A stretch of DNA of 64,000 nucleotides, taken from positions 47,872 through 111,871 of the forward strand of contig NZ_JAODIX010000030.1 of the NCBI RefSeq assembly GCF_026586675.1. The letters run 5' to 3'. The stretch is from Halorubrum yunnanense. GTDB taxonomy: Archaea; Halobacteriota; Halobacteria; Halobacteriales; Haloferacaceae. Position 1 is the first letter of the stretch. Each line of letters opens with the position of its first letter. The notes beneath the pieces were generated by a model. That model was given only the letters and a program-made list of their open reading frames with translations. It searched no databases and had not been told where the DNA came from. Shown here piece after piece: positions 1 to 64,000 of this stretch. A program made the position numbers and the translations under genes.

Positions 1-1691
1 ACCGCTTCGAGGAACGGTCCGCCGATCGCGGCGACCGTGTAGTTGCTCACGCCGTTGGACACGCCGCGGACCTCGTCGGCGTAGTCGATGAACACCCAGG
101 GCGCCTCGTCGTGTGCGATCTGGGCGGCCTCTCGGTACAGTTCGGCCCGGTCGTCCTGGTTCGTGGTCCGTTGCGCCTCCTCGACGACGCTCATGTACTC
201 GCTGTTGGCCCACGCGGCGTTGTTTGAGGTGTTGAACCCCTCGGTGTCCCAAGAGACCCAGTCCTGTCCGTCCGGCACGTCGGTCTGCGGGTGGAGGAGG
301 ACGTAACAGAAGTTGTCGGGGTCTGCGTTGTCGGTGTACCAACCGGCGAGCGTCGCGTCGTGGCTCCCCTGGCTGGTGTACGTGAGGTAGTCCGAGAACT
401 GCCGGTCGTCGATCGACACCTCGATGCCGACCTCGGCGAGGTTCGACCGGATCGTTTGCGCGGTCGGTAGCGGCGCCGGGTTGTACCCGCGGGGGTTCTG
501 GAACGTCGTCAGCGAGAACGAGAACCCGTCGCCGTAGCCGGCCTCTTCGAGCAGGCTCTGCGCCTGTTCGGGGTCGTACTCGTAGGGGCTGATGTCGTCG
601 TTGTGGCCGAACAGCGCCGGCGGGATCGGCTGGTCGGCCTGCGTGGCGATCCCCGAGTAGATGTTCTCGACTATCGCCTGGGTGTCGATGGCGTAACTGA
701 TCGCGCGGCGGACCCGACGGTCGCGGAACGCCTCGACGCGCGAGAGGTTAAACGCCATGTACCCGATGTTGATCCCCGTCGCCGTCCGGTTCTCGGCGGT
801 GTCGGACCCCTCGATGATCTGCATGCTGTCGGGGCCGAGCCCGTCGATGATGTCGAGTTCCTCCTCCACGAGCGCTTGGGCGCGCGTGGAGTTCTGCCCG
901 CGGGTGAGGAACAGCACCCGGTCGACGTTCGGGGCCTCGCCCCAGTAGTCGTCGAAGGCGGTGAGCCGGATCCGGTTGTTGGCGTCGTCGAGGGTCTCGA
1001 GCTGGAACGGGCCGGTGCCGACCATCTCCTCGCCGAGGTTCGTGTCGCCCTCGATCGCGTCCTGGGAGATGACGGCGGCCGCGAACATCGCGAGGTTGCG
1101 GAGGAACGGCGCGTACGTCTGGGTTAGCGTGATCGAGAGCTCGTAGTCGCCCGGCGCCTCGACGCTGTCGATCCAGTTGCCGAGCGTGAACGGCCCGTAC
1201 ACGGACGAATCCTCGAAGTGGTACTCGTAGTCGTCGTCGACGAACCGCCGGTAGGTGGCGATGAAGTCGTCGGCGGTGAACTCCGACCCGTCGTGGAAGC
1301 TCACCCCCTCTCGGAGCGTGAGCGTTACCGAGTTGCCGTCCATCGACCAGTCGGTGGCGAGCGACTCCGTGAGCGACGCCTCGCCCGGCTGGAACGCGAT
1401 CAGGCCCTCGTACGCCTGATTGGTGACCTTCGCGACCTCGCCGCTGGTCGTGTTCTGCGGGTCGAGGGTGCTGGAGTGGGCGCCGCGGCCGTAGCGAAGG
1501 GAGGTCGTGCCGTCGCCGCCGTCGCCACCGTCGCCGCCGTCGCTGCCGTCGCCGCCGCCGCTACCGTCGCCGCCGTCGCTGCCGTCGCCGCCACAGCCGG
1601 CGAGGGAGGCGACGGACGCCGTCGCGACCGTCGCACCGCCCGCTCGTTGTAAGAATCCGCGTCGTGACGTCTCCGTGGTGTCAGGGGACAT
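1..1691 (-). CDS. Peptide-type ABC transporter substrate-binding lipoprotein (partial, C-terminus off the left edge)
   Basis: Extracytoplasmic solute-binding protein of the SBP_bac_5 (dipeptide/oligopeptide/nickel) family, expected to be anchored outside the membrane and to hand ligand to an ABC permease. The N-terminus starts MSPDTTETSRRGFLQRAGG, a twin-arginine motif followed by a lipobox (LAGC, about residues 30-33), then a long Gly/Asp/Ser linker. Family-typical stretches follow, such as RYGRGAHSSTLDPQ and LREGVSFHDGSEFTADD. About 563 residues lie in the window and the stop codon is outside it. A TATA box sits 25-32 bases before the ATG, so the gene has its own promoter although it lies 92 bases after the ATPase gene 1784-4516. 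Permease genes would be expected beyond the left edge. Peptide is the usual annotation; the true ligand is unknown. Confidence 0.93.
   Translation of the reverse strand, partial: MSPDTTETSRRGFLQRAGGATVATASVASLAGCGGDGSDGGDGSGGGDGSDGGDGGDGGDGTTSLRYGRGAHSSTLDPQNTTSGEVAKVTNQAYEGLIAFQPGEASLTESLATDWSMDGNSVTLTLREGVSFHDGSEFTADDFIATYRRFVDDDYEYHFEDSSVYGPFTLGNWIDSVEAPGDYELSITLTQTYAPFLRNLAMFAAAVISQDAIEGDTNLGEEMVGTGPFQLETLDDANNRIRLTAFDDYWGEAPNVDRVLFLTRGQNSTRAQALVEEELDIIDGLGPDSMQIIEGSDTAENRTATGINIGYMAFNLSRVEAFRDRRVRRAISYAIDTQAIVENIYSGIATQADQPIPPALFGHNDDISPYEYDPEQAQSLLEEAGYGDGFSFSLTTFQNPRGYNPAPLPTAQTIRSNLAEVGIEVSIDDRQFSDYLTYTSQGSHDATLAGWYTDNADPDNFCYVLLHPQTDVPDGQDWVSWDTEGFNTSNNAAWANSEYMSVVEEAQRTTNQDDRAELYREAAQIAHDEAPWVFIDYADEVRGVSNGVSNYTVAAIGGPFLEA
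1510..1593 (-). repeat. Low-complexity triplet tract coding for a Gly/Asp/Ser linker
   Basis: Imperfect tandem repeats of GCC/GTC-type triplets encode the Gly-Asp-Gly-Ser linker just after the lipobox cysteine of the binding protein. The second binding protein (41625-43265) has a similar linker near 43067-43170. Such tethers separate the lipid anchor from the folded domain. Confidence 0.7.
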
Positions 1692-1715
1692 ACACCGGTT
1701 GTAAACTGGCCACCC

Positions 1716-1723
1716 AAATAATT
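1716..1723 (-). promoter_or_regulatory. TATA box of the binding-protein gene
   Basis: The minus strand reads AATTATTT, placed 25-32 bases before the ATG at 1691. This spacing fits a leaderless archaeal transcript and implies separate transcription of the binding protein. Confidence 0.55.
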
Positions 1724-1783
1724 CTGGTGGAGTGACGGGACGGATCTGCGACATGAATTCCGACGGAGTGGTCGCGCGTTTAT

Positions 1784-4516
1784 TTATCGATCTGGTCGCT
1801 CGTCGTAGAGGTGGCACGCGGCGGGGTGGCTGCTCTCGTCGAGCGCGGGGTTCTCTCGCTCACAGACGCTCTCGAACGTCTCGCGGAGCGTGGCTTCCGC
1901 CTCCTCCCACCGGTCGTTTTTGAGGTGTTCGAAGGAGTCGGCGACGGCCGCCCGCGCCTCTCCCGAGAGCGGCCCGTCAAAGAAGTACTCGAAGAGCGTC
2001 GGGTGTTCGCCGCCGTCGGCGACGGCGGTCGGCGCCGACCCGTCCTCGAGGCGGACCTCCGACTCGATGGCGTCGAGGTCGATGTCCCCCGACTCCAAGC
2101 GCTGTCGGTAGAACATCACCTCCCGGTACCGCTCCTGATCGATGTCCAGATCGGCCGGCGGGATGATCGACGGACACCGGGTGCGGAACCGACAGCCGGA
2201 GGGCGGGTCGATCGGCGACGGGACGTCCCCCTTAAGGATCGTTCTATCGTCCGTGTCGGCGAGGGGGTCCGGCTCCGGAATCGCGGACAGCAGCGCCTGT
2301 GTGTAGGGATGCTTCGGCGTCTCGAACAGCTCGTCCGTCTCGGCGACCTCGACGATCTCGCCGAGGTACATCACGGCCACCCGGTCGGAGATGTGACGGA
2401 CGACGCTCAGGTCGTGGGCGATGAACAGGAAGGTGAGCCCGAACTCCTCCTGGAGGTCCTCCAAGAGGTTGATGATCTGCGCCTGCACGGAGACGTCGAG
2501 CGCGGACACCGGCTCGTCCGCGACGATGAAGTCGGGGTCGACCGCCAGCGCCCGCGCGATGCCGACCCGCTGGCGCTGGCCGCCGGAGAGCTCGTGGGGG
2601 TATCGGCCGAACTGACCGCGCTCCAATCCGACCGCGTCCATCAGCTCGAAGACGCGCTGGCGGCGGCGTCCCTCGGCGAGGTCGTGGATCTTCAGCGGTT
2701 CCATGATCGTCTGGCCGGCGGTCATCCGCGGGTCGAGGCTCGACATCGGGTCCTGGAAGACCATCTGCATGTCCTTCCGGCGCTTGCGGAGGTCCGACTT
2801 CGAGAGCGATCCGAGGTCCTCGCCGGCGAACACGACCGTGCCGTCGGTCGGCGGGTCCAGGTGGAGGATCGCGCGCCCCGCCGTGGACTTCCCGCAGCCG
2901 GACTCGCCGACGAGCCCCAGCGTCTCCCGCTCGCGCACGTCGAGGTCGATCCCGTCGACGGCCCTGACGCTCGGATCGCCGGTGCCGAACACCCGGTCGA
3001 GCGGGCCCGCCTCCTGCTGGTAGTACTTCCGCATCCCGCGGACCTCGACGAGCGGGTCGCCGATGGCGGACCTGGCGCCGGCCTCGACGCCGTCGGTTCC
3101 GTAGGCGGCCTTGTCGAACTCGTCGTGGACGCATTTCGACCGGTGGTCGACCTCCTCCCCGCCGTGCTGGAGGAACGGGATCTCCCCCTCGCGGCACTGC
3201 GGTTCGGCCCACGGGCAGCGCGGCGCGAAGTGGCACCCCTCGGGCATGTCGATCAGGTCGGGGACGTTCCCCTCGATCGGGGTCAGCCGCTCCTTCTCCT
3301 CGGTGGGGATCGACTCGAGCAGGGTGTAGGTGTAGGGGTGGCTCGGATTGGCGAATATCTCTTCGACGGGCCCCTCCTCGACGATCTCGCCGGCGTACAT
3401 CACGGCCACCCGATCGCAGGTCTCGGCCACGACGCCGAGGTCGTGGGTGATCATCAGGACGGACATCCCGAACTCCGCCTGCAGGTCGTCGATCAGGTCG
3501 AGGATCTGCGCCTGGATCGTCACGTCGAGCGCGGTCGTCGGCTCGTCGGCGATGAGGAGGTTCGGCCGACAGGCGAGCGCGATGGCGACGAGCACGCGCT
3601 GGCGCATCCCGCCGGAGAACTCGTGCGGGTAGTCGTCCAGGCGCTGTTTCGCCTCCGGGATACCGACCGCCTGAAGCATCCTGACGACCTCGTCCATCAC
3701 CTCCTCGTCGCCGTCGCGACCGCCGGCCTTCGGGAGGATCTCGCGGATCCCGTTGAGCCACGAGTCCCGCTTCTGCCCGCCGTACCGGTGGAGTCGCAGC
3801 GACTCGGCGATCTGCTCCCCGACGGTGACCGCCGGGTTGAGCGAGGTCATCGGGTCCTGGAAGATCATGCCCATCTCGCCGCCGCGGACCCGACGGACGG
3901 CCGCCTCGGGGGCGGCCGTCACGTCGACGATCCCCTCGGTGATCTCGACGTCGCTCGGCTTCGCGCCGTCGCGGATCCGCTCGCGGGCGTCGGCGTCGAG
4001 GAACACGAAGCCGTCGACGGCGTCGGCGAGCGCCGCCTCGAGGTCGTCGCCGACGGCCGTCGGGTCGGCGTCGTCCGCGAGGCGATCGGCGGCGGTCGCG
4101 AGGTCGCTCGCGAGGTCGTCGGGGTCCGCCTCGTCGGCGAGGTCGTCGACCATTCCGCGGAGCTCCGCCGCCGTGTCGGGGACGCGTCGTCCGGCGCGGA
4201 GGTCGCTGCTCACGGCCGCGATCGCGTCGACCAGTCCGGACGAGTACGGAACGTGCGCGCCGTCGAACTCCTCGAGGAGGGAGGTAGCGAGCGCCGGATC
4301 CGCGAGGGTGATCCGGCCGCCGACGACCTCGCCCGGGTCGTCGACGAGGTCCATCGCCGAGAGGGCGGTAACGCTCTTCCCGGAGCCTGATTCGCCGACG
4401 AGGCCGACAGTCTCGCCGTCCTCTATCGAGAGGTCGATACCGTCGACGGCCTTAACCGCGCCCCGTTCGGTCCTGAACTGGGTCCGGAGCGCCGACAGCG
4501 AGAGGAGGTCAGTCAC
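1784..4516 (-). CDS. Fused double ABC ATPase (DppD-DppF type) of a peptide transporter
   Basis: Both ATP-hydrolysing subunits of an Opp/Dpp importer in one 910-residue chain. Half 1 has Walker A GESGSGKS at residues 41-48, Q-loop [10 protein letters not shown] near 219, signature FSGGMRQR and Walker B LLIADEP. Half 2 has Walker [10 protein letters not shown] near 537, Q-loop near 589 and signature LSGGQRQR. Both halves carry the Opp-type cysteine-rich tail ([19 protein letters not shown]). Walker A to Q-loop is about 52 residues in half 2 but about 178 in half 1, so half 1 holds an extra acidic segment of roughly 125 residues. About 130 residues follow the second tail. The start is GTG, with a TATA box 27-35 bases upstream. 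The companion binding protein follows downstream. Confidence 0.92.
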
Positions 4517-4542
4517 TACCGGTGGTAGCGCGCCTTACGGAA

Positions 4543-4551
4543 AAATATCTT
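4543..4551 (-). promoter_or_regulatory. TATA box of the fused ATPase gene
   Basis: AAGATATTT on the minus strand lies 27-35 bases before the GTG at 4516. It is back-to-back with the promoter of the divergent gene at 4597. Confidence 0.5.
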
Positions 4552-4566
4552 TGGGGACAGTGGAAC

Positions 4567-4574
4567 CTTTATAC
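4567..4574 (+). promoter_or_regulatory. TATA box of the divergent small gene
   Basis: CTTTATAC lies 23-30 bases before the ATG at 4597, the spacing of a leaderless transcript. This decides the start: the longer frame beginning at 4522 would begin upstream of this box. Confidence 0.6.
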
Positions 4575-4596
4575 GACTACCGGAGCGTCTCACGAT

Positions 4597-5082
4597 ATGA
4601 GCGGTCCCGCAGGCGACGACGCGCCCACGAACGTACAGGTCGGAGACGGGTGGTCCGCGGTCATGGAGGACATGGAGGCGACCGCGGCGGAGTACCGAGA
4701 GCGCGGGTGGACGACGCTCGAACTGCACCCCGGGGACTCGGTCCTGGTCGACTCGGACCGTCGAACCGGGCTCGACGTCGTCCTCCCCGGCCCGGAGTTC
4801 GAGGACCTCGAGTCGCTCGTCGACGACCGGGAGTTCCGAGACGTCGAGGTGTTCCGGGCGGAGGGCGACGGACTGGTTTACGTGCTCGTCGCCGAGCTCG
4901 CTCCCGAGAGCGAGACGGCTGTGTTCGTCCCCGCGTACTACGACCCGAGCCAGGCGGCGGAGACGATCGAATCGATCAGAGACGCGGGGACCGTGCGCCT
5001 CTTCTGCCGCCGATTGAACGACGACACCGTGCGGTTCGTCCACGACGACCCGACGCCGTTCCTCCCGGAACCCGTCGAATGA
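4597..5082 (+). CDS. Small acidic cytoplasmic protein, paralogue of the product of 43392-43847
   Basis: A 161-residue protein with no signal peptide or membrane segment. It shares colinear motifs with the protein encoded at 43392-43847: TA-EYR-RGWT near the N-terminus, then HPGD, then (V/L)LPGPEFE, then FVPAYY/CVPTYL and a C-terminal DEPAVFL/DDPTPFL. I believe the pair belongs to a haloarchaeal domain of unknown function (possibly DUF7529); no catalytic motif is evident. Both paralogues lie next to, and are transcribed away from, a peptide-type ABC operon, suggesting a role tied to that transporter. ATG 4597 was chosen over the in-frame start at 4522 because of the TATA box at 4567. Confidence 0.8.
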   Translation: MSGPAGDDAPTNVQVGDGWSAVMEDMEATAAEYRERGWTTLELHPGDSVLVDSDRRTGLDVVLPGPEFEDLESLVDDREFRDVEVFRAEGDGLVYVLVAELAPESETAVFVPAYYDPSQAAETIESIRDAGTVRLFCRRLNDDTVRFVHDDPTPFLPEPVE

Positions 5083-5109
5083 GCGTTTGTCGTGAATCAA
5101 AGGTGACAG

Positions 5110-5153
5110 CACGTCGGAGACGTGTGAACGGCACGCTCCGGAGCCGACGGAGC
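5110..5153 (+). terminator. Possible bidirectional terminator hairpins
   Basis: Two short perfect stems sit between convergent genes: CACGTC-GGA-GACGTG (5110-5124) and GCTCCG-N7-CGGAGC (5135-5153), followed by AAAAAG. This placement suits transcript ends, but archaeal termination does not require hairpins. Confidence 0.35.
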
Positions 5154-5187
5154 CGATAAAAAGAACTGCTCGAAGTCGGACGGGGCC

Positions 5188-6099
5188 TCAGAGGATGTCG
5201 CCGGCCTCGGCGGTCTCGACGATGTCCTGGGCCATCTTGTTGGTCGCCTCGTCGACCATCTGGCCGTCGACGCTCACGGCGCCTTTGCCCTCCTCCATCG
5301 CCTCGGCGTAGGCGTCGACGATGCGCTTGGCGCGCTCGGCGGTCTCTTGGTCCGGCGCGAACACTTCGTTGCCGATCTCGATCTGCGACGGGTGGATCGC
5401 CCACTTGCCGTCGCAGCCGATCATGTTGGCGTTCTCGGCGGACTCGCGGAAGCCGTCGGCGTCCTCGATGTCGGCGTACGGGCCGTCGAGACACGGCAGG
5501 CCGGCCGACTTCGCCGCGGAGTTACACTCCGAGAGCGCGTGGTGCCAGTAGTGGCCCGGGTACTCCGGGAACTGCCCGATGTCGAGTCCGGGCGTGCCCA
5601 TCGCCGCGGAGTAGTCGCCCGGCCCGAAAATGATCGACGAGAGCCGGTCGGAGGCGTGCGCGATCTCGTGGACGTTGTGGATCCCTTCGCCGTCCTCGAT
5701 CTGGGGTTCGAGGCCAATAGCGCCGACTTCAAGCCCGTTGTTCTCCTCGACCTGCGCGAGCAGGTTCTCAACGGTGTGGACGTCGCTGGCGGACTTGACC
5801 TTCGGGACGATGATGTCGTCGATGGACTCGCCCGCCTCGCCGACGACGGTGATCACGTCGTCGTACCACCATTTGGTGTCGATCCCGTTCATGCGGAAGC
5901 TCAGGACCTTGTCGCTCCAGTCCTCCTCCTGGGCCGCTTTGATGAGCGGCTCGCGCGCGTCGGGCTTCGCGTTCGGCGCCACGGAGTCCTCCAAGTCGAG
6001 GAACACCTCGTCGGCGTCGCTGTCGGCGGCCGAGTGCATCATTTTCTCGTCGCTCGCGGGCGTTGCAAGCTGCGTCCGGCGAAGAGTGACGTCCGTCAT
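5188..6099 (-). CDS. HpcH/HpaI aldolase / citrate lyase beta-like CoA lyase
   Basis: A 303-residue TIM-barrel protein of the CitE/malyl-CoA lyase family. Members cleave or form C-C bonds in malyl-, citramalyl- or beta-methylmalyl-CoA with Mg2+. Family features are the opening RRTQLATPASDEKMM, the metal-site stretch VFLDLEDSVAP, the barrel segment IGLEPQIEDGEGI, and the late GCDGKWAIHPSQIE. In haloarchaea such lyases serve acetyl-CoA assimilation (methylaspartate cycle) or citramalyl-CoA breakdown, and the sequence alone does not say which. The ATG is preceded by a TATA box at 6125-6136. It stands alone, convergent with the small gene ending at 5082. Confidence 0.87.
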   Translation of the reverse strand: MTDVTLRRTQLATPASDEKMMHSAADSDADEVFLDLEDSVAPNAKPDAREPLIKAAQEEDWSDKVLSFRMNGIDTKWWYDDVITVVGEAGESIDDIIVPKVKSASDVHTVENLLAQVEENNGLEVGAIGLEPQIEDGEGIHNVHEIAHASDRLSSIIFGPGDYSAAMGTPGLDIGQFPEYPGHYWHHALSECNSAAKSAGLPCLDGPYADIEDADGFRESAENANMIGCDGKWAIHPSQIEIGNEVFAPDQETAERAKRIVDAYAEAMEEGKGAVSVDGQMVDEATNKMAQDIVETAEAGDIL

Positions 6100-6124
6100 A
6101 TAGCGGCTCTATCACGCTCGTCCA

Positions 6125-6136
6125 TCAAAATAAAGC
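6125..6136 (-). promoter_or_regulatory. TATA box of the CoA lyase gene
   Basis: GCTTTATTTTGA on the minus strand is 26-37 bases before the ATG at 6099, consistent with leaderless transcription. Confidence 0.55.
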
Positions 6137-6267
6137 TACCTCACGCGGGGGTATTTTCTCTGAGTCGGAAGCGAGTCAACTCTCCGAGCGAGGGCGAGAC
6201 GGCCGTTCGTCGCGACGGCGACCGCGAAAAATCGTCGGGGTTCGAGGCGAAGTCGGCCCCGGCCGCG

Positions 6268-6435
6268 TCAGTCGTCGGCCGGGGTCCGCGGTTCGGCCGG
6301 CGGCTCCGCGTCCTCCGCCGGGTCGTCCGCGGGGTCGACGTCGACGTGCTCGTCGAATCGCTCGTCCGCCTCCTCGGACCGGTGGCGCTCTCGGATCTCC
6401 TCGATCGAGCGCGCCTCGATGGTATGATGGCACAT
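6268..6435 (-). CDS. Small acidic protein of unknown function
   Basis: A 55-residue frame beginning MCHHTIEARSIEEIRERH, then an acidic, proline-rich tail. The amino acid make-up (many Asp and Glu) is that of a haloarchaeal protein rather than a shadow frame. A TATA box (GTTTATCA, 6462-6469) lies 27-34 bases before this ATG. The same frame extends upstream to 6501, but that start lies before the TATA box. The N-terminal Cys-His-His could bind a metal, which is speculation. No family recognised. Confidence 0.6.
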   Translation of the reverse strand: MCHHTIEARSIEEIRERHRSEEADERFDEHVDVDPADDPAEDAEPPAEPRTPADD

Positions 6436-6461
6436 GACAACTACTACCAAGGGACAGCTAC

Positions 6462-6469
6462 TGATAAAC
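6462..6469 (-). promoter_or_regulatory. TATA box of the small acidic gene
   Basis: GTTTATCA on the minus strand, 27-34 bases before the ATG at 6435. It supports the short start and the reality of this small gene. Confidence 0.5.
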
Positions 6470-6511
6470 ATTACGCCGATATCGGCGAATAGGCGGCTCA
6501 CGTCCTCGTTT

Positions 6512-7552
6512 CTACGGCTTGACCAGCACCTTGATCGCCTCGCGCTCGTCCATCAGCCGGTACCCCTCGGCGACCTCGTCAAGGCCGACGGTTTCGGTGA
6601 AGATGGGGGCGGGATCGAGGGTCCCCTGAAGCACGTCGGCCATGAGCTCCTCGGCGTACGCGCGAACCGGGGCGACGCCGCCCGCGAGGGTGATGTTGTC
6701 CCCGAACATCCCGAACACGTCGAGGCCCTCCTCCTCGACGCCGTAGGGGACCCCGACGTAGCCGATCGTGCCGCCGGGGCGGACGACGTCGATCGCGGTG
6801 TTCATCGCGCTCGCGGCGCCGACGCACTCCATCGCGTGGGTCGGGCCGCCGCGGGTGAGCTCACGGACCCGCTCGACGGCGGCCTCGCCGCGCTCGGAGA
6901 CGGTCTCGGTGGCGCCGAACTCCTCGGCGAGCTCGAGGCGGTCCTCGTGGTGTCCGAGGGCGATAATCCGCTCGGCGCCGAGCCGGCGGGCAGCGAGCAC
7001 GCCGCAGAGCCCGACCGCGCCGTCGCCGATGACGGCCACGGTCGACCCCGCCTCGACGCCCGCGCTCACGGCCGCGTGGTGGCCGGTCCCCATCACGTCG
7101 GTCAGGGGGAGCAGCGACCGCAGGGTGTCCTCGTCGTCGGCGAACCGGTCGGGGACGCGCACGAGCGTCCCGTCGGCGTGGGTCGACCGGACGTACTCGC
7201 CCTGGCCGCCGCCGTTGTCGCCGCCCCACGAGTCGCCGTTCTCGCAGGAAGTGTGGAGCCCCTTCCGGCAGAACTCGCACTCGCCGCAGGAGATCGCGAA
7301 GGGGGCGAGCACGCGGTCGCCGGGGTCGACCGAGGTGACGTCCTCGCCGACCGCCTCGACGATCCCCATCGGCTCGTGGCCGACCGGCGAGCCCGCGTCG
7401 CGGTCGCTGTCGCCGCGGTAGAACCAGAGGTCGGAACCGCAGACCGCGGTGTGGGTCACCCGGACGATCGCGTCCGTCGGGGCCTCGATCTCGGGGCGAG
7501 GCCGCTCCTCAACGTCGATCTCGCCGGGACCGTTGAAAATGGCTGCGCGCAT
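6512..7552 (-). CDS. Zinc-dependent alcohol dehydrogenase (MDR superfamily)
   Basis: A 346-residue medium-chain dehydrogenase oxidising an alcohol or polyol with NAD(P). The catalytic zinc region includes CGSDLWFYRGD and GHEPMGIVEAVGED. The structural zinc lobe is CGECEFCRKGLHTSC with four cysteines. The Rossmann fold shows IGDGAVGLCGVLAARRLGAE. The C-terminal half has GGTIGYVGVPYG. The substrate is not evident. The ATG at 7552 begins MRAAIFNGPGEIDVEE, the usual family start, and has a TATA-like GCTTTAGTC at 7574-7582. A longer frame from 7669 adds residues unlike the family. Confidence 0.9.
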   Translation of the reverse strand: MRAAIFNGPGEIDVEERPRPEIEAPTDAIVRVTHTAVCGSDLWFYRGDSDRDAGSPVGHEPMGIVEAVGEDVTSVDPGDRVLAPFAISCGECEFCRKGLHTSCENGDSWGGDNGGGQGEYVRSTHADGTLVRVPDRFADDEDTLRSLLPLTDVMGTGHHAAVSAGVEAGSTVAVIGDGAVGLCGVLAARRLGAERIIALGHHEDRLELAEEFGATETVSERGEAAVERVRELTRGGPTHAMECVGAASAMNTAIDVVRPGGTIGYVGVPYGVEEEGLDVFGMFGDNITLAGGVAPVRAYAEELMADVLQGTLDPAPIFTETVGLDEVAEGYRLMDEREAIKVLVKP

Positions 7553-7573
7553 ACGGCGTCTCCGGCGGCCGGC

Positions 7574-7582
7574 GACTAAAGC
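7574..7582 (-). promoter_or_regulatory. TATA box of the alcohol dehydrogenase gene
   Basis: GCTTTAGTC on the minus strand lies 22-30 bases before the ATG at 7552. Confidence 0.45.
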
Positions 7583-7763
7583 GCAACGACGGCCCGACGT
7601 CGGGTCGGGCTCGTGAACGTTTCCGTTCGCCGAAATACCAGCGCATCGACAGAAAAGAACGCTTAACACGGGGCGACGGTCAGGCGGGAACGAATCGACA
7701 GATGACGCAGGGAAGCGACGTCACCATCGCAGGGGATAGGCCGGAGACGCGGGGAGCCGAGCC

Positions 7764-10136
7764 GTGAGCGACGGCCCGACGCTCCGGATCGTTGACGAGC
7801 CCGACGGCGACCCCGGCGGCGCGGTGCCGGCTCCGGTCCCGCCTGACGACCCCGAGGCGTGGTACGCCCCCGACGTCCGGGCGCAGTACGAGGCCGCGCC
7901 GGGCGTCGTCGCCACGGTCCGCGAGCGCGACGGCGGCCGGTTCGGGTACGACGTCCGCGAGCCGCCACTGGCGCCCGCCGACGAGGACGCGCTGGAGCGC
8001 GTGCGCGACCACTTCTCCGCAGTTCGGCACCGCCGACCGCTCACCCGCGTCGGGGTCGTCGAGCGCGCGGAGGCCGGGTTCGAGCCGAAGTACGACCGCG
8101 CGCTCGACCGGCTGATCGACGCGAGCGCCGCCGCGCGCCGCCGGATCGACTACCACGCGCTGCGGGACCTCCGGCTGCTGGGCGACGTGACCCCGCTCGC
8201 CTTGGACGACCGGATCGAGGTGGCCGACGTCGGCGACGAGCGCGAGCTGGTCGTCCACACGGAGACGTTCGCCCCCTTGGAGACGGGTATCGACGCCGAC
8301 GCGGAGTACGTCGAGCGGGTCGCCGCCGAGCGGCTCGCGCAGTACGCGGTCGGCTTCGCCGGGCTCTCTGTCGACGTGGTCGTCTACCGCGAGCGACTGC
8401 TGGGCTCCGACGCCTTCGAGACGAAGTACGCCGTCCTCGAGCCCGACCTCCTCCCGGGCGACGAGGCGCTGATCGAGGAGTGTAAAGAGCGGATCTGGGA
8501 GACGACCGTCAACGGCGCGGTCGACGACCGCGAGGCGTTCGTCGCCGAACACGCCCGCCGGTTCCTCTCCCGGCGGCTCACCGCCCGCAACACCCGTGCG
8601 TGGCTCGACGCGGCCGCCCACCGGGTCCGATCCGTGCTGGCCGACCGCGGGCTCGCCGTGCCCCCGGTCGACTCCCGGTACGCCCACGACCGCCTCGACG
8701 ACCTGGCGTACTACGTCCTCCGCGACTTCGTCGGCGAGGGGATCTTGACGGTCCCGATCCGGGACCCGAACCTGGAGGACGTGGAGGCCAACCGGGTGGG
8801 CGAGCGGGTAAAGGTAGTCCCGCGCGCGCCGGTCCTGCAGGGGGCCGAGGATGAGACGTCCACGGGCGCCGGACGGCGCGTCCCGACGAACCTCGCGTTC
8901 GAGGACGAGACGACGTTCGTCAACGTCGTCACGGGGCTGGCGGCCCGCGACGGCACCGAGCTCAACGCCTCGACGCCGTCGGCGAAGGTGAACCTCGACG
9001 TCGACGGCGTCGACGAGACGGTCCGCTGTGCGGTGGCGCTGCCCGTCATCTCCGCGGACGGCCCGCACGTCTCGATCCGGAAGCAGAGCGCGGACGCGAT
9101 GACGCCCGTCGACCTGATCGACCGCGGGACGCTCTCGACGGAGCTCGTCACGCTCCTGTGGCTCCTCTACGAACACCGCGGCGTCGTCCTCTTCGCCGGG
9201 CCGACCGGCGTGGGGAAGACGACGCTGCTCAACGCCCACACCCCCTTCATCCCGTTCGACGACCGGCCGGTATCGATCGACGAAGGCTCCCGCGAGGTCC
9301 GGCTCCCGCACGAGACCGGGGTGTCGCTCACGACCCGGGAGCACGAGGAGACGTACAAGGCCGTGAGCATGTCGGAGCTGATGACGGAGGCCAACTACCT
9401 CAACCCCGACGTCGAAGTGATCGCCGAGATCAACACGCCCGCGAGCTTCGAGACGTTCGCGGAGACGCTGAACACCGGCCACGGCGTCATCGGGTCCACG
9501 CACGCCGAGGACGTCGAGGCGCTCGTGAACCGCGTGGTCGAGCGGGGGCTCCCGCCGTACCTCCTCCGCGAGATCGACCTCGTCGTCTTCCCGCGACAGG
9601 TCGACGGCAAGCGGTACGTCTCGCGGGCGGTCGAGCTGCTCTCCGCCGAGGAGTACGAGGCGCTCGGCCCGGAGGCGAAGCGGAGCCCGACCGGGAACCC
9701 CAAACGCGGCGGCGCCGGCGTCGTCGACAAGGGCGGCGAGGCGGTGTACTTCAACACGCTCGCGTGGCGCGACGCCGACGGCGAGTTCCGGTTCCCGGGC
9801 GCCCCCGAGAGCGACGCGGCGGCCGCCCCGGGCGAGGGACCGCGCCTCCACGCGTTCGGCCGAATCGCGGACCACACCGACCGCGAGGCCGACGCCGTGC
9901 GGTCGGAGTTCGTCGCCAAGCGCCGGTACGTCGAGTATCTCGTTCGGGAGGGGATCGACGACGCGGACGCGCTGTTCGAGTTCCTCGCCGACCTCCGGAC
10001 TGACGAGGCCGCGACCGTCGAGCGCGCCGCGCGGACGATGGGTCGAGGGGACGGAACGGACGACCGGACCGGCGAGGGAGGCGGAAGCGACGATCGTGAC
10101 CGGACCAGTGAGCGCGACGAGCGGGGGCGGCCGTGA
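7764..10136 (+). CDS. Type II/IV secretion (pilus/archaellum-like) ATPase, PilB/GspE-VirB11 family
   Basis: A 790-residue cytoplasmic ATPase that would drive assembly of type IV pilus-like filaments. Walker A GPTGVGKTT lies near residues 479-487, followed by an Asp box (PVSIDEGSREVRLP), Walker B-like VEVIAEINTPASF, and a His box (GHGVIGSTHAEDVEALVNR). The long N-terminal region is typical of haloarchaeal PilB proteins. The C-terminus past about 735 is acidic and low in complexity. GTG start. The stop overlaps the start of the TadC-like gene by four bases, so the two are co-transcribed and probably work as one machine. No pilin gene is seen nearby. Confidence 0.92.
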   Translation: MSDGPTLRIVDEPDGDPGGAVPAPVPPDDPEAWYAPDVRAQYEAAPGVVATVRERDGGRFGYDVREPPLAPADEDALERVRDHFSAVRHRRPLTRVGVVERAEAGFEPKYDRALDRLIDASAAARRRIDYHALRDLRLLGDVTPLALDDRIEVADVGDERELVVHTETFAPLETGIDADAEYVERVAAERLAQYAVGFAGLSVDVVVYRERLLGSDAFETKYAVLEPDLLPGDEALIEECKERIWETTVNGAVDDREAFVAEHARRFLSRRLTARNTRAWLDAAAHRVRSVLADRGLAVPPVDSRYAHDRLDDLAYYVLRDFVGEGILTVPIRDPNLEDVEANRVGERVKVVPRAPVLQGAEDETSTGAGRRVPTNLAFEDETTFVNVVTGLAARDGTELNASTPSAKVNLDVDGVDETVRCAVALPVISADGPHVSIRKQSADAMTPVDLIDRGTLSTELVTLLWLLYEHRGVVLFAGPTGVGKTTLLNAHTPFIPFDDRPVSIDEGSREVRLPHETGVSLTTREHEETYKAVSMSELMTEANYLNPDVEVIAEINTPASFETFAETLNTGHGVIGSTHAEDVEALVNRVVERGLPPYLLREIDLVVFPRQVDGKRYVSRAVELLSAEEYEALGPEAKRSPTGNPKRGGAGVVDKGGEAVYFNTLAWRDADGEFRFPGAPESDAAAAPGEGPRLHAFGRIADHTDREADAVRSEFVAKRRYVEYLVREGIDDADALFEFLADLRTDEAATVERAARTMGRGDGTDDRTGEGGGSDDRDRTSERDERGRP

Positions 10137-12076
10137 GTCGGAAGCCGACGACCGACGGCGACGACGGGAGCGCGCGGCTCGACCGAGCGGTCGACGCCGC
10201 CGAGGCCGACGGGTTCCTGCGGGGGGGCCGGTCGGCGGTGGTCGACCGGGCCCTCTACGCGCTGTTCGCGCGGCACGCGAGCGACCGCCGCCACGACGCC
10301 GATCGGAAGCGGTACCGCGGGACGGCGCTCGACACGGGATTTGAGACGTACCTGTCGCGGACTTACGGGCTCTCGTGGCTCGCCGCGCTCGCGGTCGCCG
10401 GACCGACGCTCCTCGTGGCGACGGGGGCGGCCCCGGAGCTGCTCGCAGCCGTCGAGTGGCGAGTCGGAGGCGCCGCACCGGCCCCGTCGCCCGAGACGGT
10501 CGCGGTCGCGGTCGCCGCGCTCGCCGGAGTCCTCGCGAAGCGGGCGACGGTGCGGCTCGGCGGGCTCCACCTGCGGTGGCTCACGGCGACGCGCCGGACG
10601 GACATCGAGCGGACGCTCCCGGCGGCGGTCCGGTACCTCGAACTGCTCGCGTCTGGGAGCGACGGCCCCCGCGAGATGGTGGAGAAGACCGCCGCGAGCG
10701 ACGCCTACGGCGGGACGGCGACCTCGTTACGGAAGGCGCTCAACGCGGCGCGGCTCGCCGGGAGCCTCGACGAGGGACTGCGGCGGGTCGCCCGCGACAC
10801 GCCCTCGCGGGAGCTGCTCGCGCCGTTCCTGCTGAAGTTCCGGAAGCACGCGGCGACCGGCGACGCGGCGCTCGCGGAGTACTTCCGGACGGAGAGCCGG
10901 ATGCTCGCGCACCGACAGGACCGGGCCCGAAAGCGCGCTCGGCGCTTCCTGGAACTGCTCACGGAGCTGTTCGTCGCGGTGTTGGTGTTGCCGGCGCTGC
11001 TCGTCATCGCAGCGACCGCGCTCACCGTCGTCGTTCCGGAGCTGCTCCCGCCGGTCGACACGCCGGTCGGGGTGGTGCCGACGCGGGCGGTCGTGCTCTA
11101 CGGGGCCGTCGCCTTCCTCGTCGCCATCGGGCTCGCCGGCGCGGTCGCCGTCGGGACGCTCCGCCCGCCGAACCAGCGCGCGAGCTACGACCTGCCGGCG
11201 ACGCCGCGCGCTATCGCCGCCTCTCTCGCGCGAAATCCGACGAGCGCCGCGGTCGCCTGTGCGCCGCCCGCGGCCCTGCTCGCGGTCGGCCTCGCGCTCG
11301 CGGAGTACACGCTCGTCAACGTGGCCCTGCTCTCGTACGCGGCGTTCGCGATTCCCGTGGGGAGCGTCGCCGTCAGGCGCACCCGGATCGACGACGCGAA
11401 GGACCGCGAGCTGGCTGACTTCGTCCACGCCGTCTCCGGCCACGTCGCGCACGGGCGCCCCTTCCCGGACGCGGTCGCGGCCGTGGCCCGCGACGTCGAC
11501 CTCGGGGTGCTCGACGACGACGTGGCCGACCTCGCGTTCGCGCTGGGCTCGACGACGGCGACGGGGGGAGAGGGCGACTCCGCCGACGTCCGCGCGGCCG
11601 CGATCGACCGGTTCGTCGACCGCGTCGGGACCCCGCTCGCCGAGGGGACCCTCGGGCTCGTCACCGGGGCGCTGAACGCCGGCAGCGACGCCGACGCCGT
11701 CTTCGAGACGCTCCGGATCGAGGTCGGACAGCTGTACAGCGAGCAGCGCGCGCTCCGCTCGTCGATGCACCCGTACGTCGCGGTCGGCTGGGCGGCGGCC
11801 GCGCTGGTCGCGGGCGTCGTCGCCGTCGTCAACACCCAGGTGATCGACGCGGCGCGGCTCGCGGAGCTCGCGGCCGCCACCGAGCTCGTGACCCAGCCGG
11901 AGACGGTCCACCCGGAGCTGGAGCGCTTCCGACTGTACGTCGTCACGCAGGCGACGATGCTCGCCTCGGGGTGGTTCGCCGGCACCGCCTCCCGCGGGCG
12001 CTACGAGGCGCTGCTCCACTCCGGGCTGCTCGTGGCGATCTGTTACGCGGTGTTCACCGCGGGCGGGCTGGTGTAG
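10133..12076 (+). CDS. Type II secretion F / PilC-TadC family membrane platform protein
   Basis: A 647-residue polytopic membrane protein, the inner-membrane partner of the preceding ATPase. Hydrophobic segments lie near residues 78-100, 119-135, 279-302, 319-343, 367-412, 549-566 and 626-646. Between them are two cytoplasmic T2SSF-like domains, the first around residues 150-275 (DIERTLPAAVRYLELLASG ... SLDEGLRRVARDTPS) and the second around 420-545 (DRELADFVHAVSGHVAHG ...). This double layout is usual for haloarchaeal PilC. GTG start overlapping the upstream stop. Confidence 0.9.
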   Translation: MSRKPTTDGDDGSARLDRAVDAAEADGFLRGGRSAVVDRALYALFARHASDRRHDADRKRYRGTALDTGFETYLSRTYGLSWLAALAVAGPTLLVATGAAPELLAAVEWRVGGAAPAPSPETVAVAVAALAGVLAKRATVRLGGLHLRWLTATRRTDIERTLPAAVRYLELLASGSDGPREMVEKTAASDAYGGTATSLRKALNAARLAGSLDEGLRRVARDTPSRELLAPFLLKFRKHAATGDAALAEYFRTESRMLAHRQDRARKRARRFLELLTELFVAVLVLPALLVIAATALTVVVPELLPPVDTPVGVVPTRAVVLYGAVAFLVAIGLAGAVAVGTLRPPNQRASYDLPATPRAIAASLARNPTSAAVACAPPAALLAVGLALAEYTLVNVALLSYAAFAIPVGSVAVRRTRIDDAKDRELADFVHAVSGHVAHGRPFPDAVAAVARDVDLGVLDDDVADLAFALGSTTATGGEGDSADVRAAAIDRFVDRVGTPLAEGTLGLVTGALNAGSDADAVFETLRIEVGQLYSEQRALRSSMHPYVAVGWAAAALVAGVVAVVNTQVIDAARLAELAAATELVTQPETVHPELERFRLYVVTQATMLASGWFAGTASRGRYEALLHSGLLVAICYAVFTAGGLV

Positions 12077-12133
12077 GCGGCGGCCCGGTGTGGGCGGCGG
12101 CCGGGCTCACGGACGGCGGTCGCCGCCGCGTCA

Positions 12134-12142
12134 GGTATTTGA
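12134..12142 (+). promoter_or_regulatory. TATA-like box before the Tat-hydrolase gene
   Basis: GGTATTTGA lies about 23-31 bases before the in-frame ATC codon at 12165. That is the normal distance to a leaderless start, and it is the main reason for placing the ancestral start there. Confidence 0.4.
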
Positions 12143-12164
12143 TCGTCCGAGGCGAAGGCCCGGC

Positions 12165-13052
12165 ATCTCATCGGACACCTCTGCGGACGACGGCTCCGGC
12201 GCGCTCGTCACGCGGCGGCGACTCCTCCTCGGCCTCGCCGGCGGCGGCGGGCTTCTCGGCGGCGGGCTCTACGTCGCGCGGTCGCTGGACGGCGACTCCG
12301 GCGGGTACGAGGCGCCGGAGTCACAGCCGATGGTGACGACCCGGGGGCGCCTCGGCGCCGACGACTCGACGGAACGCGGGGGTTCGTGGGAGTTCGACGG
12401 GGCCGACGGGGTGGTCCTGTTCGTCCACGGCCTCGGCGCGGACCCCGAGTCAGCCCGGGATCAAGCGTACACCGCTCGGCTGGGCCTCGCGGCGGCGACG
12501 GGCGCCGCCGAGGCGAGCGACGCCCCGCCGGTGATCGGCTACTCGTGGGCGTCGGACGTCGACTGGGGGCCGGCGAAGCGGACCGCGGACGCCAACGCCG
12601 TCCCGCTCGCGGACTGGCTGGCGGCGTGGGCGGACGGGGACGGGCGACCGGTCCACCTGTTCGCCCACTCGCTCGGCGCTCGCGTGGCGGGCGGGACGCT
12701 CCGCGAACTCGCCGACCGCGGGCGGACGGACGCCCTCGCCTCGGCCTCGCTGTTCGGCGGGGCGATCCCGGACGAGAGCGTCGCGGGCGACGGGCGATAC
12801 GGGTCGGCCATCGGGGCGGTCGGTGCCCCCGTGTTCAACTTCCACAGCCGGAACGACCGCGTCCTCGGCTGGGCGTACCGCGCCTCGGACCGGACCCGAG
12901 CGGTCGGCCACGGGGGGATTCCGGACTCCGCGACCGCACCGGCGGGCTACGCGGACGTCGACGTCACCGATTCGGTGGCGGACCACTACTCGTACGTCGA
13001 GCCGGGAGACGGGTGTCTCCCGCGAGCGGTCGACCGACTCGGGATCGGGTGA
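12165..13052 (+). CDS. Predicted Tat-exported alpha/beta hydrolase (start codon unclear)
   Basis: Residues after about 25 read TRRRLLLGLAGGGGLLGGG, a twin-arginine signal with hydrophobic stretch. The mature part has VVLFVHGLGADPES (oxyanion region) and HLFAHSLGARVAGG with Ser in a G/A-x-S-x-G-like elbow. NFHSRNDRVLGWAY and DHYSYVEP supply likely Asp and His, so an esterase/lipase-like fold (DUF726-like) is inferred. The substrate is unknown. No ATG, and no GTG or TTG in a sensible place, begins the frame. The only upstream GTG is at 12090, before the TATA-like box at 12134, and gives an Arg-rich untypical N-terminus. ATC at 12165 would give (M)SSDTSADDGSGALV, a typical haloarchaeal start, so I use it. 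Start loss, a non-standard start or a base error are all possible. Confidence 0.7.
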   Translation: MSSDTSADDGSGALVTRRRLLLGLAGGGGLLGGGLYVARSLDGDSGGYEAPESQPMVTTRGRLGADDSTERGGSWEFDGADGVVLFVHGLGADPESARDQAYTARLGLAAATGAAEASDAPPVIGYSWASDVDWGPAKRTADANAVPLADWLAAWADGDGRPVHLFAHSLGARVAGGTLRELADRGRTDALASASLFGGAIPDESVAGDGRYGSAIGAVGAPVFNFHSRNDRVLGWAYRASDRTRAVGHGGIPDSATAPAGYADVDVTDSVADHYSYVEPGDGCLPRAVDRLGIG

Positions 13053-13112
13053 GTCGAGTGGATCCGCGACCCTCGCGGTCGGCGCGAACGGGCCACGAGA
13101 CCCGCGTCGGCT

Positions 13113-13150
13113 CTCGGTACCGCTCTATAGCGCTCGGTAGCGGTCCCGAG
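13113..13150. repeat. 12-bp inverted repeat between two genes
   Basis: Arms CTCGGTACCGCT (13113-13124) and AGCGGTCCCGAG (13139-13150) pair with one mismatch around a 14-base loop. It lies 61 bases after the hydrolase stop and 36 bases before the ArsC-like GTG. It may be a terminator of the first gene or an operator of the second. Confidence 0.5.
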
Positions 13151-13185
13151 TAACGACTGTACTGACACCTCTCGCATGCAGAGCC

Positions 13186-13638
13186 GTGAGCGACGACAGC
13201 GACGGACCGAACCACCGAGTAGCGTTCGTCTGCGTCCAGAACGCGGGACAGAGTCAGATGGCGGCGTTCGCGGAGCGCGAGCGCGACCGTCGAGACGCGG
13301 GCGATCGGATCGAGATTCTCACCGGCGGGACGCGGCCCGCCGAGCGCGTCCACGACGTGGTCGTCACGGCGATGGGGGAGAGCGGTATCGACCTCAGCGA
13401 CCGGACGCCGGGGGAGGTGACGCCCGAGGAGCTACGGGCGGTCGATCTGGTCGTCACCGTCGGCTGTTCTGCGTCGGACGTCTGCCCGGCGACGTGGAAC
13501 GGCGAGAGCCGAGACTGGGGGATCGACGACCCGCACGGGCGGCCGATCGAGGAGGTCCGCGAGATCCGCGACGAGACCGAGGGGCGCGTCGCCGCGCTGT
13601 TCGACGAGCTCCTGTCGGAGACGCCGTCCGCTGAGTGA
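13186..13638 (+). CDS. Low-molecular-weight phosphatase / arsenate reductase-like protein with altered P-loop
   Basis: A 150-residue protein of the LMW-PTP fold, like thioredoxin-linked ArsC. The P-loop begins at Cys16 (FVCVQNAGQSQMA). The family signature is C-x5-R, but residue 22 is Gln instead of Arg. Two more cysteines (Cys94, Cys100, in VTVGCSASDVCP) resemble the redox relay cysteines of thioredoxin-type ArsC, and WGIDDPHGRP supplies the general-acid Asp. It may have lost or changed activity through loss of the anion-binding Arg. It converges on the arsenic operon, ending 15 bases from the CC-protein stop. GTG start. Confidence 0.85.
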   Translation: MSDDSDGPNHRVAFVCVQNAGQSQMAAFAERERDRRDAGDRIEILTGGTRPAERVHDVVVTAMGESGIDLSDRTPGEVTPEELRAVDLVVTVGCSASDVCPATWNGESRDWGIDDPHGRPIEEVREIRDETEGRVAALFDELLSETPSAE

Positions 13639-13653
13639 CGCTTCCGGGCCCCG

Positions 13654-13875
13654 CTAACAGCAGCCGTCGTCGGCACCGCAGACGCTGCCGTAGTCGATCC
13701 CGGTCTCCTCGCCGATCGCCTCGTTACACTGCATCACCATCGTCGTGAACGCGGACTCCGACGACGACTCCTTCGCCGCCGCGAGCTCCTCGCCGAGCGC
13801 CGCGGCGGCCGCGACGACCTCGTCGTCGGTGACTCCGCTCTCGTCGGCGTCCCCGTCAGAGGCGCTCAACAGCAC
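13654..13875 (-). CDS. Small halo-CC-type protein at the end of the arsenic operon
   Basis: A 73-residue acidic protein ending GADDGCC, with earlier single cysteines in VMQCNEA and GSVCGAD. I recall a haloarchaeal family of about this size named for a terminal Cys-Cys before the stop (halo-CC-star). The vicinal pair could bind arsenite or another thiophilic metal, which is inference from the operon. The GTG start overlaps the end of the YlbF-like gene by ten bases; a TTG two codons later would give a four-base overlap. It is the last gene of the arsD-arsA-ylbF string. Confidence 0.75.
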   Translation of the reverse strand: MLLSASDGDADESGVTDDEVVAAAAALGEELAAAKESSSESAFTTMVMQCNEAIGEETGIDYGSVCGADDGCC

Positions 13876-14282
13876 CCACCCCCGGTGGACCGCGCGAACG
13901 CCTCGCCGATCGCGTCGCTGATGACGTCGTCCGTCCGCTGGAGGAGCGCTATCAGGTCGGCCTGTGCGGCCCGCTGCCGCTGGATCGTCTCGTCGTTCGA
14001 CATCTCGGTCTGGAGCTGTTTCAGTTCGGCCATCACCGACCCGTCGAAGCCGCCGCGCTGCATCTGCTGCTGTTTCCGCTGGTACTCGCGGAGCAGGGCC
14101 ATCGCGTCGGCGTCATCCCGTAACGCCTCGTCGGCCGCGACGAACCGCCGATACGTCTCCGACTCGCCGAGCGCGTCGAGGAACTCGCGGAGCGCCGCCT
14201 CGACGTTTGCCTCCACTGCTTCCTCATCTGGAACGCCCACGTTGCTCTCGGCCGCGTCGTCCGCGTCCTGCGCGTCGCTCAC
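13866..14282 (-). CDS. YlbF/YmcA-family protein with C-terminal Cys-Cys
   Basis: A 138-residue helical protein matching the Com_YlbF family: FLDALGESETYRRFVAADE, LLREYQRKQQQMQ and LKQLQTEMSND are typical. In Bacillus these proteins form complexes acting with RNase Y; their job in archaea is not established. This one ends STGGGCC, the same vicinal-cysteine tail as its downstream neighbour, which is not a general feature of the family and suggests metalloid binding in this operon. The GTG start overlaps the arsA stop by four bases. Confidence 0.85.
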   Translation of the reverse strand: MSDAQDADDAAESNVGVPDEEAVEANVEAALREFLDALGESETYRRFVAADEALRDDADAMALLREYQRKQQQMQRGGFDGSVMAELKQLQTEMSNDETIQRQRAAQADLIALLQRTDDVISDAIGEAFARSTGGGCC

Positions 14283-16249
14283 GAGGGCGTCACCTCCGGG
14301 GCGCCCGCCGCGGCGATATCCCCGAGACCGGTGATCTCCTCGCCGAACGCGCTCAGCTCGTCGAGTCCGATCGGCTCGTCCCGACGGAGCGGCGCCAGCA
14401 TCAGCGGCGCGTCGAACCGGTCGCGGATCGCCTCGAGATACCGCGCCTGCTGGGCACGCCGGTTCGCGAAGAAGGCGTTGTCGCCGTACTCCTCGGGGAG
14501 GAGGTAGTTCGCGACGACCAGCGAGGTCTCGATGCCGACCTGGTCCTCGAGATCGGCGGCGGCCCGATACGCCTCCATCATGGGGGTGTACTCGGGGGAC
14601 ATCACGAACGCGAAGGTGCTTCGCTCGGGGTCTTTCATCGTCTCGATGACCGCGTCGTACTGGTCCCCCTTCGCGGGCGCGGCGCCCTTCGTCAGCGAGC
14701 CGAGGTCCATGAACCCCTTCCAGTCGGATGGGAGTTCGAGCAGTCGGAGCGTGTGGCCCGTGGGGGCCGTGTCGAAGACGACGACGTCGTAGCCGTCCTC
14801 GTCGAAGTAGCTCACGAACTTCTCGAGGGCGGCCATCTCCTCGGCGCACGGCGACTCCAGCTCCTCCTCGACGTTCGCGATCGCGGCGTCGACGTCGATC
14901 TGCGCGTCCTCCCGCTCCTCGTACATCTCCGTGACGTGGTCGATGACCCCCTCGCGGTACTCGGCCAGCGCCTTCTCCTGGTCGATCCGCGCCGCGTCGA
15001 GGCTCTCCTGCCCGACCGAGGTGGGCTCGTGGCCCACGGGCTCGCCGAAGATGTCCTCGAGATGCGCGGCCGGGTCGGTCGTGACCACGAGCGTCTCGTG
15101 GCCCGCCTCGGCGAGCTTCGTCGCCGCCGTCGAGGCGACCGTGCTCTTGCCGACGCCGCCCTTCCCGGTGAAGAAGAGGTACCGCGTCTCCTCGCCGGGC
15201 GTCAGTTGGTCGACGACCGCGTCGGCGCCCGCCATCGACCCGAAATCGGTCGCGCCGTCGGGACCGGCGCGGCCCGCGCCGTCACCGTCGGTCGCCGTCT
15301 CGACGTCGACGGTCGCCTCCGCGCCGTCGTAGAGGACGCTCCCCACGTCCTCAAGCAGGTCGAGACCGGCGATCTCGCCGGGCTGGAGCGGGTACGTCGC
15401 CGTCGCGTCGGCGTCGAACTCCTCGCGGGCGCGCTCGATGACGGCCTGCTCGTCGGCGCGTTTCCCCTCGAAGAAGGGGTCCTCACACACCGGCTCTGGG
15501 AGGTAGCCGTTGAGGATCAGGAGCTGGGACTCGATCCCGAGGTCGGCGAGGTCGCCCGCGCTGCGTTCGATCTCGTCGATCGAGGAGTCCTCGGGCTTGC
15601 CGACGAACGCGAACGAGGTGCGCTCGTCGTCCTGGAGGGTGTCGATGGCGCGCTCGTAGTCCCGCTTCCGGTCCTCCATCGAGGCGGCCGGCCCGATACA
15701 GGTCGAGCCGCCCTTCTCGAGCTCGGCGTTCCAGTCGGAGGGGAGCTCCATCAGCCGGATGGTGTGGCCCGTCGGCGCGGTGTCGAAGACGACGACGTCG
15801 TACTCGGGGCTGTCCATGAAGTCGACGAAGTTGTCGAAGGCGGCGATCTCCTCGACGCAGGGGCTGTTGAGCTGTTCTTCGACCGTCTGGATCTCCTCGT
15901 CGCCGAGCAGTTCGCGCATCGGCTCGATCGTCTCCTGCCGGTACTCCTCGGCGGCCGTGTCGGGGTCGATCTCGATCGCGGAGAGGTTCTCGATCCCGTC
16001 GATCGCGGTGACCTCGTGGCCGATCGACTGCCCGAAGATGTCCGAGAGGTTCGGCGCGGGGTCGGTGGTGACGAGGAGCGTCTCGTACTCCTCGTCGGCG
16101 AGCCACGTCGCGGTCGCACAGCTCACGGTGCTCTTGCCGACGCCGCCCTTCCCGCTGAAGAAGACGAACTCGGTGTCGTCGCCGCTCGGCTCGACGATCT
16201 CGCGCGCGCTCGTTCCCGTCGACTCCGCCGACTGCTCCGTCTGTGTCAT
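14279..16249 (-). CDS. arsA: ArsA, double-domain arsenite-stimulated ATPase
   Basis: A 656-residue tandem ATPase of the ArsA/GET3 group, as in pump-linked ArsA. P-loops GKGGVGKS lie at residues 33-40 and 362-369, and each half has the signal-transduction motif DTAPTGHT. Cysteines at 131 (NSPCVEE), 184 (GSTCIG) and 468 (ESPCAEE) fit the metalloid-binding trio of ArsA. A linker of about 45 residues joins the halves. ArsD (three bases upstream) would deliver As(III). ArsA normally energises a membrane channel (ArsB or Acr3), but none is encoded in the window. Confidence 0.94.
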   Translation of the reverse strand: MTQTEQSAESTGTSAREIVEPSGDDTEFVFFSGKGGVGKSTVSCATATWLADEEYETLLVTTDPAPNLSDIFGQSIGHEVTAIDGIENLSAIEIDPDTAAEEYRQETIEPMRELLGDEEIQTVEEQLNSPCVEEIAAFDNFVDFMDSPEYDVVVFDTAPTGHTIRLMELPSDWNAELEKGGSTCIGPAASMEDRKRDYERAIDTLQDDERTSFAFVGKPEDSSIDEIERSAGDLADLGIESQLLILNGYLPEPVCEDPFFEGKRADEQAVIERAREEFDADATATYPLQPGEIAGLDLLEDVGSVLYDGAEATVDVETATDGDGAGRAGPDGATDFGSMAGADAVVDQLTPGEETRYLFFTGKGGVGKSTVASTAATKLAEAGHETLVVTTDPAAHLEDIFGEPVGHEPTSVGQESLDAARIDQEKALAEYREGVIDHVTEMYEEREDAQIDVDAAIANVEEELESPCAEEMAALEKFVSYFDEDGYDVVVFDTAPTGHTLRLLELPSDWKGFMDLGSLTKGAAPAKGDQYDAVIETMKDPERSTFAFVMSPEYTPMMEAYRAAADLEDQVGIETSLVVANYLLPEEYGDNAFFANRRAQQARYLEAIRDRFDAPLMLAPLRRDEPIGLDELSAFGEEITGLGDIAAAGAPEVTPS

Positions 16250-16252
16250 CCG

Positions 16253-16582
16253 TCAGGCCTCCTGGGGCGTCGCGCCCTGGCCGACGGCGGCGGTCAGTTC
16301 GTCGTACGAGAGGTACTCCCCCTCGGCGACGATCTCCTCGTCGACGACCGTGATCGGGAGGACCGACGGCCCGTTCTCCTGCACGCGGTCGTAGATCCGC
16401 TGCGTCTCGAGGAACTGGTCGATGTTGTGCTGCATGTTCGCCCGGTTGACCTCGAGGTCGTCGAACGCGTCCTCGAGCTGGTCGAGCGCCGCGCTGACCG
16501 CGACGAGCTCGTCGTCGGGGTCGGGGCCGCAGACGCCGGTGGAGCAACACATCGCTTCTTCGTACAGGGTGAGTTCGGTCAT
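16253..16582 (-). CDS. arsD: ArsD, arsenic metallochaperone
   Basis: A 109-residue ArsD. The opening TLYEEAMCCSTGVCGP gives Cys12, Cys13 and Cys18, the same positions as the As(III)-binding cysteines of the classic ArsD. The rest has the family's short thioredoxin-like fold (NMQHNIDQFLETQRIY, ILPITVVDEEIVAEG-like region). It donates As(III) to ArsA. First gene of the operon. ATG 16582 matches the family start; the same frame extends to 16681 but overlaps the promoter. Confidence 0.92.
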   Translation of the reverse strand: MTELTLYEEAMCCSTGVCGPDPDDELVAVSAALDQLEDAFDDLEVNRANMQHNIDQFLETQRIYDRVQENGPSVLPITVVDEEIVAEGEYLSYDELTAAVGQGATPQEA

Positions 16583-16665
16583 GATGGAGTCGGATGGTCG
16601 TCGATCGTCTGAAGTATCGTTCGCAGCGGGACGCGCCGATGGCGAGTCCCCCGCGACCAATTCAT

Positions 16666-16692
16666 TTGAACAAACACTCATTCAATTATAAG
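16666..16692 (-). promoter_or_regulatory. Promoter and operator of the arsenic operon
   Basis: On the minus strand a TATA box (CTTATAAT, 16685-16692) overlaps one arm of a perfect inverted repeat TTGAA-N10-TTCAA (16666-16685). The repeat would lie between the TATA box and the transcription start, as expected for an ArsR-type repressor site. This puts about 80 bases of leader before arsD. The rest of the 483-base space between arsD and arsR (16583-17065) holds the inverted repeat at 16976 and the arsR TATA box; I see no gene in it. Confidence 0.55.
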
Positions 16693-16975
16693 CCCTTCGG
16701 TCGGGGAGTTCCGAGCCAGTCGGGCGGTCGAGGCCCCGAGAGGATCAAAAGCCCGAGACGGTCCAGAGCCGCGGTTACCCGATAAAGCCGTCCGTGGCCC
16801 ACGATCCCGGTTCGTCGGTACACGTCGCGGTTCGGCACTGCGAGGCCGGGGCGCTCACGAGGACGAACGCGCTCTCAGCGTCGCCGTTCCGTATCTGCCG
16901 CGTCGCCGTCGCGCTGGTCGTCGACCGGCGGGGGACCGCCGGAACGCGCTCATCCCTCGTGTGTGCACATAGCTG

Positions 16976-16993
16976 AACGATTGCTATATCGTT
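16976..16993. promoter_or_regulatory. Inverted repeat upstream of arsR
   Basis: AACGAT-N6-ATCGTT is a perfect palindrome about 73-90 bases before the arsR start. It is AT-rich within GC-rich surroundings and could be a regulator site. It differs in sequence from the arsD operator. Confidence 0.4.
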
Positions 16994-17035
16994 TTCCGCT
17001 AACCGGGAACTCCGCCGGGACGGTGGTCCACAACG

Positions 17036-17042
17036 CTTAATC
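17036..17042 (+). promoter_or_regulatory. TATA box of arsR
   Basis: The AT-rich CTTAATC lies 24-30 bases before the ATG at 17066, as for a leaderless transcript. Confidence 0.45.
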
Positions 17043-17065
17043 TCGTATCGGTTCAACCGTGGCGC

Positions 17066-17461
17066 ATGTCGTCCACCGATCGCCTGCGGCGGTACGTCGT
17101 CGACGAGTGCGGCTCCTGTACCGATGAGGACCTGTCCGAGCGTGTTGCGGAACTGGAGGAGCTGAACGAGGCAGCCGGCGGGTCGGATCTGGACAGCGAC
17201 GTCGAGCTGTTGTCGGCGCTCGGGAACGAGACGCGGTACAAGATCGTCCGGATGTTACACGCGACCGACGAGGACGAGCTGTGCGTCTGCGAGCTCTCGC
17301 CGCTGCTGGACGTCAGCGACAGCGCGATCAGCCACGCCCTCTCGAAGCTCACCGACGCCGGCCTCGTCACGCGCCGGAAAGAGGGAAAGTGGCGGATGTA
17401 CCGCGCCACGCCGCGCGCGGACGCCGTCCTCGTCGCCCTCGACGGGTCGCGGTCGCTGTAG
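17066..17461 (+). CDS. arsR: ArsR-family metalloid-responsive repressor
   Basis: A 131-residue winged-helix protein. After an N-terminal segment with Cys15 and Cys18 (ECGSC), the HTH runs from about residue 47 (VELLSALGNETRYKIVRML) to the recognition helix (VSDSAISHALSKLTDAGLV) and wing (RRKEGKWRMYRAT). ELCVCELS gives the CVC pair (Cys73, Cys75) of the classic As(III)-sensing ArsR. It is divergent from arsDA and probably represses them through the inverted repeat at 16666, releasing on arsenite. Confidence 0.92.
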   Translation: MSSTDRLRRYVVDECGSCTDEDLSERVAELEELNEAAGGSDLDSDVELLSALGNETRYKIVRMLHATDEDELCVCELSPLLDVSDSAISHALSKLTDAGLVTRRKEGKWRMYRATPRADAVLVALDGSRSL

Positions 17462-17571
17462 AAGCGAACCGTGCCGGCTCAGAGCAGGCCGGCCAGGACG
17501 GGCGCGTCAGCGGGCGTTCTGGAGCGCGACTCCGGGCACCACCCGGGGCGGCCTCGGATCCCGATCGATTA

Positions 17572-17581
17572 AAGTCGACTT
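17572..17581. promoter_or_regulatory. Palindrome upstream of the cobalamin cluster
   Basis: AAGTCGACTT is a perfect ten-base palindrome about 85 bases before cobT, next to AT-rich sequence. It is the only candidate control site I see for the cluster; no cobalamin riboswitch was recognised. Confidence 0.25.
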
Positions 17582-17663
17582 GTCCTAATCAACCTGTAGT
17601 GGTTAGTATCGACGCGACAGCCGACGGGCGGACTCAACCGACGCGGCGAGCCGGGGGTGCCGC

Positions 17664-18743
17664 GTGAGCGACGCGACCCTCGCGGTCGTCGCGGGCGCGA
17701 CCGAGACGGCCGCGATCGACGGGATCAGCGCCGCGGGCGCCGACCCGACGCTCCGGCGGCACACGCCGAGCGCCGACCTGGAGATCGTCGCCGACGGCCG
17801 CCCCGGGAGCGACTCGCCGGTGCCGGTCAGCCCGTCCGGCTGCCCGACGCCCGCGGTCGTCACCCGGGCGGTCAGAGAGCTCGTGGACCTCGAGTTCGTC
17901 GGGATTGACGCCGGACTCGCGGTGCCGACGTCGCCGGCGGGAGCGACCGTTCAGGACGCGGGCGCCGCCCCGGGCGGCGATGTGCGGGGCCCCGAGCCGG
18001 TGCCGGACGCGGCGAGAGTATTTAAACGAGGGCGCGAGCTGGCGGGGACAATCGCGGGCGACGGCGCCGGTGACAACGACGGCGACTCCGCAGAGCTCCT
18101 CGTCGCCGAGACGATCCCGGGCGGGACGACGACCGCGCTCGGGGTCCTGACCGCGCTCGGCGAGCGCCCGGCCGTCTCCTCGTCGCTGGCGGCGAACCCG
18201 CTGGAGGCGAAGCGCGCGGTGGTCGAAGAGGGGCTGGAAGCGAGCGGGCTCGCGCCCGGCGACGCCGCCGGTGACCCCGTCGACGCGGTCCGGCTGACGG
18301 GCGACCCCGTGCTCGCGGCGGCCGCCGGCCTCGTGGTCGGCGCCGTCGGCCACGGGGTCGACGTGATGCTCGCGGGCGGAACCCAGCTAGCGACGGTCGC
18401 CGCGCTGGCGCGGCACGCGGGGGTCGACCGGCGGCTCCCGCTGGCGACGACCGCGTTCGTCGACGACGACCCAACCGCGGACGTGGCCGGGCTCGCGGAC
18501 GACCTCGACCTCGCGCTCACCGCGACCGACCCCGGGTTCGGCGGGAGCGATCACCCGGCGATGGAGGCGTACGCACGCGGCGAGGCGAAAGAGGGCGTCG
18601 GGATGGGCGGCGCGCTGGCGCTCGCCGACCGTGCGGGCGTCCTCGACGCCGACCTGCGCGAGCGCGTCGTCGCGATCACCGACCGACTGCTCGCCGAGCG
18701 GGAAAAAAGACCGCCGGGTGCGACGGGAGGCGGGGCGCCGTGA
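17664..18743 (+). CDS. cobT: CobT-like nicotinate mononucleotide-dependent phosphoribosyltransferase
   Basis: A 359-residue archaeal CobT-like protein (UPF0284/TIGR00303 type). It is thought to activate the lower-ligand base (dimethylbenzimidazole or another) as its alpha-ribotide for the nucleotide loop of cobalamin. Supporting stretches are GTTTALGVLTALGE, VMLAGGTQLATVAAL and GEAKEGVGMGGALALA. First gene of the nine-gene cluster. Its stop overlaps the cbiA GTG by four bases. GTG start. Confidence 0.87.
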   Translation: MSDATLAVVAGATETAAIDGISAAGADPTLRRHTPSADLEIVADGRPGSDSPVPVSPSGCPTPAVVTRAVRELVDLEFVGIDAGLAVPTSPAGATVQDAGAAPGGDVRGPEPVPDAARVFKRGRELAGTIAGDGAGDNDGDSAELLVAETIPGGTTTALGVLTALGERPAVSSSLAANPLEAKRAVVEEGLEASGLAPGDAAGDPVDAVRLTGDPVLAAAAGLVVGAVGHGVDVMLAGGTQLATVAALARHAGVDRRLPLATTAFVDDDPTADVAGLADDLDLALTATDPGFGGSDHPAMEAYARGEAKEGVGMGGALALADRAGVLDADLRERVVAITDRLLAEREKRPPGATGGGAP

Positions 18744-20050
18744 AGGGACTCGTCCTCGGGGGGGTCAGCTCCGGCGTCGGCAAGACCGTCGCGACGCTCG
18801 CGGCGATCCGCGCGCTCGACGACGCCGGGCGGACGGTCCAGCCGGCGAAGGCCGGCCCCGACTTCATCGACCCGAGCCACCACGAGCGCGTGGCGGGGCG
18901 CCCCTCGCGGACGCTCGACCTGTGGTTACAGGGCGAGGCGGGGCTCCGGCGGAACTACGCCCGCGGCGGGGGCGACGTCTGCCTCGTCGAGGGCGTGATG
19001 GGGCTGTACGACGGCGACGGGTCGAGCACGGCCGCGGTCGCCGAGGCGCTCGACCTCCCGGTCGTGCTCGTCGTCGACGCGAGCGCGGGGATGGAGAGCG
19101 TCGCCGCGACCGCGCTCGGCTTCCGGGCGTACGCCGAGCGCGCGGGCCGGGATATCGACGTCGGGGGAGTCATCGCTCAGCGCGCGCACGGCGGGCGCCA
19201 CGAGGAGGGGATCCGCGAGGCGCTCCCGGACGAGCTGGCCTACGTCGGCCGGATCCCGCCGAACGACGACCTGGAGGTCCCCGAGCGCCACCTCGGGCTC
19301 CACATGGGCGACGAGTCGCCTCTGCCCGGCGACGCGCTCGACGCGGCCGCCGAGGGGCTCCGGACCGAGCGACTGCTCGATATCGCGCGGGAGCCGGCGG
19401 GAGCCGCGGAGCCGAACGAGGCGAGAGAGCAGACCGGCGCCGACCGCCCGCGCGTCGCCGTCGCCCGCGACGAGGCCTTTCGGTTCGCGTACCCGGCGAC
19501 GGTCGAGCGCCTGCGCGAGCGGGCGAGCGTCGAGCCGTTCTCGCCGACCGCCGGCGACCAGCTCCCGCCCTGCGACGGCGTCTACCTCCCCGGCGGTTAC
19601 CCGGAGCTGCACGCCGCGGAACTCGCGGAGAGCCCGACGCTCGACGAGGTCGCGAGCGCGGCCGCCGAGGGGGTCCCGGTGCTCGGCGAGTGCGGCGGGC
19701 TGATGGCGCTCGCCGAGTCGCTGACGACCGTCGAGGGCGAGACCCACGCGATGGCGGGCGTCCTCCCGGCCGACGTGCGGATGCGCGACCGATACCAGGC
19801 GCTCGACCACGTCGAGCTGCGGGCGCGGCGGGACGCGCCGACGGCCGCGGCGGGCGAGACCCTCCGGGGCCACGAGTTCCACTACTCGGCCGCCGACGTG
19901 GGGGACGACGCCCGGTTCGCCTTCGACGTGGAGCGCGGGACCGGGATCGACGGCGACCGCGACGGCCTGATCGAACACCGAACGCTCGGGACGTACTGTC
20001 ACGTCCACGCCGAGAGCGGGGCGTTCGACGCGTTCCTCGACGGGCTGTAG
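18740..20050 (+). CDS. cbiA: Cobyrinic acid a,c-diamide synthase
   Basis: A 436-residue ATP- and glutamine-dependent amidase placing amides on side chains a and c of the corrin ring. The P-loop-like GVSSGVGKT is at the N-terminus, followed by AGPDFIDPSHH and VEGVMGLYDG. The C-terminal class I glutamine amidotransferase domain shows LPGGYPELHA and the Cys nucleophile in VLGECGGLMAL. The length is normal. GTG start overlapping cobT. Confidence 0.94.
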   Translation: MKGLVLGGVSSGVGKTVATLAAIRALDDAGRTVQPAKAGPDFIDPSHHERVAGRPSRTLDLWLQGEAGLRRNYARGGGDVCLVEGVMGLYDGDGSSTAAVAEALDLPVVLVVDASAGMESVAATALGFRAYAERAGRDIDVGGVIAQRAHGGRHEEGIREALPDELAYVGRIPPNDDLEVPERHLGLHMGDESPLPGDALDAAAEGLRTERLLDIAREPAGAAEPNEAREQTGADRPRVAVARDEAFRFAYPATVERLRERASVEPFSPTAGDQLPPCDGVYLPGGYPELHAAELAESPTLDEVASAAAEGVPVLGECGGLMALAESLTTVEGETHAMAGVLPADVRMRDRYQALDHVELRARRDAPTAAAGETLRGHEFHYSAADVGDDARFAFDVERGTGIDGDRDGLIEHRTLGTYCHVHAESGAFDAFLDGL

Positions 20051-20052
20051 CC

Positions 20053-21105
20053 GTGGCCGCTCTCGTCTCCCCCGCCGCCCCGGCGCTCCCAGCCGTCACC
20101 ACGCTGGCGGTCGCGGTGGCCCTCGACCTGCTCGTCGCGGAGCCCCCCGGACGGGTCCACCCCGTCGCGCTGTTCGGGTCCGTCGTCGGACGGGTCGACC
20201 GCCCGTGGTCGCGCCCCCGGCTCGTCGGCGTCGCGGCCGCGGTGGGGCTCCCGCTCGCTGCCGGGGTGGTCGCCGGCGGGACCGTAACGGCCGCGGCGGG
20301 GGTCGGAGCGCGGAGCGGCGTCGGCCCGAAGCTCCTCGCCGTCCCCGTCGCCGGGACGCTCCTCTTCTCGCTCGTCAGCCTCCGGATGCTGCGCGAGGTC
20401 ACCGCGGAGGTCGTCGGGCTGACCGAGAGCGACCCGGACGCGGCCCGCGAGTCGGTCAGGGCGCTCGTGGGGCGGGACGCCGCCGACCTCTCGCCGGCCG
20501 ACCTCCGGAGCGCGGCCGTCGAGAGCGCGGCCGAGAACCTCGCCGACGGGTTCGCCGCCCCGCTCGCGGGGTTCGCGGGCGGCGCGACGGTCGGGCTGGC
20601 GGTCGCCCCGGCGGGCGTCGTCCCGCTCGCCGCGGGGGTCAGCGGCGCGGCGTGGGTGAAGGCCGTGAACACGCTCGACTCGATGCTCGGCTACCGGTCG
20701 AAGCCGGTCGGGTGGGCGAGCGCCCGGCTCGACGACGCCGTCATGTACCTGCCGGCCCGCGCGAGCGCGGGTTGTCTGGCGGTCGCAGCCGGGTCGGTGG
20801 GGGCCCTCTCGCGGGCCCGGTCGTGGGCGCGGGAGCCGGAGTCGCCGAACTCCGGGTGGCCGATGGCGACCGCGGCGGCCGCGCTCGACGTGCGGCTGGC
20901 GAAGCCGGGGCGCTACGCGCTCAACCCGGCCGCCGGGTCGCCGAGCGTCGCCGACGGGGAGCGGGCGGTCCGGCTCGTCGGCGTCGCTGGCGCAGTCGCC
21001 GTCGCGGGGGCGGCGGGGTGGCTGCTCGCGGTCGGGTGGCTGCTCCCGACGATGTGGTGGCTGTCGAGCGACTGGCCCCCGGCTCCCGCGGGGGTGATCG
21101 GATGA
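20053..21105 (+). CDS. cbiB: Adenosylcobinamide-phosphate synthase CbiB
   Basis: A 350-residue integral membrane enzyme joining aminopropanol phosphate to adenosylcobyric acid. Family motifs: ALDLLVAEPPGRVHPVALFG, AAVESAAENLADGFAAPL, AVNTLDSMLGYRS and the late KPGRYALNPAAGSP. Several hydrophobic helices. GTG begins two bases after the cbiA stop, and the stop overlaps cobS. The cobD product (22564) supplies the aminopropanol phosphate. Confidence 0.93.
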   Translation: MAALVSPAAPALPAVTTLAVAVALDLLVAEPPGRVHPVALFGSVVGRVDRPWSRPRLVGVAAAVGLPLAAGVVAGGTVTAAAGVGARSGVGPKLLAVPVAGTLLFSLVSLRMLREVTAEVVGLTESDPDAARESVRALVGRDAADLSPADLRSAAVESAAENLADGFAAPLAGFAGGATVGLAVAPAGVVPLAAGVSGAAWVKAVNTLDSMLGYRSKPVGWASARLDDAVMYLPARASAGCLAVAAGSVGALSRARSWAREPESPNSGWPMATAAAALDVRLAKPGRYALNPAAGSPSVADGERAVRLVGVAGAVAVAGAAGWLLAVGWLLPTMWWLSSDWPPAPAGVIG

Positions 21106-21884
21106 GGGCGGCCGCGCTCCGGGGCGCGCTCGGCTTCCTCACCCGGATCCCGGTCGGTCGCAGCGAGGCGGCGTGGGAGGCGTTCTCGCGCGCGCCGTGG
21201 ACGTTCCCCGTCGTCGGCTACCTCGTTGGGGGGCTCGTCGCGCTCCCCCTGCTCCTGCCCGCCCCCGCGCCGACGGTCGCGCTGGCGTTTCCGCTCGCCG
21301 TCTACGCCGTGACCGGGATCACTCACCTCGACGGGGTCGCGGACCTCGGCGACGCGGCGGTCGTCCACGGAGAGCCCGAGAGGCGTCGAGAGGTCCTGAA
21401 GGACTCCGCGCTCGGCGTCGGCGGGACGGTGGCGCTCGTCGCCGTCGTCCTCGGGCTGGCGACCGCCGCGTTCGGGCTGGTCGAGGCCGCGACCGCGGCC
21501 GGCGCGCCGGGCGTCCGCGACCGGCTCGGCGTCGCGGTCGGCGTCGTCGTCGCCGCCGAGGTCGGCGCGAAGGCCGCGACCGCGACGCTCGTCTGCGTCG
21601 GCGACGCGGCCCACGAGGGGCTCGGCTCCGCGCTCACGGAAGGCGCCACCGCCGGGTCGGCGCTCCCGGTCCTCGCGCTCGCGGCGCCCGCCGCGCTCCT
21701 CGCGTGGCCGCGGCTCCTACCCGGAGCCGCCGCGCTCCTCGCCGCGCTGGCGACGGCGGAGCTCCTCCGGCGGTGGGCCCGGCGCCGGCTCGGCGGCGTC
21801 TCCGGCGACGCGCTCGGCGCGACGACCGAGCTCGCGCGGGTCGCCGCGCTGCACGCGGGGGTGATCGCGTGGACGCGCTTCTGA
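21102..21884 (+). CDS. cobS: Cobalamin 5'-phosphate synthase / adenosylcobinamide-GDP ribazoletransferase
   Basis: A 260-residue polytopic membrane enzyme that joins adenosylcobinamide-GDP to the activated base. The N-terminus (ALRGALGFLTRIPVG) is characteristic, as are the acidic motif THLDGVADLGDA, RREVLKDSALGVGGT and a helix-rich rest. ATG overlaps the cbiB stop (ATGA). With CobY and CobT it completes nucleotide loop assembly. Confidence 0.92.
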   Translation: MRAAALRGALGFLTRIPVGRSEAAWEAFSRAPWTFPVVGYLVGGLVALPLLLPAPAPTVALAFPLAVYAVTGITHLDGVADLGDAAVVHGEPERRREVLKDSALGVGGTVALVAVVLGLATAAFGLVEAATAAGAPGVRDRLGVAVGVVVAAEVGAKAATATLVCVGDAAHEGLGSALTEGATAGSALPVLALAAPAALLAWPRLLPGAAALLAALATAELLRRWARRRLGGVSGDALGATTELARVAALHAGVIAWTRF

Positions 21885-22567
21885 TGTGTGGCGGGCGCGG
21901 GACCCGCCTCGGGGGAGCCGTCGAAAAGCCGCTGACCCCGATCGGGGGGCGGCCGATGGTCGACCGCGCGCTCGACGCGCTCGCCGGGAGCCGCGTCGAG
22001 ACGGCGCACGCGGTCGTCTCGCCGCACGCGTCGGCGACGCGCGCGCACCTCGTCGACGAGCGTCCGGAGGAGTCAGTGATCGACGCGCCGGGGGACGGCT
22101 ACGTCGCCGACCTGCGGTACGCGATGGACGCGGTCGGTGCGGGCGACGGGGACGACGCGAGCGACGCGGGCGACGTCGGCCGATCGGCCGCCACACCCTT
22201 TTTAACGGTCGCCGCCGATCTCCCGCTCCTCGACTCGGAGGCGGCGGACGGCGTGATCGACGCCGCCCGGGCCGCCGGCGCCGGCGACGCGCCGGCGTCG
22301 CTCACCGTCTGCGTCCCCGCAGCGCGCAAGCGCGAACTCGGCGTCAGCGCCGACACCGCGGCCGAGGTCGACGGCCGGGAGGTCGTCCCCGCCGGGATCA
22401 ACGTCGTCGGGGGCGGGAAAGGCGAGGGGAACGACGGCGACGCCGCCGTCCACGTCACCGAGGACGTCCGGCTCGCCGTCAACGTCAACTACCCGTCGGA
22501 CGTTCGAGTCGCCGAGGGGCTGCTCGCCGACGGGGCGGCCGACAGCGAGGAGGGGACACACCGATGA
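21869..22567 (+). CDS. cobY: GTP:adenosylcobinamide-phosphate guanylyltransferase CobY
   Basis: A 232-residue nucleotidyltransferase, the archaeal non-orthologous replacement for CobU. The N-terminal nucleotide-binding signature is LLMCGGRGTRLGGAVEKPL, then IGGRPMVD and FLTVAADLPLLDSEA with metal-binding Asp. It makes adenosylcobinamide-GDP for CobS. GTG start lies inside the cobS end (16-base overlap). An acidic low-complexity stretch around residue 95 looks like a halophilic insertion. Confidence 0.9.
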   Translation: MDALLMCGGRGTRLGGAVEKPLTPIGGRPMVDRALDALAGSRVETAHAVVSPHASATRAHLVDERPEESVIDAPGDGYVADLRYAMDAVGAGDGDDASDAGDVGRSAATPFLTVAADLPLLDSEAADGVIDAARAAGAGDAPASLTVCVPAARKRELGVSADTAAEVDGREVVPAGINVVGGGKGEGNDGDAAVHVTEDVRLAVNVNYPSDVRVAEGLLADGAADSEEGTHR

Positions 22568-23616
22568 ACTACGACGACGCCGTCGACCTCGACCGCGCGG
22601 CCCACGGGAGCAGCGACGACCCCGACCTGCTGGACTTCTCGGCGAACACCAACCCCGAGGTGCCGGCGGGCGTCGAGGCGGTCTACCGCAAGGCGTTCGC
22701 GGACGCGCGGACGTACCCGGCAGAGCCGCCGGCGGCGTTCCGCGAGGCCGCGGCCGACTACGTCGGCTGCGACCCCGAGGCCGTGGTCCCGGCCCCCGGC
22801 GGGCTCGCCGCGATCCGGGCCGCGGTCGCGCTCGCGGTCGACCCGGGCGACACCGCCCTCCTCCCGGCGCCGAGCTTCGGCGAGTACGCCCGCGAGGCGC
22901 GGCTGCAGGGGGGCGAACCCGCGTTCGCCCCGGCGAGCGAGATTCTCGACGCCGACCCGAGCGGCCACGCGCTCGCCGTGGTCTGCGATCCGAACAACCC
23001 GACCGGGACCGCGTACGACCGGGCGGCCTTGGAGCGGTTCGCGGCGCGGTGTCGCGAGGCCGACACGCGCCTGGTGGTCGACGAGGCGTTCCGCGGGTTC
23101 ACCGACCGTCCGTCGCTCGCGGGGACGGAGGGCGTCGTCGTCGCCCGCTCGCTCACGAAGCTGTTCGGGCTCCCCGGGATCCGGACCGGCTTCGCGGTCG
23201 CGACGGGCGAGGTCGGCGCGGCGCTGTCGAGCGCCCGGCGGCCGTGGAACCTGAGCGCCCCGGCGCTCGCGACCGGCGCGCACTGCATGCGCCGGGAGGA
23301 ATTTATAAGCGAGACCCGCGAGCGCGTGCGCTCGGAGCGGTCGCGGATGCGCGAAGCCCTCGCCGGGCGCTACGGGGTCTCCCCCTCGGACGCGCCGTTC
23401 CTGCTGCTCGACGTCGGGAAAACGGGGCGGGCGGTCGAGGCGGTCGTCGGGGAGGCGCGCGAGCGCGGCGTCGCGGTCCGGGACGCGACCACCTTCCGCG
23501 GGCTCGACTCGCACGTTCGGGTCGCGGTGCGCCGGCCCGCGGAGAACGACCGACTGCTGGCGGCGCTGGGGGTCGAGGACGAGAACGCGACTGATCCGGA
23601 GGGCGACGGTGTTTGA
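22564..23616 (+). CDS. cobD: PLP-dependent L-threonine-O-3-phosphate decarboxylase CobD
   Basis: A 350-residue fold-type I aminotransferase-like enzyme. Evidence: LDFSANTNPEVPAG near the N-terminus, VCDPNNPTGTAYDR, VVDEAFRGFTD, and the PLP lysine in RSLTKLFGLPGIRTGF. Cluster position favours CobD (aminopropanol phosphate for CbiB) over the related histidinol-phosphate aminotransferase. ATG overlaps the cobY stop, and its end overlaps cbiZ by eight bases. Confidence 0.9.
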   Translation: MNYDDAVDLDRAAHGSSDDPDLLDFSANTNPEVPAGVEAVYRKAFADARTYPAEPPAAFREAAADYVGCDPEAVVPAPGGLAAIRAAVALAVDPGDTALLPAPSFGEYAREARLQGGEPAFAPASEILDADPSGHALAVVCDPNNPTGTAYDRAALERFAARCREADTRLVVDEAFRGFTDRPSLAGTEGVVVARSLTKLFGLPGIRTGFAVATGEVGAALSSARRPWNLSAPALATGAHCMRREEFISETRERVRSERSRMREALAGRYGVSPSDAPFLLLDVGKTGRAVEAVVGEARERGVAVRDATTFRGLDSHVRVAVRRPAENDRLLAALGVEDENATDPEGDGV

Positions 23617-24337
23617 GGCGACCGTGCGGGACGGCGTCCTGCGCCTGCGCCGCCCGGGGACGCGCTGGCTCTCGACCGGCTGGGACGGCGGGCGCTCCCG
23701 GGGCGACGCCGCCTACAACGTGACCGTCCCAGAGGCGTTCGAGCGCACCGACCTCGGCGCGTACCGCGACGAGCGGCTGTCGCGGGCGGGGTTTAAAAGC
23801 ACGACCGACCCGCCGACCCTGTTCACCGGCGTCGCGATGGAACACGCGCGGGGCGCCCGCCGCGGCCCCGTCGTCGCGTACGCGACCGTGGGGCTCTCGA
23901 ACCCGGCGATGCTCCCGATGGAGCCGGTCGAAGAGCGAGCCGAGACGGTCGACGGGGACGCGGCGGCGACCGAGGGACCGCCCCGGCGACCCGGCACGGT
24001 CAACCTGATCGTCGGGACCACCCGTCGGCTCGCGGACGGCGCCGGGGCGAACCTCGTCGCCGTCGCGGCCGAGGCGAAGGCGGCGACGCTGCTCGCGACC
24101 GCGGGCGTCCCGGGGACGACCAGCGACGCGGTCGCCGTCGCCGACGACCCGGAGGGGGAGCCGGCGGCGTTCTCGGGCAGCGCCACGGCGGTCGGCGCGG
24201 CGGCCCGCGTCTGCGTCCGGGACGCGGTCCGCGCGGGCCTGCGGTCGCGGTACCCGGACGGCAATCTGCCCGGTCCGGCCGGCGACGCCGAGCACGGCGT
24301 CGTCGCCGACGAGCGGGCGGAGGTCTTCGAGATATGA
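23609..24337 (+). CDS. cbiZ: Adenosylcobinamide amidohydrolase CbiZ
   Basis: A 242-residue salvage enzyme that cleaves the aminopropanol side from adenosylcobinamide or pseudocobalamin-type corrinoids, giving adenosylcobyric acid for CbiB. Family pattern: LSTGWDGGRSRGDAAYNVTV, PTLFTGVAMEHAR, YATVGLSNPA and VNLIVGTTRRLADGAGANL. GTG start in an overlap with cobD. Its presence shows that scavenging is coupled to synthesis. Confidence 0.9.
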   Translation: MFEATVRDGVLRLRRPGTRWLSTGWDGGRSRGDAAYNVTVPEAFERTDLGAYRDERLSRAGFKSTTDPPTLFTGVAMEHARGARRGPVVAYATVGLSNPAMLPMEPVEERAETVDGDAAATEGPPRRPGTVNLIVGTTRRLADGAGANLVAVAAEAKAATLLATAGVPGTTSDAVAVADDPEGEPAAFSGSATAVGAAARVCVRDAVRAGLRSRYPDGNLPGPAGDAEHGVVADERAEVFEI

Positions 24338-25047
24338 CAGCAGACAACACCGACAGCGACACGGCGGAATCGGACGACGAGAACCCAAGTGCCCGGACGC
24401 CGGGCGGCGGCGCGGCCCCCGAACCGGAGCCGATCGAGCCGGCCGCGCCCGAGGAGTTCGGCCTCGTGCAGGCTTGGTGGGGCGACGGAAAGGGCAAGAC
24501 CACGGCGGCGATGGGGATGGGCTTCCGGGCCGCGGGGCACGGCTACCGCGTCCACATGCTCCAGTTCATGAAGGGGGGCGCCGACAGCGTCGAGGGCGTT
24601 CGGGGCGAGTACAACGCCATCGCGGCCATGCCGGGGTTCACCTACGAGAACGCCGGTCACTACGGCTGGCACGGCCTGCTCGACGGCTCCGCCGACGACG
24701 AGCACGAGGCGCAGGCGCGGGGCGCCTTCGAGCGGGCCGAGGCGCTCGTCGCGGGCGCCGCCGACGCCGACCTCTCCGGGCCGCTCCCGCTCGACGGCGA
24801 GCCCGACGACGGGGTTCACATGCTCGTCCTCGACGAGCTGCTGTACGCGGTCGACCGGGGGCTCGTCGACCCCGACGAGGCCGTCTCGCTCGCGGAGTCG
24901 AAGCCGGAGGGCCTCGAACTCGTCCTCACCGGGAGCCACGCGGAGCCGGCGTACCTGGAGGGCGTCGCCGACCTGATCACGAACGTCCGGAAGGTGGCGC
25001 ATCCGTTCGACGCGGGCCACCGTGCCCGGCGGGGGACGGAGTACTGA
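24334..25047 (+). CDS. cobA: Corrinoid adenosyltransferase (CobA/CobO type)
   Basis: A 237-residue ATP:cob(I)yrinic acid/cobalamin adenosyltransferase attaching the 5'-deoxyadenosyl group to cobalt. P-loop [19 protein letters not shown] at residues 48-66, then [23 protein letters not shown] and [17 protein letters not shown]. An acidic extension of about 40 residues precedes the P-loop. ATG overlaps the cbiZ stop. The end overlaps the longest possible cbiP frame. Confidence 0.92.
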
Positions 25048-25090
25048 GACGCATGATCCGGCCGCGACGCGCGCCGCGTCGGAGGCGCCC

Positions 25091-26710
25091 GTGACCGACG
25101 CCGACTCCGACCCTGACCCCGACGCCGAGACGGTCCTGATCGCCGGCACGGCGAGCCACGCCGGCAAGAGCACGCTGGCGGCCGGGCTCTGTCGGCACCT
25201 CACGCGGAACGGGGTCGCGGTCGCCCCGTTCAAGGCCCAGAACATGAGCAACAACGCCCGCGTCGCGCTGACGCCGGGCGGCGAGTGGGGCGAGATCGGC
25301 GTCTCCCAGTACGTGCAGGCCCGAGCGGCCGGGGTCCCGGCGACGACCGACATGAACCCCGTGCTGCTCAAGCCGCGCGGCGACGGCGAGAGCCAGCTGG
25401 TGATCGACGGGGAGGCGGTCGGCCACTTCGCGGCCGGCGAGTACTACGAGTCGCACTGGGAGGCGGCCCGAAACGCGGCGGTCGCGGCCCACGGCCGGCT
25501 CGCGGCCGACCGCGACGTGATCGTCGCCGAGGGGGCGGGCAGCATCGCCGAGATCAACCTCCACGATCGGGACCTCGCGAACGTCGAGACGGCGCGGTTC
25601 GCGGACGCCCGGATCCTGATCGCGGTCGACATCGAGCGCGGCGGCGCCTTCGCGAGCCTCTACGGGACGCTCGAACTCCTCCCCGACGACGTCCGCGAGC
25701 GCGTCGCCGGCGCGGTCATCACGAAGTTCCGCGGCGACCCCGCCCTGCTGGAGCCCGGGATCGCCGAGATCGAGGAGCGCACGGGGGTCCCGATCGTCGG
25801 CGTCGTCCCCCACGACGACCCCGGGCTCCCCGCGGAGGACAGCCTCTCGCTGCCGGACGCGGGAGCGGAGGGGACCGACAGCGGGTCGACTGCCCTCGGC
25901 GCGGACGACGGGGTCGCGGACGCCGATGCGGTCCGGATCGCCGTCCCGCGGCTCCCGCGGATCTCGAACTTCACCGACCTGGAGCCGCTGGCGCGCGAGC
26001 CGGGCGTCCGGGTGGCGTACGTCCCGCTCGACGCGCCCCGCGGCGACGCGTCCGGGAGCGGCGCGTCCGGCGGCGACGCGCCCCTCGCCGGCGCCGACGG
26101 GGTCGTCATCCCCGGCTCGAAGAACACCGTCGACGACCTGCTCGCGCTCTGCGACGCCGGCGTCGACGACGCGCTCCGCGACTTTTCCGGGCCGATCGTC
26201 GGGCTCTGCGGCGGCTACCAGATCCTCGGCGAGCGGCTGACGAACGCCGAGGTTGAGGGGACCGGGCCGGAGACCGAGGTCGAGGGCGTCGGCGTGCTCC
26301 CGGTCGAGACGCGATTCTCGCCGGAGAAGCGCGTGGAGCGCGTGACGCGGTCGGTCGAGGGGGTCGGTCCGCTCGCCGGCGCGTCGGGAACTGCGACCGG
26401 CTACGAGATCCACATGGGTCGGTCGTCGCCGACCGAGGCGATCGCCTCCCCGCTGGGCCCGGAGAGCGCGGCCACCGACCGCGCGCTCGGGACCTACCTC
26501 CACGGCCTCTTCGAGAACGCGGGCGTCCGGGACGCGTTCGTCGACCGCATCTTCGCGGTGGCGGGGAAGCCGCGGCCGGCGGCCGGGTCGGGCGAGGGCG
26601 ACGGGGGCGCGACGGGGGAGGCGGCCGACCGCTCGCCGTACGACCGGGCCGCCGACCTCGTCGCCGACAACGTCGACCTCTCGGCGCTCGGGGTCGGCGA
26701 CGTCGGGTGA
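25091..26710 (+). CDS. cbiP: Cobyric acid synthase CbiP/CobQ
   Basis: A 539-residue glutamine-dependent amidase amidating side chains b, d, e and g of adenosylcobyrinic acid diamide. N-terminal [21 protein letters not shown] (P-loop), [20 protein letters not shown], and IAEGAGS-like [14 protein letters not shown]-terminal GATase with [11 protein letters not shown] and late [13 protein letters not shown] 25091 begins just before the conserved domain; an in-frame GTG at 25022 would add 23 residues and overlap cobA. Last gene of the cluster. Confidence 0.92.
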
Positions 26711-26743
26711 CCGGGCTCAGGGGCGCCGCTACGGCGAAATATC

Positions 26744-26752
26744 CTTATAAAT
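26744..26752 (+). promoter_or_regulatory. TATA box of the small membrane protein gene
   Basis: CTTATAAAT lies 20-28 bases before the ATG at 26772, so the small gene has its own leaderless promoter after the cobalamin cluster. Confidence 0.6.
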
Positions 26753-26771
26753 CCCCGCCGACGGGTCGCGT

Positions 26772-26954
26772 ATGGTCTCCCGCGAGAACGCCGTCATCGG
26801 GACGTGTATCGCCTTCACCGCCGCCGTCGCTCTCCTCGTCGATTCGCTGAACGCGTCGTATCCGGAGTGGGCCCCGCTCGCGCTGTTGATCGGCGGCGGC
26901 GTCGTCACGCCGCTCGCGATCAACGAGGCGCTAAACAACCGAGAGACGGCGTAG
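26772..26954 (+). CDS. Small two-helix membrane protein
   Basis: A 60-residue protein with two hydrophobic segments (about residues 7-24 and 32-50), joined by the short loop LNASYPEW, and a charged tail. No family recognised; many haloarchaea carry such tiny membrane proteins of unknown role. Promoter and start are clear. It converges on the HTH gene ending at 26990. Confidence 0.65.
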   Translation: MVSRENAVIGTCIAFTAAVALLVDSLNASYPEWAPLALLIGGGVVTPLAINEALNNRETA

Positions 26955-26989
26955 GGAGTCGCATGTCGTCGGACTGCGCGACCCGCCGA

Positions 26990-27685
26990 TCACGCCCCGG
27001 CCAGCGTCTCCTCCAGCAGCTTCCGCTGGGCCGCCGCGAGGTGCTCGGCGAACGTCGAGGGGGCGATGTCGAGCGCCGCGGCGACCGCGCTCGCGTTGGC
27101 GTCGCGCGGGCGCTCGAAGTATCCCAACCGGTAGGCGGTGCGCAACACCTCGCACTGCCGGTCGGTGAGCCGGCCGCGGTCGACGAGGGTCCGGTCCGGC
27201 ACCGCGTCGTCGTCGGCCGCGCCGTGGACGAGGTAGCGGACCTCGACGCGGTCCGCGATGCCGTCGAGCGCCGAGACGATGTCGCGGAGACGCTCGAGGT
27301 CGGGGAGGTGGAGCGTCAAGAGGAGGACGCCGTCCTCGGCGCGCGCGTCGGCGATCGGGCAGTCGAGCTCCTCGATGACCCGACAGGCGCACCCCTCGTC
27401 GCGCGGGCGGTCGTACCGGTACACCCGCTCGTCGCCGAGGTCGACGACGGACGCCGCCGCCGGAACGTCCTCCGCCCGATCGACCGCGTCCGGGTCGCGG
27501 GCGCGGAATTCCTCGGTGTGAGTGTCGCCCGCGTGCGTCCAGTTGACGCCCGTGATCGGACCGTCGTGGGCGGTCGACGCCGCGACGACCGGACAGTTCC
27601 CCGCGCCGTGGATCGCGACGCCGGCGCGGACGCCGTCGGGCACCTCCCCCGCGCGACTCCCCGTGGACTCGCCTCCGGTTGCCAT
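26990..27685 (-). CDS. HTH_10 (bacterioopsin activator-type) DNA-binding regulator
   Basis: A 231-residue haloarchaeal regulator. The C-terminal region LTDRQCEVLRTAYRLGYFE ... APSTFAEHLAAAQRKLLEE is the HTH_10 domain found in Bat-like proteins. The N-terminal part, with CPVVAAS and a beta-rich stretch around GVLLLTLHLPD, is a likely ligand- or signal-sensing domain of unknown specificity; Cys-rich CACRVIEELDCP may be redox- or metal-sensitive. Divergent from the duplicated membrane protein gene, its possible target. Confidence 0.88.
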   Translation of the reverse strand: MATGGESTGSRAGEVPDGVRAGVAIHGAGNCPVVAASTAHDGPITGVNWTHAGDTHTEEFRARDPDAVDRAEDVPAAASVVDLGDERVYRYDRPRDEGCACRVIEELDCPIADARAEDGVLLLTLHLPDLERLRDIVSALDGIADRVEVRYLVHGAADDDAVPDRTLVDRGRLTDRQCEVLRTAYRLGYFERPRDANASAVAAALDIAPSTFAEHLAAAQRKLLEETLAGA

Positions 27686-27806
27686 CGGATCCCGGAACGG
27701 GCGACGGACACAAAGGCCTGATCCCCAACGAGCGGGTCGGTGGGGGGCCCTCCGAGAACACCCGCAATACTGTGGGTCGGTCGGTATCGGTTCGCCGCTC
27801 GGAGCC

Positions 27807-28820
27807 GTGACCGTGACCCGAACGATCCACGCCGTTGGAGCGATCGCCCTGGCCGGTGCCGGGGCCGGAATGAGCGTCGCGACGGCCGCGGGCCTTGGAG
27901 GCGGAGCGGCCCGGGGCCTGGCGACCGGAACGGGGACCGGCGCCGTGCTGTTGGTCGGCGCCCTCGCCTTCGCGATCGCCGCCGGGAGCCTCAGCTACAC
28001 CGCCGTCACGGAGGCCAGATTGGCGCTTCGGACCGACGGGTTTCGGGTCACGTGGACCGACCTCGGCAACGCGACCGCCGTCGCCGTCGCGGCGCCGGTC
28101 ACCTACGCGCTCTCCGTGCAGGTCGGCGTCGGGCCGGTCGTGGCCTCCGCCTTGGTCGGGCTCTGCGCGTACCTCCTGTCGGAGACGTACGGCGCCCCCG
28201 CGTACTGCGGCTCGTTCGTCGGGATGGCGACCCCGGCGGCCGGCGCGGACCTCGGGGCCGTCGCCGCCGCGGGCCTCGTCGCCGGCGGCGTCTTCGTGGC
28301 CGCCAAGCGCGCGTTCAACGGGTTCGGCGGGAAGCTCGGCACGACCGCGTTCGTCGGCTGCCTGACGGTGGCGGCGCTCGGCGGGCTCGCGCCCGGAGCG
28401 GGGGCGGTCCCGGAGCCGACCGTCGCCGCGGGCCTCGTGGTCGCCGCGGCCGTCGCCGCCCTCGTGGCGTTCCTCGTGAGCGTCCGGCTCGGCCACGGCC
28501 CGGTCGTCGGCTCCGCGGTCGTCGGGCTCGTCGCCGGCGTGGTCTTCCCGCCGCTGTTCGCCGGGGGCGACGCGCTCGCGGCCGTCGCCTTCTGCGCGTC
28601 GTTCGTCGGGATGGCCACGCCGGAGCGGATCCCGGGGCCCGGCCCGATGCTGCTGGCCGGCGGGACCGCGGGCGTCGCGTTCGTCGGCGCCGCGCCCTAC
28701 TTCGTCGGCTTCGGCGGAAAGCTCGGAACCATCGCGTTCGCGGCCTGCCTCGTCACCGCGGGGCTCCTGTCGCTCGGCCGCGTCCTCGCCCCGGTCGCCG
28801 GCGACGCCGCGACGGGGTGA
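27807..28820 (+). CDS. Polytopic membrane protein with internal duplication, function unknown
   Basis: A 337-residue, almost wholly hydrophobic protein with about ten predicted helices. Two halves repeat a motif pair: CGSFVGMATP then FNGFGGKLGTTAF (near residues 134-178), and CASFVGMATP then FVGFGGKLGTIAF (near 264-312). This antiparallel or parallel repeat layout is typical of transporters and channels. I do not recognise the family. Start GTG 27807, with another GTG two codons on. It is divergent from the HTH_10 regulator 122 bases away. Confidence 0.75.
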   Translation: MTVTRTIHAVGAIALAGAGAGMSVATAAGLGGGAARGLATGTGTGAVLLVGALAFAIAAGSLSYTAVTEARLALRTDGFRVTWTDLGNATAVAVAAPVTYALSVQVGVGPVVASALVGLCAYLLSETYGAPAYCGSFVGMATPAAGADLGAVAAAGLVAGGVFVAAKRAFNGFGGKLGTTAFVGCLTVAALGGLAPGAGAVPEPTVAAGLVVAAAVAALVAFLVSVRLGHGPVVGSAVVGLVAGVVFPPLFAGGDALAAVAFCASFVGMATPERIPGPGPMLLAGGTAGVAFVGAAPYFVGFGGKLGTIAFAACLVTAGLLSLGRVLAPVAGDAATG

Positions 28821-28880
28821 CCGTCGCCGGGGTCGACGAGGGCGGTCGGCGCGGTCGACGACCGCGAGCGACGCGGAGCG

Positions 28881-28890
28881 ATATTTAAAA
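28881..28890 (+). promoter_or_regulatory. TATA box of the molybdoenzyme gene
   Basis: ATATTTAAAA ends only four bases before the ATG at 28895, too close for that codon to be translated from a transcript starting about 25 bases on. The ATG at 28946 is therefore preferred. Confidence 0.55.
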
Positions 28891-28945
28891 CACCATGCTA
28901 CTCCGGTCCCATTGGGAGGGTCGTGGGGGGCCTACGCTCGACGCG

Positions 28946-31030
28946 ATGACCGACCCGACCGAGACGTCCGAACGGAGCTTCGAGTCGAACCCCACCGTCT
29001 GCCCCTTCTGCGGCGTCGGCTGCGGCGTCGAGTACGCCGGGTGGGGGAGCGCGACCGGGGTCGAGGGACCGGTGAACGGCCGCGGGGAGATCTGCCCGAA
29101 GGGCGCGGCCGCGTTCGACGTCGTCGACCACGAGGACCGCCTGACCGAACCGCTCGTCAGGCACGACGGCCGCTTCGTCACGGCGCCGTGGGAGGAGGCG
29201 CTCGACCGCGTCGCGGACGGCGTCGGGCGAGTGGTCGACGAGCACGGGCCGGACGCCGTGCAGTTCTTCGCCTCCTCGAACTGCACGAACGAGGAGAACT
29301 ACGTCCTCCAGAAGCTCGCGCGAATCCTCGGGACGAACAACGTGGACAACTGCGCGCGGCTCTGTCACGCCTCGACCGTCGCCGCGATGAGTGACCGGCT
29401 CGGCGCGGGCGCGATGACGAACACCCTCGACGACTTGCGGGAGGCGGACTGCCTGTTCGTCAACGGCGCGAACCCGGCGGAACAGCACCCGGTCGCGTTC
29501 CGGTCGTACATCCTCCCGGCGGTCCGCGACGGCGCGACGCTCGTCCACGTCGACCCCCGTGCGAACGACACGACCGAGGCGGCCGACGTCCACCTCCCGC
29601 TGCGGCCCGGCACCGACATCGAGGTGGCGAACGCGATCGCCGCGGTCCTCGTCGAGGAGGACCTCGTCGACGAGGCGTTCCTCGCGGAGCGGACGACCGG
29701 GTTCGACCGGCTTCGCGAGCACCTCGCCGACGTCGACGTCGCGGCGAACGCCGAAGCGGCGGGCGTCGACCCCGAGACGGTCCGCGAGGCGGCCCGGGCG
29801 TACGGCGAGGCCGACCGCGCCGCGGTCATCACGGGGATGGGGACGAGCCAGCACCGCTGCGGCACGGACAACGTCCACGCCCTGCTCAACCTCGCGCTGC
29901 TGACCGGGAACGTCGGACGACCCGGGACCGGCGTGAACCCGCTGCGCGGGCAGAACAACGTGCAGGGCGCCAGCGACGTCGGCGGGCTCCCGGGCGTGCT
30001 CCCCGGCTACGAGTCCGTGGCGGACGCGGACGCTCGCGAGCGCGTCGCCGCGGAGTGGGGCGTCGAGCCGCCGGCCGAGCCCGGGCTCACCGAGGTGGAG
30101 GCGACCCACCGGTTCGGCGACGAGGTGCGGGCGGCGGTCGTCTTCGGCGAGAACCCCGCGGTCACCGAGCCGAACGCGAGCGCGGTCGCGTCGGCGTTCG
30201 ACGAGCTCGACTTCTGCGTCGTCATCGATCTGTTCGAGACGAGGACCGCGGCCCACGCCGACGTGGTCCTCCCGGGGAGCGCGTGGGCCGAGAAGGCCGG
30301 CACGGTGACGAACACCGACCGGCGCGTGATGCGGATGCGGCCCAACGCCGATCTCCCCGGGAACGCCCGGCGCGACTTCGAGATTCTGAGCGCGCTCGGC
30401 CGGCGGCTGACCGACCGGCCCGAGGGGTTCGAGTACGAGGGGCCGGAGGCGGCGTTCGACGAGGTCACGCGCGTCGCCCCGATCTACGGGGGGATGAGCT
30501 ACGAGGGGATCGGCGACGGCTACCAGCGCTGGCCCTTCTCGGCCGACGACGGCGCCGGCACGGACGTGTTGCACGCCGAGGAGTTCCTGACCGGCGAGCG
30601 CACCGCGCCCCTCGCGGTCGTGGACCCCGTCCCGCCCGCAGACGCCCTCGACGCCGGCGAGCTGACGCTGACGACCGGCCGTGTGCTCCAGCAGTTCAAC
30701 AGCGGGGCGCTCAGCCGCCGGTCGGACCGGCTCATGGCCATGCGCGGCGAGGACGCGCTCCAGATCCACCCCGACGACGCCGCCGACCGCGGGATCGGTG
30801 ACGGCGACCCGGTGACCGTCTCGAACGAGCGCGGGAGCGTCGAGGTCACGGCCGAGGTCACCCCGGCGGTCCGCGAGGGCGTGACGTTCTGCACGTTCCA
30901 CTACGCGGAGCCGCTCGCGAACGCCCTGACCGGCGACGCGCTCGACCCGGAAGCGGGGATTCCCGAGTTCAAGCACTCGGCTGTCGCCGTCGAGCCGGCC
31001 GCCGGGGGCGACGCGGCCGACGCCGACTGA
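28946..31030 (+). CDS. Formate dehydrogenase alpha-like molybdopterin oxidoreductase
   Basis: A 694-residue enzyme of the DMSO reductase superfamily binding bis-MGD and one [4Fe-4S] cluster. Cys19, 22, 26 and 50 (CPFCGVGC ... EICPKG) bind the cluster. Cys140 in NNVDNCARLCHAST stands where FdhF has the Mo-ligating Cys or Sec. Other signatures: GTSQHRCGTDNVHALLNL, GNVGRPGTGVNPLRGQNN and the C-terminal cofactor domain GRVLQQFNSGALSRRS. The family also includes nitrate reductases, but the N-terminus and Cys favour formate dehydrogenase. No beta, gamma or maturation subunits are near, so its electron partner is unknown. Confidence 0.88.
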   Translation: MTDPTETSERSFESNPTVCPFCGVGCGVEYAGWGSATGVEGPVNGRGEICPKGAAAFDVVDHEDRLTEPLVRHDGRFVTAPWEEALDRVADGVGRVVDEHGPDAVQFFASSNCTNEENYVLQKLARILGTNNVDNCARLCHASTVAAMSDRLGAGAMTNTLDDLREADCLFVNGANPAEQHPVAFRSYILPAVRDGATLVHVDPRANDTTEAADVHLPLRPGTDIEVANAIAAVLVEEDLVDEAFLAERTTGFDRLREHLADVDVAANAEAAGVDPETVREAARAYGEADRAAVITGMGTSQHRCGTDNVHALLNLALLTGNVGRPGTGVNPLRGQNNVQGASDVGGLPGVLPGYESVADADARERVAAEWGVEPPAEPGLTEVEATHRFGDEVRAAVVFGENPAVTEPNASAVASAFDELDFCVVIDLFETRTAAHADVVLPGSAWAEKAGTVTNTDRRVMRMRPNADLPGNARRDFEILSALGRRLTDRPEGFEYEGPEAAFDEVTRVAPIYGGMSYEGIGDGYQRWPFSADDGAGTDVLHAEEFLTGERTAPLAVVDPVPPADALDAGELTLTTGRVLQQFNSGALSRRSDRLMAMRGEDALQIHPDDAADRGIGDGDPVTVSNERGSVEVTAEVTPAVREGVTFCTFHYAEPLANALTGDALDPEAGIPEFKHSAVAVEPAAGGDAADAD

Positions 31031-31116
31031 ACGGCCGTCTGAGCCGCGTAATCGGCGATCGACCGCGGCCTGACGGTCGAAGGGCCCGCTATCACTCCTG
31101 AGAGTGGGGTGAGACA

Positions 31117-31126
31117 TCTTATATAG
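31117..31126 (+). promoter_or_regulatory. TATA box of the HemAT gene
   Basis: TCTTATATAG lies 22-31 bases before the ATG at 31148. The TTG at 31127 that would lengthen the frame immediately follows the box and is excluded by it. Confidence 0.65.
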
Positions 31127-31147
31127 TTGAAAATCGCAGCGCTGCAT

Positions 31148-32866
31148 ATGGCGACATCTGGAGAGTACGGGCGGGGAGACTTCGGGCAGGGCGGTTTAAA
31201 CCAGGGGCTGGACGTTGCCGGACTGGTCGAGGAGATCGGGCTCGACGCCGACGAGATCGCGTGGCGGAAGCAGTTCGTCGGATTCGACGAGGAGGACGAG
31301 CGGCGACTGAGCCGGTACGAGGACGCTTTCGCGGAGAACGCCGAGCAGGTCGCGGACGACTTCTACGACAACCTCACCGGTCACCAGCAGACCGTCGACG
31401 TGATCGGCCGCTCCGACAAGGGGCTCGAACAGCTCAAGCGGACGCAGTCGGCGTATCTCGTAACGCTCGCCGAGGGCGAATACGGGTCGGAGTACTTCGA
31501 GGACCGAGCGCGGATCGGGAAGATCCACGACATCCTCGAGATGCCGATGAAACACTACATCGGTCAGTACGGCGTGTACTACGACCTGATCCTCCCGATC
31601 ATCGGCGACCGACTCACTGACTCGCTCACGGACCGGCTGGCCGACGAGGGCGCTGGCGAGGGGGTCGGAGACGCGGTCGAGGCGGCGGTGGAAGAGGAGG
31701 TCGACGACGCGATCGAGGACCTCCTGTCGGTCCTCCGGATCATCAACCTCGACATGCAGGTCGTCACGGACACGTACATCCAGTCGTACAGCGAGAAGCT
31801 CTCCGAGGAGATCGATCGGAACAAGCGCCTGATGTCCGAGGTCGAAGACGAGATCCAGGGGCCGATCGGCGACCTCCAGGAGTCGGCGGCGGACGTCGCG
31901 GACAGCGCCGCCGAGGTCGGCGACGCGTCGGAGGAGCAGTCCCAGCGGGTCAACGAGATCTCCTCGGAGGTGGCGAACCTCTCGGCGACGGTCGAGGAGG
32001 TGGCGTCGACCGCCGACGAGGTCGAGCGGACGAGCAGCCGAGCGGAAGCGATGGCCGACGACGGGCGAGAGGCGGCCGACGACGCCGCGGCGGCCATGGA
32101 CGACATCGGCGAGGCCGTCGAGGAGGTGGCCGACGACGTCGAGGCGCTCCAGGACCGCGTCGAGGAGATCGACGAGTTCGTCGACGCGATCAACGGGATC
32201 GCGGACCAGACGAATCTGCTCGCGCTGAACGCCTCGATCGAGGCCGCACGCGCGGGTGAGGCCGGCGCCGGGTTCGGCGTCGTCGCCGACGAGATCAAAT
32301 CGCTCGCGGAGGAGTCGCAGAAGCACGCGAGCGACATCGAGTCGATGGTGGGCGGGATCCAGACCGACACCGAGGACACCGTCGAGAGCCTCGGGGAGAC
32401 GACCGAGCGGGTCGAAGAGGGGAGCGAGCGCGTCGGCGACGCGACGGAGAGTCTCACCGTCATCGCCGAGGCGGTGACGGAGACGGCGGACGGCATCGAC
32501 GAGGTCGCCGACGTGACCGACGAGCAGGCCGCCGCCGCCGAGGAGATCGCCGCCACGATCGACGAGGTGGTCCAGCAGTCGAACCGCGTCAGCGACGAGA
32601 TGCAGGAGCTGGCGGCCGAGAGCGAGCACCAGGCCGAGATGGTCGACACGGTGGAGCAGACCGTGCGCCGGCTGGCCGTCGACGACGACGGAGCCGGCGA
32701 GGCGTCCCGTACGGACGGCGGCCGGACAGCTCAGGGGACGGACCGCGATCGGTCGGTTCCGTCGGGGCTTCCGGACGGGATGCCGGAGTTCGTGATCGAT
32801 CGGCTCTCGGACGAGGAGCTGGAGGCGGTGGCGGCCGGAGAGCTGGAGATGGACGACCTGTTGTGA
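31148..32866 (+). CDS. hemAT: HemAT-type globin-coupled aerotaxis transducer
   Basis: A 572-residue soluble chemoreceptor. An N-terminal sensor globin (about residues 25-195) binds heme; His127 in ARIGKIHDILEMPMKHY matches the proximal His. A helical linker follows, then the methyl-accepting signalling domain with hairpin tip IADQTNLLALNASIEAARAG and GFGVVADEIKSLAEES, which contacts CheA/CheW. Acidic heptad-rich arms flank the tip. No membrane segment, as expected for HemAT. The C-terminal tail (RLSDEELEAVAAGELEMDDLL) is haloarchaeal. It mediates responses to oxygen. Confidence 0.93.
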   Translation: MATSGEYGRGDFGQGGLNQGLDVAGLVEEIGLDADEIAWRKQFVGFDEEDERRLSRYEDAFAENAEQVADDFYDNLTGHQQTVDVIGRSDKGLEQLKRTQSAYLVTLAEGEYGSEYFEDRARIGKIHDILEMPMKHYIGQYGVYYDLILPIIGDRLTDSLTDRLADEGAGEGVGDAVEAAVEEEVDDAIEDLLSVLRIINLDMQVVTDTYIQSYSEKLSEEIDRNKRLMSEVEDEIQGPIGDLQESAADVADSAAEVGDASEEQSQRVNEISSEVANLSATVEEVASTADEVERTSSRAEAMADDGREAADDAAAAMDDIGEAVEEVADDVEALQDRVEEIDEFVDAINGIADQTNLLALNASIEAARAGEAGAGFGVVADEIKSLAEESQKHASDIESMVGGIQTDTEDTVESLGETTERVEEGSERVGDATESLTVIAEAVTETADGIDEVADVTDEQAAAAEEIAATIDEVVQQSNRVSDEMQELAAESEHQAEMVDTVEQTVRRLAVDDDGAGEASRTDGGRTAQGTDRDRSVPSGLPDGMPEFVIDRLSDEELEAVAAGELEMDDLL

Positions 32867-32914
32867 GCCTGTCGGGGCGACCGGACCGCCGCGGTCCGCG
32901 GCCCGCCGGCCGAG

Positions 32915-33085
32915 TCAGGGGGCGAAGTACGCGTCCGGGCCTCGGACCCCGGGGAGATCGCGGAGCGCCCGGGCGCCGCACCGGGCGCAGGCGGTCGGGT
33001 CGTCGGGGTCGTCCGGGAGCGCGAACACCGTCTCGCAGGCGTCGCAGGCGACGTAGCGCAGCGCGAGCGACGGGGAGTCGGTCAT
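32915..33085 (-). CDS. Small zinc-ribbon protein
   Basis: A 56-residue protein with paired CxxC motifs, CDACETVF and CARCGARA, forming one zinc ribbon, plus an acidic loop (PDDPDDPT) between them. The likely start MTDSPSLALRY is eight residues into a longer frame reaching 33109. Such proteins are common in haloarchaea and of unknown role. Confidence 0.7.
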   Translation of the reverse strand: MTDSPSLALRYVACDACETVFALPDDPDDPTACARCGARALRDLPGVRGPDAYFAP

Positions 33086-33163
33086 GAGCCGAGTAGGCGG
33101 TCGACGCACTTGAACCGACGCCCGGCCTCTGCGCGCCGCCGGTCCGGTCCGGTCTCGGAGTCG

Positions 33164-33469
33164 CTATCGGTCGGACCGCGCGTCTCCGGACGACTCGATC
33201 CGCGCCTCGTACTTCGCGAGCGACTCGTCGAGCGCGTCGCCGGCGTCGACGTCGGCGGTCTCGGCGAGCGCGAGCAGCGCGAACAGCGCGTCGCCGACCT
33301 CGTCGGTCGCGACCGCCGCGGCGGCCGGGTCGCTCCCGTAGTCGGTGGAGGTCGCCACCTCCTTCGCGACCTCGCCGAGCTCGCTCTCCACGTCGAGGAC
33401 GCGGTGCGCGAGGTCGGTCTCCAGCCCGTGCTCGGCGACGAACGCGGCGACGCGCTCCTGCTCGTTCAT
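33164..33469 (-). CDS. MazG-like nucleotide pyrophosphohydrolase
   Basis: A 101-residue all-helical NTP-PPase domain. The metal-binding pattern EExxE/ExxD is seen as VESELGEVAKEV and DEVGDALFALLALAE. The family hydrolyses non-canonical or excess NTPs to NMP plus PPi. ATG 33469 (MNEQERVAAFVAE) fits the family; the frame reaching 33559 adds an Arg-rich non-family stretch. Divergent from npdG. Confidence 0.85.
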   Translation of the reverse strand: MNEQERVAAFVAEHGLETDLAHRVLDVESELGEVAKEVATSTDYGSDPAAAAVATDEVGDALFALLALAETADVDAGDALDESLAKYEARIESSGDARSDR

Positions 33470-33594
33470 GAGCGTCGCCTCCGCGCGTTCGGGCAAGAAT
33501 CCCCCGCTTCGAACGCGGCGAGGACAGCGGCTTCGACGGTGGCGAGGACGGCCGGTCACGCAACCCCTAAGACGCGAGCGACCCCACGGATCGT

Positions 33595-34263
33595 ATGCGA
33601 ATCGCCATCTTGGGCGGCACCGGCGACATCGGCGAGGGGCTCGCGCTCCGGCTGGCGGCGGACACGCCCCACCGGGTCGCGATCGGCTCGCGAGAGGCCG
33701 AAAAGGCCGAGAACAGAGCCGAGGAGTACACCACCGAACTGGAGAGCCGCGGGCTCGACGCCGCGGTGACCGGCGGCGAGAACGCCGCGGTCGCCGCCGA
33801 CGCGCGGGTCGCCGTTCTCGCGGTCCCGCCGTACCACGTCGGCGACACCGTCGAGGCGGTGGCGGGGTCGCTCGACGACGGCGACGTCCTCGTCTCGCCG
33901 GCGACGGGGATGAAGCGCGACGACGAGGGGTTCCACTACCACAAGCCGGGCGCGGGTTCGGTGACGGCCATCGCCGCCGGCGCGGCGCCCGAGGGCGTCG
34001 CGGTCGTCGGCGCGTTTCACAACCTCGCGGCCGCGCGCCTCGCGAACCTCGACGCCGACCTGGGGATCGACACGCTCGTGATCGGCGACGACGAGGACGC
34101 GAAGGGGACGGTCGCGGACGTCGCCGAGGGGATCGAGGGGCTACGCCCGCTCGACGCCGGTGGGCTCGCCAACGCGCCCGAGATCGAGGGGCTCACCCCG
34201 CTCCTGATCAACGTCGCCTCGAACAACGACGGGCACCGCGACCTCGGCGTGCGATTCCAGTAG
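33595..34263 (+). CDS. npdG: NADPH-dependent F420 reductase
   Basis: A 222-residue F420H2:NADP oxidoreductase exchanging hydride between coenzyme F420 and NADP. The N-terminal Rossmann motif is ILGGTGDIGEGLALRLA, followed by IGSREAEKA (NADP 2'-phosphate site), AVLAVPPYHVGD and AFHNLAAARLANLD. Typical length and ATG start. It could feed F420-dependent oxidoreductases. Confidence 0.92.
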   Translation: MRIAILGGTGDIGEGLALRLAADTPHRVAIGSREAEKAENRAEEYTTELESRGLDAAVTGGENAAVAADARVAVLAVPPYHVGDTVEAVAGSLDDGDVLVSPATGMKRDDEGFHYHKPGAGSVTAIAAGAAPEGVAVVGAFHNLAAARLANLDADLGIDTLVIGDDEDAKGTVADVAEGIEGLRPLDAGGLANAPEIEGLTPLLINVASNNDGHRDLGVRFQ

Positions 34264-34288
34264 GAGACCGGCGTGAGGTACGGCCCAG

Positions 34289-34384
34289 TTATAAATAAAC
34301 GGACGGCCGTTCAGTACGATTTATAAATAGAGTCGAGCGGCGGCGTCGACGACCACCGTTCCGGCGGTCCATTATTTATAAATT
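34289..34384 (+). repeat. TTATAAAT-box array at the edge of dispersed element copy 1
   Basis: Three TTATAAAT-like boxes occur at 34289-34297, 34321-34329 and 34375-34384, with a fourth at 34433, exactly 57 bases after the third. They look like palindromic TATA boxes and border the repeat element. Confidence 0.5.
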
Positions 34385-34800
34385 GTTACGCACAGATCAA
34401 CGATGAACACCGCCAAAGCCCCAGCCGCTCGCTTATAAATGACTGAATCCGGATCGACGATGAACACCGCCAAAGCCCCAGCCGCGACGGCTCGGGGGCC
34501 TCGCTGCGGTCCTCAGTCGCTCGGCGGGCTCGCTTCCTGCGGTCCTTGCTTCGGCCACCGTCGCCCTCGCGACTGCCCCTTTGAGTCCCACCCGACCGCA
34601 CCGCAACCGTGGCCTCACGCCTCCCCAACCTCGGCGGACGGCCCGGCGCGGGCAGGGTCGCGCCGGACCGCCGCCTCCCTCGCGCGGCGTCGTCGCCGGC
34701 GGCTTTGCCGCCGGCTGCCAGAGGGACCGGAGGTCCCTCGCTGTTCGCGGCCGCCCTCGGCGGCCGCTCACGAGCGCGCGCCACCGTCGTAGTCGGGGGT
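34385..34800 (-). repeat. Dispersed hairpin-rich repeat element, copy 1
   Basis: The gene-free stretch 34264-34885 is mostly this element, read on the minus strand. Parts: hairpin H1 GCGGCCGCC-loop-GGCGGCCGC (34747-34767); two extra perfect hairpins (34721-34739 and 34695-34715, 3-base loops); hairpin H2 with arms 34633-34650 and 34659-34675; the box GGTTGGGGAGGCGTGAGGC; the box GGGACTCAAAGGGGCAG (about 34572-34588); then two 57-bp units with GGCTGGGGCTTTGG (ending near 34402 and 34459). The copies at 61030 and 63070 share this order. No transposase and no convincing protein. Nature unknown: structured RNA or small mobile element. Confidence 0.75.
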
Positions 34801-34885
34801 GAGGTAGCGTCGTCGCAGTCGTTCGAGTCCCCGTTCGGCCGCCGTTCCGTTAGGCCTTTGCGCGGCCGGTGCCTCCGGACGATAG

Positions 34886-35728
34886 ATGGAGTACCTGGAG
34901 CGCCGGGTCGCGCTGGTCGAGGAGCGGCTGGAGGCCGTCATCGACGAGGTCGAACCCGACGAGCTGTCCGACGAGGTCGGCCACGTCGTCCTCGCCGGCG
35001 GGAAGCGGGTCCGCCCGGCGGTGGCGATCCTGGCCTGCGAGGCGTTCGACGGCGACCCCGACGACGCCGTCGACTTCGCGGCCGGGATCGAGTTCGTCCA
35101 CAACGCGTCGCTCGTGATCGACGATATCATCGACCGCTCGGAGGTCCGGCGGGGCACCCCCTCCGCGTGGGCGGAGTTCGGGTACGGCCCCGCGATCGTC
35201 GCCAGCGACGGGCTGCTCGGCGAGGCGTTCGGCCTCTTCTCGGCGGAGCCGCGCGCGATGCGGACCGTCGCCGAGGCGATGGTCGAGCTCGGCGAGGGAG
35301 AGGCGACCGAGCTCGCCGACCGCCCGACGACGGAGGCGGAGTACATGGAGCTCGCTCGGCGGAAGACCGGGGCGCTGTTCCGGGCCGCCGCCGAGCTCGG
35401 CGCGGTCGCCGCCGGCGCCGACCCCGACGCGATCGACTCGTTCGGCGAGTACGCCGAGCGCGTCGGCGTCGCGTTCCAGATGCGCGACGACGTGCTCGAC
35501 GCGACCGCCGACGCCGACGACCTCGGCAAGCCGACGGGCCAGGACGCCGAGATGGACCGGCCCTCTGTGGTGCAGGTCACCTCGCTCACCCCCGAGGAGA
35601 TCGACGAGCGGGCGCGGGAGCAGTCGGAGCTCGCCTTGGCCGCGCTCGACGACGCCGACCCGCCGGAGACCGAGGCGATCGAGTACCTCCGCGACCTCGC
35701 GGAGTTCGTCGTCGTGCGGGAGCGCTGA
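34886..35728 (+). CDS. Polyprenyl diphosphate synthase family protein
   Basis: A 280-residue trans-isoprenyl diphosphate synthase (farnesyl/geranylgeranyl type), making chains for archaeal lipids or quinones. The first Asp-rich motif is LVIDDIIDRSEVRRG, and the second is QMRDDVLDATAD. VLAGGKRVRPAVAIL gives the substrate-binding KR region. It is shorter than the usual 330-350 residue idsA products and ends soon after FVVVRER, so it may be a paralogue of the main synthase. Confidence 0.87.
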   Translation: MEYLERRVALVEERLEAVIDEVEPDELSDEVGHVVLAGGKRVRPAVAILACEAFDGDPDDAVDFAAGIEFVHNASLVIDDIIDRSEVRRGTPSAWAEFGYGPAIVASDGLLGEAFGLFSAEPRAMRTVAEAMVELGEGEATELADRPTTEAEYMELARRKTGALFRAAAELGAVAAGADPDAIDSFGEYAERVGVAFQMRDDVLDATADADDLGKPTGQDAEMDRPSVVQVTSLTPEEIDERAREQSELALAALDDADPPETEAIEYLRDLAEFVVVRER

Positions 35729-35763
35729 TTCGGACGATCAGAGCCAGAGAGGGCGGGCCTCAA

Positions 35764-35772
35764 GCTTTAGTG
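35764..35772 (+). promoter_or_regulatory. TATA box of the orphan gene
   Basis: GCTTTAGTG lies 25-33 bases before the ATG at 35797, fitting a leaderless start. Confidence 0.45.
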
Positions 35773-35796
35773 TTTGTCCAAGTAGAGTATACCAAC

Positions 35797-36609
35797 ATGG
35801 ATTGGCACGAGCGTTTGAACTCCGGGGAAGATATGCTGTGCCAACAGGCAGTTCGGATTCCGCTCCCGGACGTGGAGGCAGAACGAGATCTTCACGAGAA
35901 TATGATGCGAATCGCGGACGCCGGCGAGCGAAAAAGCCGGTTACTCGACGACCCAGACGTCCCGTTAATGGAGGTGTACGAGGACGAGCTGAACGAGATG
36001 AGACGGAGCTTCGAGTACCGCTTGGAGCAGGTCGCCGGTGAGGACTACTACGACGTCGCGACCGCGTATCTCGACGGGGAACGCGACGACTGGATCGGAG
36101 CGCTCGCGGCGTATTATCTCGAGTGTTATTACCGCCTGCAGGAACGCTACACCGTTGACGAACAGATTTTCTTGCTGGTGATTCTGCGATATCCGGACTG
36201 CTTCACGGTGAATCTCAGTTTCCTCACGGGCGACGTCAGCTCAGACGCAGTCCGATACGAGTCTTCGGCCCTCTCGGAGGCGGATCTCTCCGACCGCGAT
36301 CAGGAACAGTACTACGCGGACAGCCAATACTCGCAGCACAAAGCCGCGGAATACCTCCGCGAGAGCGTCGACCGTATTCGCGACGCATTCCCGGAGCCGG
36401 ATTCAACCCCGATCGAGCAGCGACGACATGGAGGGTTCGTGCATCTCACCGGAAGACGGGGACCGGCGTTCGCAGAGGTGCTCGAAGCCCTCACTCCGAA
36501 CCCAGATCGATTCGATGACGAGGCTTCGACGCCCGGTCTCGTTCCGGAAGGGCCGGAAGCCAGACGAGCGAAGCAGCGGTTACTCATCGACGCCGAGGTG
36601 TTAATTTGA
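35797..36609 (+). CDS. Uncharacterised protein in an AT-richer segment
   Basis: A 270-residue soluble protein, MDWHERLNSGEDMLCQQAV to AKQRLLIDAEVLI. It is rich in Tyr, Glu and Arg (EYRLEQVAGEDYYDVATAYL, YYLECYYRLQERY) and looks mainly helical in its first two thirds. No signal peptide, membrane segment or known catalytic motif. Base and codon use differ by eye from neighbours: more A/T at third positions (gaa, aga, tat, att, tta). This suggests recent acquisition. No family recognised. Start fixed by the TATA box at 35764; the same open frame upstream is not coding. Confidence 0.75.
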   Translation: MDWHERLNSGEDMLCQQAVRIPLPDVEAERDLHENMMRIADAGERKSRLLDDPDVPLMEVYEDELNEMRRSFEYRLEQVAGEDYYDVATAYLDGERDDWIGALAAYYLECYYRLQERYTVDEQIFLLVILRYPDCFTVNLSFLTGDVSSDAVRYESSALSEADLSDRDQEQYYADSQYSQHKAAEYLRESVDRIRDAFPEPDSTPIEQRRHGGFVHLTGRRGPAFAEVLEALTPNPDRFDDEASTPGLVPEGPEARRAKQRLLIDAEVLI

Positions 36610-36794
36610 CCGGCTACGACCCCGGTAAGCTCGTCGAGGCCGCCCGACTCACTCATTCTGGACGAACCCGTCCGAGCAGTCGTACTCGATAGCTCTCAGC
36701 TACGCTCGTCGTGGACTGGAACGTGCCTCCGACAGTCGCTTGGTCGCAACGACCGGAAGCGTGAACCGAGACGGGCCCGTACGTCCGGCAAGCG

Positions 36795-37211
36795 ATGCCC
36801 ACGGAGATCCCGGACGACGACGCGGTCATCCTCTTCGACGGCGTCTGTAACCTCTGCAGCGGGTTCGTGCAGTTCGTTCTCCCCCGCGACACGGGGGGGA
36901 GGTACCGCTTCGCCTCCCTCCAGTCCGACGTCGGGCAGGCGCTGCTGGACGAACACGACCTGCCGAGCGACGAGCTGGACTCGGTCGTTCTGATCGAGGA
37001 CGGAGAGAGCTACGTGAAGTCGGCGGCGGTCATCCGGATCGCGACGGGACTCGGGGGCGTCTACCGGCTCCTCGCGCCGTTCCGGTACGCACCTCGATCG
37101 ATCCGCGACCGGATATACGACTTCGTCGCCGAGCATCGGTACCAGTGGTTCGGCAAGAAAGACCAGTGCATGATGCCGTCCGGCGACGTTCAGTCGCGGT
37201 TCTTGGAGTGA
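36795..37211 (+). CDS. DCC-family (DUF393) thiol-disulfide oxidoreductase-like protein
   Basis: A 138-residue protein of the DCC family, with ILFDGVCNLCSGFVQFVL carrying the CxxC-type pair in a thioredoxin-like fold. SVVLIEDGESYVKSAAVIRI and the conserved YDFVAEHRYQWFGKKDQC follow, the last with the late Cys. Predicted redox role; substrates unknown. ATG start. Converges on the dpp operon. Confidence 0.88.
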   Translation: MPTEIPDDDAVILFDGVCNLCSGFVQFVLPRDTGGRYRFASLQSDVGQALLDEHDLPSDELDSVVLIEDGESYVKSAAVIRIATGLGGVYRLLAPFRYAPRSIRDRIYDFVAEHRYQWFGKKDQCMMPSGDVQSRFLE

Positions 37212-37224
37212 GCGGGGCGACCCG

Positions 37225-37237
37225 CCCCTGAGGGGCT
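37225..37237 (+). terminator. Short hairpin between convergent genes
   Basis: GCCCC-TGA-GGGGC lies 14 bases after the DCC stop and 18 before the end of the dppF-like gene. It could mark transcript ends from both sides. Confidence 0.3.
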
Positions 37238-37254
37238 CGTCGTCGCCGACCCGA

Positions 37255-38310
37255 TCAGTCGTCAGCGCCCTCGGCCGCGGTCCGGGCGTTCTCCTCGATC
37301 GGCTCGCTCTCCCAGTACGGGTGGTCCGCGTCGGCGCGGAAACACGTCGCCGAGCGGCCCTCGCCGACCTCGTACGACGGCGGCGACGACTCGCGGCAGG
37401 CCGCTCGCGCCTCCGGACATCGGGTGTGGAACCGACAGCCTGCGGGCGGGTTCCGGGGCGACGGCACGTCGCCGTGGAGCGTCGCGAACTCCTCCTCGCG
37501 GTCCTCGGTCGTCACCCGCGGGACGCTCGATAACAGCGCCTGCGTGTACGGGTGCGCCGGGTCCGCGAATATCTCGTCGACCGGCCCCGTCTCGACGATC
37601 TCGCCGAGGTACATCACGGCGACCCGGTCGCAGATGTGGCGCACGACGCTGAGGTTGTGCGCGATGAAGAGGTAGGTGAGTCCGAAATCGGCTTGGAGGT
37701 CGTCGAGCAGGTTCAGGATCTGCGCCTGCACGCTCACGTCGAGCGCCGACACCGGCTCGTCGAGGACGACGAAGTCGGGGTCTAAGGCGAGCGCCCGCGC
37801 GATCCCGATCCGCTGGCGCTGGCCACCCGAGAACTCGTGCGGGTACCGGTCGATCTGGTCGGCGGAGAGGCCGACGCGTTCGAGCAGGTCCCGAGCCGTC
37901 TCGCGGCGCTGCCCCTTGTCGGCGACGTCGTGGATCCGGAGCCCCTCCGTGATGATGTCGCCGGTGGTCATCCGCGGGTCGAGACTGGAGAACGGGTCCT
38001 GGAACACGATCTGCGCGCGCCGCCGGAACTGGTTCAGCTCCGCGTCGGTCATCCCGCGGACGTCGGTCCCGTCGAAGGTGATCTTGCCCGTGGTGGGCTC
38101 GCGCAGCCGCAACACCGTCTCGCCGGTCGTCGACTTCCCGCAGCCGGACTCGCCGACGAGCCCGAGCGTCTCTCCCTCCCGCAGGTCGAAGGAGACGCCG
38201 TCGACCGCCTTCACGCTCTCCGACTCCTGGCCGAGCAGGCGGTCGATGAGCGACGGGTCGTCCGCGTAGTACTTTTTCAGCCCGTCGACGGAGAGCAGCG
38301 GGTCGCTCAT
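37255..38310 (-). CDS. dppF: Dipeptide/oligopeptide ABC transporter ATPase, DppF type
   Basis: A 351-residue cytoplasmic ATPase. Walker [14 protein letters not shown]-loop [13 protein letters not shown], signature [15 protein letters not shown], Walker [13 protein letters not shown], and the Opp-type C-terminus with [14 protein letters not shown] (probably 4Fe-4S or zinc-binding cysteines of this subfamily). Last gene of the operon. Its ATG overlaps the dppD stop. The two subunits that are separate here are fused in the locus at 1784-4516. Confidence 0.93.
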
Positions 38311-39581
38311 TCGCCGTCACCCCCGTCGGTCGCGGCCTCCGCATCGGGGTCCGCGGCGTCGCCGCTCCCGCCGAAGTAGTCGTCCGGGAGCGCGTCGGCT
38401 GGGTCGTACTCGCGGTCCGCGAGGACGCACTTGGCGCCGTGGTCGGCGGCGTCGGCGACCGTCGCCTCGGGCGGCTTGTCGAGGCACGCGTCCATCGCCT
38501 TCGGGCACCGGTCCGCAAAGTAACACCGGTCGTCCATCTCGGCGTCGACCAGGCTCGGGACGTTGCCCGTGATCGGTTTGAGCCGCGCTTGCGGGTCATC
38601 GACGTCCGGGATCGAGCCGAGCAGCCCCTGCGTGTACGGGTGGACCGTGTCCTCGAACACCGAGTCGAGCGTACCGCGCTCGACGACCTCGCCCGCGTAC
38701 ATCACGCAGACGCGGTCGCACATCTCGGCGATGACGCCCAGGTCGTGGGTAATGAGCACGATACTCATCCCGCGGTCGGCCTGAATCTCTTTCAGCAGGT
38801 TCAGGATCTGCGCCTGGATCGTCACGTCGAGCGCGGTCGTCGGCTCGTCGGCGATCAGCACGTCCGGCTCGCCCGCGAGCGCCTGGGCGATCATCGCGCG
38901 CTGGAGCATCCCGCCGGAGAACTGGCCGGGGTACTCGTCGACGCGCTCCTCGGGGTCGGGTATCCCGACCTGTCCGAGCAGTTCGGCCGCCCGTTCCATG
39001 CTCCCCTCGCTGGTGTAGTCGCGGCCGGGGACGATCCCGTCGAGGAGGTACTTGCCGAGCCCGTACCCCTGCGTCCGCGAGCGCGTCGAGCGGGGGTTCG
39101 CCCGGGCCCGGCGCTGTACCTCGACCGCCTCGGCGATCTGCTCGCCGACCGTGATTGAGGGGTTGAAGCTGCTCATCGGATCCTGGAAGATGACGCTGAA
39201 CGAGGGACCGCGCAGCGACCGCCGGACGCTGGGCGGCACGGTCCGGAGGTCGACGTGGTCGCCGTCGACCCGCACGCCGTCGTTCCCGCTGAACTCCTCC
39301 GCGAGGTCGGGGTCGCGGTACCACACCTCGCCGGCGGTGACCCGGCCGGGCGTCTCGACGAGGTCGACGAGCGACAGCGCGGTCACCGACTTGCCGGAGC
39401 CGGACTCGCCGACGACGCCGAGGATCTCGTCTTCTCGAAGGTCGAACGACACCGACTCCACCGCGTTGATCTGCCCCTCCTCGGTGAAGAATCGGGTCGA
39501 GAGGTCCCGGACCGACAGCACGTCGTCCGGCCCGGGCGTTCCGGTCGGGGTCGCGTCGCCGGTCTCGAAGGCGTCGCTCAT
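38307..39581 (-). CDS. dppD: Dipeptide/oligopeptide ABC transporter ATPase, DppD type
   Basis: A 424-residue ATPase with Walker [10 protein letters not shown] at 58-66, Q-loop [10 protein letters not shown] near 133, signature [15 protein letters not shown] and Walker [13 protein letters not shown]. The C-terminus has [14 protein letters not shown]. Spacing from Walker A to Q-loop is about 75 residues, moderately longer than in DppF; a further extra loop ([17 protein letters not shown]) precedes the signature. ATG overlaps the dppC stop. Confidence 0.93.
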
Positions 39582-40597
39582 GCGGCACCCCCTTCGCCCT
39601 CGATGCCGGGGTCCAAGGCGTCACGCAGCCAGTCGCCGAGCAGGTTGATCCCGATCACCGACAGCATGATCGCGAGCCCGGGGATGGAGGCAATCCACCA
39701 CTGGCCGGAGGAGACGTAGTCGCGCCCCTGCGCGATGTCGAAGCCCCACGACAGCGTGGTCCCGGAGAAGCCGAGGAACGACAGCGAGCTCTCCAAGAGG
39801 ATGATCGCCGCCACCTGCACCGTCCCGAGCACGATGATCGGCGTGATCGCGTTCGGGAGGACGTGCCGGAGGATGATCGTGTTATCGTCGGCGCCGAGCG
39901 CGCGCGACGCCTTCACGTACTCCTGCCCGCGCAGGGAGAGCGCCTCCCCGCGGGCGACCCGGGCGAACCACACCCAGTTGACGAGGCCGACGACGATCAC
40001 CACCGTTATCGGCAACACGAAGCTTTCGGGCATCTCCGGTGCGAGCCCGGCGACGACGAACGGGTCGGGGACGTTGACCGCCGCCCGCCCCCACAGTCCG
40101 ATCAGCGCGACCGCCAACACGAGCGAGGGGAACGCGAGGCTGATGTCGGCGATCCGCATCAGCGCGTCGTCGACGCGTCCCCGGTGGTAGCCGGCGAGTA
40201 AGCCGACCGGAACGCCGATCGACGCCGCCAGCAGCGTGCCGAGCACGCCGACAACGAGCGACGTCCGAGCGCCGTACACCACCCGCGAGAACATGTCGCG
40301 GCCGAGCCCGTCGGTGCCGAACACGTGGTCGGGGTCAGCGTTGATCTCGACCTCCTCGGTGACCGTCTGGATCTCGCCGTCAACCATCTGCGAAGAGGTC
40401 CGCTCCGCCGTCTCCGAGAAGCCGATCGGGGGCAGCTCGCTCTGGTTGAGCTGCTGGTCGGTCGGGTTGTGGGGCGCGATGAAGGGGGCGAACACGGCGG
40501 TCAGGGCGATGATTACCACCAGCGCCAGCCCGAGCTTCGCGAGCCCGCTCTGTCTGAACTCCTTCTTGAGATTTCGAATGACACGTGAAGAGACCAT
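39578..40597 (-). CDS. dppC: Peptide-type ABC permease, DppC type
   Basis: A 339-residue inner-membrane permease of the binding-protein-dependent type 1 class. It has an N-terminal helix (GLALVVIIALTAVFAPFIAPHNP), a long outer loop (about residues 50-95), then five helices. The EAA loop region is RGEALSLRGQEYVKASRALGADDNTI, which contacts the ATPases. One base separates it from dppB. Confidence 0.93.
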   Translation of the reverse strand: MVSSRVIRNLKKEFRQSGLAKLGLALVVIIALTAVFAPFIAPHNPTDQQLNQSELPPIGFSETAERTSSQMVDGEIQTVTEEVEINADPDHVFGTDGLGRDMFSRVVYGARTSLVVGVLGTLLAASIGVPVGLLAGYHRGRVDDALMRIADISLAFPSLVLAVALIGLWGRAAVNVPDPFVVAGLAPEMPESFVLPITVVIVVGLVNWVWFARVARGEALSLRGQEYVKASRALGADDNTIILRHVLPNAITPIIVLGTVQVAAIILLESSLSFLGFSGTTLSWGFDIAQGRDYVSSGQWWIASIPGLAIMLSVIGINLLGDWLRDALDPGIEGEGGAA

Positions 40598-40598
40598 G

Positions 40599-41591
40599 TT
40601 AGTCAGTCACCACCTCCGGGTCGAGGTAGGCGTACACCACGTCGACGAGGATGTTGACGAAGACGAAGCTCGTCCCGATGACGATGAGACTGCCCTGTAG
40701 CGTCGGCCAGTCCCGGTTGTTGATGCTGTCGATGACGAGCGATCCGAGCCCCGGCCACGAGAACACCGCCTCCGTGATGACGGCGCCGCCGATCAGCGTC
40801 CCGAGCTGGAGCCCGAGGACGGTGATCACCGGGATCAGCGTGTTCCGGAGCGCGTGTTTATAGCGGATCAGGGTTCGCGGGAGCCCCTTGGCCCGCGCGG
40901 CCTGGACGTACCCCTTGCTGAGTTCGTCGAGCATCCCCGACCGCGTCAGCCGGGTGATGAGGGCCATGAAGTACGTCCCCAAGGCGATGGCCGGCAGCGT
41001 GATGTACGCGAGCCACGTCAAGAGCGTCCCGACGAACGGGTCGGCGTTGACGACCGAGAAGGCGACGTCGACGACGGTGACCCCGCGGCCGCTGGTGTTG
41101 AAGATGTTGAACTCCACGGCGAAGATCAGGATGAGCATAATCCCGAGCCAGAAGTTCGGCGTGGAGATGCCACCGAGCGACAGCAGCGTCGCGCCGTAGT
41201 CGATCGGCTCGTTGCGCCGGGTGGCGCTGATCACGCCCAGCGGAATCGCGAGGACGATGGCGACGACGCTGGCGGCGACGGCCAGTTCGACTGTCGCGGG
41301 CAGCCGCCCGAACACGAGCGTCGTGACGTCCTGGCCGCGGATGTAGGAGAACCCCATATCGCCGCGCAGCAGGTCGAAGATGTACTGGCCGTACTGGACG
41401 TACAGCGGCTGGTCGAGACCCAGCTCGGCCGCGATCGCCTGCCGCGTCTCCTGAGAGGCGTCGAGCGGCGCGACCGCGTTGATCGGGCTGCCAGGGGTGA
41501 CGAACCGGAGCGCGAACACGACGGTGACGACGCCCCAGACGACGCCGACCCCCTGGAGGCTTCTTTTGAGTGCGAACCTTCCGAGTGACAT
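40599..41591 (-). CDS. dppB: Peptide-type ABC permease, DppB type
   Basis: A 330-residue permease starting FALKRSLQGVGVVWGVVTVV (first helix). The loop FVTPGSPINAV is typical of DppB. The EAA loop is GMLDELSKGYVQAARAKGLP. The C-terminal end VNILVDVVYAYLDPEV is characteristic. Pairs with DppC to form the channel. Starts 33 bases after the binding-protein gene. Confidence 0.93.
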   Translation of the reverse strand: MSLGRFALKRSLQGVGVVWGVVTVVFALRFVTPGSPINAVAPLDASQETRQAIAAELGLDQPLYVQYGQYIFDLLRGDMGFSYIRGQDVTTLVFGRLPATVELAVAASVVAIVLAIPLGVISATRRNEPIDYGATLLSLGGISTPNFWLGIMLILIFAVEFNIFNTSGRGVTVVDVAFSVVNADPFVGTLLTWLAYITLPAIALGTYFMALITRLTRSGMLDELSKGYVQAARAKGLPRTLIRYKHALRNTLIPVITVLGLQLGTLIGGAVITEAVFSWPGLGSLVIDSINNRDWPTLQGSLIVIGTSFVFVNILVDVVYAYLDPEVVTD

Positions 41592-41624
41592 TAATGACGG
41601 TAGAGAGGGGTAGTGGCGGTCGCG

Positions 41625-43265
41625 TTACTGCTGGGTGGCGGTGTCCGGGTCGATGAACTCGTCGGCCCGCGGCTCCCAGGAGATGTCGCTCGAGACGCCG
41701 TAGACGCTGAACTGCTGGTGCATGAACACCCACGGCGCGAGGTCGTGGGCGAGCTGGTTCGCCTCTTGGAGGATACCGACGCGCTCGTCGGGGTCCTGCG
41801 TCGTCTCGGCCTGTTCGAGCAGCGAATCCAGCTCGTCGTTTTTGAGGATCGTCAGCGCGCCCTCCGAGGAGAGCAGCGGGGTCAGCGTCTGGCTCCCGTC
41901 GAACTCGCCGTTCCCCCAGCCGAGGAGGGTGAAGCGCGGGCGGTCCTCGATGTCCGGCGCGGTGACGTCCTGAACCAGCGAGGAGAACTCGCGCTGCTGG
42001 ACCTCACAGGAGACGTTCGACAGCGAGTCGATCTGGCTGGCCGCCGCCTGCGCGATCTGGACGTCGCGGAGGTAGCGCCCGATCGGCGTCTCCAGGGTGA
42101 TCTCGACGCCGGCGTGGCCGGACTCCTCGACGAGCCGCTCGGCCTCGTCGGGGTCGTACGGGTACGGATCGATGTCGGGGTTGTGGCCGACGTGGCCCTC
42201 GAGCGTCGGCTGTCCGGTGATGTTGCCGAAGCCGTTGAGCACGTTCTCGATGATGCTCTCGACGTCGACCGCGTGGTTCATCGCCTGTCGGAACTGCTGG
42301 CTGGAGAACGGCTCCACGTCGTAGCGCATCTGGAGGAAGATGATCCGCGCGCTCGCCACGGAGTTGATCGACGCGACGTCGGATCCCTCCACCCGGGAGA
42401 CTTCGTTCGGGGGGACGTTCGTCACGATGTCTGTCTCCTCGGCGAGCAGCTGGTTGACCCGCGTGCTCGACTCGCTGGAGGCGCTCATGGTGAGTTCGTC
42501 GACCGCGGGCGCGCCGTCCCAGTACTCCTCGTTCGGCCCGTAGCGGACCACGTTACCCGACTGGTACTCGGTGAGGCGGAACGGCCCGGTTCCGTTCGCG
42601 TTCCGGTTGATGTAGTCGCTGCCGTGCTCCTCGACCCACGACTGCTGCATGATCGGCCCGTTCGTCGCGAACAGCTGGAAGGCGATCGGATTGTAGCCGT
42701 CGAACGAGACCGTCACCTGCCCGTCGCCGGTCGTGACTTCCGAGACCGGGCCGAGGTCGTTCGTCTGCGGGCTGACGATGCCGACGTCCTCGAAGACGAT
42801 CCGGCGGATGCTGTACCGGACGTCCTCCGGCGTGACCTCGTCGCCGTTGTGGAAGGTGAGCCCGTCGCGCAGCATGAACCGGACGCTGCCGTCGTCGGTG
42901 CGCTCCCACTCGTTCGCGAGGCCGGCGATGATGCCGCCCTTCTTGTCGCGGTCGAGCAGCCCCTCGTACATCTGCCCGACGATGATCTCGGTGTTCGTCT
43001 CGGCGTGGTCCTGGGGGTCGAGCCCGGAGTCCATCTGTCCCATGGTGACGCCGACCTCGAAGGTCTCGTCGCCCCCGTCGGAGCCGTCCTCGCCGTCCGA
43101 GCCGTCGCCGCCGTCCATGCCGTCATCGCCGTCCGAGCCGTCCGAGCCGCCGTCGCTCCCGTCGCCACCGTTCCCGGAGCAGCCGGCGAGACCAACCGCG
43201 GCCGCGGTACCCGCGTACGTGAGCATCGTCCGCCTGTTAACGTGATCGTCGTTGTCAGGACTCAT
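41625..43265 (-). CDS. dppA: Peptide-type ABC transporter substrate-binding lipoprotein
   Basis: A 546-residue SBP_bac_5 protein. The N-terminus DHVNRRTMLTYAGTAAAVGLAGCSGNGG has twin Arg and a lipobox (LAGC), then a Gly/Asp/Ser linker of about 45 residues. Family segments: FEVGVTMGQMDSGLDPQDHAETNT, IIAGLANEWERTDDG and MLRDGLTFHNGDEVTPEDV. First gene of the dppABCDF-like operon. TATA-like TTCATAAC lies 23-30 bases before the ATG. Ligand not determinable. Confidence 0.94.
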   Translation of the reverse strand: MSPDNDDHVNRRTMLTYAGTAAAVGLAGCSGNGGDGSDGGSDGSDGDDGMDGGDGSDGEDGSDGGDETFEVGVTMGQMDSGLDPQDHAETNTEIIVGQMYEGLLDRDKKGGIIAGLANEWERTDDGSVRFMLRDGLTFHNGDEVTPEDVRYSIRRIVFEDVGIVSPQTNDLGPVSEVTTGDGQVTVSFDGYNPIAFQLFATNGPIMQQSWVEEHGSDYINRNANGTGPFRLTEYQSGNVVRYGPNEEYWDGAPAVDELTMSASSESSTRVNQLLAEETDIVTNVPPNEVSRVEGSDVASINSVASARIIFLQMRYDVEPFSSQQFRQAMNHAVDVESIIENVLNGFGNITGQPTLEGHVGHNPDIDPYPYDPDEAERLVEESGHAGVEITLETPIGRYLRDVQIAQAAASQIDSLSNVSCEVQQREFSSLVQDVTAPDIEDRPRFTLLGWGNGEFDGSQTLTPLLSSEGALTILKNDELDSLLEQAETTQDPDERVGILQEANQLAHDLAPWVFMHQQFSVYGVSSDISWEPRADEFIDPDTATQQ

Positions 43266-43287
43266 AGGCTACTTCATACGAGGGAAC

Positions 43288-43295
43288 GTTATGAA
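43288..43295 (-). promoter_or_regulatory. TATA-like box of the dpp operon
   Basis: TTCATAAC on the minus strand, 23-30 bases before the ATG at 43265, back-to-back with the promoter of the divergent small gene. Confidence 0.4.
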
Positions 43296-43360
43296 CCTAA
43301 CGACGCGAGCGGGGCTCTCGGCCGTCACGCCTCCCGATTTCAGTCACGGCGACTGGACAG

Positions 43361-43370
43361 GTATTTATGA
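43361..43370 (+). promoter_or_regulatory. TATA box of the second small paralogue
   Basis: GTATTTATGA lies 22-31 bases before the ATG at 43392. Confidence 0.55.
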
Positions 43371-43391
43371 GGCGAACGGGTCGACCGTGAC

Positions 43392-43847
43392 ATGCGACGG
43401 ACCGATCCGGGCGAGCGCTGGGGGGACGTGGTCGCCGACAGCGACGCGACGGCGACGGAGTACCGCGACCGGGGGTGGACGGCGGTCGCCGCCCACCCGG
43501 GCGACGTGAATCCGGTCGCCGACGCGGCGCGGATCGACGTGCTGCTCCCCGGCCCGGAGTTCGAGGAGGCGAACGGGGTCGTCGGCGACGCCGACGTTGA
43601 CGCGATCCGGGTGTACGCCGCCGCGGCGCACGGCGTCGAGTACCGCCTCGTCGTCGCGGAGGACGGGGACGCCTCGGTCGCCGTCTGCGTGCCGACGTAC
43701 CTCGGGAGCGACGAGCTGGAGGAGCTGCGGGCAGCGGCGGACGCGACCGGCGCGCTCACGGTCCGGCTCCGTCCCCTCGACGACCGGGACGTCGTCGAGT
43801 TCGAGGTGGACGAGCCGGCGGTCTTCCTCGACGCGACCGACGGCTAA
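43392..43847 (+). CDS. Small acidic cytoplasmic protein, paralogue of the product of 4597-5082
   Basis: A 151-residue soluble protein. It shares the colinear motifs TATEYRDRGWT, HPGD, VLLPGPEFEEAN, VCVPTYLGS and the ending VDEPAVFLDATDG with the protein encoded at 4597. No known catalytic site. As at the first locus, it is the divergent neighbour of a peptide-type binding-protein/ABC operon and shares a promoter region of about 126 bases. A regulatory or accessory role for the transporter is inferred from this repeated arrangement only. Confidence 0.8.
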   Translation: MRRTDPGERWGDVVADSDATATEYRDRGWTAVAAHPGDVNPVADAARIDVLLPGPEFEEANGVVGDADVDAIRVYAAAAHGVEYRLVVAEDGDASVAVCVPTYLGSDELEELRAAADATGALTVRLRPLDDRDVVEFEVDEPAVFLDATDG

Positions 43848-43915
43848 GGTCGGCTCTTCCCGACGCGGAAATCGGTGCCCTACCGTCTCGTCACGGCCGT
43901 GGCAGCCACGCCCGT

Positions 43916-43949
43916 GTGTATTTCTGTCGGAATACACTTCGACGTATTC
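43916..43949 (+). promoter_or_regulatory. Inverted-repeat operator before the GfcR-like gene
   Basis: Three related half-sites alternate in direction: GTGTATT (43916-43922), AATACAC (43931-43937) and GTATTC (43944-43949). They form GTGTATT-N8-AATACAC and GAATAC-N8-GTATTC. They end 26 bases before the ATG at 43976, where a TATA box would lie, so a repressor bound here would block transcription; self-regulation is plausible. Confidence 0.5.
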
Positions 43950-43975
43950 ATACTTGTGCGATCACGATCATCTAC

Positions 43976-44689
43976 ATGAACCGAGCAGAAAAGGCGGCCC
44001 TCCAGCTGCAGGCGGTCGCCGTGTTGCGGATGTTGAAGGAGACGCGGACGTACGAGGAGCTCTCCGAAGTGACCGGGCTCCCGTCAGGCGATTTAAACCG
44101 GTACGTGAACGGGCACGTCCTGCCAGGCGCCGACCGGGCGAGCGAGGTCGTCGAGGCGGTGGGACGCGACGCGCTCGCCGACGAGCTGATCGCCCGCGTC
44201 GAGTTCGACGACGAGGGGTACGTCGACAACTCCGGCGTCGTCTTCGATCAGTCGTTCCTCGACCTAGTCGCGCCCGTCGCCGCGGAGACGTTCGCGTTCG
44301 AGTCGCCCGACGTCGTCCTCACCGCCGCCACCGACGGGATCACCCTCGGCGCGGCGATGGCCTCCTTCTTCGACGCCCGGCTCGCGTACGCCAAGAAGTC
44401 GAAGGAGACCGCGGTCGAGGAGTTCATCGAGTCGCGCCAGCGGCTCGCCTCCGGGATCGAACTCACCTACTACCTCCCCGCCAGCGCGGTCGACGCCGGG
44501 GACACCGTCCTCGTGGTCGACGACCTGATCCGGTCGGGCGAGACGCAGGAACTCCTCCTCGACATCGCGCTCCAAGCCGACGCCGACGTCACCGGCGTGT
44601 TCACCCTCATCGCCGTCGGCGACGAGGGGATGGAGCGCGCGCGGGAGATCACGGACGCCCCGGTCGGCGCGCTGACGACGTTCGAGTAG
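43976..44689 (+). CDS. gfcR: GfcR/PyrE-like HTH-phosphoribosyltransferase regulator
   Basis: A 237-residue protein with an N-terminal HTH (about residues 20-50: RTYEELSEVTGLPSGDLNRYVNG) joined to a type I phosphoribosyltransferase fold. The PRPP loop is TVLVVDDLIRSGETQELLL, and the flexible-loop region is ARLAYAKKSKE. In haloarchaea this architecture is the GfcR family, which acts as a transcription factor rather than a true orotate PRTase. The neighbouring purine-type permease suggests a nucleobase or PRPP signal for this member; it may be a paralogue of the sugar-catabolism regulator, so the symbol is tentative. Confidence 0.85.
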   Translation: MNRAEKAALQLQAVAVLRMLKETRTYEELSEVTGLPSGDLNRYVNGHVLPGADRASEVVEAVGRDALADELIARVEFDDEGYVDNSGVVFDQSFLDLVAPVAAETFAFESPDVVLTAATDGITLGAAMASFFDARLAYAKKSKETAVEEFIESRQRLASGIELTYYLPASAVDAGDTVLVVDDLIRSGETQELLLDIALQADADVTGVFTLIAVGDEGMERAREITDAPVGALTTFE

Positions 44690-44708
44690 GCGCGCCGTTC
44701 GGAAAGAG

Positions 44709-44771
44709 TACGCACGTTCACGCATTTTACTCAGCTGATTGACCTCTGAGACGAGTAAAATACGCACATTC
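44709..44771 (+). promoter_or_regulatory. Repeats in the permease promoter region
   Basis: A 9-bp inverted repeat ATTTTACTC (44724-44732) / GAGTAAAAT (44753-44761) overlaps a direct repeat TACGCAC(G/A)TTC at 44709-44719 and 44761-44771, 52 bases apart. They lie 30-90 bases upstream of the permease TATA box, suitable for a regulator such as the adjacent GfcR-like protein. Confidence 0.45.
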
Positions 44772-44800
44772 CTGTACATTACGCGGGCTCGTTCAGCAAG

Positions 44801-44808
44801 GCTTATCA
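44801..44808 (+). promoter_or_regulatory. TATA box of the permease gene
   Basis: GCTTATCA lies 30-37 bases before the ATG at 44838, supporting that start over the upstream in-frame codon at 44739. Confidence 0.5.
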
Positions 44809-44837
44809 TCCGATCCCGAGGAATTCACACCTGTTCA

Positions 44838-46217
44838 ATGGGGCTTACAGACACGCTGGCCGCCCGGTTCGACGTGGAAGCGCACGACTCCGACGTCCGT
44901 ACGGAGCTGGTCGCGGGACTGACGACGTTCCTCGCGATGTCGTACATCATCGTCGTGAACCCGTTCATCCTCGCGGAGGCGATCCAGATCCCCGGCTACG
45001 AGTTCTTCGAGGTGGTCCAGATGATCGCTATCGCGACGGTCCTCTCGTCCGCGCTGGCGACGCTGGTGATGGCGCTGTACGCCAACCGGCCGTTCGGGCT
45101 CGCACCCGGGCTGGGGCTCAACGCCTTCTTCGCGTTCACCGTCGTGCTCGGGCTCGGGATCCCGTGGGAGACGGCCCTCGCCGCGGTGTTCGTCGAGGGG
45201 GTCCTGTTCATGTTGCTCACCGCGGTCGGCGCGCGCGAGTACGTCATCCGGCTGTTCCCCGAGCCGGTGAAGCGCTCGGTCGGCGCCGGTATCGGCCTCT
45301 TCCTCCTGTTCATCGGCTTCCAGGAGCTCGAGATCGTCGTCCCCGACGACGCGACGCTCGTCACGCTCGGCGGGATCTTCGGGAACCCGTGGGCGGTCCT
45401 CGGGCTGCTCGGGCTCGTGTTCACCTTCGGCCTCTGGGCGCGCGGGGTCACGGGCTCGATCGTGATCGGCATCCTGACGACCTCCGTCGTCGGCTGGGGG
45501 CTCACCCTCGCCGGCGTCTTCGAGCGCGGCACGGTCACGCCGGAGACGCTCCCGAGCGCGCAGTACGACATCTCGCCGCTCGCGGGGGCGTTCGTCGACG
45601 GCCTGACGCAGATCGAGCCGCTCACGTTCGTGTTGGTCGTGTTCACCTTCTTCTTCGTCGACTTCTTCGACACCGCCGGGACGCTCATCGGCGTCTCGCA
45701 GTTCGGCGACTTCCTCGACGATGACGGCGACCTCCCCGACATGGACAAGCCGCTGATGGCCGACGCGGTGGGGACGACCGCCGGCGCGGTGCTCGGCACC
45801 TCCACGGTGACGACGTACATCGAGTCGTCGACGGGCGTCGAGGAGGGCGGCCGTACCGGGCTGACCGCGCTCGTCGTCGCGCTGCTGTTCGTCGCCTCGC
45901 TCGCGGTGATCCCCGTCGTCGCCGCTATCCCGGAATACGCCTCCTTCATCGCGCTGATCGTCGTCGGGGTGATGATGCTGCAGGGGCTCGTCGAGGTCGA
46001 CTGGTCGGACCCCGCGTGGGCCGTCTCCGCGGGGCTCACGGTCACCGTGATGCCGTTCGCGTACTCGATCGCCGACGGCCTGGCGGCCGGCATCATCGCG
46101 TATCCGCTGATCAAGGTCGCGGTCGGCGACTACGACGAGGTCGCGCTCGGCCAGTACGCCATCGCGGCGCTGCTCGCGGCCTACTACGTGCTGCAGACGC
46201 GCGGCGTCATCCTCTGA
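44838..46217 (+). CDS. NCS2-family nucleobase permease (AzgA/GhxP-like)
   Basis: A 459-residue inner-membrane transporter with 12-14 helices, predicted to import purines such as adenine, guanine or hypoxanthine with H+ or Na+. Family hallmarks: TELVAGLTTFLAMSYIIVVNP, RPFGLAPGLGLNAFFAF, FFFVDFFDTAGTLIGV, and GTSTVTTYIESSTGVEEGGRTGLT. Preceded by operator-like repeats and the GfcR-like regulator, with which it probably forms a purine uptake unit. Confidence 0.92.
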   Translation: MGLTDTLAARFDVEAHDSDVRTELVAGLTTFLAMSYIIVVNPFILAEAIQIPGYEFFEVVQMIAIATVLSSALATLVMALYANRPFGLAPGLGLNAFFAFTVVLGLGIPWETALAAVFVEGVLFMLLTAVGAREYVIRLFPEPVKRSVGAGIGLFLLFIGFQELEIVVPDDATLVTLGGIFGNPWAVLGLLGLVFTFGLWARGVTGSIVIGILTTSVVGWGLTLAGVFERGTVTPETLPSAQYDISPLAGAFVDGLTQIEPLTFVLVVFTFFFVDFFDTAGTLIGVSQFGDFLDDDGDLPDMDKPLMADAVGTTAGAVLGTSTVTTYIESSTGVEEGGRTGLTALVVALLFVASLAVIPVVAAIPEYASFIALIVVGVMMLQGLVEVDWSDPAWAVSAGLTVTVMPFAYSIADGLAAGIIAYPLIKVAVGDYDEVALGQYAIAALLAAYYVLQTRGVIL

Positions 46218-46400
46218 GGGGCGTCGACGACGCGGAGCCGTTTAAACCGCGGCGCAAGGGCGTTTAAACCGCGGCGCGGGGGCGTCGACGACGCGGAGCC
46301 GTTTAAACCGCGGCGCAAGGGCGTTTAAACCGCGGCGCGGGGGCGTCGACGACGCGGCGCGGGGGCATTTAAACCGCGGCGCGAGGCCTTTTAAATGCGA
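46218..46400. repeat. 61-bp tandem repeat array with TTTAAA and CCGCGG palindromes
   Basis: Immediately after the permease stop (unit starts near 46221, 46282 and 46343) a 61-bp unit occurs twice in full and once in part. Inside it, GTTTAAACCGCGGCGC recurs at about 46240, 46262, 46301 and 46323, with an ATTTAAA variant at 46367. GTCGACGACGCG marks each unit's start. Each GTTTAAAC and CCGCGG is a palindrome. The array lies before the glutaredoxin-like gene; no coding capacity beyond shadows. Confidence 0.75.
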
Positions 46401-46469
46401 ACGCCGCCCGTGCGCGCCGCGCGCACCGCCCACCGTACATCTTTACGCGTCTACGCCGTAACGAAAACG

Positions 46470-46724
46470 ATGACAGACCTGACGCTCTACGAACTGGAGG
46501 GCTGCCCGTACTGCGCGAAAGTGAAGACCAAGCTCGCCGACCTCGACCTCGAGTACGAGTCGGTGATGGTGCCGCGCTCGCACGGCGAGCGCACCGAGGT
46601 AGAGGAGGTCAGCGGCCAGACCGGGGTGCCCGTCCTGATCGACGAGGAACACGGGATCGACGCGATGCCCGAGAGCGACGACATCGTCGAGTACCTCGAA
46701 GAGACGTACGGCGACGCGAGCTAA
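46470..46724 (+). CDS. Glutaredoxin / GST-N-like small redox protein
   Basis: An 84-residue thioredoxin-fold protein starting MTDLTLYELEGCPYCAKVKT, with the CPYC active site at residues 12-15. GVPVLIDEEHGIDAMPESDDIVEYLEETY shows the cis-Pro (GVPVL) and the C-terminal helix of glutaredoxin or GST N-terminal domains. Haloarchaea lack glutathione but use gamma-glutamylcysteine, so the thiol partner would differ. The ATG at 46470 fits the family; upstream residues are not conserved. Confidence 0.88.
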   Translation: MTDLTLYELEGCPYCAKVKTKLADLDLEYESVMVPRSHGERTEVEEVSGQTGVPVLIDEEHGIDAMPESDDIVEYLEETYGDAS

Positions 46725-46786
46725 GTCTGCGGCGCGGGGCGACCGAGGCCGCCTCCCGGACGGCGTCCCGCGGTCCCGATCGCGAG

Positions 46787-46797
46787 GCTATTTATCC
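46787..46797 (+). promoter_or_regulatory. TATA box of the DUF192 gene
   Basis: GCTATTTATCC lies 22-32 bases before the GTG at 46819. Confidence 0.55.
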
Positions 46798-46818
46798 GAC
46801 GCCCGCAACGTACACGGC

Positions 46819-47196
46819 GTGCGACTCGTCCACCGCAGCCACCGATCTGAGCGCGGTACGGGGCCCGACGACCCCGAGGCCGCCCTCCTCGCCGACGACG
46901 TCGACGTCGCCCGGTCGACGCTTCAACAGGGTCGCGGTCTGATGTTCAGGCGCTCGGTTCCGGACGGCTACGCGCTCGTGTTCCCGTTCGACGGGGCCGA
47001 CACGCAGTGGCTCCACATGCTGTTCGTCCCGTTCGCCATCGACGCGCTGTGGCTCGTCGACGGGGAGGTGCGGAAGACGAAGCGGCTCGCCCCGTTCGTG
47101 GGGCTGGGCCGCGGGCAGGCCGACACGGTCGTCGAGCTCCCCGCGGGCGCCGCCGACGAGGTCGCGCTCGGCGACGAGGTCCGGCTCGTCGAGTGA
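46819..47196 (+). CDS. DUF192 family protein
   Basis: A 125-residue beta-rich protein with the DUF192 pattern: ADDVDVARSTLQQGRGLMFRRSVPDGYALVF, then HMLFVPFAIDALWLVDGEV and ELPAGAADEVALGDEV. No signal peptide here, unlike many bacterial members. Function unknown. GTG start set by the TATA box; converges on the histidine kinase gene. Confidence 0.87.
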   Translation: MRLVHRSHRSERGTGPDDPEAALLADDVDVARSTLQQGRGLMFRRSVPDGYALVFPFDGADTQWLHMLFVPFAIDALWLVDGEVRKTKRLAPFVGLGRGQADTVVELPAGAADEVALGDEVRLVE

Positions 47197-47226
47197 CGGG
47201 GGCGGTGGCCCGGGGCCTCCCAGACC

Positions 47227-48726
47227 TCACTCCCCGTTCGGCGTCTGGAGCTCGATCTCGATCCGCGTGCCGCCGGTCGACGCGGAGCCGATGTCGAAGC
47301 TGCCGCCGGCGGCGCTGACGATCCAGTTGACGTACCACAGCCCTAGCCCGCTGGCGTGCTCCAGCGGCGTCTCCTCGCCGGTGAGCACCGCGCGCTCGGC
47401 GGGCGGGATTCCGGGGCCGTCGTCGGCGACGACGAGCGAGGTCCACGACTCGCTGGGGAGCTCGGCGGCCGTGACGCTCACGGAGGGCCGGTCCGCGTCG
47501 TTGTGCCGGATCGCGTTGTCGACGAGCTCCGCGATCGCCTCGGCGAGGTAGCCGACCGCCGACACCGCGATGCCCGGCGGGACGTCGACCTCGATGTCGG
47601 CGCGCTCGCGGATCTCCGGGGGGAGGGAGGCGAGGGCCTCGTCGACGGCGTCCGCGAGGTCCGCCGGCCGGGGGGCCGGTCGGTCCGCGAGCAGGCGCTC
47701 GACCCGTCGCGAGGTCTCGCCGACGCGCAACAACCGCTCGGCGGTGTCGACGACGCGCTCCAGCTCGGCGGCGAGCCCGGGGTTCTCGGTCTCCGCGATC
47801 GCCCGCTGCGTGAACCCCGTGATGACGTTGAGGTCGTTCCGGAAGTTGTGCCGGAGCACGCGCGTCAACACGGCGAGCCGCTCCTCCCGAAGCGACGCCT
47901 CGGTCAGGTCTTCGCCGACCCCAACCACGCCGACGACCCCGTCGCCGTCGGTGACCGGGCCGAGCGAGAGCCGGTACGGGACGCGCTCGCCCGAGCGGGT
48001 GACGAGCGTCGCCTCGCAGTCGGCGCCCGTCGCCTCGCTGTAAACCGACTGGAGGGCGTCGGCGACGGCGTCGCGGCTACCGTCGTCGAACAGCGAGGTC
48101 AACGCGGTGCCGGACAGCTCCTCTCCGCCGTACCCGACGTCCGCGGCGAGCCGGTCGTTCCACCGCGAGAGGGTGCCGCGTGCGGTACACTGGAACAGGG
48201 CGGCCGGGACCGTCGCGGCGACCGCATCGGTGACCCGGAGCTGCGATCGGAGCCGCTCTTCGGCGGTGACTCGGTCGGTCACGTCCGTCAGGCCGACGAT
48301 CAGCCACTCGCGGTCCGCGACCGTCGCCGCGTGGACGGCAAGTTCGAGGCGGCGCGTCGGGGCGTCGGAGACGGTCCACTCGAACCGGGTGACACCGTCG
48401 GCGTCGCGCGCGGCGGCGACGACCGCATCGAGCGGGTCGCCGTCGACGGTCGTCTCCGTCTCCCCGAGGTCGGTGAGGCCCATCAGCGTCAGTGTGCCGC
48501 GGTCGCGGTCCAGGAGGTCGACCGCGGGGCCGTTAACGGCGCGGATCGCGCGGCTCTCCGGGTCGCAGGCGAGGGTGGGCGTCGGGACCGCGGCGACGAA
48601 CGACCGCAGGACGGGAGGGACCGCGTCGCTCCCGGAGGCGATCAGCGGCTCCTCCGTCGAGTCGCCTTCGCCTCCAGCCGGGGGACCGCTCTCTCCGGAC
48701 GAGTCGGTGTCGCGGTCCAGCCCCAT
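47227..48726 (-). CDS. PAS-domain sensor histidine kinase
   Basis: A 499-residue soluble kinase. There are two PAS-like regions (about residues 40-155 and 165-285; second one with WNDRLAADVGYGGEELSG and VPYRLSLGPV). The dimerisation/phosphoacceptor box is VLTRVLRHNFRNDLNVITG with His in RHNFRNDL, the form usual in haloarchaea. The ATP-binding domain has ELVDNAIRHNDADRP (N box), VADDGPGIPP and ASGLGLWYVNWIV. No membrane segment, so the signal is probably cytoplasmic. No response regulator nearby. Start supported by a TATA box at 48752. Confidence 0.92.
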   Translation of the reverse strand: MGLDRDTDSSGESGPPAGGEGDSTEEPLIASGSDAVPPVLRSFVAAVPTPTLACDPESRAIRAVNGPAVDLLDRDRGTLTLMGLTDLGETETTVDGDPLDAVVAAARDADGVTRFEWTVSDAPTRRLELAVHAATVADREWLIVGLTDVTDRVTAEERLRSQLRVTDAVAATVPAALFQCTARGTLSRWNDRLAADVGYGGEELSGTALTSLFDDGSRDAVADALQSVYSEATGADCEATLVTRSGERVPYRLSLGPVTDGDGVVGVVGVGEDLTEASLREERLAVLTRVLRHNFRNDLNVITGFTQRAIAETENPGLAAELERVVDTAERLLRVGETSRRVERLLADRPAPRPADLADAVDEALASLPPEIRERADIEVDVPPGIAVSAVGYLAEAIAELVDNAIRHNDADRPSVSVTAAELPSESWTSLVVADDGPGIPPAERAVLTGEETPLEHASGLGLWYVNWIVSAAGGSFDIGSASTGGTRIEIELQTPNGE

Positions 48727-48751
48727 ACGTAAGAGCGTTGACGCGTCTGAC

Positions 48752-48760
48752 GGTTATATG
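48752..48760 (-). promoter_or_regulatory. TATA box of the histidine kinase gene
   Basis: CATATAACC on the minus strand is 26-34 bases before the ATG at 48726. Confidence 0.55.
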
Positions 48761-48790
48761 TCTGTGGGTCCGGAAGCCGGAGGCTCGCTC

Positions 48791-51424
48791 TCAGTCCGCC
48801 TTCGCCTGCCAGTCTCGGACGGTGTCGGCGCCGACGCCGTCGACGTCGGCCGCGAGGTCGTCCGGATCCACGGACTTGAGGTCGTCGACGCCGTCGACGC
48901 CGGCGTCCTGTAGCTTCTCCGCGGTCTTCTCGCCGATCCCCTCGACCGCCTGGAGCTCGGATCCCTCCTGCCGGGCGGTGAACTCCCGGTAGTTGCAGAT
49001 TGGGCAGCCGAGCTCCCACGGCTCGTCGCCGGAGTCGACCCGGAGGTGCGGGAGGCCGTGCTCCTCGCAGGTCTCGTCGGTGACCTCGATCTCGCCGCGG
49101 CGCGGGAGCGGCAGCGAGTAGTCGCAGTCGGGGTAGCGCGTGCAGCCGACGAGCCGGGAGCCGGAGCGGAGGCGTTTGATCGCGAGCTCCCCGCCGGCGT
49201 CAGCGGCTTCACCGCCTCTGTCGCCCGGCGAAGCCGCGCCCTCTCCGCATTCGGGACACGCGCCGATCACCTCGTCCTCCTGGTCGTCGGCCTCGTCGGC
49301 CTTACACTGCGGGCAGCCGTGGACGAACGTCTTCCGGCCGGCGAGCATCTTCACGTGCCGGAGGTCGTGCTCCTCGCAGCTCTCGTCTAAGACGAGCGGC
49401 TTGCCCGTGGAGGGGAGCGGGAGAGTGTGCTCGCAGTCGGGGTAGCCGTCACAGCCCACGAAGTACGAGCCCTGCCGCGACTTCCGGACGAGGAGGTCCG
49501 CGCCGCACTCGGGACAGGGACCGAGCGTCTTGTCCGCCTTCAGCGACTTCTGGAGGTGGTCGCCGACGGCCTCGCGGGAGTCGGTGAGGTCCTCGAACAC
49601 GCGGTCGAGGAGCTCGCGGGACGCCTCGGTCACCTCCTCGTACTCCTTCTCGCCGGCCGCGATCGCCTGCATGTCTCGCTCCAACTGGGCGGTCATCTCC
49701 TCGCTGACGACGTGGTCCGCGAACTCCTCGGCCGCCTCGACGACCGCCTCCGCGAGCCGGGTCGGCCGCGGCGGGTCGCTCTCGATGTAGTTGCGGTCGT
49801 ACAGCTTTTCGAGAGTGCGGTGGCGGGTCGCCTTCGTGCCGACGCCGCGCTTCTCCATCTCCTCGATGAGCCGCGACTGGCCGTACCGGCGGGGGGGCTG
49901 GGTCTCCTTCGCGTCCGTCCGCCGGTCGGTGAGCGCGAGCGTCTCGCCGACCTCGACGTCCGGGACGATGCGCTCGTCGCTGGAGCGGTACGGGTAGACG
50001 TCGTGGTAGCCCGCCTCCAGCAGGCGCTTCCCGTTCGCCTTCAGCCGGAGCCCGCCGTCGGCGGCGAGGTCGCCGGGGCCGTCGGCGTCCTCGGGGCTTC
50101 GGAGGGCGGCGAGCCCGTCCGCGCCCTCGGCGATCCCCGCGGCCCCGCCGTTGGCGAGCGCGACGACGCGCAGCCGCTCCCACGTCGCGGGTTCGGCGCA
50201 GGTCGCGAGGAAGCGGCGGACGATCAGCTCGTACACCTCCCACTCGTCCTCCGAGAGATCCGACGCCGAGGGGAGCTCTCCGGTCGGGTGGATCGGCGGG
50301 TGGTCGGTCGTCTCCTCGTCGCCCTCGGTGGGCTCGATCGCCTCCTGGTCGAGGAGGCCCTTCGCGTCTTTCCCGAACGTCGAGGCCGCCGAGAGCTCCT
50401 CGATCAGCTCGCGGGGCTCCAGGTCCTCGGGGTACACTGTGTTGTCCGTCCGGGGGTAGGTGACGTAGCCGGCGGTGTACAAGTCCTCTGCGAGCGACAT
50501 CGCCCGCTGGGCGGAGTGGCCGAGCGAGCCCGCCGCCCGGATGAACGCCGTGGTATTAAACGGGGTCGGCGGGTCGTCGGTGCGCGTGCGGCGACGGACG
50601 TCGTCGACGACCGCCTCGTCGGCCGCGTCGAGCGCTTCGGTGAGCGCCTCGGCGACGTCGCCGTCCCAGACGCGCTGGGCCTCGTTGCCCTCGTCGTTCA
50701 GATAGAAGTAGCGCGCCTCGAAGGGGTCGCCGTCGGACTTCGTCAGGTTCCCGAACAGCTCCCAGTAGGACTGGGGGTCGAACGCCTGTATCTCGCGCTC
50801 GCGGTCGACGATGAGCTTGAGGGTCGGCCCCTGCACCCGGCCGACGGAGATGAAGTCGTCGCCGAGTTGGCGGGCGGACAGCGAGAGGAAGCGGGTGAGC
50901 GACGCGCCCCACGTCAGGTCGATCACCTGCCGGGCCTCGCCGGCGGCGGCGAGATCGAAATCGAGCTCGTCGGGGTTCGCGAACGCCTCGGTCACCTCGT
51001 TGTCGGTGATCGAGGAGAACCGGACGCGCTCGATCGGCGCGTCCTCGTTCACCTCGCGCACCAGCTCGTACGCCTCCTTCCCGATCAGCTCGCCCTCGCG
51101 GTCGTAGTCGGTCGCGATGACGACCCGGGAGGCGTTGCGCGCGAGCTTGCGGAGCGCGGCGACGATCCCCTCCTGCGTGGGTTCCTTGGTGACCGGCGCG
51201 TCGATCAGCTCGACGGGCTCCACATCCCGCCAGTCGTTGTACTCCGCGGGGAAGTCGACGCCGACGACGTGGCCAGAGAGGCCGATACAGCGCTTGCCGC
51301 CCCACTTGTACACGTTGACATCGTTCTGCCGCTCCGTCGTCGCGGACTCGCCGCTCAGGATCTCGGCGATGCGGCGCGCTGCGTTGTCTTTCTCCGTGAT
51401 TATCAGCTCGGGGCCGCGACTCAT
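48791..51424 (-). CDS. topA: DNA topoisomerase I (type IA)
   Basis: An 877-residue type IA topoisomerase relaxing negatively supercoiled DNA through a transient single-strand break. N-terminal Toprim domain (LIITEKDNAARRIAEIL; DYDREGELIGKEA), the active-site Tyr in AGYVTYPRTDN, and KGVGTKATR-like RGVGTKATRHRTLEKLY. The C-terminus has three four-cysteine zinc ribbons (CPECGADLL ... CDGYPDCEHTLPLP; CPQC ... CPECGEG; CTRYPDCDYSLPLP) and a helix-hairpin-helix end (VEGIGEKTAEKLQDAGV). ATG 51424 has a TATA box at 51449-51458; an upstream in-frame start at 51508 lies beyond it. Confidence 0.95.
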   Translation of the reverse strand: MSRGPELIITEKDNAARRIAEILSGESATTERQNDVNVYKWGGKRCIGLSGHVVGVDFPAEYNDWRDVEPVELIDAPVTKEPTQEGIVAALRKLARNASRVVIATDYDREGELIGKEAYELVREVNEDAPIERVRFSSITDNEVTEAFANPDELDFDLAAAGEARQVIDLTWGASLTRFLSLSARQLGDDFISVGRVQGPTLKLIVDREREIQAFDPQSYWELFGNLTKSDGDPFEARYFYLNDEGNEAQRVWDGDVAEALTEALDAADEAVVDDVRRRTRTDDPPTPFNTTAFIRAAGSLGHSAQRAMSLAEDLYTAGYVTYPRTDNTVYPEDLEPRELIEELSAASTFGKDAKGLLDQEAIEPTEGDEETTDHPPIHPTGELPSASDLSEDEWEVYELIVRRFLATCAEPATWERLRVVALANGGAAGIAEGADGLAALRSPEDADGPGDLAADGGLRLKANGKRLLEAGYHDVYPYRSSDERIVPDVEVGETLALTDRRTDAKETQPPRRYGQSRLIEEMEKRGVGTKATRHRTLEKLYDRNYIESDPPRPTRLAEAVVEAAEEFADHVVSEEMTAQLERDMQAIAAGEKEYEEVTEASRELLDRVFEDLTDSREAVGDHLQKSLKADKTLGPCPECGADLLVRKSRQGSYFVGCDGYPDCEHTLPLPSTGKPLVLDESCEEHDLRHVKMLAGRKTFVHGCPQCKADEADDQEDEVIGACPECGEGAASPGDRGGEAADAGGELAIKRLRSGSRLVGCTRYPDCDYSLPLPRRGEIEVTDETCEEHGLPHLRVDSGDEPWELGCPICNYREFTARQEGSELQAVEGIGEKTAEKLQDAGVDGVDDLKSVDPDDLAADVDGVGADTVRDWQAKAD

Positions 51425-51448
51425 TACCCCGGAATATGCCGGTCTCCC

Positions 51449-51458
51449 GTCTAAAGGT
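51449..51458 (-). promoter_or_regulatory. TATA-like box of topA
   Basis: AACCTTTAGA-type sequence on the minus strand, 25-34 bases before the ATG at 51424. Confidence 0.4.
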
Positions 51459-51499
51459 TTCGTGACACAATTAAAGAACGCGCGCGCGTTGTACGGTTC

Positions 51500-51557
51500 G
51501 AGGCGCACCGGTCATCGAGGCGCACCGGTCATCGAGGCGCACCGGTCATCGAGGCGC
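51500..51557. repeat. 17-bp tandem repeat, about 3.4 copies
   Basis: GAGGCGCACCGGTCATC occurs three times head to tail (51500, 51517, 51534), then a partial GAGGCGC copy at 51551 that runs up to the end of the DR2241-type gene. Identical units suggest recent slippage. Confidence 0.85.
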
Positions 51558-51560
51558 GCT

Positions 51561-52778
51561 CTACTCCCCGTCGTCCTCGTCCGGCTCGGTCGGCACGCCG
51601 CCGAGGGTCCCGTCTTCGTCGAACAGCTTCGCACGGAGGAATCGCGTGCGGTAGCGGTTCGCCCCTTCTTTCGTGTCGGCCTCGCGGATCTCGTCGGTCC
51701 GGCCGTCGGCGACCGCGTCGATGACGTCTTCAACCTGCTCTTTCTCGCTCGGGGTCAGCTCGAACTCGTAGGTCCGGGGCTGCTCGCTCTCCAGGCGGGT
51801 CCACTTGCGGGCGGCCGAGACGACGACCGAGCAGGGCTCGCGGCAGGGGAAGACGCCGTCCCCGCCGTCGACGTCGAGGTCGGTCTCGTCGTCGTACTCC
51901 CACTCGCGGCGCTTCAGGCACTGCGAGTCGTCGCAGCACGCCTCCGCGACCCAGTTGACGTGCTCGTACCCCTCACCGCGGTCCCACGTCTTCACGACGC
52001 CGTAGATGCCGGACTGCCGCTCCATCGTCTCGCGCCAGTTGGTCACGTCCAGCTCGCCCTCGCGCTCGCGGTGCCAGTTGGCGACCGTCGCGGGGTAGAC
52101 CGTCTCGACGGCCTCGTAGGCGTCCCGGGGCCCGAGGTCGGGGAAGACCCACCCGCCCGCCAGCGACGGCGCGGTCTTGAGCGGGCGGTAGCGCCCCTTG
52201 GCGTCGAGCTTGACGAGATCGCGGGCGTCGAGCGGGTCGTCGTAGGCGTCCAGCTCGTCGATCGGGACGCCCGCGTCGTCGGCGTGGCGCACGTCGTACC
52301 GGCGCTCGCCGCGGTCGGTTATCGTGGCCGTGACCTTCAGCTCGCCCCACGCGCGCTCGATCCCCTCCCCGAGCGCGGCGTACCGGGTTGCCACCGTCGC
52401 GCCGTCGGCGTCCTCGATCCAGCGCAGGAACGCGCGTCGCGGGCCGAACTCGCCGACGACGCGCTCGAAGGCGTACCAGTCCGTGACCGCGGGGGCGCGC
52501 TCGTCGAGGGCCTCGTGGAGCTCGCGCTCGCTCAGGCCGGTCCGGGGGTCGTCGTCGGCGGGGTCGAGGCGGTACGTGCCCGCGGCATCGCCTTCGCGGT
52601 CACCGTCGTCGCGGGCGACGCCGAACCCCTCGAACCGGAGGGGCTCGTCGGGGTCACGACCGTCGAGGGCGTCGAGGACCGCGTCGAAGGCGTCGCTCGG
52701 GAGGTCGATGTCGGGGGGGTCGGGACGCTCGGCCTCGCCGTCCTCCGCGTCGGCGCTCGCGGGAGCAGAGTCGGCCAC
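51561..52778 (-). CDS. DR2241-family Fe-S protein downstream of cbiX
   Basis: A 405-residue protein resembling the DR2241 family, often encoded beside CbiX-type chelatases. A cysteine cluster, CCDDSQCLKRREW ... GVFPCREPCSVVV (about residues 285-325), fits a predicted 4Fe-4S-binding domain. The preceding part has conserved Trp-rich segments (GGWVFPDLGPRDAYEAVE). A role in corrin or siroheme handling is inferred from pairing with cbiX, two bases upstream. Biochemical function unknown. Confidence 0.78.
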   Translation of the reverse strand: MADSAPASADAEDGEAERPDPPDIDLPSDAFDAVLDALDGRDPDEPLRFEGFGVARDDGDREGDAAGTYRLDPADDDPRTGLSERELHEALDERAPAVTDWYAFERVVGEFGPRRAFLRWIEDADGATVATRYAALGEGIERAWGELKVTATITDRGERRYDVRHADDAGVPIDELDAYDDPLDARDLVKLDAKGRYRPLKTAPSLAGGWVFPDLGPRDAYEAVETVYPATVANWHREREGELDVTNWRETMERQSGIYGVVKTWDRGEGYEHVNWVAEACCDDSQCLKRREWEYDDETDLDVDGGDGVFPCREPCSVVVSAARKWTRLESEQPRTYEFELTPSEKEQVEDVIDAVADGRTDEIREADTKEGANRYRTRFLRAKLFDEDGTLGGVPTEPDEDDGE

Positions 52779-52780
52779 GG

Positions 52781-53650
52781 TCAGTCCCCCGTGGCGACGC
52801 GGGTGGTCTCGCGCACGTCGTCGAGCGCGTCCTCGACGTCGGCGCCCGCGTCGGCCGCGCGCTCTAAGACGACGTCGGCCATCAGGGGCTCGGTGCCGAC
52901 GGCGCCCGCGTACCAGATCCGGGTGCCGTCCACGTCCGTGGGGACATCGTACCCATCCGTGTAATCCTCGCAGAGCCCGACATCCTCGGGGATGTCCTCC
53001 TGGGTGTGGTAGCCGTCGGCGATGAAGAGGGGGACTAAGACGACGTCGTCGCTCTCGAAGAACTCCGGCAGGTCGTCGACTTCGGGGTCCTCGTCCATGT
53101 ACAGCGCTTTCACCTCTTCGAAGCGGTCGCGCTCGGCGATTCGGTCGGCGTGGTACTCGATCGCCTTCGCGCTGTTCTCGTTGCGCTGGGTGCCGTGGCC
53201 GACGACGGCGAGCCCGACGTCGTCGCCGACGTCTGGGTCGCCGGTGACCGACTCGGCTCGCCGGACGATCACGTCGGTCATCGCGCGGTGGGTGCCCACA
53301 GGGCCGCAGTAGTGGACCTCCCGGTCGATGTCTTCGGCGACGAGCGTGGCCTGGTCGGCCGAGAGGCCGTCGGAGTCCCAGTCGGCGACGTCCCAGCCGT
53401 CGAGCCGGAGCTCGCGGGGGATCACCTGTTCCGTGAAGTACCCCTCCGAGACGAACAGCGGGACGACGTAGACCTCGTCGCCCTCGACGGTGCGGAGCAC
53501 CTCTCGGAAGTGCGGTTCCTCCTTCCAGAAGCCGGTCTTCACCTCGTCGAAGGCGCCGGTCGCGCGGACGGTGTCAGCGTGGTCGTACGTCGGCGCGCTC
53601 GACCCCGGATTGAGGTGCGAGCCGTGTGCGACGATGACGAGCGACTGCAT
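52781..53650 (-). CDS. cbiX: Sirohydrochlorin cobaltochelatase CbiX (two-domain)
   Basis: A 289-residue duplicated chelatase inserting cobalt into sirohydrochlorin. The first half opens SLVIVAHGSHLNPGS with the catalytic His, then VYVVPLFVSEGYFTEQ. The second half has LAVVGHGTQRNENS and VVLVPLFIADGYHTQEDIP with the paired His. ATG 53650 precedes the domain directly; GTG 53656 would add two residues. It feeds the corrin ring pathway completed by the 17.6-26.7 kb cluster, although it lies 26 kb away. Confidence 0.92.
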   Translation of the reverse strand: MQSLVIVAHGSHLNPGSSAPTYDHADTVRATGAFDEVKTGFWKEEPHFREVLRTVEGDEVYVVPLFVSEGYFTEQVIPRELRLDGWDVADWDSDGLSADQATLVAEDIDREVHYCGPVGTHRAMTDVIVRRAESVTGDPDVGDDVGLAVVGHGTQRNENSAKAIEYHADRIAERDRFEEVKALYMDEDPEVDDLPEFFESDDVVLVPLFIADGYHTQEDIPEDVGLCEDYTDGYDVPTDVDGTRIWYAGAVGTEPLMADVVLERAADAGADVEDALDDVRETTRVATGD

Positions 53651-53777
53651 ACCCACGCTGGGGGCGCGCGGCTCTTAGGGACTTCGGAGCGTGCGGGCTC
53701 GCGGGAATCCGACCGCGTTCCATCCTCCGCGGCCGCCGACCGAAATCGCCATGCCGCCTGGCACCGCAGCCACGACC

Positions 53778-54329
53778 ATGTCGCTGGCAGCCGACACCCG
53801 CGAAGCGGCCCGGGCCCGCCCGTTCGTCCTCGACGCGCTCCGCGCGGGCGTGTTGAACCACAGCGCCGCCGCCGCGTGGCTCGCCGACGAGGCCGACCTC
53901 GGCGGCGGCGACGCCGACACCGACGCGATCGCGACGGCGCTCCGGCGGTTCCGGGAGGAACTCCCGGCGTACGCGACCGCCGAGCGCGCCGCGAGCGTGT
54001 CGATGCGAAGCGGGGTGAGGGTGACCGATGAGGCGGGCGACGCCGGATCCGCCGGGGAGTCCACGGGCGACGCAGACCCCCTCCTCCGAGTCGGCGGCGT
54101 GGCGGTCGTCCCCGAGGGGCGCCGAACGGCAATCGTCGCGACCGGCGACGTCGACGCCGGGGCGCTCGGGGCCGTCCTCCGCCGCCTCGACGCCGGCGAC
54201 GTCGACGTCGGGGCCGCGGGCGTCGCCGGGGACGTGATCGTCGTCGTCGTGGGTCGCCGCGACGGCGCGACCGCGGTCCGAGTCACGGAGGACGCGCTGT
54301 CTGCGGTGCCAGTCGACGGAGAGCCGTAA
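53778..54329 (+). CDS. Conserved haloarchaeal protein of unknown function (DUF7523-like)
   Basis: A 183-residue acidic protein starting MSLAADTREAARARPFVLDALRAG. The first half is helical with a possible HTH-like stretch (GVLNHSAAAAWLADE ... IATALRRFREELP). The second half (AIVATGDVDAGALGAVLRRLDAGDVDVGAAGVAGDVIVVVVGRR) has an ACT-like alternation of strands and helix. I recall this as a conserved haloarchaeal family, perhaps DUF7523. A longer frame from 53691 is less family-like. Ligand-sensing is only a guess. Confidence 0.75.
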   Translation: MSLAADTREAARARPFVLDALRAGVLNHSAAAAWLADEADLGGGDADTDAIATALRRFREELPAYATAERAASVSMRSGVRVTDEAGDAGSAGESTGDADPLLRVGGVAVVPEGRRTAIVATGDVDAGALGAVLRRLDAGDVDVGAAGVAGDVIVVVVGRRDGATAVRVTEDALSAVPVDGEP

Positions 54330-54472
54330 GCGCGAGACTGACACCGGCGACGGCGTCTCTGCGGCGACGACGGCGTCACTGCGGCGAGCCGCGGCGGGTT
54401 CAGCCGGTCCGTGGCTCAATAGCCGGTGTACACCTGTTTGCGTACGCCGACCGCAGTCACTCCCCCGTCGTT

Positions 54473-54724
54473 GTGCCGGAGCCGGCCGGCACGCCCGCTG
54501 AGGTCGCCGCCGAGTCGGAGCGGTGGTCGGCGGCGGGCGCCGACGGCTTCGTTGTCATGCCCGCGCTCGTCCAGCGGACCCTCGGTCGCGTCACGAAGCT
54601 TCTACTGCCCGAACTCCGCGACCGCGGGCTGCTCGCCGGCGACGCGGGCGGCGGGACGCTCCGGAAACGCCTGTTCGGCACCGACGAACCGACCGCCAGA
54701 CGCCCGGCCGGTCGACGGGAGTGA
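54473..54724 (+). pseudogene. C-terminal remnant of a luciferase-like flavin monooxygenase
   Basis: An 83-residue frame resembles only the last part of NtaA/SnaA/DszA-type monooxygenases. AGTPAEVAAESERWSAAGADGFVVMPALV corresponds to the usual GTPEEVAD ... ADGFxVMPP segment. LLLPELRDRGLLAGD ... GTLRKRLFG matches the usual VPELQRRG ... TLRExLG ending. The N-terminal four fifths of the enzyme, including the flavin-binding barrel, are absent upstream, where the HTH/ACT-like gene ends at 54329. It is best read as a decayed fragment. The adjacent ABC operon may once have served the enzyme's substrate. Confidence 0.65.
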
Positions 54725-54828
54725 CGAGGAACCGATGGCGTCGGCGGTCGTTGTGGGTCGATCGTTGCGCCCGCGCTGAGTCACGAACGACTACCGTCGT
54801 CGCATTTGGGCGGTAAGGGCCGCCGCGG

Positions 54829-55716
54829 TCAGGTGTCGCGCGCGATCCGTTCGAGCCCCGCGGTGACGCCGACGGCGAGGACGACGAGCAAGACGGCGAC
54901 GACCAGCAGCGTCGAGGTGACGCTCACCAGCGGATCCAGCGAGTTCCGCAGCGAGTTCCACGCCATCACCGGGATCGTCCGCGTCTCGCGACCGGAGAGG
55001 AACAGCGACATGACGAACTCTTGGAGGCTCACGACGAACGCGATACAGGCGGCCGCCAGCAGCCCCGCTCGAACGTTCGGCACCACGACCTCGAGGAATG
55101 CCCGTGGGCGTGAGGCGCCGAGGTTGAGGGCGGCGTCACGGAGCCGCCAGTCGTACCGTGCGAACGTCGCTCGCATCACCGAGAAGGTGAGCGGCGTCGC
55201 CCACAGCGAGTGGGCGGCCACGATCGTCGGGATCTGCTGCTGGAGACCGAGCTGACTGAAAAAGACCAGTAGCGCGACGCCGAGGACGACGCCGGGGACC
55301 AGCAGCGGGACGAGCGCGATTCCGGTGACGACGGTGGCGGGCCACGAGTCGACGTTCCGGAGGCCGAGTGCCGCGCCGACGCCGAGTGTCGTTGACACCA
55401 TCGTCGTCCCGCCGGCGACGATCAGGCTGTTGCGCGCCGCGCGGATCCAGTCCGGGCTCGAAAGCAACGTATCGTACCACCGCAGCGACACACCAGACGG
55501 GGGGAACACGACCGCCCCGGACGCGTCCAGCGACGTGCCCGCGACGACGACGAACGGCGCGAGCAGGAACGCGAACACGGCGAGGTAAGCGATCCGAAAC
55601 ACGATCGTCCCGGACAGCTCCGCGAGTCGAGCCGCGAGCGGTCGCGTCGACGCGGTACCGATCGCCGGTGCCGGGGCAGCGTCTTCCGCACCCGCGTCAG
55701 CACCGGACTCAGCCAT
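54829..55716 (-). CDS. ABC transporter permease, PotC/FbpB-like
   Basis: A 295-residue type 1 permease with six helices, starting after an acidic 35-residue tail (AYLAVFAFLLAPFVVVAG). The family loop FPPSGVSLRWYDTLLSS is typical of PotC-like subunits, and the EAA loop is ALNLGASRPRAFLEVVVPNVRAG. Second permease of the operon, overlapping the preceding gene by eight bases. Candidate substrates are polyamine, ferric iron, thiamine or a phosphonate. Confidence 0.9.
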   Translation of the reverse strand: MAESGADAGAEDAAPAPAIGTASTRPLAARLAELSGTIVFRIAYLAVFAFLLAPFVVVAGTSLDASGAVVFPPSGVSLRWYDTLLSSPDWIRAARNSLIVAGGTTMVSTTLGVGAALGLRNVDSWPATVVTGIALVPLLVPGVVLGVALLVFFSQLGLQQQIPTIVAAHSLWATPLTFSVMRATFARYDWRLRDAALNLGASRPRAFLEVVVPNVRAGLLAAACIAFVVSLQEFVMSLFLSGRETRTIPVMAWNSLRNSLDPLVSVTSTLLVVAVLLVVLAVGVTAGLERIARDT

Positions 55717-56644
55717 CCGCGGCCACCTCCGCGCTCGCGCCGCCTTGACGACGCATGAGCAGGTACGCCAGCGTCAGCGCGGCGATCACGGTCGTCGTCA
55801 CGACTACTGCCAACGCGGCGGCCGCCGACCAGTCGAACTCCTGTAAGAGCAGGTCCGCAACCTCGATACCGACCGTCCGCTCGGAGCCGGACCCGAGCAG
55901 CAACGGCGCGGCGTACGACCCGACGCTCCACGTGAACGCGATCACGCCAGCGACGAGCAGGCCCGGAACGGTGTGGGGTAACACGACCGCAAGGAACGCT
56001 CGCGGTCGCGACGCGCCCAGGTCCCGAGCCGCCTCGACGAGCGACTCGTCGACCGTCGCGAGCACGGAAAAGGTCGCGAGCACCGCGTACGGGACGACGA
56101 TATACAGCTGTGCGATCACCGCGCCGGGGACGTTGTTGACGAGGGTGAGCGGCGCCGCGATCACCCCGCTGCCGACGAGCGCGGCGTTGAGCACGCCGTT
56201 CGGCGAGAACACGAGGACGGCCGCGAACAACTTCACGACAATGGCGGTGAACATCGACACCAACACGCCGGCGACGAGAGCCACCCGTAGCGGTCCCTCC
56301 GCCCGCCACATCGCGTACGCGTACACCAGGCCGATTCCGACGGCCAACGCCGTCACGACGGCGGCGAACCCAAGGGTGAAAACGAATTCCCGACGGATCG
56401 TCGCCGACTCCGCGATAAACCGATACCCGTCGAGCGACCACGTCCCCTCGACGAACGCCTGAGCCGTCGCCTGTTCGGTGAGGCTTATCCGCACGAGATA
56501 ACCGAACGGCACCACGAACACCAGGAGGTCGAACAACAACAGCGGTGCGACCAGCCCGGCCGAGCGCCCGCTAACAGCAGCGGTCGCGCGTCGGAACGCG
56601 GCTCGGACGTCGCTGTCAGTGGGGGTCGCGTCGCCGAGGCTCAT
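55709..56644 (-). CDS. ABC transporter permease, PotB-like
   Basis: A 311-residue type 1 permease with six helices: first at LVAPLLLFDLLVFVVPFGYLV, and EAA loop AARDLGASRPRAFLAVVLPHTVPG. LTEQATAQAFVEGTWSLDGYRFI is the usual outer loop. ATG 56644 overlaps the ATPase stop (ATGA); an upstream in-frame start at 56695 would lie inside the ATPase. Confidence 0.9.
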   Translation of the reverse strand: MSLGDATPTDSDVRAAFRRATAAVSGRSAGLVAPLLLFDLLVFVVPFGYLVRISLTEQATAQAFVEGTWSLDGYRFIAESATIRREFVFTLGFAAVVTALAVGIGLVYAYAMWRAEGPLRVALVAGVLVSMFTAIVVKLFAAVLVFSPNGVLNAALVGSGVIAAPLTLVNNVPGAVIAQLYIVVPYAVLATFSVLATVDESLVEAARDLGASRPRAFLAVVLPHTVPGLLVAGVIAFTWSVGSYAAPLLLGSGSERTVGIEVADLLLQEFDWSAAAALAVVVTTTVIAALTLAYLLMRRQGGASAEVAADG

Positions 56645-57795
56645 CAGACCCGCGCCCCCGCGGGGCCGAAGTACGACACGTCGCGGCTCCCGCACCGGAC
56701 CATCACCGCGTCACCGGGTTCGACGTCCAGTCGGTCGGCCATCCGTCGCTCGGTGAACAGGGTCGCGTCGCCGACCGTGAGCTCGTACCGGACGGTCGAC
56801 CCGCGGTGAAGCACGTTTTCGACGGTCGCCCGCGCTGCGAAGGCGCCTGGGTCGTCGGCGGTGTTCGCGTCGGCGTCGGTGTCCACGCTGACGGACAGCC
56901 GCTCCGGTCGAAGCGAGGCGGTCACGCGGTCGCCGGGTTCGAGGTCGTCGCTCGCCGGCGCGGCCAGCGACGATCCGAGCGGGGTCTCCAGCGGCACCCG
57001 ATCGTCGGCGAGGCCGCCGTCGGCCGACGGCTTCCGCTGCGGCGTCTCGGCGGGCGCAACGGTGCACTCGACGAAGTTGGTTGTTCCGAGGAACGACTCG
57101 ACGAACCGGTCGTCCGGATCGGTGTACACGTCCGACGGCGGCCCGGTCTGGACCAGTCGGCCGTCGTTCATCACGCCGATGCGGTCGGCCAGCGTGAACG
57201 CCTCGTCCTGGTCGTGGGTAACGTACACCATCGTCGTGCCGAGAGTCGCCTGGATCTCCTTTATTTCCAGCTGCATCGCCTCCCGCAGCTTCCGGTCGAG
57301 GTTCGACAGCGGCTCGTCGAGCAGAAGCAGGTCCGGATCGGGCGCCAGCGACCGCGCCAGCGCTGTCCGCTGTTTTTGTCCGCCTGACAGCTCTTCGGGG
57401 CGAGCGTCCGCCTGCTCGCTCATCTCGACGAGCGAGAGCAGTTCGGCGGCGCGCTCGTGGCGCTCGCGCTCGCTCACGCCGGCCATTTTGAGCCCGAACG
57501 CGACGTTCTCTTGGACCGTCTTGTTCGGGAACAGCGCCCAGTTCTGAAACACCATCGTACACGGTCGTTCGTTTGGCGGGGTGGCCGTCACGTCGCGTCC
57601 CTCGATCCGGACGGCGCCGTCGTCAGGGGTCTCGAAGCCGGCGACGCTCCGCAGCGTCGTCGACTTCCCGCATCCGGAGGGGCCGAGCAAGCAGACGAGC
57701 TCTCCCTCGGCGACCGACAGCGACACGTCATTGACGGCGGTCATCGAACCGAACCGCTTCGTGACACCGTCGAGCTCTAACACCGGGGTCGTCAT
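56644..57795 (-). CDS. ABC transporter ATPase with TOBE domain, PotA-like
   Basis: A 383-residue ATPase with Walker A GPSGCGKST, Q-loop MVFQNWALFPNKTV, signature LSGGQKQRTALARSLA, Walker B LLLLDEPLSNLD and H-loop VTHDQDEAF. About 140 C-terminal residues form the TOBE regulatory domain (RLSVSVDTD, TVENVLHRGSTVRYELTVG). ATG overlaps the binding-protein stop. The Q-loop reads QNWALFPN, as in PotA-type proteins. Confidence 0.93.
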   Translation of the reverse strand: MTTPVLELDGVTKRFGSMTAVNDVSLSVAEGELVCLLGPSGCGKSTTLRSVAGFETPDDGAVRIEGRDVTATPPNERPCTMVFQNWALFPNKTVQENVAFGLKMAGVSERERHERAAELLSLVEMSEQADARPEELSGGQKQRTALARSLAPDPDLLLLDEPLSNLDRKLREAMQLEIKEIQATLGTTMVYVTHDQDEAFTLADRIGVMNDGRLVQTGPPSDVYTDPDDRFVESFLGTTNFVECTVAPAETPQRKPSADGGLADDRVPLETPLGSSLAAPASDDLEPGDRVTASLRPERLSVSVDTDADANTADDPGAFAARATVENVLHRGSTVRYELTVGDATLFTERRMADRLDVEPGDAVMVRCGSRDVSYFGPAGARV

Positions 57796-58907
57796 ACGTT
57801 GGCTTTCAGTTGCTTGAACTGCTCGTTGAGTTCGCTCGCGTACTCCGAGACGTCTGCCCACTCGAGGAACGAGACGTCCTTCAGGGCCTCGTTCGACAGC
57901 GGGACGTTCTCGCGCGTCGCCTCCGGGTACTCCGCGTCGGGATTGACCACTCCCATGTTGAACGACTCCGCGAAGGTGGACTGCATCTCCGTCGACAGCA
58001 TGAAATCAAGGAAGTCCTCCGCCATCGCTTTCCGGTCGGTCCCGCGGACGACGTGGTAGTCGTCGATGTAGCCGGTCGTCCGTTCGGGGACGTGAAGCCC
58101 GATGTCCGTCGACTCGGTCTGCGACTTCTTCAGCGAATACGCGAAGAAGTACTGACCCATCGTCGCCACGCCCTGGTCGATGGCCGTCCACATGTCTTGG
58201 GCCCCGGTGTAGAACTTCGCGGTGTCGATGCTCTTCAGCGTCTCGAATATGGCGTCGTGGCCCTCAGCGGAATACAGCTCGTCGTCGAACGGCTGCGCGT
58301 CGGAGACGATAGCCGCCATCTGCATCGAGTTCGTCCAGTAGCTGCCCGGCAGCGCCACGTCCTCGGCCTCGGTCGTCAGGTCGGCCCACGTGTCGGGCTG
58401 CCAGTCGACGGCCGCGTTGTCGTAGGCGTAACACATCACCCCGTACGCGAGCGGCACGGAAATCGGGTCCTCGCGCTGGATCTCCGGCTTGATCACGTCG
58501 CCGTTCTCCAAGTTACCGTAGTCCACCGGCTCCCACAGGTCAGATTGGAGGCCGATGTAGTGCTGCCGATCGCCCACGACGGTGAGGTCGTACGGTGGGT
58601 TGTCCGGGGGCGCAGAGCGGATCTTCGCGAGTATCTGCGACCACCCCGGAACGATCTCCAGCGTGCCGCCCGTCCGTTCCTCGTAGACCGGCTTGATCTC
58701 TTCTTCGAACACGGTCGCGTTCGCCCCGCTCCACGTCGAGAGCCGCAAGGTCTTGTTGCGGAACGGAGCGTCTGACTCCGTCTCCCCGGTGGTCGCTCCG
58801 TCGGGTGTCGAATCGCCGCCGCCGGCGCAGCCGGCCAACCCGGCGACACCGACTGCCCCACCGGCGGCGACAAACTCACGACGGGAAACATGTCTGGACC
58901 GGTTCAT
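57792..58907 (-). CDS. ABC transporter substrate-binding lipoprotein, PotD/spermidine-like
   Basis: A 371-residue family 1 solute-binding protein. The N-terminus NRSRHVSRREFVAAGGAVGVAGLAGC has twin Arg and a lipobox. The mature part, TLRLSTWSGANATVFEEEIKPVYEERTG, then DLTVVGDRQHYIGLQSD and VPLAYGVMCYAYD, resembles PotD-like proteins. First gene of the binding protein-ATPase-permease-permease operon. Alternative in-frame ATG codons at 58922 and 58928 and TTG 58934 exist. A TATA-like GGTATTTTTACC (58944-58955) would favour the ATG at 58922 if leaderless, so the exact start is uncertain. Confidence 0.9.
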   Translation of the reverse strand: MNRSRHVSRREFVAAGGAVGVAGLAGCAGGGDSTPDGATTGETESDAPFRNKTLRLSTWSGANATVFEEEIKPVYEERTGGTLEIVPGWSQILAKIRSAPPDNPPYDLTVVGDRQHYIGLQSDLWEPVDYGNLENGDVIKPEIQREDPISVPLAYGVMCYAYDNAAVDWQPDTWADLTTEAEDVALPGSYWTNSMQMAAIVSDAQPFDDELYSAEGHDAIFETLKSIDTAKFYTGAQDMWTAIDQGVATMGQYFFAYSLKKSQTESTDIGLHVPERTTGYIDDYHVVRGTDRKAMAEDFLDFMLSTEMQSTFAESFNMGVVNPDAEYPEATRENVPLSNEALKDVSFLEWADVSEYASELNEQFKQLKANV

Positions 58908-58943
58908 ACCTGCGTTTGGCATTACCATTACCAAGTGGTCCGA

Positions 58944-58955
58944 GGGTAAAAATAC
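58944..58955 (-). promoter_or_regulatory. Promoter box of the Pot-like operon
   Basis: GGTATTTTTACC on the minus strand is AT-rich and partly palindromic (GGTA-N4-TACC). It serves the operon running leftward; the symmetry could also be an operator. Confidence 0.45.
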
Positions 58956-59171
58956 CGTGTTTCCGGGTTTCCTGTGCCCTGTCCCGCTAGAATGGGCTCT
59001 CGTATTTGTGCGCGTTTTTACCTCGTATCGAGTGCGGACTCATCACGATGCTGGCATACAGGAATGTCCCGTGGGGTTCGGTCTGTCGAGCTCGGGGCTT
59101 GCCGCGGTCACCCACGGGTATCACACCGGGAATGCCGACCGAATGAGGTGCCTGCGGGCCCACCCTCCGAC

Positions 59172-59504
59172 GTGAACCACGTTCCGGACGACGCCCTCGC
59201 GGCGCTCGACGCGTTCGGCGAGGGACACCTGCGCGGTGACCCGCCCCCGGTCCGGGAGCGGCTTCGCTCCGACCTCCGGCTCCGGATCGCTCCGACCGGC
59301 GACGGGGTCGCGCGCTGCCGCTTCGAGACGGAACACACCCGGGCCCCGCCGACGCTGCGGGACCGCGGCTCCTTCCTCGCGACGTACGTCGACGGCGTCG
59401 ACGACCGGCTCCGAGCGTGGGGGATCGAGCCGCCCGACGCGTACGAATACGCCGAGACGGTCGACGGTCGACACCGGTACGAGGGGACACTCCGGCTCCC
59501 GTGA
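59172..59504 (+). CDS. Small acidic protein of unknown function
   Basis: A 110-residue protein starting with GTG (NHVPDDALAALDAFGEGHLR). It contains RLRIAPTGDGVARCRFETEHTRAPPTLRDRG and ATYVDGVDDRLRAWGIEPPDAYEYAETVDG. Composition is typically halophilic and codon use matches the neighbours, so it is likely real. No family recognised. The frame runs open upstream to 58974, but that part is Cys/Arg-rich and unlike a protein. Confidence 0.65.
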   Translation: MNHVPDDALAALDAFGEGHLRGDPPPVRERLRSDLRLRIAPTGDGVARCRFETEHTRAPPTLRDRGSFLATYVDGVDDRLRAWGIEPPDAYEYAETVDGRHRYEGTLRLP

Positions 59505-59565
59505 CCGCCGAAGAGTCCCGACCCCCGAGTCGGCCGCGACGCCGCACCGCGGGAACGCCGGGGTG

Positions 59566-59577
59566 TCTTTATTTTCC
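59566..59577 (+). promoter_or_regulatory. TATA box of the four-helix membrane protein gene
   Basis: TCTTTATTTTCC lies 21-32 bases before the GTG at 59598, supporting that start. Confidence 0.55.
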
Positions 59578-59597
59578 GGGCGTCCTCACCCGATCCC

Positions 59598-60134
59598 GTG
59601 CTCCTCACGACTGCCTTCGTCCTCCACGTGCTCTCTGGCGCGCTGTGGACCGGCGCGACGCTGTACGTCGTCTACGCGACCCTCCCGCGGGCGGCCGACG
59701 GGACGCTCGGCCGCGACGCGTTCGTCGACGCCGCGCACCGCCTCCTCATGATCACGCGCTGGACCGGCGTCGTCCTCCCCGCCACCGGGGGGTACATGGT
59801 CTGGGCGCTGTACAGGCCGCTCGGGCTCCTCACGGCGAGCGTCCGCGGGTGGGCCGTCGTCGCGATGCTCTCGCTGTGGGGGATCATGAACGGCCTCGTC
59901 GAGCTGGGCGTCCTCCGGATGCGACGCGAGGTCGACCCCGAAATCGGCTGGGGGACGTACATGGCCGAGGGGTTCCCGGTGGACGCGCTCGGCGGCGGAG
60001 CAGACGCGGTCGGCGGCGACCTCACGGCGGAGCGACTCGCCGCGGTCGGTCGGCCGTACCTGCTCGCGAGCGCCGGGCTCGCCGCGCTGCTGCTGGTCGA
60101 CGCCGGGCTCCTGGCCGGCGGCGTCCCGACGTGA
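59598..60134 (+). CDS. CopD-like four-helix membrane protein
   Basis: A 178-residue protein with four hydrophobic helices: LLTTAFVLHVLSGALWTGATLYVVY, WTGVVLPATGGYMVWALY, WAVVAMLSLWGIMNGLVELG and YLLASAGLAALLLVDAGLL. The first helix, with His in FVLHVLSGALWTGA, resembles CopD/DUF2269-type membrane proteins, which sometimes bind heme or copper. Function not established. Confidence 0.75.
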   Translation: MLLTTAFVLHVLSGALWTGATLYVVYATLPRAADGTLGRDAFVDAAHRLLMITRWTGVVLPATGGYMVWALYRPLGLLTASVRGWAVVAMLSLWGIMNGLVELGVLRMRREVDPEIGWGTYMAEGFPVDALGGGADAVGGDLTAERLAAVGRPYLLASAGLAALLLVDAGLLAGGVPT

Positions 60135-60210
60135 GACCCGTCGGGGCGTGTGGACGGGCTGGAGGCGGGACCCCGCACGTTTTTCTAACGCGGTCTGATA
60201 CGTAGGAGCG

Positions 60211-61017
60211 ATGAACGCCGTCACGCTCGGTCCCGCCGGCACGTACTCACACCGTGCGGCGCGGGCCGTCGCCGCCGAGGTGTCGTTCCGCGAGTCGGTC
60301 ACCGCTATCGTCGACGCGGTCGCGGTCGGGGAGTTCGAGCGGGGAGTCGTCCCCATTGAGAACAGCATCGAGGGCTCCGTCACGGAGAGCCTCGACGCGC
60401 TGGCGGACTTCGACGTCGCGGTCACCCGCGAGGTCGTCACCCCGATCCGGCACGCGCTCCTCGCGCAGGGGCCCGAGTTCGAGGTCGTCGCCAGCCACTC
60501 GCAGGCGCTCGCGCAGTGCCGCAACTGGCTGGAGGAGCGCTACCCGAACGCCGGGCTCGAGGCGGTCGCCTCAACCGCACGCGGGGTCGAACGCGCCCGC
60601 GAGGACAGTCGGATCGCCGGGATCGGGCATCCGGACAACGCCGGCGACGACCTCGAGATCCTCGCGGAGGACATCCAGGACCGCACCTCCAACGCGACCC
60701 GGTTCCTCGTCGTGGCGCCCGCGTCCGAGCGGGCGGACGCGGGCGGGAAGACGACCCTCATCGTCTACCCGAACGCGAACTACCCCGGGCTCCTGCTCGA
60801 ACTCCTAGAGGCGTTCGCCGACCGCAACCTCAACCTCTCGCGGATCGAGTCGCGGCCGAGCGGGGAGCGGCTCGGCGACTACCTGTTCCACTTCGACGTC
60901 GACGCCGGGCTCTACGAGGACCACATGGCGCAGGCGGTCGAGGACATCGAGGCGATCGCCGACAAGGGGTGGGTGCGCGTGCTCGGCTCGTACGACACGG
61001 AACACGTGTTAGAGTAG
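60211..61017 (+). CDS. pheA: Prephenate dehydratase
   Basis: A 268-residue enzyme converting prephenate to phenylpyruvate in phenylalanine synthesis. The catalytic domain starts TLGPAGTYSHRAA, with VPIENSIEGSVTESLD and SNATRFLVVAP (the Thr-Arg-Phe motif). The C-terminal ACT domain (GGKTTLIVYPNANYPGLLLELLEAFADRNLNLSRIESRPS) contains the ESRP motif for Phe feedback control. ATG start with AT-rich TTTTCTAACG 21-30 bases before it. Confidence 0.94.
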   Translation: MNAVTLGPAGTYSHRAARAVAAEVSFRESVTAIVDAVAVGEFERGVVPIENSIEGSVTESLDALADFDVAVTREVVTPIRHALLAQGPEFEVVASHSQALAQCRNWLEERYPNAGLEAVASTARGVERAREDSRIAGIGHPDNAGDDLEILAEDIQDRTSNATRFLVVAPASERADAGGKTTLIVYPNANYPGLLLELLEAFADRNLNLSRIESRPSGERLGDYLFHFDVDAGLYEDHMAQAVEDIEAIADKGWVRVLGSYDTEHVLE

Positions 61018-61029
61018 CGTTCATTCCTC

Positions 61030-61480
61030 TGCAGTGCGGTGGCGCGCGCCTCCGAGCGGGCCCCCGGCCTGCGAGGAGCGCGTGCGAGGGACGCGGCGAC
61101 CGAAGGGAGCCGCGAGGCTGGGGAGGCGTGAGGCGCGGTGCCGTGCGGTCGGGTGGGACTCAAAGGGGCAGTCGCGAGGGCGAAGCACGGCGAGGCAAGC
61201 ACTGGAAGGAGCGAGCAACGCGAGCGACTGAAGCGCGCAGCGAGCCGCGCGAGCCCTCGCGGCTGGGGCTTTGGAGGTGTTCTCCGCCGATCCGATATCA
61301 ACGACGTAGAGGCGAGCGGCTGGGGCTTTGGAGGTGTTCTCCGCCGATCCGATATCAACGACGTAGAGGCGAGCGGCTGGGGCTTTGGAGGTGTTCTCCG
61401 CCGATCCGGTAATAACCACTTATAAGCGAGCGGCTGGGGCTTTGGAGAGGGTCGTCGCAGTCTTATCTATTTATAAGCAA
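61030..61480 (+). repeat. Dispersed hairpin-rich repeat element, copy 2
   Basis: The gene-free stretch 61018-61491, between the convergent pheA and cysS, is mostly this element on the plus strand. H1 is GCGGGCC-CCC-GGCCTGC (61057-61073, one mismatch); H2 is CGCGGC-N11-GCCGCG (61092-61114). Then GAGGCTGGGGAGGCGTGAGGC-like box (61114-61134), the box GGGACTCAAAGGGGCAG (about 61155-61171), a GAGCGACTGA segment, and 57-bp tandem units starting with GGCTGGGGCTTTGG at 61261, 61318, 61375 and 61432. TTATAAG boxes occur at 61421 and 61471. Shares order, not stem sequence, with copies 1 and 3. Confidence 0.8.
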
Positions 61481-61491
61481 ACGGCTTCGTA

Positions 61492-62994
61492 CTATTCGAA
61501 TCGGTACGTCGCCCCGTCGGCGCCGTCCTCGATTTCGACGCCGACCTCCTGAAGCGCGTCGCGGAGCTCGTCGGCGCGCTCGTAGTTGCCGGCCTCGCGC
61601 TCGGCCTCACGCACGTCCAGCACCAGTTCGACCAGCTCGCCCGCCAGATCAACGTCGCCGTCGGTCTCGGTCTCGAACTGGAGGCCGAGCACGTCGCCGG
61701 CGAGGTCGTCGAACGCCGCGACGGCCTCGCGGAGGCCGCGGTAGTCGTAGGCGTCTCCCGACCCGGCCCCGCCACTCCCGTCCGCTCCGTCCACGTGTCG
61801 GTTCACCGCGTCCGTGAGCTCCAGCAGCGCGGCGGTCGCTTCCCGGAGGTTCAGGTCGTCGTTCATCGCGGCCGCGAACTCTTCGCGGGCGGTGTCGACG
61901 GCCTCACGCAGCTCCTCGTCCGCGACCTTCGCGCGGGCGTCGGTCGAATCGAGCGCGTCGAGGGCGCGGTCGTAGGTGCGCGAGAGGCGCTCCCAGCGCT
62001 CCTCGGCCTCAGCGATCGTCTCCTCGGTGAGCGCCTGCTCGGAGCGGTAGGCGGCCCCGGCGTAGAAGGTTCGGACCACGTTGACGCCGAGCACCTCCAA
62101 GGCGTCCGGGACGGTCCAGAAGTTCCCGATCGAGGAGGACATCTTCTCGCCGTCCATCGCCAGCAGCCCGACGTGGAGCCAGTGGCGGGCGAACCGCTCG
62201 CCGGTCGCCGCCTCCGACTGTGCGATTTCGTTTTCGTGGTGCGGGAAGACCAGGTCGCGCCCGCCCATGTGAATATCGAGGGTGTCGCCGAGGTGCGTCG
62301 TCGACATCGCCGAGCACTCGACGTGCCACCCCGGGCGCCCCTCGCTCCACGGCGACTCCCACGTCTCGCCCGGGGGCGTCTCGGTGCCGTGGTCGTGTTT
62401 CGCGTGCTCGCGCGCGGCGGTCTCGCTCACGCCGTCGGCCTTCCATAGCGCGAAGTCGGACGGGTTGCGCTTCTCCGACCGCTCATCGGGCTCGCCCTGC
62501 GCTTCGAGCTCGTCGACGTCCTGGTTCGAGAGCTTCCCGTAGTCGTCGAAGCTCGTGACGTCGAAGTAGACGGAGCCGTGCGACTCGTAGGCGTACCCCT
62601 TCTCGACCAGGGTCTCGACGAGCTCGCGGATCTCCGGGACGTGCTCGGTGACGCGGGGGTACACCTCCGCGCGCTTGAGGTTCAGCCCGCGCATCGCGTC
62701 GAAGACGGTCGCCGTGAACGTCTCGGCCACGTCGCGCTCCGCGGCCCAGTCGTCGCGCTCGCCGACGCGGGCCGCGATCTTCTCGTTGACGTCGGTGACG
62801 TTCTCGACGTGGCGCACGTCGTAGCCGAGGTGGTCGAGCCACCGGTGGAGGACGTCGGCGTGGAACCACAGCCGGGCGTGGCCGAGGTGGGGGTCGTCCG
62901 ACACCGTCAGGCCACAGACGTACAGCGTGACGTCGCCGTCGGCCGTGAACTCGACGCGCTCGTCTTCCAGGGTGTCGGTAACGACGAGACTCAT
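61492..62994 (-). CDS. cysS: Cysteinyl-tRNA synthetase
   Basis: A 500-residue class I synthetase charging tRNA-Cys. YVCGLTVSDDPHLGHARLWF gives zinc ligand Cys27 and the HIGH-type motif (HLGH, residues 36-39). GWHVECSAMS and LVFPHHENEIAQSEA complete the zinc site. The KMSKS motif reads KMSSS in MDGEKMSSSIGNFW. The C-terminal helical anticodon-binding domain ends VEIEDGADGATYRFE. ATG with TATA-like GGGTTAAAACTC at 63017-63028. Confidence 0.95.
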   Translation of the reverse strand: MSLVVTDTLEDERVEFTADGDVTLYVCGLTVSDDPHLGHARLWFHADVLHRWLDHLGYDVRHVENVTDVNEKIAARVGERDDWAAERDVAETFTATVFDAMRGLNLKRAEVYPRVTEHVPEIRELVETLVEKGYAYESHGSVYFDVTSFDDYGKLSNQDVDELEAQGEPDERSEKRNPSDFALWKADGVSETAAREHAKHDHGTETPPGETWESPWSEGRPGWHVECSAMSTTHLGDTLDIHMGGRDLVFPHHENEIAQSEAATGERFARHWLHVGLLAMDGEKMSSSIGNFWTVPDALEVLGVNVVRTFYAGAAYRSEQALTEETIAEAEERWERLSRTYDRALDALDSTDARAKVADEELREAVDTAREEFAAAMNDDLNLREATAALLELTDAVNRHVDGADGSGGAGSGDAYDYRGLREAVAAFDDLAGDVLGLQFETETDGDVDLAGELVELVLDVREAEREAGNYERADELRDALQEVGVEIEDGADGATYRFE

Positions 62995-63016
62995 TAGCGG
63001 GTCGTTGCTACGGTGA

Positions 63017-63028
63017 GAGTTTTAACCC
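63017..63028 (-). promoter_or_regulatory. TATA box of cysS
   Basis: GGGTTAAAACTC on the minus strand is 23-34 bases before the ATG at 62994. Confidence 0.5.
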
Positions 63029-63069
63029 GTCGAATCGAGCGAGGGTACCGAGGCGAGCGCTCTGGCGAC

Positions 63070-63358
63070 TCGTGAAGTTATTTATAAATGGCCGACGCTG
63101 ACGGCGGATCGGTGACGGACGCCTGTGAACTCCTACTTGCTCGAGCATACGTCTGCGGCTGCTCTACGGAAAACACCTCCAAAGCCCCAGCCGCGAGGAG
63201 CGCCCAACCGCAACACACCGCGGCCTCACACCTCCCCAGCCTCGTCAGTCGCCCTTCGCTTCGCTCCGGGCGACTGACTCCCTCGCACGTGCTCCTCGTG
63301 GCCGCCTTCGGCGACCACTCGGCGGCGCGCGCCGACCGCCTCGTTTACTTATAAATGG
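63070..63358 (-). repeat. Dispersed hairpin-rich repeat element, copy 3 (short form)
   Basis: Lies in the gene-free stretch 62995-63365, read on the minus strand. H1: GTGGTCGCC-GAA-GGCGGCCAC (63298-63318, one G-U type pair). H2: an 11-bp perfect stem GTCAGTCGCCC / GGGCGACTGAC (63244-63278). Then GAGGCTGGGGAGGTGTGAGG, and one GGCTGGGGCTTTGGAGGTGTT (63172-63194). TTATAAAT boxes border it at about 63080 and 63350. It lacks the GGGACTCAAAGGGGCAG box. It sits between the photolyase gene end and the cysS promoter. Confidence 0.75.
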
Positions 63359-63365
63359 CTGCGTC

Positions 63366-64000
63366 TCACCGCTTCCCGAGCGCCTCCTCGAAGACGCGCT
63401 GCGCGCGGTCGTACCCCTCGTTGCGGTCGACGATCGGATGCGGGTAGTCGGGCGCGAGCTCCTCGCGCTCCCCGTGAGAGAGCGTCGGCCAGTCGACGAC
63501 TTTGCCCGCGGGCACGTCGCTGAGCTCGGGGACGTACTCTTTCACGAAGTGGGCGCCGTCGTCGTACTTGCTCATCTGGCTCACGGGGTCGAAGATGCGC
63601 ACGTCGACGGAGTCGGTGCCGGTCGAGGCGGTCCACTGCCACGCGCCGTGATTCGAGGCGTAGTCGTGGTCGATCAGCTGCTTGGTGAAGTAGCGCGCCC
63701 CGCGCCGCCAGTCGATCAGGAGATGTTTCGCGAGGAAGCTCGCGACGACCTGCCGCGGGCGGTTGTGGATGTACCCCTCCGCGTTCAGCTGGCGCATCCC
63801 GGCGTCGACGAGGGGATAGCCGGTCTCCCCGCGCGCCCAAGCCGCGAAGTCCTCGTCGGACTCACGCCACGCGATCTCGTTCGGGAACGACTTGTAGTTC
63901 GACACCGCCAAGTCGGGGTTGTAGTAGAGCAGGTGGTACATCTGCTCGCGCCACGACAGCTCGTACCGGTACTTGTCCACGTTGCGGCGCTCGCCGCCCG
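63366..64000 (-). CDS. phr: Deoxyribodipyrimidine photolyase / cryptochrome, C-terminal part
   Basis: The last 211 residues of a photolyase-family flavoprotein whose N-terminus lies beyond the right edge. The FAD-binding domain is clear: YELSWREQMYHLL, the hallmark FPNEIAWRESDED-type stretch, TGYPLVDAGMRQLNAEGYIHNRPRQVVASFLAKHLLIDWR, DHDYASNHGAWQWTASTGTD and FDPVSQMSKYDD. These residues place FAD and the Trp electron chain. Class I CPD photolyase is most likely; a cryptochrome role cannot be excluded from this part. Confidence 0.92.
   Translation of the reverse strand, partial: GGERRNVDKYRYELSWREQMYHLLYYNPDLAVSNYKSFPNEIAWRESDEDFAAWARGETGYPLVDAGMRQLNAEGYIHNRPRQVVASFLAKHLLIDWRRGARYFTKQLIDHDYASNHGAWQWTASTGTDSVDVRIFDPVSQMSKYDDGAHFVKEYVPELSDVPAGKVVDWPTLSHGEREELAPDYPHPIVDRNEGYDRAQRVFEEALGKR

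Follow-up and report, generated by a model that had tools for sequence, protein, structure and literature searches.

Why does a haloarchaeal arsenic operon encode, beside ArsD and ArsA, two short proteins that end in Cys-Cys? The operon lies in a 64,000-nt stretch of a Halorubrum yunnanense contig (the window, meaning the whole of that stretch), for which a first-pass annotation had noted vicinal cysteines in three products and had proposed that the two tailed proteins form an As(III) transfer or storage relay with ArsD and ArsA. All three pairs (Cys12-Cys13 of ArsD, the GGGCC end of a YlbF-like protein and the DGCC end of a 73-residue protein) were confirmed in the sequence. Our preferred reading, to which we give a probability of roughly 0.5, is that the tailed proteins, HcsL and HcsS, assist the ArsD-ArsA system in arsenite/antimonite resistance and would form a paired thiol module for As(III)/Sb(III) beside ArsA.

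Operon organization and family assignment

The operon consists of four closely spaced minus-strand genes, arsD, arsA, hcsL and hcsS, that run from position 16582 to 13654. The product of arsD (16253..16582) is an As(III) metallochaperone of 109 aa (MTELTLYEEAMCCSTGVCG...) with the motif MCCSTGVCG, which contains Cys12, Cys13 and Cys18 (NF033727, 112.9 bits, cut-off 90; PF06953). It is followed by arsA (14279..16249), encoding a two-domain ATPase of the ArsA_halo type (656 aa; NF041417, 1149 bits, cut-off 800), whose stop overlaps the start of hcsL by 4 nt. HcsL (13866..14282; GTG start; 138 aa) is a helical protein of the YlbF/YmcA family with the C-terminus GGGCC (NF041416, 163.5 bits, cut-off 140; PF06133). 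The end of hcsL overlaps the start of hcsS by 10 nt and, as read from the DNA, its terminal Cys codons TGC TGT (13869..13874) lie within the overlap with the hcsS start. HcsS (13654..13875; GTG start; 73 aa), a putative half-length YlbF relative, ends in DGCC and has cysteines at C50, C66, C72 and C73 (NF041415, 93.4 bits, cut-off 55), the last two encoded at 13657..13662 on the same strand. In both genes the Cys-Cys codons are followed directly by the stop codon, and HcsL and HcsS are the sole CC-ending ORFs of at least 40 aa within the window.

A divergent arsR (17066..17461, plus strand; NF033788, 83.9 bits) carries the As(III)-sensing motif ELCVCEL. Between arsR and arsD, an apparent cupin gene remnant (16775-16912, minus strand; TATRQIRNGD-ESAFVLVSAP...) was seen, with no Pfam match; at 16 other loci a cupin-like gene lies close to the ars genes, with a Cupin_2 match in one of these. 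On the other side, a convergent LMWP/ArsC-like gene (13186..13638, plus strand; PF01451) has Gln in place of the catalytic Arg of CX5R (CVQNAGQSQ, versus CVQNAGRSQ in relatives) and has apparently lost one residue shortly after the motif (MAAF versus MAAAF); from these changes, its product may be inactive. The genome has three copies of the operon, on contigs 41, 63 and 91, and the two other complete arsD-arsA-hcsL-hcsS operons are our loci L034 and L035. Near the contig 63 copy, ArsP-like and ACR3 genes were observed at a distance of at most 10 kb.

NCBIfam has already named HcsL (NF041416) and HcsS (NF041415) as "halo-CC-star" proteins with the tails as the family-defining feature, and the names hcsL and hcsS are used on RefSeq plasmid records, including pNRC100 of Halobacterium salinarum NRC-1. 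The window operon is a member of this catalogued family, and its tails are known to NCBIfam. The earlier remark that a terminal Cys-Cys here is unusual and lacks any description has therefore to be narrowed: both proteins are named and annotated, whereas our literature search, in which subscription journals were thinly covered, returned no functional study of HcsL or HcsS. To the existing catalogue the present analysis adds the probable half-length YlbF nature of HcsS, operons outside the haloarchaea that are joined by ACR3, and the finding that no permease accompanies the haloarchaeal operon constantly.

Co-occurrence and conservation of the cysteine tails

The survey sample comprised 391 haloarchaeal genomes, many of them closely related. 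HcsL was counted as present in 68 genomes (65 of these above the cut-off), which gave 41 distinct HcsL sequences after redundancy filtering. ArsA_halo was found in 69 of the 391 genomes, 67 of which also had HcsL. The single genome with HcsL but without a full ArsA_halo (G316) has a truncated ArsA, and the two with ArsA_halo but without HcsL have either a degraded ArsA with HcsL remnants (G282) or a distant, solitary ArsA (G128). The ArsA_halo gene of G128 (L129:6734-8644), which has neither HcsL nor HcsS, was seen by eye to lie beside a molybdo-oxidoreductase-like gene with iron-sulfur and membrane subunits, a neighborhood that, judged by its gene content, possibly belongs to arsenic respiration.

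The order arsD-arsA-hcsL-hcsS was constant across loci, with a divergent arsR upstream in most. A survey of haloarchaeal arsDA loci for the tails, as the first-pass annotation had suggested, bore out their conservation: the HcsL of all 72 complete loci ends in CC, as does HcsS in 65 of 74, the remainder usually keeping one terminal Cys, and HcsS has two further conserved cysteines besides the tail pair. Among the other genes called as ORFs in the fetched loci (~1,090), one, unrelated, ends in CC. A chance origin of the tails is ruled out by this conservation, set against a frequency of about 1/1000 elsewhere. These counts support HcsL and HcsS as constant partners of ArsD and ArsA. In four loci (L107, L111, L116 and L119), an arsenite methyltransferase (ArsM) gene was observed closely 3' of hcsS on the same strand.

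The ArsD and ArsA proteins of these operons keep the expected cysteines. Cys12-Cys13 of ArsD together with Cys18 form the canonical ArsD site, with nothing unusual about it; across 68 of 68 loci the CC is kept, and ArsD has no Cys outside the motif. Aligned to the E. coli structure 1f48, the metalloid-site cysteines C131, C184 and C468 of ArsA correspond to E. coli C113, C172 and C422, and C44 and C255 are conserved as well (each Cys in 68-69 of 69 sequences). Because both proteins retain the As(III)-site cysteines of E. coli, As(III) is likely to pass from ArsD to ArsA in the ordinary way.

HcsL and HcsS in the YlbF family

Profile searches of the PDB matched HcsL to RicF, YmcA and RicA, and a fold search returned the same proteins. 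The AlphaFold2 model of HcsL has a mean pLDDT of 82; pLDDT is low at the C-termini of both HcsL and HcsS, and both Cys arms are predicted to be poorly ordered. The fold search with HcsS gave no match. In hhalign comparisons, HcsS aligned with the C-terminal halves of two proteins, HcsL (55 columns; P = 1.1e-6) and the core, or housekeeping, haloarchaeal YlbF protein (31 columns; P = 1.2e-6). With the Cys tails removed on both sides, scores were ~30, versus a mean of 10 and maxima of 14-16 for column-permuted profiles (60 trials). HcsS is probably a half-length YlbF protein that resembles the C-terminal half of the family, the alignment being short, and HcsL and HcsS look like paralogues in the manner of RicF and RicA of Bacillus.

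RicF and RicA of Bacillus form a pair, and RicF C134 and C146, RicA C141 and RicT C167 together ligate one [4Fe-4S] cluster; the RicF and RicA ligands all lie close to the C-termini (PMC6751060). By analogy, HcsL and HcsS may form a pair with a common site. The Bacillus case also raises the first alternative to a thiol module for metalloids, namely that HcsL and HcsS, paired like RicA and RicF, use their C-terminal cysteines to bind an Fe-S cluster or a different metal and serve the operon as a sensor or regulator, not as an As(III) carrier. Besides the fold matches of HcsL and the position of the Bacillus ligands, this alternative is favored by the core YlbF protein. Most haloarchaea have this further YlbF protein (~64 bits), and in the 18 loci examined (L036-L053) it has no ars genes alongside; in 18 of 18, two or three residues separate a GGCC from the C-terminus, the pair being its only conserved Cys. 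In a different family of this phylum, the YlbF proteins terminate in EVYRR or similar, without CC, and in the tree the core and other YlbF groups are placed on long branches. Frequent neighbors of core YlbF, noted by eye, were genes for a Dph2-like protein and an MBL-fold hydrolase.

The CC motif of YlbF proteins is not arsenic-specific. The occurrence of CC on YlbF proteins outside metalloid operons, which the first-pass annotation had named as evidence against its relay, is thus partly borne out; because a housekeeping YlbF without ars context also has GGCC, the As(III) relay is plausible but less specific than proposed. Against the Fe-S alternative, RicT (PSP1, PF04468) was found in 0 of the 29 genomes searched, by which we rejected a RicT-type complex, and ligation of a single Fe-S cluster by vicinal cysteines was without precedent to the knowledge of the authors of PMC6751060; for these two reasons the ligand may well differ from Fe-S. 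HcsL moreover follows ArsA nearly one to one. We regard a RicA-RicF-like metal sensor as possible but unlikely.

Permeases and operons outside the haloarchaea

Neither ArsB nor ACR3 is encoded beside the window operon, and the one ACR3 gene of the genome lies elsewhere, near another operon copy (L034). Across the operon-bearing genomes, ArsB (PF02040) was found in 0 of 67 and ArsP in 51 of 67 (versus 33 of 62 genomes without the operon), and ACR3 was found in 19 of the 68 HcsL genomes. The latter is fewer than among genomes without HcsL (189/323; Fisher p = 4e-6), a comparison that ignores relatedness and was therefore given no weight. In 14 genomes, including G018, all three permeases were below thresholds (lists intersected by hand). 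ArsB, ACR3 and ArsP were each rejected as the constant pump, none being universal among operon genomes, and no known arsenite permease consistently accompanies the haloarchaeal operon.

A phylum scan recovered arsD-arsA-hcsL-hcsS on three contigs from outside the haloarchaea, with ACR3 next to the operon in two. In these two genomes from outside the class (G455 and G576), the gene directly downstream of hcsS on the same strand matches haloarchaeal ACR3 and Pfam SBF, the family that contains ACR3; a Methanoregulaceae MAG contig (L161) has the order arsR-arsD-arsA-hcsL-hcsS. The HcsL proteins from outside the haloarchaea end in GGCC, and the HcsS tails differ but are Cys-rich (CDCGGKC, CGCGGTC). 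At 100-103 bits against the NF041416 cut-off of 140, HcsL of G455 and G576 would be left unnamed by the NCBI model.

The NRC-1 cluster that contains this operon confers arsenite resistance; deletion of arsADRC caused arsenite sensitivity, loss of the annotated arsB was without effect, and the existence of a novel pump was suggested (PMC1447603, PMC3600143). These reviews do not say that the arsADRC deletion extended to hcsL or hcsS, so no phenotype is attached to either gene individually. HcsL and HcsS are constant ArsA partners that are absent from the accounts of NRC-1 arsenite resistance in the reviews consulted. We consider it unlikely, though conceivable, that they are obligate partners which let this ArsA type work without ArsB or ACR3, either through a pump family not yet recognized or by a mechanism in which ATP drives the loading of As(III) onto the thiols of an HcsL/HcsS pair, to be stored there or passed on. 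With two short genes and a genetically tractable host, the pump question is directly testable, and the answer could show that the YlbF fold has also been adapted to metalloid handling.

Since no known permease is constant in the haloarchaea, ArsA might also depend on an adaptor that links it to some other pump. On that second alternative, HcsL and HcsS would be structural adaptors between soluble ArsA and a membrane pump, with tails that aid docking and metal binding as a secondary matter. The position of hcsL and hcsS between arsA and ACR3 in the two genomes from outside the haloarchaea is consistent with such a role, but the sequences carry no sign of membrane contact, and the cysteines are the most conserved feature, which argues for thiol chemistry. 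An adaptor role appears unlikely.

The weakest alternative, that the HcsL tail is kept only through the overlap of its codons with the hcsS start region (GGxGGTGGGTGCTGTTGA), draws on an overlap present in 72 of 72 loci, with a Shine-Dalgarno-like GGAGGTG just upstream in many, but is highly improbable and was rejected as a sufficient cause, since the HcsS tail is free of such overlap, core YlbF retains its CC through three different combinations of codons where no overlapping gene was observed, the hcsL Cys codons (TGCTGT in 69/72) are swapped to TGTTGC in 3/72 with CC retained, and the hcsS start codon varies (GTG, ATG, CTG, TTG) while CC stays.

A proposed paired thiol module beside ArsA

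For the preferred reading, an accessory thiol module of the ArsD-ArsA system, we counted the constant operon, the co-occurrence of ArsA_halo and HcsL, the tails, the overlapping genes, the profile similarity of HcsS to HcsL, the placement of hcsL-hcsS between arsA and ACR3 in two genomes from outside the haloarchaea, the retained As(III)-site cysteines of ArsD and ArsA, the CC end of E. coli ArsD and the arsenite resistance conferred by the NRC-1 cluster; counted against it were the GGCC of core YlbF, the loss of one terminal Cys in some HcsS, the link of the E. coli ArsD pairs to repression, the scope of the arsADRC deletion as reviewed, and the short HcsS alignment together with the empty HcsS fold search. 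Under this reading, full-length HcsL and half-length HcsS, as YlbF-type helical proteins, would probably pair like RicF with RicA. Pairing would join the mobile C-terminal Cys-Cys arms and the two further HcsS cysteines into a soft-metal thiol site, which could take As(III) or Sb(III) and either exchange it with ArsD, ArsA or a membrane pump, or act as a buffer. Genes, family, operon, tail conservation, co-occurrence and the resemblance of HcsS to YlbF are observed directly; from these we infer pairing, metalloid binding and transfer.

Comparison with known systems

Relative to the NCBIfam families HcsL, HcsS and ArsA_halo, the window copies are alike in operon and tails, exceed all three models well and have no distinguishing feature; the models supply a name and no function. 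An ars-operon precedent for a terminal CC is ArsD of the E. coli R773 type, which ends in TSCCGGKTSCC. In that system ArsD itself bears the tail, whereas haloarchaeal ArsD has no tail Cys, and the C-terminal Cys pairs of E. coli ArsD have been linked to its repressor role and not to chaperoning (PMC4562236). Core haloarchaeal YlbF has the family, the near-terminal GGCC and the absence of any further conserved Cys in common with HcsL, but its pair precedes the end by 2-3 residues, its neighbors are not ars genes, and it forms a separate clade on a long branch. Bacillus RicF (YlbF) and RicA (YmcA) are alike in fold, family and near-C-terminal Cys, and are likewise two paralogues that possibly act together; HcsL and HcsS differ from them in that their cysteines are vicinal and terminal, that HcsS is of half length, that no RicT was found in the genomes searched, and that their operon is linked to arsenic, whereas RicF and RicA are linked to RNase Y.
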